22,606 nucleotides of DNA from a virus. The notes below the pieces were generated by a model, which ran no database searches, was not told the origin of the DNA, and saw nothing but the letters and a program-made list of their open reading frames with translations. The stretch covers positions 1-22,606 of IMG/VR virus record IMGVR_UViG_3300048625_000147; one strand, 5' to 3'. Shown here piece after piece: positions 1-22,606 of this stretch (position 1 is its first letter; the number at the start of each line of letters is the position of its first letter). The position numbers were made by a program, and so were the translations under genes.

Positions 1-2
1 AT

Positions 3-224
3 ATGCTTGTTGAAGAATACTACGGTAAGAAAGAGCAAGTGTCCAATGATTGGCAGGTTCGAGTAGAAAGTGCTCGAAATGCAGGTGCTGTTCCACCAGA
101 ACACCCATCCATGCCAACATATCCAACGGATTCTGATGTTGTCGCAAAGGCAACCCAGTTAAATGGATTCGTTTCACAAATCCCCAATTCTACTCTAGAA
201 AAGACTAGCAAAAAGTCCACTTGA
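3..224 (+). CDS. Unknown phage protein, probably the C-terminal part of a longer gene
   Basis: An open frame runs from the window edge to a TGA at 222-224. An ATG lies at position 3, but the frame may continue upstream, so the start is uncertain and the 73 residues may be a C-terminal fragment. The visible part is hydrophilic, with a proline-rich middle (PPEHPSMPTYPTD) and a Ser/Lys-rich end; I see no membrane segment, signal peptide or catalytic motif. I do not recognise the family. It lies 58 bases upstream of a SleB-type hydrolase on the same strand, with a weak hairpin between them, so it may belong to the upstream transcription unit. Confidence 0.5.
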   Translation: MLVEEYYGKKEQVSNDWQVRVESARNAGAVPPEHPSMPTYPTDSDVVAKATQLNGFVSQIPNSTLEKTSKKST

Positions 225-237
225 TCAGGGATCGGTC

Positions 238-263
238 AGAGGGTTCACACACCCTTTGATTTT
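238..263 (+). terminator. Weak hairpin, possible terminator or attenuator
   Basis: AGAGGGT at 238-244 can pair with ACCCTTT at 251-257 (seven pairs, one G-T) around a six-base loop. It is followed by an interrupted T tract (GATTTT). The stem is short and sits just before the ribosome binding site at 271-276, so it could be a weak terminator or have no function. Confidence 0.3.
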
Positions 264-282
264 AACCATTAAGGAGATAACT

Positions 283-798
283 ATGCGATCATACCGTATA
301 TACATTCCGCTCATATTATTGATATTGAGTTCATTACTTGTCGTTAAATCAACATTCAATGAAACGCTAAACCTCCGTGTGCAACTGTCTCAGTTAACAC
401 AAGAGTCTCAACTGCAAGTGAAGTGTCTTGCAGATAACATCTATCATGAAGCTGGTTTTGAACCAGAAGATGGTAAAGTTGCTGTTGCTTTAGTTACAAT
501 GAACCGACTGCAAGACCCTCGCTACCCAAAAGATATTTGCTCTGTAGTGAAACAAAGAGTAAGATCGACTTGTCAGTTCTCTTGGTTCTGTCAGCGTAAG
601 ATACCTGCCAAGAATGAGTCAGTTTATGAGGAAGCCTTGCAAACTGCGCTTCGAGTTTTCGCTAACTACGAAACTACACCAGACATCACTAATGGTGCTC
701 TGTTTTATCATGCTGATTATGTCAACCCTCGTTGGCGTGGTCTAGAAAAAACTACTGTTATTGGTAGACACATATTTTATAAAGAAAGCGAAAAATAA
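283..798 (+). CDS. Membrane-anchored cell-wall hydrolase, SleB (Hydrolase_2) family
   Basis: This 171-aa protein has an N-terminal hydrophobic segment (residues about 6-22) after basic residues, which looks like a signal anchor or uncleaved signal peptide. A SleB-type domain covers about residues 45-168. The hallmarks are IYHEAG with the probable catalytic Glu56, the AVALVTMNR stretch (67-75), and CQFSWFC (97-103). Four cysteines (48, 86, 97, 103) could form disulfides outside the cytoplasm. The ATG at 283 is preferred over an in-frame TTG at 256 because AAGGAG lies 7 bases upstream of the ATG. SleB enzymes cut peptidoglycan glycan strands, so a role in lysis is likely. The holin-like gene lies far away on the other strand. 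The ClpP-like gene begins two bases after the stop, suggesting one transcript. Confidence 0.85.
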   Translation: MRSYRIYIPLILLILSSLLVVKSTFNETLNLRVQLSQLTQESQLQVKCLADNIYHEAGFEPEDGKVAVALVTMNRLQDPRYPKDICSVVKQRVRSTCQFSWFCQRKIPAKNESVYEEALQTALRVFANYETTPDITNGALFYHADYVNPRWRGLEKTTVIGRHIFYKESEK

Positions 799-799
799 C

Positions 800-1357
800 A
801 TGATGCAAAAAATGAATCTTCAATTGAAGGAAGAAAGCTCTAAACATGCGTTCTACCTGATGATGGAAGAAATCTCTCTCAATAGCGTTAAAGGTGCTGT
901 TGAGTGGATCTTTGAAGCAAACTTTGGTGAAGAAAAACCAGAGTTGTTGAACTTGATTATTACATCTCCAGGTGGTGACCTGAATGCTGCGTTTGCGTTG
1001 ATTGACGTTATGCGTGGTTCTTCTATTCCAGTACGAACAATTGGTCTTGGCCAAATTGCTTCTGCAGGGCTTATGATTTTCATCGCTGGTGACAAGGGTA
1101 TGCGTATCTTGACACCGAATACTTCTATTCTTTCTCACCAGTACTCATGGGGTGCTTTTGGTAAGGAACACGAATTGTTCGCAACTGTTAAAGAATTCGA
1201 TCTTACCACCAAGAAGATGACTGCTCACTATAAAAAGTGTACTGGTCTTTCAGAAAAACAAATTCGGGACGTGCTCTTGCCACCACAGGATATTTGGTTG
1301 AGTCCAGCCGAAGCTAAAAAGTTAGGAATCTGCGATGACGTTAAGGAACTTTCTTAA
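800..1357 (+). CDS. ClpP-like serine protease
   Basis: The 185-aa protein has the ClpP/crotonase fold signature. TSPGGD (55-60) matches the oxyanion-region glycines, GQIASAG (84-90) carries the likely nucleophile Ser88, SILSHQ places the catalytic His at 113, and QDIWLSPAEAKKLG supplies Asp164 as the third triad member. All three residues are therefore visible. It is slightly shorter than bacterial ClpP (about 200 aa) and lacks an evident propeptide. The ATG at 800 (or the adjacent ATG at 803) is favoured over an in-frame TTG at 761, which would overlap the SleB gene. No Clp ATPase is encoded in the window, so it may work with a host ATPase, cleave small substrates alone, or process phage proteins. 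The target is unknown. Confidence 0.85.
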   Translation: MMQKMNLQLKEESSKHAFYLMMEEISLNSVKGAVEWIFEANFGEEKPELLNLIITSPGGDLNAAFALIDVMRGSSIPVRTIGLGQIASAGLMIFIAGDKGMRILTPNTSILSHQYSWGAFGKEHELFATVKEFDLTTKKMTAHYKKCTGLSEKQIRDVLLPPQDIWLSPAEAKKLGICDDVKELS

Positions 1358-1367
1358 AGAATTCACT

Positions 1368-1580
1368 ATGAATAATAATGTTTGGACACTATCAGTTTTG
1401 ATCGGGGTGTTGTCTATTGTTGGGGCTGTGACTTTCTACCACTACTCTGCTCTAAAGTCAATGGAAAATAACATTGCGACTGCTGTAGTAAAGGGTATCG
1501 ATCCACTCGCAGTTCGATGTGCTTACGGCAACTCCCACGACAACATCTGTATCGCCTACGCTGTTACTGTCAAAAAGTAA
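1368..1580 (+). CDS. Small single-pass membrane protein, unknown function
   Basis: The 70-aa product has one predicted transmembrane helix at about residues 5-26 (WTLSVLIGVLSIVGAVTFYH). A short soluble tail with two cysteines in VRCAYG and DNICIAYA follows, which could pair in the periplasm. I chose the ATG at 1368 because the in-frame ATG at 1335 lies inside the ClpP-like gene, and the AAAGAA stretch before 1368 is a plausible if weak ribosome binding site. It is the last gene before a strong terminator and so probably shares a transcript with the SleB and ClpP-like genes. Membrane topology hints at a lysis or envelope role, but I cannot assign one. Confidence 0.65.
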   Translation: MNNNVWTLSVLIGVLSIVGAVTFYHYSALKSMENNIATAVVKGIDPLAVRCAYGNSHDNICIAYAVTVKK

Positions 1581-1599
1581 TACTTTGGTTTTCTACACA

Positions 1600-1628
1600 A
1601 TACCCTTCAGTTTCTGAGGGGTATTTTT
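1600..1628 (+). terminator. Rho-independent terminator
   Basis: An 11-base arm at 1600-1610 (ATACCCTTCAG) pairs with 1614-1624 (CTGAGGGGTAT) with a single T-G pair and a TTT loop. A T tract runs to 1628. It ends the SleB/ClpP-like/small membrane protein unit. Confidence 0.9.
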
Positions 1629-1668
1629 CCTTGTAGAATCAACAAGTTACGGTGTCTCCAGAAAGTTG

Positions 1669-1697
1669 TTGTCTTTAATCCGATTTTCAGCGATAAT
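1669..1697 (+). promoter_or_regulatory. Possible sigma70-type promoter
   Basis: In the 99-base gap between the terminator and the next gene, TTGTCT (1669-1674) and GATAAT (1692-1697) are spaced by 17 bases. The -10 box matches the consensus at five of six positions and the -35 box at three. A promoter is expected here because the preceding unit is terminated. A strong AGGA ribosome binding site lies before the ATG at 1728. Confidence 0.4.
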
Positions 1698-1727
1698 ATA
1701 TCTAATGAATCGAGAAAAGGACTTGAA

Positions 1728-2411
1728 ATGAAGATACTTAGCACTGGGAACCCGAAGTTGATGAAGGGTGAAAAGAAAGGTTACTTGTCTTTCGTTCTCC
1801 ACTTGGCTCCCGCCGATGTTTCTGGTAAAGAAGTCTGTCCTAAGCGCACTGCTGGATGTACCGCTGCTTGCTTGAACACTGCTGGTCGTGGTGGTATGTT
1901 CAAGAAGGGTGAAACTACTAACGTGATTCAACAAGCCCGTATCCGTAAGACCAAAATGTTCTTCGAACAACGTGAAGAATTCATGGCTGCTCTCGAGGCT
2001 GATATCAAACTTGGCATCAAGCAAGCTGAGAAGAAGGGTCTGATTCCAGCGTTTCGTTTGAATGGAACTTCTGACTTAGCATGGGAGAAGTACGGTATCA
2101 TTCAGAAATTCCCTGATGTTCAATTCTACGATTACACTAAGGTACTTGGTCGCAAGACTGGTGACCTGAAGAATTACCACTTGACTTTTTCTAACGCTGA
2201 CGGTAACATCAATGATGTACTGGCTGCAAAACAAGCTGGTTTGAACATTGCAGTTGTTTTCAAGAAAGAGTTGCCTGAGAAACACTTGGGTCTGAAAGTT
2301 ATCAACGGTGACGATACAGACCTTCGCTTCTTGGATGAGAAGAAAGTTATCGTTGTATCGTTGGCTTGGTTGCCAAAGGTAAAGCAAAGAAAGACACGAC
2401 AGGTTTTGTAG
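1728..2411 (+). CDS. Gp88-family phage protein with a frameshifted C-terminus
   Basis: The 227-aa product resembles the 'gene product 88' family first seen in mycobacteriophage L5. It starts with a LSTGNPKL motif and has a cysteine cluster C-x6-C-x3-C (Cys37, 44, 48) in CPKRTAGCTAACLNTAGRG. The RLNGTSDLAWE motif lies at about 110-120 and DTDLRFLD at 196-203. The function is not established as far as I know; the cysteines could hold a metal or cluster. After Val210 the frame gives a non-family tail. The expected ending GLVAKGKAKKDTTGFVV lies intact in the -1 frame and stops at TGA 2414-2416, giving the usual ATGA overlap with the next gene. A perfect 8-bp tandem repeat at 2348-2363 explains the shift. 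Removing one copy restores a 226-aa protein. Confidence 0.8.
   Translation: MKILSTGNPKLMKGEKKGYLSFVLHLAPADVSGKEVCPKRTAGCTAACLNTAGRGGMFKKGETTNVIQQARIRKTKMFFEQREEFMAALEADIKLGIKQAEKKGLIPAFRLNGTSDLAWEKYGIIQKFPDVQFYDYTKVLGRKTGDLKNYHLTFSNADGNINDVLAAKQAGLNIAVVFKKELPEKHLGLKVINGDDTDLRFLDEKKVIVVSLAWLPKVKQRKTRQVL
2348..2363 (+). repeat. 8-bp tandem duplication causing a frameshift
   Basis: TATCGTTG occurs twice back to back (2348-2355 and 2356-2363). With one copy deleted, the upstream frame reads straight into the family-like C-terminal sequence ending at 2416. This points to replication slippage in the phage or an assembly/read error. Confidence 0.85.
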
Positions 2412-2412
2412 T

Positions 2413-2757
2413 ATGATTTATCACACCACACCAAAGAAGCCCAAAGCACGTAAACCAACTGCTAAACAGCGAGAATTGGATAAATCGTGGGCGGATCTAC
2501 TTAAGAAGTATGAGCCAAAGAAGCCTCTAGCAGTCGCTAAGGATGCTGGTCTTTCATACTCACTCGGCATACCTGCTGGTCGGGAGACCCCTAAGCTGCC
2601 GAGTCGTTCAACTGCTGGTGGTAACGCATCATGGCGTCCCAACCCAGTCTACACAGGTGACAAGATTAAAGGTATTGGTACAATGCATAAGAGCAATGCT
2701 GTGCCAGTGTTTAGCGATGAAGAAGCTCACGATATTGCAACAATGAGGAGAGGCTAA
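2413..2757 (+). CDS. Conserved phage protein of unknown function
   Basis: The 114-aa protein is basic in its first 40 residues (PKKPKARKP and KKYEPKKP). It has a proline-rich linker (GRETPKLPSRST) and ends with MHKSNAVPVFSDEEAHDIATMRR, a block I recall as conserved in many unrelated-looking phage hypothetical proteins. No enzyme motif is visible. The basic N-terminus could bind nucleic acid, but that is inference. Its ATG at 2413 overlaps the TGA of the restored upstream reading frame, so translation is probably coupled to the Gp88-family gene. Its stop overlaps the next start (TAATG). Confidence 0.8.
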   Translation: MIYHTTPKKPKARKPTAKQRELDKSWADLLKKYEPKKPLAVAKDAGLSYSLGIPAGRETPKLPSRSTAGGNASWRPNPVYTGDKIKGIGTMHKSNAVPVFSDEEAHDIATMRRG

Positions 2758-3002
2758 TGGAACCGAAAAAACTTCTAAAGATTCGCCTAATGCCAGATGG
2801 TACTTGGCAGAATGTATATGTACAAGATTCTGATATGGATCGCTTAGATGCATTCTTATTGGAAGAAATTCAAAGACAAACTAGAATGTCTCGACGAGAA
2901 CGTATCCAAAAGAAGGCAGAAGATTACATCGAAGAAGCCTTAGCTATGTCTGATTATGAAGAGTCTAAGATTGTCCTCTCTCATATCATGAATCTGAAAT
3001 AA
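2757..3002 (+). CDS. Small phage protein, unknown function
   Basis: This 81-aa, charged protein has a short beta-like N-terminus (LLKIRLMPDGTWQNVYVQ) followed by what looks like continuous helix rich in Glu, Arg and Lys. I do not recognise a family. The start is well supported: AGGAGAGG lies just upstream and the ATG overlaps the previous stop codon by one base. It belongs to the run of small genes leading into gp33, gp59 and gp32, so expression is probably early to middle. Confidence 0.75.
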   Translation: MEPKKLLKIRLMPDGTWQNVYVQDSDMDRLDAFLLEEIQRQTRMSRRERIQKKAEDYIEEALAMSDYEESKIVLSHIMNLK

Positions 3003-3035
3003 ACCTTGCCTTGTAACCTAAACTGGAGTATAATT

Positions 3036-3260
3036 ATGGATATGGACTTGATTACTAAATACAATAACTTATTGGCAGAGCGAATGAAGATGGATAAATT
3101 CTTCACTATGTTCTTAGAGAAATTTGATCGTAAAATGGATCCAACCCGTACAGATACGCCTATCTGGAAACTCTATAGAGATAAGACCAAAGAATATGCT
3201 CGAATTTGCCAAGAACTCCGCAACACCAACTACTACATACAGCGACAAGCCAATGTTTAA
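3036..3260 (+). CDS. Small phage protein upstream of gp33, unknown function
   Basis: The 74-aa protein is probably all helical and contains MDPTRTDTPIWKLYRDKTKEY, a block I remember in T4-like phages next to gp33. I know no function. The ATG at 3036 is chosen over an in-frame TTG at 3006 because TGGAG at 3024-3028 gives a good ribosome binding site for 3036. Its last codons overlap the start of gp33 (ATG at 3253) by 8 bases, which suggests translational coupling. Confidence 0.7.
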   Translation: MDMDLITKYNNLLAERMKMDKFFTMFLEKFDRKMDPTRTDTPIWKLYRDKTKEYARICQELRNTNYYIQRQANV

Positions 3261-3468
3261 AACTGCCAATGAGTTTTCCCTCCACATCGAATCAATTGTG
3301 AGAGAGAAACGTATTAACTATATGGATGCAGTTCTCCATTATTGTAAAGAAAACTTTCTTGAGCCAGCTGACGTTGCATCACTTATCAATAAAAGCCTAA
3401 AAGATAAGATTGAAATGGATTTTCGTGAGTTGAATTATTTACCAAAACAGGCTAAACTAGATGTGTGA
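3253..3468 (+). CDS. 33: gp33-like late-transcription co-activator
   Basis: The 71-aa protein resembles the core of T4 gp33. It has a short N-terminal region, then YMDAVLHYCKENFLEPADV and a LINKSLKDKIEMDFRELNYL block; T4 gp33 has SYLEATTAFLEENSIP and IIEKIQSEAIDENLL at the matching places. In T4, gp33 bridges the RNA polymerase flap and the gp45 sliding clamp and, with the sigma factor gp55, drives late transcription. It is shorter than T4 gp33 (112 aa), mainly at the N-terminus. The order 33-59-32 matches T4, which supports the call. The ATG at 3253 is the only start in frame that does not lie deep inside the upstream gene. Its TGA overlaps a possible GTG start of gp59. Confidence 0.75.
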   Translation: MFKTANEFSLHIESIVREKRINYMDAVLHYCKENFLEPADVASLINKSLKDKIEMDFRELNYLPKQAKLDV

Positions 3469-3470
3469 CT

Positions 3471-4082
3471 ATGGATGGTTTTAAAGCATACCGTTATTAC
3501 CTAGCAATCAAATTACACTTCACGAGTGAAAAGTTTAACGTCTTTGAAAACAGAGGAAACGTTAAAGGTACTCGTGAAGCATTCAATGCTCGCAATGACC
3601 GATACATTTTCGAGAAACTTGCCAATAGGTTCGACTCAGACAAGGATATCATCCAGTTCTTTGTAGCGAACTTTGCGTATGGTAAAGGCACTGCAATTTA
3701 CGAAGGTAAAGAAGCAGACGATAATCTAGTTGAGTGGAACAGACGCAAGCAAGCCATCACTCAAATCTTTATTGACGATCTCGCTAAATTATTGACATAC
3801 ATAGAAGTGAACAAGTTACCCAATGATGCTGTTCTAAATTTTGTTGAAGATGAGTATCCAGTTGCACTGAAATTATTCATCGGTGGACAGATAAGTATAG
3901 AAACTCTAAACATCTTAGAAGACTATCATCCTATCGTTGAACACTGGAGTCAAAACTCTGCTGTGAAACATATTTGGAGCGATGAATTGTTACGAATTAA
4001 AAAGTTGACTGGGTTCGTTAAGTATAATAAGATTAAGGCTAGTCGAGTTTTCACACACTTCATGGAAGAAATTGCAGAGTAA
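3471..4082 (+). CDS. 59: gp59-like loader of the replicative helicase
   Basis: The product (203 aa) is close in length to T4 gp59 (217 aa) and shares its layout: an N-terminal YRYYLAIKLHF segment (T4 has YKLYLMIKQHM), NDRYIFEKLANRF, a QFFVANFAYG stretch, and a helical C-terminal half ending in KASRVFTHFMEE. gp59 binds forked DNA coated with gp32 and loads the gp41 helicase. A GTG at 3465, overlapping the gp33 stop, would add two residues and cannot be excluded; neither start has a clear ribosome binding site, so coupling to gp33 is likely. gp32, its partner, lies one small gene downstream. Confidence 0.85.
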   Translation: MDGFKAYRYYLAIKLHFTSEKFNVFENRGNVKGTREAFNARNDRYIFEKLANRFDSDKDIIQFFVANFAYGKGTAIYEGKEADDNLVEWNRRKQAITQIFIDDLAKLLTYIEVNKLPNDAVLNFVEDEYPVALKLFIGGQISIETLNILEDYHPIVEHWSQNSAVKHIWSDELLRIKKLTGFVKYNKIKASRVFTHFMEEIAE

Positions 4083-4086
4083 TACA

Positions 4087-4302
4087 ATGGGTAAGACTTA
4101 CACTCAATCGAAGCGATTCGATGACGAATTTGGTGGGCGTTCAGGGAAACCTGCCAAACATAGCAGCGGTAAAAAAACTGGTGGTATGAGAACGCTAAAT
4201 AGTTATGTTGAAGAAGATTATGATATCAACGACGAAGATTTCGACGATGAATTTGAACTAGATGATCAGATTTCAATACAACACAATACTAATACAAAGT
4301 AA
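4087..4302 (+). CDS. Small acidic-tailed protein between gp59 and gp32
   Basis: The 71-aa protein has a basic, glycine-rich first half (GGRSGKPAKHSSGKKTGGMR) and a strongly acidic second half (EEDYDINDEDFDDEFELDD). It looks largely disordered. The ATG at 4087 is favoured over an in-frame upstream ATG (4072) that overlaps gp59. I recall similar small proteins between gp59 and gp32 in marine T4-like phages, without known function. The charge split suggests an adaptor or DNA-mimic-like tail acting with the replication proteins, but this is only inference. Confidence 0.7.
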   Translation: MGKTYTQSKRFDDEFGGRSGKPAKHSSGKKTGGMRTLNSYVEEDYDINDEDFDDEFELDDQISIQHNTNTK

Positions 4303-4318
4303 ATACTAAGGAAAATAT

Positions 4319-5230
4319 ATGGATATCCAAAAACTACGTGCTATGCGCAACTCTGACTTTGGTGCTATTTCTAGCGCATTCGAAAAAGTCGCAAATCCCC
4401 AAACTGAAACCAAGTCATACAACGACGACCGCTACTGGCGTCTCGAAGGTGACAAAGCTGGCAACGGTACTGCCACTTTGCGTTTCCTCCCACGTGTAGA
4501 AGGCGATGAACTCCCATGGGTTCGTATCTTCTCTCACGGTTTCCAAGGTCCAACTGGTAAATGGTACATCGAAAATTCTCTGACCACTCTTGGTGAGAAT
4601 GACCCTGTCGGTGAACTGAATACTACGCTATGGAACTCTGGTTCTGAAGCCAACAAAGAAATTGCACGTAAGCAAAAGCGTAAGCTGAGTTTCACTGCTA
4701 ACGTCTTGGTTGTGTCTGATCCAAAGCACCCAGAAAACGAAGGTAAAGTCTTCTTGTTCAAGTTCGGTAAAAAGATCTTCGACAAGATTATGGACAAAGC
4801 ACGTCCTACTTTCGAGGACGAGAAGCCAGTAAACGTGTTTGATTTGTGGGAAGGTGCCAACTTCAAGATGCGTATGCGTAAGAAGGATGGTTATGCTAAC
4901 TATGACGAATCTGCGTTTATGGAGCCTTCTGTTGTTACTGATGACGAAGACAAGATGTTGGCGATTGTCAATGCTCAGCACAAGCTGTCTGAATTCACAG
5001 ACCGTAAGAACTTTAAGTCTTACGACGAGTTGAAGAAGAAGTTGAATGAAGTTTTGTCTGGTGATTCTTTTGCACCTAAGAGTGCAGCTGAAATTGCTGA
5101 TGAGCCACGTTCTGCACCAGCACCTGCTTTTACTGCTAAAGCAGCACCATCACCAAAGTCTGCTGTCTCTAACCAAGACGACGACGAAGATGTGATGTCT
5201 TATTTCCAGAAGATCGCCAACGACGATTAA
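4319..5230 (+). CDS. 32: gp32 single-stranded DNA-binding protein
   Basis: The 303-aa protein matches T4 gp32 (301 aa): an OB-fold core from about residue 38 to 232, FSHGFQGPTGKWYIE (71-85), the KQKRKLS basic patch (118-124), NPENEGKVF-like PENEGKVFLFKFGKKI (138-153), WEGANF (177-182) and NYDES (194-198). The acidic tail ends in DDDEDVMSYFQKIANDD, suited to partner binding, as for gp59 and the polymerase in T4. It coats single-stranded DNA at phage replication forks. Unlike T4 gp32 it has no cysteine, so the Cys3-His zinc site is absent although His73 remains. AAGGAA precedes the start, and a hairpin terminator follows the stop. Confidence 0.95.
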   Translation: MDIQKLRAMRNSDFGAISSAFEKVANPQTETKSYNDDRYWRLEGDKAGNGTATLRFLPRVEGDELPWVRIFSHGFQGPTGKWYIENSLTTLGENDPVGELNTTLWNSGSEANKEIARKQKRKLSFTANVLVVSDPKHPENEGKVFLFKFGKKIFDKIMDKARPTFEDEKPVNVFDLWEGANFKMRMRKKDGYANYDESAFMEPSVVTDDEDKMLAIVNAQHKLSEFTDRKNFKSYDELKKKLNEVLSGDSFAPKSAAEIADEPRSAPAPAFTAKAAPSPKSAVSNQDDDEDVMSYFQKIANDD

Positions 5231-5246
5231 TCAAATCTGAGAAATG

Positions 5247-5274
5247 AAAAGGGAGCTTTACGCTCCCTTTTTTT
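5247..5274 (+). terminator. Terminator between converging genes, probably bidirectional
   Basis: AAAAGGGAGC (5247-5256) pairs with GCTCCCTTTT (5262-5271) around a five-base loop, with a run of seven T from 5268. It ends gp32 transcription. Read from the other strand the hairpin follows directly after the tape-measure stop codon, with TTTTC after the stem, so it probably also stops the minus-strand unit. Confidence 0.9.
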
Positions 5275-6856
5275 ATGCCTGTCGTAAACGACTATCAGCG
5301 TACCTGTTAACAGATGAATCCTGATTTCGAATCGGTGCTCGAATAATCTGGTTCTGTGTAGTATTGTTATTGACTGGTGCATTAACAATGTTAGAACCTG
5401 TAGATTGTTTCTCAGGTAGAGCAGCGCCTGCATTATCAGCAGACTTCTGGTCAACAGTAGACGCCGATGTTGGAGCAGGTGCTTCTGGCGATTTAGAACC
5501 GCCATCACTCTTGAATGGATAGAATGGACCAACGCTAACTTCTCCAGTTAGCTTAGAATCAAACAATTTGATCTTTGGGATTCCAATAGCAGACAGAGCA
5601 GCCATTAGACCATCTTTCATTCCAACCATAAAATCTACATATGGTTTGATAATATGGTCATTGATCCAACCTGCTGTGTCACCGATAACTTCTTTGATGG
5701 CATCCTTGTCGAATAGACCGAATGTTAAGAAGTCCACGATGCCAGCGAGACCTGCAACCAGAGCCTTACCGATATCGCCACTCTTCATAAACTCATCGAA
5801 GCCATCCATAATACCTTCGAACAGAGCACCAACGACTGCACCAATAACGAATGCTTTACCCAAAGCCTTCAAGATGTTCTTAGGGTTAAACATAACTTTA
5901 AGAGACTTCATCAATCCCTCGCCGAGCAATCCAGTGATCATGTCCATTAGACCTTCACCACCAGATGCCTTTTCTGGTTTAACTTTCTCGACTGCCTTCT
6001 TACCATCACGAGTGTTTTCTTCAATCTTAGTTAGAAGATCAGTCTGCTGTTCTTCAGCTTTAGATAACTCCATCTGAGTTTCTTGAGTCTGCATAGAATC
6101 AGCAGCTGTTTTAGATCCTTCTGGAGTAACTTCTCTTCCACGAATAGTTGGATCGAATACATGAGTTGCTTTATCAGTAGCACTAAAATCATCAGTTAGT
6201 TCATTGCGTCTAGTTAGTAGGTCATTGCCTGCTTTAGTGCTAGATAATTGCTCGTGGGTTAGACCAGTTTTTGCTTTAAACTGTTCAATCTCAGCATCAT
6301 GCGCTTTAATTTTCTTAGATGTTTGATATGCCTTTTCAGCATTAGCATCACTGGTATCTCCACCGAGTAAACGTTGTTTCTCTTTGAATTTACTCTTTTC
6401 GATAGCTTTGTTAAAGATACCACCAACATTTAAAGCACCCATCACGGTACGACCTAGTCCACCATTCTTAATACCAAGATTTTCTTTGGTTTTACCTACA
6501 CCGCCTTTGAATGAATCACGCATTTGTTCAAATACGTTACCCTGCGTGTTCATAAGTTTAGCGACTTCAGCGATATTGGCTGATTCAGCACGCCACTCTC
6601 GCTCCCAATCAGATTGAGACTTTTCTCTGCGTTTAGTTACCTTTAATTGGTCTTCCAACGTACCTAGAATTTTATCTTGAATCTCGTGTGCGTCGACATT
6701 ACCAGAAGAGATCTGTTTAGTTTTCTCGTGGTCTTTGGAGAGTTCCATCAATTTTTTAATGGACAACATCTCTACCAACGCAAGTTCTTGGACTTGCAGT
6801 AGTGTTTTAAATTCACTGGAACTTACATTAACAACGTAGTTGGTATTTTTTGCCAT
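5273..6856 (-). CDS. Putative tail tape-measure / baseplate-hub protein (gp29-like)
   Basis: The 527-aa protein is mostly helical and charged over residues 1-300, with likely coiled coils. A long hydrophobic, glycine/alanine-rich stretch (about 328-382) then resembles the membrane-active part of tape-measure proteins, followed by a Pro/Ser/Asn-rich low-complexity tail (450-527). At the usual 0.15 nm per residue it would set a tail near 80 nm, reasonable for a T4-like tail (T4 gp29 is 590 aa). The key support is position: it starts two bases after the frameshift-encoded end of the gp26-like gene, the place where tape-measure genes sit after their chaperone. Direct similarity to gp29 is not obvious to me, so the family name is inferred. 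Confidence 0.6.
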   Translation of the reverse strand: MAKNTNYVVNVSSSEFKTLLQVQELALVEMLSIKKLMELSKDHEKTKQISSGNVDAHEIQDKILGTLEDQLKVTKRREKSQSDWEREWRAESANIAEVAKLMNTQGNVFEQMRDSFKGGVGKTKENLGIKNGGLGRTVMGALNVGGIFNKAIEKSKFKEKQRLLGGDTSDANAEKAYQTSKKIKAHDAEIEQFKAKTGLTHEQLSSTKAGNDLLTRRNELTDDFSATDKATHVFDPTIRGREVTPEGSKTAADSMQTQETQMELSKAEEQQTDLLTKIEENTRDGKKAVEKVKPEKASGGEGLMDMITGLLGEGLMKSLKVMFNPKNILKALGKAFVIGAVVGALFEGIMDGFDEFMKSGDIGKALVAGLAGIVDFLTFGLFDKDAIKEVIGDTAGWINDHIIKPYVDFMVGMKDGLMAALSAIGIPKIKLFDSKLTGEVSVGPFYPFKSDGGSKSPEAPAPTSASTVDQKSADNAGAALPEKQSTGSNIVNAPVNNNTTQNQIIRAPIRNQDSSVNRYADSRLRQA

Positions 6857-6858
6857 CT

Positions 6859-7763
6859 TTATCTCTTTTTAGATTCTATTCTTTGCTTTTCTTCTTCTAG
6901 ATACTGAATCAACATGTGCACATAAATTTCACGCTCAAAGGGAATCATCGTTTCCAAATCTTCCAAAGAATACTTGTGGTACTGCATCAGAGCGAAGTTC
7001 ATTTTATAGAAATTTACTAAACTCTCATGACACAGGTTTATTAAAAAAAACTTTGCATGCCCTCCAGGGCTGCTGTGTGGTGTTTGCCACAAACTGGACA
7101 ATCATACTCAACCACCTTTTTAATCTTAGGCATAGTGGTAAAGAATGTTTGTAAATTCTTAAATTGATCAGAGGTTAAGTTCCCTAAGAACTGTAGGATA
7201 TCTTCTTTGCTTTGTTCTGCAGCGTAGTGGAGTTCATCGCCTTGATAAATGATATCAACACAATCAGCAATGACACCGAAGATAGCATCAATGTTCTCTG
7301 AGTCTAATTCTTCTAATGCAGCTAGAGTCTTCATAGATGGATACTTCATCACAACACCAACGTCATTGAACAACGTAATCTTTGTTGTATGCCCTTCTGG
7401 TTTCTCGACTTCTAGCTTGGAGATATCAATAGAGATCTTTACTTTAGCCTTAGCGTTATCTTCACCATGGTCAACATCGCACGGGAATAGAAGTTCAACA
7501 ACTTCACCAACTGACTTGGAACGAATCTGAGTAAAAATATACTCGATGTCGAAAATAGCTAGACGGTCAACATCAATTTTATCAGTAACGCAACTTCTAA
7601 TAACACCCTTTAGAGTATCAACCATAACGTTTAGGTCTTCAGACTGCTGGGCAATCAACAGAGCCTTTTCTTCTTTCACTAGGAAAGGTCTATACTTAAC
7701 ATTCACTCCAGTGGATGGCACCGTTAGATTGTATGTCGGTGTTGCCATAATTGGTAAAGCCAT
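6859..7763 (-). CDS. Probable -1 frameshift fusion of the gp26-like protein with a 61-residue C-terminal domain
   Basis: If the ribosome slips back one base on the T run (7050-7043), reading continues from the second Phe of QSFF into LINLCHESLVNFY and on to KQRIESKKR, stopping at 6861-6859. The fusion is 301 aa. The extension is a good helical sequence (KYSLEDLETMIPFEREIYV, then LIQYLEEEKQR) of the kind seen in hub or chaperone proteins. It has no convincing start of its own: the internal ATG at 7002 has no Shine-Dalgarno sequence. The extension ends two bases before the tape-measure start. The alternative is that one T is missing from the run, in which case a single 301-aa gene exists. Either way the extension is coding. 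Confidence 0.7.
7041..7763 (-). CDS. 26: gp26-like baseplate-hub / tape-measure chaperone protein, zero-frame product
   Basis: The 240-aa zero-frame product resembles the T4 base plate protein family containing gp26. A YRPFLVKEEKALLIAQQ segment lies near residues 24-40, followed by VDRLAIFDIEYIFTQIRSKSVGE (65-87), a beta-rich middle, and a Cys-x2-Cys plus His-His cluster (CPVCGKHH, 222-229) that may bind zinc. In T4, gp26 is needed for hub assembly, and this class of protein is thought to chaperone the tape measure. AAGGAG lies before the ATG, inside the end of gp16. The frame stops at TAA directly after a run of eight T, where a -1 frameshift would extend it. Confidence 0.75.
   Translation of the reverse strand: MALPIMATPTYNLTVPSTGVNVKYRPFLVKEEKALLIAQQSEDLNVMVDTLKGVIRSCVTDKIDVDRLAIFDIEYIFTQIRSKSVGEVVELLFPCDVDHGEDNAKAKVKISIDISKLEVEKPEGHTTKITLFNDVGVVMKYPSMKTLAALEELDSENIDAIFGVIADCVDIIYQGDELHYAAEQSKEDILQFLGNLTSDQFKNLQTFFTTMPKIKKVVEYDCPVCGKHHTAALEGMQSFF
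7043..7065 (-). promoter_or_regulatory. Candidate -1 frameshift site with upstream Shine-Dalgarno-like element
   Basis: On the minus strand GGAGGG (7065-7060) is followed by nine bases and then eight T (7050-7043), with the zero-frame stop TAA (7043-7041) using the last T. T-TTT-TTT fits the X-XXY-YYZ slip pattern. An internal Shine-Dalgarno about ten bases upstream is the stimulator arrangement known from Escherichia coli dnaX. I see no strong hairpin just downstream. Confidence 0.65.
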
Positions 7764-7765
7764 AA

Positions 7766-8182
7766 TTATTCTCCTTGCATTTTCTTGATCATTTTGTTTA
7801 ATTCAGCAGTACTACCCACGAAGATAGCATTGTTGGTCACTTTATCACCGCCTGACTTAGCTACACCCTTTGGTGCATCTAGTTTGGCTTTTTGCTGGTG
7901 GATGTCCATCAATTGTTGGTTCACATCAGCAAGTTGTTTCATTAAGTTACCCACTACCTCAAAGGCACGTGGGTGTTCAGATTGTTTGGCGACTTCTAGT
8001 GCATGACTCAAAGCAGCCTGTCCTGTAGACAATAATTCACGAAGGTTATTTCTGGTAACATCGTAATCTGTCTCAATCTTATCATTAGATTCAGGAATCA
8101 CTGTACCATCTTTCGCAATCACTTCAGTCTTTGACATCGGAGCGACATCAAAGATTTCTGATAAAGAATCATCAAGTTTCAT
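7766..8182 (-). CDS. 16: gp16 small terminase subunit
   Basis: The 138-aa protein fits T4 gp16 (164 aa). The region from about 38 to 100 (DYDVTRNNLRELLSTGQAAL, SEHPRAFEVVGNLMKQLADVNQQL) aligns with T4 [20 protein letters not shown] and SPRHMEVFATLMGQMTTTN. The C-terminal NNAIFVGSTAELNKM matches T4 NATVFMGSPTELMDE. It forms the ring-shaped small terminase that regulates the large subunit gp17 during headful DNA packaging. gp17 is not in the window; in T4 gene 16 lies next to 17, so its place here, between the holin-like gene and the gp26-like gene, is unusual. Five bases separate its start from the upstream stop. Confidence 0.9.
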   Translation of the reverse strand: MKLDDSLSEIFDVAPMSKTEVIAKDGTVIPESNDKIETDYDVTRNNLRELLSTGQAALSHALEVAKQSEHPRAFEVVGNLMKQLADVNQQLMDIHQQKAKLDAPKGVAKSGGDKVTNNAIFVGSTAELNKMIKKMQGE

Positions 8183-8187
8183 ATTGT

Positions 8188-8634
8188 TTAGTCGTTTCTG
8201 GTATTTCTAGTTGGTGGGTCACTTGGGTCGAGTGTGACTGGAGCTGCAACTGGGGTTGATAATACTGGTTTTGGGATTGCACTTGGCGTAGGTACGCTAG
8301 GTGTTGGAGAGACGCTTGGTGATCCTGTTGCTGTCGTTGCTGCACCGCCATTATTTGCTCCTGCTAGTTTTTCTTGGGTACGACCCATTGCTGCGATACC
8401 GAGAACAGCACCCATAGCTACGTGGAACAAACCTGCGCCTTGTAGAGTTAGTGGTTGCCATTGCGTAATTGGTTGCTTCAAAATAGTCTGAGCCAGACTC
8501 CATAGAATAGGGAACAACATAAAGTCAGCTGTACAAATAGCCATGTACATCCAACCCATCATTGGACGCCACTTGGAATTCATCCAATCTTCTTTTTTCT
8601 GTTCGCTTGCGCTTAGTTTAGTTTCTTCTGCCAT
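8188..8634 (-). CDS. Holin-like membrane protein
   Basis: The 148-aa protein has two clear hydrophobic segments, about residues 25-51 (KWRPMMGWMYM onward to LAQTIL) and 65-84 (LQGAGLFHVAMGAVLGIAAM). They are separated by ITQWQPL and followed by a long Pro/Ser/Thr-rich, probably disordered tail. The KWRP...MY...FP and LQGAGL-HxAMGAxLG pattern is what I recall from the holin (gene-transfer-agent 3TM holin-like) proteins of marine T4-like phages. A holin would open the inner membrane at lysis and let the cell-wall hydrolase work. AAGG lies before the start. The family call rests on memory of the pattern and on topology. Confidence 0.7.
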   Translation of the reverse strand: MAEETKLSASEQKKEDWMNSKWRPMMGWMYMAICTADFMLFPILWSLAQTILKQPITQWQPLTLQGAGLFHVAMGAVLGIAAMGRTQEKLAGANNGGAATTATGSPSVSPTPSVPTPSAIPKPVLSTPVAAPVTLDPSDPPTRNTRND

Positions 8635-8642
8635 AATGCACC

Positions 8643-9314
8643 TTAGAATTTTAATTTTGATGTAAAGCCTGATAATTTATGCTGCAGCGCAGGCAACTTA
8701 GTCACTGCATAAGCCCCAGCAGTTCCAATGGCAAAGTTCATTAGCTTATCTGTTAGAGCATTTTTAGGAATACCATCTGGTAATGTTGGTGGAATAACAG
8801 AAGTCTCGAACCATTTGTACGCCATAGAAACTGATAACTTCATAACATCTTTAGAGGCGTAGTCTAACTGTATCGCACCGATACTCTTTGGATAGCATTC
8901 ATGTAATTTGACCCAGTATGTTTTCTTGTTTTGTAGGTCATGAACTTCGATATCGATATCAGTTACATATTCATCGTAATAGTTAAATGAACGAGTGTTT
9001 GGATTATAGATTGTATTGTTCCATGCATCAAACAGTTGTTTAACCTGCATGTCTTTGTCCATATAGAACGATAGGTTAATATGTTCGTATAACTTTTCGT
9101 ATGGTGTTTCTCTTGATTCACCGAATGTTCTATTCTGTGTCGTGGAGAAATTAGTACCTGGAAGTTGAATTTGATCGCAGAACATCAAAGCTGTCTGTGT
9201 TGCAGCTGAGTTGAACACTAGTCCCTTTGGTAAAGAGAATGTGACTGCATAACGATTAGTTCTAGCTAATCCATTGCCCTTTACAGCAGCTGTGAAATCT
9301 TTGATAGTTGCCAT
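8643..9314 (-). CDS. 54: Tail-tube-fold baseplate protein (gp54 / gp19-like)
   Basis: The 223-aa protein carries the T4 gp19-type tube fold. It shows NRYAVTFSLPKG (21-32), FCDQIQLPGT (45-54), the GESRETPYEKLYE loop, LFDAWNNTIYNP (93-104), YYDEYVTDIDIEV and LDYASKDVMKLSVSMAYKWFE (149-169), and ends with a glycine/alanine-rich segment. T4 gp54, the tail-tube initiator, shows the same order (MQDWVNSVQDP, ELSYDGD, FDVTFAYR). It is longer than a typical tube protein (about 163 aa) and sits with hub and tape-measure genes, so gp54 is preferred over gp19. Its ATG overlaps the upstream stop (TAATG). Confidence 0.7.
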   Translation of the reverse strand: MATIKDFTAAVKGNGLARTNRYAVTFSLPKGLVFNSAATQTALMFCDQIQLPGTNFSTTQNRTFGESRETPYEKLYEHINLSFYMDKDMQVKQLFDAWNNTIYNPNTRSFNYYDEYVTDIDIEVHDLQNKKTYWVKLHECYPKSIGAIQLDYASKDVMKLSVSMAYKWFETSVIPPTLPDGIPKNALTDKLMNFAIGTAGAYAVTKLPALQHKLSGFTSKLKF

Positions 9315-9916
9315 TATGTTTTTCTAATTTGTGCTCTGGATTCTTTCCAGACTTGTTGTTTACTTGCTCCAACGAACTGTTCAACAGGCAATAACATAGC
9401 AGTAGCCCAATCTGGCGCATCGATTTGTCTAAACTGACTTCTCAAATGTCCGTTTAGGTATTGTTTCACGCATGGTTGGGCTGCTTTAAATTTAGAAATA
9501 CCATCAATCATAGCCCAAGAATATTTCAATCTTGTTGTCTCGTCGAGACGGTTATTGTTCTTAAATATCAGTAGGTTATCTAAGAGTTTCATACGAAGAT
9601 CGTATGGAAGATAGTGCATGTTCAGTCCGTAGAACCCATCAGCAGTCTTTCTGAATGGAAAGACGAGAGGGAATCGGTCATAGTATGGAAGATCAGCTTT
9701 AGTTTTTGGATCGTATGCATACATGTACAAATTCCCTGGAACTAATCTAGTCGTCAGAGAAGATACATCACCATTGAGCACTTTCTTTGGGGTGTACTGT
9801 TGCTTCGCCAGTTCGGCGACTTGTTTCTCGAACCATCCTCTAGATCTCTTAACTGCGGTTAGAAGGTCATATGAGTTACGTTCAAAAGCGTCTTGCATTG
9901 GTGGTTTTTTAGCCAT
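9314..9916 (-). CDS. Conserved T4-like phage protein of unknown function
   Basis: The 200-aa protein is basic, contains many aromatics and has no membrane segment. Distinctive blocks are RSRGWFEKQV, LVPGNLYMYAYDPKT, LPYYDRFPLVFPFRK, GLNMHYLPYDLRMKLLDNL and APDWATAMLLPVEQFVGASK. I recall these as conserved in marine T4-like phages beside gp4, but know no tested function. In T4, gene 2 (DNA-end protector) follows gene 4; I cannot see real similarity to gp2 and do not assign it. The ATG at 9916 fits the gap after gp4 better than an in-frame upstream start inside gp4. A head- or tail-completion role is plausible from context. Confidence 0.8.
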   Translation of the reverse strand: MAKKPPMQDAFERNSYDLLTAVKRSRGWFEKQVAELAKQQYTPKKVLNGDVSSLTTRLVPGNLYMYAYDPKTKADLPYYDRFPLVFPFRKTADGFYGLNMHYLPYDLRMKLLDNLLIFKNNNRLDETTRLKYSWAMIDGISKFKAAQPCVKQYLNGHLRSQFRQIDAPDWATAMLLPVEQFVGASKQQVWKESRAQIRKT

Positions 9917-9920
9917 AATC

Positions 9921-10367
9921 TTATTTAGGCTTCTTGAGCCCAAGTTCATACTCAGTTATCACTTTGAATTCCCATTTTCTTTCTTTACAGTACTCTTTAG
10001 CAGCAGCCCATTTAGCCTGATTCTTGATGTATGTATAGGATTCTGTGAGATACTTTTTAGTATTTCGACCTGGATACACTGGTGGTTCGCATTGTTTGGC
10101 TGGTTTAACTTCAACCAGATAAGTCTTCAGAGTGTCGCCCGTTGTAGCTACCTGAATCTTAAAGTCCACGAAATAACGATGAATGCGGTTATCCGTTGGG
10201 CAACGATATGGGATAATCGTTTCCTCTGAATTCCACTTGACCACTTTAGGGTTTTTGTCACACCAGTTGGCAAACTGTGTCTCCCAAGACGATCTCATGA
10301 TGATATTTGTTGGGTCGCCCACGTACTTTTCTGCAAAGACTGGGACGAACTTTCTTTTATGGAACAT
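9921..10367 (-). CDS. 4: gp4 head-completion protein, TnsA-like nuclease fold
   Basis: The 148-aa protein is typical of T4 gp4 (gp50). It has the DPTNIIMRSSWETQFANWCD block, then VKWNSEETIIPYRCP, HRYFVDFKI and YLVEVKP. The Glu of SSWE, the Asp of YFVDF and the E-x-K of VEVKP make up a PD-(D/E)XK active site like that of TnsA. gp4 acts after packaging, probably trimming DNA or completing the head before the tail joins. The ATG at 10367 is preferred; a GTG at 10400 in frame would add eleven residues over the intergenic control region. It diverges from gp48, and in T4 gene 4 also sits next to gene 53. Confidence 0.9.
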   Translation of the reverse strand: MFHKRKFVPVFAEKYVGDPTNIIMRSSWETQFANWCDKNPKVVKWNSEETIIPYRCPTDNRIHRYFVDFKIQVATTGDTLKTYLVEVKPAKQCEPPVYPGRNTKKYLTESYTYIKNQAKWAAAKEYCKERKWEFKVITEYELGLKKPK

Positions 10368-10391
10368 AAATAAGTAATTAGGGAATAAATA
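10365..10391 (+). promoter_or_regulatory. Candidate T4-type late promoters for the baseplate operon
   Basis: CATAAATA (10365-10372) and AATAAATA (10384-10391) each differ by one base from the T4 late box TATAAATA recognised by gp55. They lie 25-50 bases before the gp48 start. The presence of gp33 makes such promoters expected. AT-rich chance matches are possible. Confidence 0.45.
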
Positions 10392-10400
10392 ATCGCCCAC

Positions 10401-10408
10401 TATTTAGA
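10401..10408 (-). promoter_or_regulatory. Candidate late promoter for the minus-strand block
   Basis: On the minus strand TCTAAATA (10408-10401) is one base from TATAAATA and lies about 33 bases before the gp4 start, a normal distance. It would drive region 2 divergently from the plus-strand operon. Confidence 0.4.
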
Positions 10409-10415
10409 GAAAAAT

Positions 10416-11543
10416 ATGTCACTCATCTCAGATGCCAAAGCTGCTGCACAATCCGTTAAGGATGGGGTTAATAGCTATGCAAATACGCTACAGAACCCAG
10501 AAAATCTATACACAAGTAGAGGAACAGCAACTCCGTTCGAAGACCGCAAATATGATGTAAAGAATCACTGCTATCCATCGGATTTAATGGCTACTGATGG
10601 ACGATACGGTGGTAACTATGCATTGTTCTATATCAACGTAGCTACAGACTCTAAATTGTTTGATGATAAGAAAGTTCAGACTGTAGACAGCTATTCTCCT
10701 AGAGATCGAGGTGATCTAATTGGTATGAATATGTCTAAGGCTGGACTAGTTGGTTCAAATGCCGCTGTCATCGGTGTAGAAGCATACGCTGCTAAAAAGT
10801 TAGGAATCGGTAGTGGAGATTTAAATGCAAAAGTTGCTGCTGCAGCGACTGTTGGTGTTGGTGTTTCTGCTAGTATGGCTCCAGATGCCAAACGTTCACA
10901 ACGTCGTCTTAAGACTGCTATTGCTCTCCATATCCCAAACCAATTATCTATTCGCTACGGTGTTCAGTGGTCTGAAGATGATACTTCTATGCTAGCAATG
11001 GCGAATGCTGCTGGCACTGAAATCATGAAAGCTGTCACTAGCATGGGTAAAAATAGTGATGTTACTGGCGTAGCCCAAGCAGTTATTACGAACATCGCTT
11101 TGTCTAAAGGTCCAAATGCATCTGCTAACTCTGCGGCACTTGGTCTAGCATCTAATCCTAAAAAAGAACAAGTGTTCAAGGGCGTTGACTTTAGAACATT
11201 TTCTTTCGAGTATCAATTCTTCCCACGTTCATCGGATGAGGCGAAGAATGTGATGTCGATTATTCAAGAGTTTAAGTATCACATGCATCCAGAATTCAAG
11301 GATGCTAATAACTTCGTTTACATCTATCCTTCTGAATTTGATATCGTTTACTATGCAAATGGTAAAGAGAATAAGAATCTGCACCGTCACACATCTTGTG
11401 TATTGACTGAGGTTAACGTAAACTATACTCCAAACGGAATGTTCACTACATTCGCAGACGGGCAACCTACTCAAATTAACGTAACGCTCGCTTTCCGTGA
11501 ATTGGCTCTGTTGACAAAAGATAAGATTAAGGATGGTCTATAA
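10416..11543 (+). CDS. 48: gp48-like baseplate tail-tube cap protein
   Basis: The 375-aa protein is close in length to T4 gp48 (364 aa). A variable, alanine/glycine-rich first half includes small-residue stretches (about 115-160). The C-terminal half holds the tube-fold part: VDFRTFSFEYQFFPRS, EFKYHMHPEF, FVYIYPSEFDIVYY, LTEVNVNYTPNGMFTTFADG and NVTLAFRELALL. T4 gp48 ends in the same way (FDKTPNGNF, FTLEITMREIITL). gp48 sits on the hub and, with gp54, starts the tail tube. It heads the baseplate operon, and its last codons overlap an in-frame alternative start of gp53. Confidence 0.8.
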   Translation: MSLISDAKAAAQSVKDGVNSYANTLQNPENLYTSRGTATPFEDRKYDVKNHCYPSDLMATDGRYGGNYALFYINVATDSKLFDDKKVQTVDSYSPRDRGDLIGMNMSKAGLVGSNAAVIGVEAYAAKKLGIGSGDLNAKVAAAATVGVGVSASMAPDAKRSQRRLKTAIALHIPNQLSIRYGVQWSEDDTSMLAMANAAGTEIMKAVTSMGKNSDVTGVAQAVITNIALSKGPNASANSAALGLASNPKKEQVFKGVDFRTFSFEYQFFPRSSDEAKNVMSIIQEFKYHMHPEFKDANNFVYIYPSEFDIVYYANGKENKNLHRHTSCVLTEVNVNYTPNGMFTTFADGQPTQINVTLAFRELALLTKDKIKDGL

Positions 11544-11544
11544 A

Positions 11545-12300
11545 ATGTATTTTAAGGATTTTCCAACTACGCTGTATGACTTTGACATTAACTCAAAGAA
11601 GTCTGAAGGAACCCAAGCTGCTGCTATTGCAAACTTAACTGCAGGTGGTGTTGGTTCTGTAACAATTACAAATCCAGGTTCTGGATATACCTCTGCATCA
11701 GTAACATTCTCTGAGCCAGAAAACACGGGTGTTACTGCTTCTGCTAAGGTTGTTATTTCTAATGGCGGTATCACCAACATCATCATGCTTTCTACTGGAA
11801 CAGGTTATACCCTAACTCCTACTGTTGTTATCACCCCACCATACGGTATTGTCAAGAAAGAGACTAAAGCATTCTTGATGACTGATATCACACGCAACAT
11901 TCGTTTCCGTCGTGACGTTTTATCTAACATTACTGTATACGATGAATATGACATCATCGACGGAGAGACTCCAGAGATTATCGCAGAGAAAGTTTATGGT
12001 AATGCTCAGTATCATTGGATCGTTATGTTAACTAATGACATCTACGATTACACTTCAGACTTTCCACTCACACAGTTAGCTTTCGATCAATATATGATTG
12101 ATAAGTATGGTGACCAAGCTGATGCCGACCACCACTACGAAGATGCGCTAGGTTATACAGTTAACTCTGATGCAGCTGGTGCAGTATCTGTCTCCAATAG
12201 ACAGTATGAAGAAAAGATTAACGAATCTAAACGTCGTATCAAACTAATTTCTAAAGACTTGATTTCAGTTGTACTGAAGAACTTTAAAGATCAACTATAA
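11545..12300 (+). CDS. 53: gp53 baseplate wedge protein with inserted glycine-rich repeat
   Basis: The 251-aa product has the gp53 ends: MYFKDFPTTLYDFD at the start and ITRNIRFRRDVLSNITVYDEYDI, GNAQYHWIVMLTND and KRRIKLISKDLI later. T4 gp53 has GNPQLYWVLLMCND and LRQIKIIAKSDI in the same order. Between residues about 24 and 103 an extra beta-rich module is inserted, with two copies of a GSGYTS / GTGYTLTPTVVI repeat, making it longer than T4 gp53 (196 aa). gp53 bridges wedges in the baseplate. AAGGA about 11 bases before 11545 supports this start over the in-frame ATG at 11533. Its stop overlaps the gp27 start (TAATG). Confidence 0.85.
   Translation: MYFKDFPTTLYDFDINSKKSEGTQAAAIANLTAGGVGSVTITNPGSGYTSASVTFSEPENTGVTASAKVVISNGGITNIIMLSTGTGYTLTPTVVITPPYGIVKKETKAFLMTDITRNIRFRRDVLSNITVYDEYDIIDGETPEIIAEKVYGNAQYHWIVMLTNDIYDYTSDFPLTQLAFDQYMIDKYGDQADADHHYEDALGYTVNSDAAGAVSVSNRQYEEKINESKRRIKLISKDLISVVLKNFKDQL
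11614..11853 (+). repeat. GSGYT-type beta-repeat module in gp53
   Basis: The codons for gp53 residues about 24-103 hold two units with the pattern (V/I)-x-N-x-G-(S/T)-G-Y-T-x-x-x-x-V-x-(F/I), seen as ITNPGSGYTSASVTF and STGTGYTLTPTVVI, separated by ISNGGITNI. The same pattern occurs in gp8. Confidence 0.75.
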
Positions 12301-13580
12301 TGCAATCGTCAGAACAAGCAGTTAGATTTGCAGGTGATGTAAATATCACCAAGATTAAAATCGTAACTAGAAATGGTCTAGCGCAAGATATCACAGCGCA
12401 GGTCATTAACATTCAGATTTTTGAAGACTTGTTCTCACCATTCATCACAGGTAGTCTGATCATTAAAGATTCTTTGGACTTGATTAACCTGTTCCCATTC
12501 GCTGGTGAAGAAGAAGTTGAGATTGAAATTAACACACCATCATTACCTACTGGCAACATCAATTCAAAGTTCTACATCTATAAGATGACTGACAGAGAAA
12601 TGCTTGGTGATAGAAGCATGGTGTATCAATTACACTTTATTTCTAACGAAGCCATTGTTGATTTGAACAAGAAGATTAGTAAAGTTTATGGTGATAAGCC
12701 TGAGTTAATTGTTCAGAGTTTATTAGAAGATCAAGTGAATGGTCTTCAAACCACAAAGAAATTTATATCAGAGCCTTCGGCAAAGATCGCTAAGTTTATC
12801 TCTAACTTCTGGTCACCAGTAGAAGCCATCAATTACGTAACACAACTCGCCGAGAATAAGTCAGGCTCCCCATCTTACGTATTCTATGAGAACCGTGATG
12901 GTTTCTACTTTACTAGTCTAGAATCATTGTATGAGGCTCAGGTCTATCAAGAATTTGTTATGGACAAATACACTCGTGATGATAAAAAGAATGGTGGAGA
13001 TGGTAAGAACGTATCAGAAGATTACAAGCGTATTGGATCTATCAGCATTCCAAAGGGTTTTGATTACATGGATCGTATTAGATCTGGATTGTTTTCTTCT
13101 AAGCTAGTTTCTTATGACCTAACTAAGAAAGCATACAACGTTAAGAACTATAACATGTTTGATGATTTCTCTACACAGAAACATCTAAACCCATATAATA
13201 TTGCTTCCAGTAAAGCAATTTTTAGAACTAATGCGAAGGCGTTCAGTTATCCACGAATGAATTCTAACTTTAGTGGGTTCACCGATGCCACTAACTACAG
13301 AAACACTCAGAAAAGAACCTCTCTGCTTAACGCTGCTGAAGCAAACAAAATTCAAATCACTGTTCCTGGTCGTTGTGACTACACAGTTGGGCAAAAAGTT
13401 AAGGTTACATTAAATAAGATGGAACCAATCTCTAAAGACGATATGGATGTAACAGACAAGATGTTTTCTGGTTACTATCTAATCGCTGCAGTAAACCACT
13501 ATATCACTCGTGATATGCATGAATGTTCTATGGAACTAATTAAAGACTCATTGCTGATGAGCGTTGACGGGACAAAATAA
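12300..13580 (+). CDS. 27: gp27-like baseplate hub protein
   Basis: The 426-aa protein is similar in size to T4 gp27 (391 aa) and sits just before gp5, its partner in the hub. An N-terminal tube-like domain opens with VNITKIKIVTRNGLAQDI, INIQIFEDLFSPFITGSLIIKDSLDLINLFPFAGEE. The last part shows IQITVPGRCDYTVGQKVKVTLNKMEP and FSGYYLIAAVNHYITRDMHECSMELIKDSL, typical of hub proteins of the gp27/gpD group, where the domain carries VPG-D--VG. The trimer joins the six-fold tube to the three-fold spike. Starts and stops overlap both neighbours by one base, so gp53, gp27 and gp5 are probably translationally coupled. Confidence 0.85.
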   Translation: MQSSEQAVRFAGDVNITKIKIVTRNGLAQDITAQVINIQIFEDLFSPFITGSLIIKDSLDLINLFPFAGEEEVEIEINTPSLPTGNINSKFYIYKMTDREMLGDRSMVYQLHFISNEAIVDLNKKISKVYGDKPELIVQSLLEDQVNGLQTTKKFISEPSAKIAKFISNFWSPVEAINYVTQLAENKSGSPSYVFYENRDGFYFTSLESLYEAQVYQEFVMDKYTRDDKKNGGDGKNVSEDYKRIGSISIPKGFDYMDRIRSGLFSSKLVSYDLTKKAYNVKNYNMFDDFSTQKHLNPYNIASSKAIFRTNAKAFSYPRMNSNFSGFTDATNYRNTQKRTSLLNAAEANKIQITVPGRCDYTVGQKVKVTLNKMEPISKDDMDVTDKMFSGYYLIAAVNHYITRDMHECSMELIKDSLLMSVDGTK

Positions 13581-16500
13581 TGTTTTATACAGGCGTAGTT
13601 GAAAATAGACAAGACCCACTACAACTTGGTCGATGCCAAGTTCGTATCGTAGGACTCCACACTCACGATAAAGCTCAGCTACCTACTGAGCAACTGCCAT
13701 GGTCTACACCAGTTCAACCAGTGACATCTGCTGCGATGAACGGAATTGGTATGACCCCAATTGGTCCAGTTGAAGGTTCTACAGTAATCATCATGTTCGC
13801 AGACGGTGCGCAACAACAACCGATTATGCTTGGTACTATTGGCGGTATTCCAACTGCGCCAAAGGCAATTGAAGATGACGACAGTGCCACACCTTTTGAT
13901 GACCAATCAAACCTAAAAGATATTGTACTTCGCACTATTGATGGTCCAGTGACAGGTAAGCAGTTAACGTTCATTGACAGAGAGACAAACAGAACTAACC
14001 TGACTAAAGGTTTAACTGCCAACATGAAGGTTGTTGGTTTTGGTCTATCCGATAACTGTACCATCGTTACGATTGATAACGAAACACAAATTACAATTAG
14101 CGAAGCTGTTACTGGTTATGCTGAGAACATTATCACATTCAAGCCAGCTGCCACTAACTTAGATGCTGTTAATGTAAGTAAGCTGCAAGGCGTCTTGATG
14201 ACTGCCGCTGGAATGCCAATAACTACAAATGATGGCACACCAGTGCGAACTGCTGAGTCACAACAAGGCGCTCCAGTTCAGACTGCTACGAATACTTCTA
14301 TCCCTACCATTCCTCCACCAAAATCCACATCAGATGCATCCAAGTCATCTGCTGGCATCAAAGCACTTATCGCAGCTTGTGATAAGGTTGGGTTGACGAC
14401 TAAAGAACAAAAGTGTGCTCTACTCGGCATTGCTGGTGGCGAGACTACATGGATCCCTCAGCTAGAATCATACAACTACTCTGCTTCTCGTATGAAACAG
14501 ATCTATTCTTTCGCAACAGACGAAGATATTGCCAAATACTCTGATGCTTCTAAGAAAGGCATCACACGTGCTGAGTTCTTCTCATGGGCATACGGTCCAA
14601 CGAAACGTGGTAAAGGTTTCTTGGGTAACCTGACAGACGAAGATGGTGGTAAGTATTTCGGTCGTGGTTTCATCCAGCTAACTGGTCGAGCAAACTATGC
14701 TCGTTACCAGAAACTTGCTAACGAAGCTGGATTAAACATCGATATCGTAAACAATCCAGATTCACTTGATAGTGATTTGCAAGTGTCTGCTATGGTCGCT
14801 GCTCTTTACATTAAAGACCGTGTAGCTAAAGGCGTAAAGCCAACTGAACATCCTGGGTTTTTCTTAGCTGCAAAGAAAGCAGTTGGTGTAAATTCACCAG
14901 ATATTACTGCCAAGAAAACATCTTACTACGAATACTTCTATGGTGCTGCTGCAGGTAATGCAGTAGACAAAGACGCTGGTGCACCACTTGCCGCTCCACC
15001 TGCTGATTACAATGGAGTCCCTGGACCTTCTGCTGAATCTATCAAACGTGGCACCGACAATACGGGTTTCCGTGACCCAAACAACAAGTATCCGCTAAAA
15101 GAATACTTGAATGAACCAGATACTAACCGTCTTGCTCGTGGTATCATTGATGGAACTATCGTTGAGAAGAAAGATGCCAACATCGTTAAAGGTGTACCAA
15201 AGGCAGTTGGTATGGGTTCATGGGATCAACCAATGCCATCTTTCGGCGCTCAGTATCCGTACAACAAAGTGTTTGAAACTGAATCTGGTCACATTCAAGA
15301 GTTTGATGATACTCCAGGTCAAGAACGTATTCATACATACCACAGAGCAGGCACATATCAAGAGATTGATCCAAATGGCTCTGTGATTAACTACATCGTT
15401 GGTGACAAGTTTACCTTGATGGAACGCAATGGTTGTATCCATGTTGGTGGTGAATGTAACATCACAGTCGACGGCAACTTAAATGTATTTGCTCGTACAG
15501 ACGCTAACATCGAAGTAGCACAGAATGCAACTATTCGTGTTGGAAATAATCTAGACGTTGGTGTTGCCAACGATATGTACTTCGCTGCTGGTGGTGACGT
15601 TCTTGTAAAAGCTGGCGGAACATTTAAGGTTCATGCTAATGACGTTTCTGTTCTAGCTGATGCAGATTTAACTATGATGGGTACTGCAACAACAAGTATT
15701 AAGGGCGACAAAGTAAATATGGAGTCTGCTGGCTCCATGGATCTTCTTGCAGGTGGCACTCTGTCTGCAGATTATGCTGAAGGTCAATTCGGTAACGGTG
15801 CTGCTGGTGCCACTGATGTTTCTCCAGTTGAATTAACACCACCACCAGTTGGTGATCCAATGAACTCTGTTGTTCCATACTTAATTCCACCAGAACGTAA
15901 GACTGAAGAATTGGCTGCGAATGAAACACCAGAAGACTTCAATACCCCAGAAGGTCGTGCGGCTTCTAATGCACAAACCCAATCTGGTGTTCCAGGTGCT
16001 GCTGCTCCAGTTGCTTCTGAAGAAGCTGGTACACCATCAGGTGGTTCTGGTAAACAGATTCCAGTCGACTGTAAAATCATTTATGGCACTAAGAACTTTA
16101 CCAATGATTACACTATCTCGAAGAACTTTACTCTTGGTATGTTGATGGATGGTGGCGTCAATGGTAAACACAAGCTAGTTGACCAGATGCTTAGAGATGG
16201 TCCAAATACTGCAGAACGTATCTACACTGTTCAAGAAATTGTATGTAACTTAGCAATGTCTGCACAGAACATCCTTGAGCCTTACTTGGAAGCACTTCCA
16301 GGTGGTATCGGCGGTTATAACAAGCAATGGAAGATTTCTTCTGGTTATCGTCTAAAGGGTGTTGTTCCAACTGAATCTCCATTCTCTGATCACTGTAAGG
16401 GTCATTGTTTTGATATCGCTTTGATGTTACCAGACCGTAACAACAAGACATACAATTTAGTTCAGCAGCTAGAAAAGTTAATCACATACGATCAACTAAT

Positions 16501-16675
16501 CTTAGAGTATCGTGCTCCAGATTCAGTGTGGATTCATACTGCTTACAAGCCACAAGGTAATCGTAAGATGGCATTTACTATGGTAAACGATTCTGTCTAC
16601 AAACGTGATGCTAAGGGTGTTCCATCTGGGTTCATTCTGTTGGATACTATTCCACCGAAAGCTAAGAAGGTATGA
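13580..16675 (+). CDS. 5: gp5 baseplate hub/spike with GH19 glycosidase and M15-type peptidase domains
   Basis: The 1031-aa protein is nearly twice T4 gp5 (575 aa). Residues 1-92 form the gp5 OB fold (FYTGVVENRQDPLQLGRCQVRI...). Residues about 110-195 are a small beta domain. Residues about 255-455 are a GH19 (chitinase class I/lysozyme) domain with ALLGIAGGETTW (likely catalytic Glu288) and YFGRGFIQLTGRANYARY (359-376), in place of the T4 GH24 lysozyme. Residues about 560-735 are the beta-helix spike (VDGNLNVFA, VGNNLDVG, AGGDVLVKAGG). A Pro/Ala linker leads to an M15 zinc-peptidase-like domain (about 835-1000) with SGYR, SDHCKGHCFD (His938, Asp945) and WIH (His986). It should puncture the envelope, cutting glycan and peptide bonds. 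Its stop overlaps the PAAR start (ATGA). Confidence 0.9.
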   Translation: MFYTGVVENRQDPLQLGRCQVRIVGLHTHDKAQLPTEQLPWSTPVQPVTSAAMNGIGMTPIGPVEGSTVIIMFADGAQQQPIMLGTIGGIPTAPKAIEDDDSATPFDDQSNLKDIVLRTIDGPVTGKQLTFIDRETNRTNLTKGLTANMKVVGFGLSDNCTIVTIDNETQITISEAVTGYAENIITFKPAATNLDAVNVSKLQGVLMTAAGMPITTNDGTPVRTAESQQGAPVQTATNTSIPTIPPPKSTSDASKSSAGIKALIAACDKVGLTTKEQKCALLGIAGGETTWIPQLESYNYSASRMKQIYSFATDEDIAKYSDASKKGITRAEFFSWAYGPTKRGKGFLGNLTDEDGGKYFGRGFIQLTGRANYARYQKLANEAGLNIDIVNNPDSLDSDLQVSAMVAALYIKDRVAKGVKPTEHPGFFLAAKKAVGVNSPDITAKKTSYYEYFYGAAAGNAVDKDAGAPLAAPPADYNGVPGPSAESIKRGTDNTGFRDPNNKYPLKEYLNEPDTNRLARGIIDGTIVEKKDANIVKGVPKAVGMGSWDQPMPSFGAQYPYNKVFETESGHIQEFDDTPGQERIHTYHRAGTYQEIDPNGSVINYIVGDKFTLMERNGCIHVGGECNITVDGNLNVFARTDANIEVAQNATIRVGNNLDVGVANDMYFAAGGDVLVKAGGTFKVHANDVSVLADADLTMMGTATTSIKGDKVNMESAGSMDLLAGGTLSADYAEGQFGNGAAGATDVSPVELTPPPVGDPMNSVVPYLIPPERKTEELAANETPEDFNTPEGRAASNAQTQSGVPGAAAPVASEEAGTPSGGSGKQIPVDCKIIYGTKNFTNDYTISKNFTLGMLMDGGVNGKHKLVDQMLRDGPNTAERIYTVQEIVCNLAMSAQNILEPYLEALPGGIGGYNKQWKISSGYRLKGVVPTESPFSDHCKGHCFDIALMLPDRNNKTYNLVQQLEKLITYDQLILEYRAPDSVWIHTAYKPQGNRKMAFTMVNDSVYKRDAKGVPSGFILLDTIPPKAKKV

Positions 16676-16965
16676 CAGCCTTAACGTATAAGGGTGTCAT
16701 GAGTAAAGGGCAGGATGGATACCCTCCATCTGCTCTTACTATTGTGCAGTGCTCTAAAAGTTACGTTGGTGGAAACATTATCGGTGTAGTTGGAGATCAA
16801 TTTGCTGATCATGGTCCAGCACCTCAACATACAAGTGTTAAAAGAAAGATCTCTAGTGGATCTAGTAAGACATATTTTGAAGGTCATCTAGCTGCAAGAG
16901 TTGACGATTTAATTGCCGACGGAGATGCAATTTCCGACGGAGATGCAAAGACTTTCATAGAATAA
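16672..16965 (+). CDS. 5.4: PAAR-motif spike-tip protein (gp5.4-like)
   Basis: The 97-aa protein has the PAAR layout: GVVGDQFADHG, KRKISSGSSKTYFEGHLAARVDD, then ADGDAISDGDA. The AAR triplet, spaced glycines and histidines fit a small beta-cone that binds a metal and caps the gp5 beta-helix, as gp5.4 does in T4. The ATG overlaps the gp5 TGA by four bases, matching its assembly on gp5. An 18-bp in-frame near-duplication encodes the DGDA pair near the C-terminus. Confidence 0.85.
   Translation: MTALTYKGVMSKGQDGYPPSALTIVQCSKSYVGGNIIGVVGDQFADHGPAPQHTSVKRKISSGSSKTYFEGHLAARVDDLIADGDAISDGDAKTFIE
16916..16948 (+). repeat. 18-bp period direct repeat in the PAAR gene
   Basis: CCGACGGAGATGCAA is present at 16916-16930 and again at 16934-16948, with TTT between. 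It encodes two in-frame DGDA copies, consistent with an 18-bp tandem duplication. Confidence 0.85.
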
Positions 16966-16979
16966 CCTAAATAAACAAT

Positions 16980-17372
16980 ATGGCAAGAAATACAAGAATC
17001 TTCTCGGACTTAGACTTCAATTTCACTCCTCATCCAGTGACTGGTGATATTGTGCGCCGCTTCGATGAGAACGCTATTAAGACAAGCCTAAAGAACTTGA
17101 TTCTTACCTCCAACTATGAGCGACCATTCCACAGTGAGATTGGTAGCCCCATCAAAAGATTGTTATTCGAGCCAGTTACTCCAATGCTCGAAGTTATGCT
17201 CCGCAGAGCAATCATCGATACTATCGACAACTTCGAACCTCGTGTTCAAGTATTGGACGTCATCGTAGTAGTCTCTGAAGATGAATACGATGTTAGTGTG
17301 ACGATAGAGTTTCAAATTTTAAATACAAACCAACCACTGACTCTTGATTTAACGCTAGAGAGAACACGATAA
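16980..17372 (+). CDS. 25: gp25 baseplate wedge protein (GPW/gp25 family)
   Basis: The 130-aa protein matches T4 gp25 (132 aa). It has FSDLDFNFTPHPVTGDIVRRFDENAI at the start, LILTSNYERPFHSEIGSPIKRLLFEP in the middle and the family's EPR motif in NFEPRVQVLDV. gp25 has a lysozyme-unrelated fold shared with type VI secretion TssE. With gp6 and gp53 it forms the core wedge bundle that starts sheath assembly. In T4 gene 25 lies elsewhere; here it sits directly before gp6, as in many other contractile systems. No clear Shine-Dalgarno sequence is seen; a CTAAATA box (16967-16973) precedes the ATG. Confidence 0.95.
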   Translation: MARNTRIFSDLDFNFTPHPVTGDIVRRFDENAIKTSLKNLILTSNYERPFHSEIGSPIKRLLFEPVTPMLEVMLRRAIIDTIDNFEPRVQVLDVIVVVSEDEYDVSVTIEFQILNTNQPLTLDLTLERTR

Positions 17373-19205
17373 ATGGCTTCTAATAAGAAAATTAACGTAA
17401 CAGAATTAGACTTTGATAACATCAAGTCTAATCTAAAGAACTTCCTAAAGGGACAAGAACAGTTTCAGGACTATGACTTTGAAGGTTCTGCCATGTCTGT
17501 CTTGTTGGACGTTCTAGCCTACAACACTCACTATAATGCCTTGTATAATAACATGGCTATCAATGAGATGTTCTTAGACTCTGCCCGCAAACGTAACAGC
17601 ATCGTTTCTCTGGCTAAGATGCTAGGTTACACTCCACGTTCTGCTGCTTGTGCTAAGGCTATTGTAACAGTCACAGTTTCTGGTGGATCTAATTCGCCAG
17701 CCACAGTTACACTACCTGCTTACTCTGAGTTCACTACAAACGTAGACGGCACTCAATATACATTCTATAACACTGGATCAGTGACAACGAATCGTTCTAA
17801 TAATGCTTACACTTTCGCTAATTTAGAAATTACAGAAGGACATCCACTAAACTTTAAGTATGTGGCTTCTGCGGGTTCTCGTTACATTATTCCAAATAGC
17901 AACGTTGACATTAATACTCTCAAAGTGCGTATTCAAGAGAACTCAACATCTAGCATGTATGAGACATGGTCAAATACAGATTCTGTTGTTAACGCCACAC
18001 CTGTGACTAAAGCGTTTTGGGTTAAAGAGATCGATGATGGTCTCTACGAAATCACATTCGGTGATGGTAATATTGGACGTGCTCTAGATACAGGTAACGT
18101 TATCCACTTGGACTATTTTGTTTCTAGTTTAGACGCTGCCAATGGCGCTCGTGCATTCTCATATAATGGTGGAACAATTCTTGGTGGCGCAACAGTAGCT
18201 GTAACAACTACTGGAATTGCATCAAACGGCTCTGATAAAGAAGCAAATGATTCTATCCGTTTCAATGCTCCAAAATTCTACGCTGCACAGAACCGTGCTG
18301 TTACTCCAGATGACTACAAGGCTTTAATCTACGCTAACGTACCAGAAGCAAAATCTGTTTCTGTTTGGGGTGGCGAGGATAATAACCCTCCAGTATACGG
18401 TAAGACATTCATCTGTATCAAACCAAAAGATGCAACTAAGCTGACTACTGTTCAAAAAGCTGCTATCACTTCTTCTATCCTTAGCAATCGCAACGTTGTT
18501 TCTGTTATTCCTGAGATCGTTGATCCAGAATACATTAACATCGCTCTTGATGTTACTGTTTATTTCAATGAACAAGACACAACTCGTACTGCTGCAGAAA
18601 TCGCCACGCTAGTTCGTCAGACAATTATTTCTTACAATGATTCTGATTTACAGACATTTGATGGGGTATTCCGTTTCTCTAAGTTGAGTAAACTTATTGA
18701 TGAGACAGACCCATCCATTGTTAACAACATCACAACAGTATTGCTTCGTCGTAAGATGACTCCACGATACAACGTGTCTGCTCAATATCTGTTAAATATG
18801 ATTAACCCGATCTATTATTCTGGCGTAGCTGAAGAATCATTCCAGTCTACTGGATTCTACATCGCTGGTTCAGATCAAGTACACTACTTGGACGATGACG
18901 GCATTCGTTACGTGCGTTTGTATCGCCTTGGAACTAATGCTACTAAGATTATCGTCAATGACCAAATCGGTACGATTGATTACTCTAAAGGTATCGTTGA
19001 TATTAAGAACTTACACATCACTGCTCTGGCAGACGTTGACTTTGAACTTTCTATCGCCCCACAATCTAACGACGTTGTTTCTGCTTTAACTCAAGTAGCA
19101 GAAATCGCTAACGACCACTTGAAGATTACCGCCATCGCTGATAAGACAGCATCTGGTGACCTACGTGGTGGATACAATTATCAGTTCACATCTAGTCGCT
19201 CATAA
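17373..19205 (+). CDS. 6: gp6 baseplate wedge protein (baseplate J-like)
   Basis: The 610-aa protein is close to T4 gp6 (660 aa). The N-terminal helical part shows LDFDNIKSNLKNFLKGQEQFQDYDFEGSAMSVLLDVLAYNTHYNALYNNMAINEMFLDSA in pieces typical of gp6. A beta-rich middle and a J-like domain follow, with FGDGNIGRAL, RAVTPDDYKALIYANVPEAKSVSVWGGED, and PEYINIALDVTVYF. gp6 dimers make the inner ring of the baseplate together with gp25, gp53 and gp7. It starts directly after the gp25 stop and overlaps gp7 by one base (TAATG), so the three wedge proteins are probably made in linked amounts. Confidence 0.95.
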   Translation: MASNKKINVTELDFDNIKSNLKNFLKGQEQFQDYDFEGSAMSVLLDVLAYNTHYNALYNNMAINEMFLDSARKRNSIVSLAKMLGYTPRSAACAKAIVTVTVSGGSNSPATVTLPAYSEFTTNVDGTQYTFYNTGSVTTNRSNNAYTFANLEITEGHPLNFKYVASAGSRYIIPNSNVDINTLKVRIQENSTSSMYETWSNTDSVVNATPVTKAFWVKEIDDGLYEITFGDGNIGRALDTGNVIHLDYFVSSLDAANGARAFSYNGGTILGGATVAVTTTGIASNGSDKEANDSIRFNAPKFYAAQNRAVTPDDYKALIYANVPEAKSVSVWGGEDNNPPVYGKTFICIKPKDATKLTTVQKAAITSSILSNRNVVSVIPEIVDPEYINIALDVTVYFNEQDTTRTAAEIATLVRQTIISYNDSDLQTFDGVFRFSKLSKLIDETDPSIVNNITTVLLRRKMTPRYNVSAQYLLNMINPIYYSGVAEESFQSTGFYIAGSDQVHYLDDDGIRYVRLYRLGTNATKIIVNDQIGTIDYSKGIVDIKNLHITALADVDFELSIAPQSNDVVSALTQVAEIANDHLKITAIADKTASGDLRGGYNYQFTSSRS

Positions 19206-21418
19206 TGCTTACCAAGCCAAAGTTATCATCTCTGGTAGCGTCACAGCTACCTGAATTCGTAAGATCAGATTATCCTGCGTTTGTATCATTCTTACAAGCG
19301 TATTATGACTATCTTGGAACAACTCAGCAGGACTTAGAAGATCTTCGAGATCTAGACAAGACCTTAGACTCATTCATTCGATATTTTAAAGATGAGCTGG
19401 CATCTAAATTACCTTACACTGCGGTAGAACCTCGCTTCTTGATGGAACACATCAAAGAGCATTATGGTGCTAAAGGTTCTGAGGCTTCGTTTAAACTATT
19501 ATTCCGTATTCTGTTTAATAAAGAAGTTACAGTTGAGTATCCTGCCAAGCAAATGCTTCGTGCATCAGATGGTAAGTGGAATCAAGACGTTTCTGTATTC
19601 ATTAAGATTCTTACTGGTCACCCAAATGACCCTATCGGTAAGCTAGTCGACGTTGTTACACCAAACAAGATTATTCGTGTTCTGGTTGATCGTCGACAAT
19701 ATGTTGAAGTTGAAATTGACCGTGTAGTCAAGATCTCAGACAACGTGTATGAATATTATATCGATCGTCGATTTTTTGGTAATATCTCTGTCGGTGACAG
19801 ACTTCGTTACCGTGATGATGTAGCAGGTATTTACTTTACTGGTGAAATTCTAGCCACAACTTCTCAACTCGAGATTCAGAAACCTGGATCTGGATTTAAG
19901 GTTGGTGACCTATACAACATTAAGAACTTTGATGGATACGGTTCCATCATGAAGATCTCCCGTGTAGATTCCAATGGTGGTATCGCACAAGGTCAATTCA
20001 TTAAGTATGGTGTTGGTTATACAACTGACTTTACTACTACAATTTCTGCCAAATCTGGACAAGACGTTTCTGGAACAGCTGGTACAGTTATCCAGCGCAT
20101 TGACACACCACAAGTTGGCGGTGGAGTTTTATCCACACTAAGCATTAGCGAAAGATTAGATGGCTTCGCTGAATCAGGTACCATCAACACAGCAGACTAT
20201 AATATGGCTGGCGTTGGTGAGACTGGTGGTCCAGCATTGGATGGAACATTTGCTGGTCTTGTTATGCGTGAGTTTGGTATCTCTAGCGTCGACTCTACAG
20301 TAACAAATAACGATCCATCCATTATTAAATGCTCTCTTGGTCCATTAGCCAAATATCCAGGTTACTACGTCACTAACGATGGGTTCTTGGATGATGCTAT
20401 TTACATCCAAGACAGCCGTTACTATCAAGCGTACTCTTATGTCATTAAGATTGACGAGGCTCTCGACTCATATAAAACTGCAGTTAAGAACTTGATCCAC
20501 CCTTCTGGTATGGCCATCTTCGGTGAATACGATATCCGCAACGAATTTGACATCAGTGAAACTCTTGAATCTTTAGTTAAGATTTTGGCTGTTACCGTTC
20601 AGGATGAGGTCACGCTTACCAATTTAACTGAAATCAAAGAATTTGGTAAATATTTTGATGATCAGACTGCCAACTTTGACGGTGAAGTTGAAGGTCATTA
20701 TGTAACAATGGTTGAGACTGGATTGACTCTGGATGGTTCCAGAACAATGCCATATCTAACATTGGCTAAACCTATCGATGGGACTAATCTAAACTTTGAT
20801 GGTATTGCCGAACCGCAACAGGTCTCTCTAGCCGACGGTGGAGATGTCACAGATTCTACAAGAACGATGCCGTTCTTCGACACAGTTAAGACTCTAGCAG
20901 TAAACCATTATATTAATGATGGCGTCACACAAGATTCAGAATCAGTCTTTACATTAGATGAGACTGGATCTGGTAGTTCTAGAACTGTGCCATATTTCGA
21001 TCAAACAAAACTTCTAGATTCAACACATTTAAACTATGACTTAGCTTATGATAGTGAAACAACTACTATGGTTGAACAAGCTATCGGCTATGTTGGTGGT
21101 GGAACTAGAATCGGTGCTGATATTTTCGATTTTAGCAAGTTATTATCTGGTGGTCATTATTTAACTGATGGTACTACACAAGATGCTGAGCAAGTTATTA
21201 TTGGAGATACTGATGCCACAAGCGTCAGCGACCTAAATAGAACGACACCAGCATTTGTTTACACAACCACTATTGACCCAACATACTATAGTGGAAACGA
21301 TGATGCTGCAGCCACAGATTCAGGTGGTCTTATCGATATTAACCCTTACGGAGAAGCTGGCTTCTTCTTGAATGATGGTGGTTTATACGTAGGTAACGCT
21401 GTCGAATTCACTGGTTAA
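19205..21418 (+). CDS. 7: gp7-like baseplate wedge protein, short form with C-terminal repeats
   Basis: The 737-aa protein corresponds to the C-terminal part of T4 gp7 (1032 aa). FVRSDYPAFVSFLQAYYDYL and HYGAKGSEASFKLLFRILFNKEVTVE match T4 FEAFCEAYIQYL and YSTKGIEASYKFLFKVLYNEEVEIE. SYVIKIDEALDSYKTAVKNLIHPSGMAIFG (411-440) matches T4 YYVMKIKSNLP...VIRFVHPVGFGF. The large N-terminal region of T4 gp7 is missing. Residues about 224-283 contain a GSGF / GVGYT repeat related to that in gp53 and gp8. Residues about 485-735 hold about five repeats of 40-44 residues anchored on SRTMPYL / TRTMPFFD / SRTVPYFD. These may be surface-exposed or fibre-binding. Its position between gp6 and gp8 fits gp7. Confidence 0.8.
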   Translation: MLTKPKLSSLVASQLPEFVRSDYPAFVSFLQAYYDYLGTTQQDLEDLRDLDKTLDSFIRYFKDELASKLPYTAVEPRFLMEHIKEHYGAKGSEASFKLLFRILFNKEVTVEYPAKQMLRASDGKWNQDVSVFIKILTGHPNDPIGKLVDVVTPNKIIRVLVDRRQYVEVEIDRVVKISDNVYEYYIDRRFFGNISVGDRLRYRDDVAGIYFTGEILATTSQLEIQKPGSGFKVGDLYNIKNFDGYGSIMKISRVDSNGGIAQGQFIKYGVGYTTDFTTTISAKSGQDVSGTAGTVIQRIDTPQVGGGVLSTLSISERLDGFAESGTINTADYNMAGVGETGGPALDGTFAGLVMREFGISSVDSTVTNNDPSIIKCSLGPLAKYPGYYVTNDGFLDDAIYIQDSRYYQAYSYVIKIDEALDSYKTAVKNLIHPSGMAIFGEYDIRNEFDISETLESLVKILAVTVQDEVTLTNLTEIKEFGKYFDDQTANFDGEVEGHYVTMVETGLTLDGSRTMPYLTLAKPIDGTNLNFDGIAEPQQVSLADGGDVTDSTRTMPFFDTVKTLAVNHYINDGVTQDSESVFTLDETGSGSSRTVPYFDQTKLLDSTHLNYDLAYDSETTTMVEQAIGYVGGGTRIGADIFDFSKLLSGGHYLTDGTTQDAEQVIIGDTDATSVSDLNRTTPAFVYTTTIDPTYYSGNDDAAATDSGGLIDINPYGEAGFFLNDGGLYVGNAVEFTG
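19874..20053 (+). repeat. Divergent GSGY-type repeat inside gp7
   Basis: Residues about 224-283 of gp7 show IQKPGSGFKVGDLYNI and IKYGVGYTTDFTTTIS separated by SNGGIAQGQ, the same turn pattern as the gp53 and gp8 modules but less regular. Confidence 0.5.
20657..21415 (+). repeat. About five 40-44-residue repeats at the gp7 C-terminus
   Basis: Anchors at residues 512, 552, 592, 634 and 678 read SRTMPYL, TRTMPFF, SRTVPYF, TRIGADI and NRTTPAF, each followed by a K/T-L and a (H)-Y/N-x-(N/T)-D-G-type turn. The DNA has diverged, so the repeats are seen only at protein level. Confidence 0.7.
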
Positions 21419-21442
21419 CCCAATTACTCATAGGAGAATTTT

Positions 21443-21895
21443 ATGGAATTTAAACAACAAGAAGATTTATTAGCAACTGGCCAAGTTCTTATCCAACTTT
21501 TGGACGCTGATGGTAATGTCAAAGAAGAACACAAGGTTAAGAACCTAGTTGTTTCTGCAGGTAAGACTTATATTGCTGCACGTATGCAAGGCTCATCTAT
21601 CCCAACAGTTATGGGTTACATGGCTATTGGTACAGGTACTGCAACTCCAGCTGTGGCTAACACCACTCTAGGTGTTGAAGCTGGTCGTGTAGCATTAGCA
21701 TCTTTCTCTTCATCATCTAACCAAGTTACTGCTACAGCTACGTTCCCAGCTGGTACAGGTACTGGTGCTATCACTGAAGCTGGTATTTTCAATGCCAACT
21801 CTGCTGGTACAATGCTATGTCGTACAACTTTCCCAGTTGTTAACAAGGCAGCTGGCGACTCTATCGCTATTACTTGGGTTGTTACAGTAAGCTAA
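21443..21895 (+). CDS. Probable small virion/tail protein between gp7 and gp8
   Basis: The 150-aa protein has a strong AGGAGA ribosome binding site. It shows GYMAIGTGTATPAVANTTLGVE, then VTATATFPAGTGTGAITEAGIFN. Such an IGTGT...TTLGxE...ITEAGIF pattern occurs in tail-associated proteins of many phages and prophages, as far as I recall; their exact role is not settled. Composition is rich in Ala, Thr, Gly and Ser, beta-structured, with no membrane segment. Its place between two wedge genes argues for a baseplate-peripheral or receptor-related part. T4 has no counterpart at this place. Confidence 0.75.
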   Translation: MEFKQQEDLLATGQVLIQLLDADGNVKEEHKVKNLVVSAGKTYIAARMQGSSIPTVMGYMAIGTGTATPAVANTTLGVEAGRVALASFSSSSNQVTATATFPAGTGTGAITEAGIFNANSAGTMLCRTTFPVVNKAAGDSIAITWVVTVS

Positions 21896-21912
21896 TCGTT
21901 AGGTAAAATTCA

Positions 21913-22606
21913 ATGAGCTCATCTTCTTTACTGAAGTCTCCTCTACACAACTCTATTGCAGAGGCGCTGTTTGATGAGATCCAGAACCGAAATGCACGTT
22001 ACTACTATTTCTTAGGAAGAACTGTTAATTGGGTGGACGACACAACTCCTCCATATCCAATTGACAGTTTTGATTATGAGTTACAAACACGTAACGAAAT
22101 GATCACTCTTAAAGAAATTAAGAGTACAGACGTAGCATTCGTCATCCCACGTGTAGACTGGGTTACTGGTCAAATCTGGGATATGTACGATGATCAGTAC
22201 AGTGATGAAGTTCAAGGTGTTAACCTAATCTCAGGTGGATATGGATATTCTGATCCACCTTCTGTTACAATTTCAGGTGGTGGTGGAACTGGCGCAGTTG
22301 CCGTTCCAACATTACTTGATGGTGTCGTAGTTTCTATTGATATGGTTTCTCGTGGTAGAGGTTATACATCTGTTCCTACAGTAGAAATTACTGGTGGTGG
22401 TGGAGAAGGTGCAGCAGCTACAGCTTCTATGGCTATCGCATATTCTGGCGCTCAGCGTTTAGAAGACATTAACTGTGTTGTTATGACAGACGAGTACAAC
22501 GTGTACAAATGTCTAGACAATAACAACAACGCTATTTCTACATACAAACCAATCGGCACTGTTGTAGATCCAGTTATTATGCCAGACGGTTACATGTGGA
22601 AATACT
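21913..22606 (+). CDS. 8: gp8-like baseplate wedge protein, cut by the window edge
   Basis: The open frame runs off the window after 231 residues. RNARYYYFLGRTVNWVDDT, PPYPIDS and FVIPRVDWVTGQIWDMYDDQY match T4 gp8 FITFGRSEPW, PPYPTDS and AVIPRRDWGDTRYPDPY. DEYNVYKCLDNNNN and MPDGYMWKY match T4 LVYRCLD and GDGYVWEY. gp8 dimers form part of the wedge. A module of about 80 residues (99-178) with GGYGYSDPPSVTISGGGGTG and GRGYTSVPTVEITGGGG is inserted at a point where T4 gp8 has only a short loop. GTAAAATTCA precedes the ATG, giving a weak AGG-containing ribosome binding site 18 bases after the previous stop. Confidence 0.85.
   Translation, partial: MSSSSLLKSPLHNSIAEALFDEIQNRNARYYYFLGRTVNWVDDTTPPYPIDSFDYELQTRNEMITLKEIKSTDVAFVIPRVDWVTGQIWDMYDDQYSDEVQGVNLISGGYGYSDPPSVTISGGGGTGAVAVPTLLDGVVVSIDMVSRGRGYTSVPTVEITGGGGEGAAATASMAIAYSGAQRLEDINCVVMTDEYNVYKCLDNNNNAISTYKPIGTVVDPVIMPDGYMWKY
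22207..22446 (+). repeat. GYxSxPxVTI-GGGG beta-repeat module in gp8
   Basis: Two units, ISGGYGYSDPPSVTISGGGG and SRGRGYTSVPTVEITGGGG, are separated by LLDGVVVSIDMV. They share the gp53 module pattern and interrupt an otherwise T4-like gp8 sequence. Confidence 0.8.

Follow-up and report, generated by a model that had tools for sequence, protein, structure and literature searches.

A conserved candidate -1 frameshift site joins gp26-like and gp51-like coding sequences in a T4-like phage fragment

Introduction

The G-T frameshift of tail genes has been described as conserved in long-tailed phages 'except T4' (Atkins et al. 2016; PMC5009743), and the gp51 proteins of cyanophages and marine vibriophages have been reported to lack their first ~200 residues, in an account that leaves frameshifting unmentioned (Sullivan et al. 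2010; PMC3037559). The locus considered here raises the question of whether a T4-like phage might likewise draw two proteins from a single gp26-like gene. It lies in the window, the stretch of 22,606 bases analysed here, which is the whole of IMG/VR record IMGVR_UViG_3300048625_000147 and is a fragment of a T4-like phage. A sequence-only reading of this DNA had proposed that the gp26-like gene just upstream of the tape measure gene yields a short chaperone and, by -1 slippage, a 301-aa fusion. Comparative tests across relatives support that proposal, and the locus is very probably a tail assembly chaperone gene of the lambda G/GT type, expressed through -1 ribosomal frameshifting.

Results and discussion

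The locus and its predicted products

The zero frame of the gp26-like gene ends AGT TTT TTT TAA (7052-7041), giving Q-S-F-F-stop on a run of eight T (7050-7043). These details of the sequence-only reading were verified on the minus strand, as were the spacing of the upstream GGAGGG and the continuation in the -1 frame (Table 1). The window has no other T8, whichever strand is read, and by itself this one is unsurprising, since 3.2 such runs are expected in a shuffled window; for GGAGGG, about 0.07 chance matches are expected with one mismatch allowed. The slip site is judged to go beyond chance because both site and extension are conserved and because the extension is a known domain. Read from position 7044, the -1 frame gives 61 residues, beginning LINLCHES and ending ESKKR, with its stop codon at 6861-6859; two bases then separate it from the ATG of the next gene (6856-6854). 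No start codon was found in the -1 frame of this locus before the slip site, and the earliest ATG within the extension falls deep inside the conserved domain.

The label 'gp26-like' holds good: the zero-frame product matches PF12322 (T4 baseplate protein gp26; E 1.1e-60) and phrog_150 (baseplate hub, gp26 family; E 2.6e-66). The extension matches positions 58-116 of the 121 in phrog_634, 'baseplate hub assembly catalyst' (T4 gp51; E 2.3e-25). A further match, to the far end of phrog_150, suggests that some members of that gp26 family are recorded with the extension attached. Family profile searches gave no convincing match for the 527-aa product of the gene downstream, which is called a tape measure protein because of its position and because Caulobacter phage Cr30 has, at the equivalent place, a gene with the annotation tail tape measure protein.

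Table 1. Positions in the window of the features of the candidate frameshift locus
Feature	Position	Strand	Basis
gp26-like gene, short form (TAC-N), 240 aa	7041..7763	-	ORF; PF12322; phrog_150; T4 gp26 family profile
GGAGGG, Shine-Dalgarno-like	7060..7065	-	9 bases 5' of the T run; synonymous bias to GAG GGR in relatives; not universal
Candidate slippery heptamer T_TTT_TTT (X_XXY_YYZ)	7044..7050	-	conservation of the TTTTTT core
Zero-frame stop TAA, immediately 3' of the heptamer	7041..7043	-	
Predicted stem-loop, possible stimulator, starting 8 nt 3' of the heptamer	6982..7035	-	folding energy
-1 frame extension (TAC-C / gp51 C-terminal domain), 61 codons plus stop	6859..7044	-	phrog_634; T4 gp51 profile
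Probable tape measure protein gene, 527 aa	5273..6856	-	position; annotation of the Cr30 counterpart

Several other genes of the window merit mention in their own right. The gp26-like gene is separated from the tail tube gene by two minus-strand genes, one small-terminase-like and one GTA-type holin-like (7766-8182 and 8188-8634), which is an unusual place for genes of packaging and lysis type. On the plus strand, a ClpP-like protease gene (PF00574; 761-1357) adjoins a cell wall hydrolase gene (PF07486; 256-798), and the 1031-aa gp5-like protein encoded at 13580-16675 contains an OB domain and gives a weak match, below cut-off, to class I chitinases (Glyco_hydro_19).

Conservation of the slip site

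The junction could be read in 77 IMG/VR relatives, and all of them carry a -1 frame extension behind T_TTT_TT(T/C). The extension likewise follows the heptamer in 84 of 84 genes from further scans, in which a marine cyanophage gene was used as query, together with smaller scans for relatives of KVP40 and Cr30. No relative without a slip site was found in the readable IMG/VR sets. The statistics given below come from 176 compiled genes, reduced to 58 non-redundant ones, with no IMG/VR gene discarded for want of a heptamer; counts over these relatives are uncorrected for shared ancestry, the genes being phylogenetically non-independent. The heptamer is T_TTT_TTC in 42 of the 58, T_TTT_TTT in 15 and T_TTT_TTG in one. 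No relative has nine T; eight occur in independently assembled close relatives of the window, and most lineages have TTTTTTC.

The codon ahead of the run may be AAT, AGT, TCT, GAT, GCT or TAT (specifying N, S, D, A or Y), and its third base is T every time. The first Phe codon of the site is TTT in all 58 genes, against a background of 62%, and at the other Phe-Phe pairs of the same genes TTTTTT is used in 2 cases out of 56. The smallest overlap between the -1 and zero frames is 7 nt, the heptamer itself; with the -1 frame open for as little as this before the zero-frame stop, the shift is therefore pinned to the heptamer. To judge from these patterns, the heptamer appears to be under selection as a site.

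Its TTTTTT core was found in all readable relatives, the Ackermannviridae and the lineages with two genes excepted. Fourteen of 16 named phages, spread over several lineages of the T4 superfamily, have both the heptamer and the -1 extension, and the two exceptions are Ackermannviridae. The positives are Prochlorococcus and Synechococcus phages, Pelagibacter phage Mosig, Caulobacter phage Cr30, Pootjesviridae, Sinorhizobium phage phiN3, Menderavirus, pf16, Milchi, KVP40-like phages and Aeromonas phage 65. Both elements are also present in Aeromonas phages AS-zj and PX29, and XG4 fits the pattern with T_TTT_TTA. Phage Aeh1 is reported to be without gp51.

Candidate stimulatory elements

The Glu codon 15 nt upstream is GAG rather than GAA in a ratio of 19:7, compared with 292:991 elsewhere in these genes, and the Gly codon that follows it is skewed to GGA and GGG. 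Set against synonymous simulations, the match to a Shine-Dalgarno sequence is in modest excess, at a level reached by 4 of 200 simulations, and the element is missing from part of the marine clade. On the downstream side, folding energies calculated over 60-nt segments of the 58 relatives gave a mean z of -1.9 at offset +3 and mostly about -0.3 at other offsets; low folding energy is restricted to the 60 nt around and just 3' of the heptamer. The stem-loop predicted in the window has an energy of -14.7 kcal/mol (z -2.97). Covariation in the downstream stem is thin and unconvincing in both the marine clade and the clade of the window, and the observed pairing is better than that of slid controls. 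The folding data make it likely that the downstream hairpin is real, and it and GGAGGG probably serve as stimulators of the slip.

Relation to T4 gp26 and gp51

The sequence-only reading had supposed that the fusion joins functions, gp26 and possibly a gp51-like one, that T4 keeps in separate genes. The genes are indeed separate in T4 and the extension is gp51-related, but gp51 corresponds in a single ORF to the full long form, with a gp26-like domain and an extension domain, and not to the extension alone. Compared as profiles, the spliced 301-aa fusion and the T4 gp51 family align from end to end (score 111). Taken alone, the gp26 portion matches positions 1-200 of T4 gp51 (score 67) and the extension matches positions 201-253 of the gp51 profile (score 39). 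The domain boundary in gp51 lies at 200/201, so that its joint coincides with the slip site. In T4 itself, gp26 matches gp51 over the first 200 residues (score 92), and the short form of the window scores 148 against the T4 gp26 family profile. Reversed, column-shuffled and unrelated profiles, the last of these being the proteins of T4 genes 27, 28, 29, 48, 54, 25 and uvsY, all scored 8.2 or less.

AlphaFold models of the short form from the window (pLDDT 86) and of a T4-type gp51 (pLDDT 81) have their structural elements in identical order, gp51 having additional C-terminal helices, and a search of viral structures with the gp51 model found gp26 proteins (E 1e-10). When the fold of the short form was searched against solved structures, the HK97 tail assembly chaperone 2ob9 ranked second or third, with the highest listed probability (0.51-0.57) and a non-significant E of ~0.8. 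The gp26 and gp51 profiles run against the sequences of solved structures gave weak, unrelated matches only. On the profile alignments and the models, T4 gp26 is the counterpart of the short form and T4 gp51 that of the complete long form, made from two genes, and the extension is the C-terminal domain of T4 gp51.

Lineages with other arrangements

Unlike T4 with its two genes, the window has one gene and a -1 extension. Among the loci examined the two-gene arrangement was found in T4, Stupor, Aes508 and PM2, where the end of gp26 lacks the heptamer (it reads GAG TTC TTT GAG in T4), and as a tandem in Vibrio phage phiKT1024. There, a gene for the short chaperone and one for the long, both with starts of their own, follow one another at 1311-2653 of the phage's locus; the gp26 end has GGT TTC TTC and no heptamer, the slip site having been lost, and relatives of the long gene occur in other Vibrio phages and in Campylobacter phages.

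The Ackermannviridae differ again. In four of them a gp51-like extension is again in the -1 frame, but behind an invariant ATT TTC ATT TAA from which a canonical slippery heptamer is absent, and an extension of this type is present in 280 phage records. The authors of one such genome reported finding no tape measure chaperone in it (PMC6509524). As a tentative joint reading, which we hold to be somewhat less probable than an even chance, a three-part signal (GAGGG, U_UUU_UUY/G and a lineage-specific hairpin) would operate across the T4 superfamily outside the T4 group. It would have been replaced at least twice through duplication (divergent in T4, tandem in phiKT1024), and the Ackermannviridae would use a different shift at ATT TTC ATT TAA.

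Proposed mechanism and alternative explanations

Under -1 frameshifting, most ribosomes would terminate at TAA to give the 240-aa short form. A minority, with Phe-tRNAs in the P and A sites on U_UUU_UUU, would slip one base back to UUU UUU, at a rate probably raised by the upstream GGAGGG and the downstream hairpin, and would translate 61 further codons to give the 301-aa long form with its C-terminal domain. The short form is likely to coat the tape measure protein, and the few long forms to link the complex of short form and tape measure to the tube or baseplate during assembly; the chaperone function of both forms is putative. That the slippage is ribosomal, and that a minority of ribosomes make it, is inferred from the sequence.

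The same 301-aa protein would result from part of the mRNA if RNA polymerase were to add one U on the T8 run. The run is long enough to be a candidate for this, the extra U would give an identical fusion sequence, slippage is known at runs of nine A or T (PMC5009743), and in the clade of the window such an event on T8 is possible. However, 42 of the 58 non-redundant relatives have TTTTTTC, with only six T, and yet retain the exact X_XXY_YYZ phase, while the downstream folding signal suits ribosomes better than a polymerase; transcriptional slippage is accordingly very improbable as an account of the locus. A missing ninth T, through an error of sequencing or assembly to which homopolymer runs are prone, would make the true gene a single 301-aa ORF. 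This has next to no probability and was rejected, for the same T8 followed by TAA occurs in independent contigs of close IMG/VR relatives (87-94% identity), and the phase is unchanged in more diverged relatives, which have TTTTTTC and a variable distance to the stop.

It might also be supposed that the extension is an independent small gp51 gene, translated from its own start or through termination and reinitiation. Deposited annotations do split the two, as in P-HM2 gp51 (30 aa, from an internal ATG) and S-PM2 gp51, and junctions of KVP40-like phages, Menderavirus and Cr30 contain TAATG or TGATG, which places an ATG in the -1 frame. The heptamer is nevertheless retained even where TAATG exists, and the spliced fusion matches T4 gp51 from end to end. 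When the relatives were checked for a start of the extension's own, 56 of the 58 non-redundant genes proved to have none in the -1 frame ahead of the slip site. In close clades, moreover, the first 13 codons of the extension were tested, and 73% of the changes in them affect the third position of a -1 frame codon; constraint on that frame sets in right at the junction, ahead of the usual first Met and of any internal ATG. A separate small gene was rejected on the lack of a start before the site and on this conservation from the junction, and we regard it as highly improbable.

Annotation of public records

If gp26 supplies them through the frameshift, as seems to be the case, the puzzle of the ~200 residues missing from gp51 (PMC3037559) is explained, and the qualification 'except T4' (PMC5009743) would hold for the T4 group and not for T4-like phages at large. 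By tblastn the extension was found in 586 phage records, and those examined either list it as a small gene in its own right or leave it unannotated. In KJ019089, MF448340, GU459069 and GU075905, for example, it is unannotated or cut back to an internal ATG, and gp51 seems to be absent or shortened. Public annotation thus holds several hundred phage records in which the extension figures as a truncated separate gene or does not figure at all.

Comparison with known systems

The slip site of lambda gpG/gpGT is a G-rich heptamer, whereas the window has U_UUU_UUU, a larger chaperone domain (240 aa) and a contractile T4-like tail. The likeness is one of arrangement: in both, a short chaperone and a rarer, C-terminally extended one are specified by a single locus just upstream of the tape measure gene, with a -1 shift near the 3' end (PMC5009743). 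The Vandenendeviridae and Andersonviridae, too, are myoviruses whose tail chaperone gene ends in a poly-T site for a -1 shift, with the extension misannotated as a separate gene, but the motif is GTTTTT and the virus families are different (PMC12846349). E. coli dnaX shares with the window an upstream Shine-Dalgarno-like element at similar spacing and a downstream hairpin; it differs in its A_AAA_AAG site, in that the shift yields the shorter product, and in being a cellular gene.

The closest precedent lies among the T4-like phages themselves. Vladimirov and colleagues are said to have found, in 2022, that a number of T4-like groups use frameshifting and that the T4 group has 26 and 51 as two genes. 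The sequence-only reading knew of no such description for T4-type hub genes, but one exists. Vladimirov, Gautam and Davidson (Virology 2022, 566:9-15) recognised these genes as encoding the T4-like tail assembly chaperones, and PMC12846349 cites them where it attributes poly-T slippery sequences to the TAC-N genes of these phages. Going by that citation, the strategy of the window locus was already published for T4-like phages in 2022, and the present finding is good but not new; what it adds, consistently with the 2022 work, is a new case that is well documented, along with some details of the mechanism. As far as the citing source conveys them, the T4-like tail assembly chaperones of that study (T4 genes 26 and 51; Vladimirov et al. 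2022) are the same genes, with the same short and long forms, as those described here.
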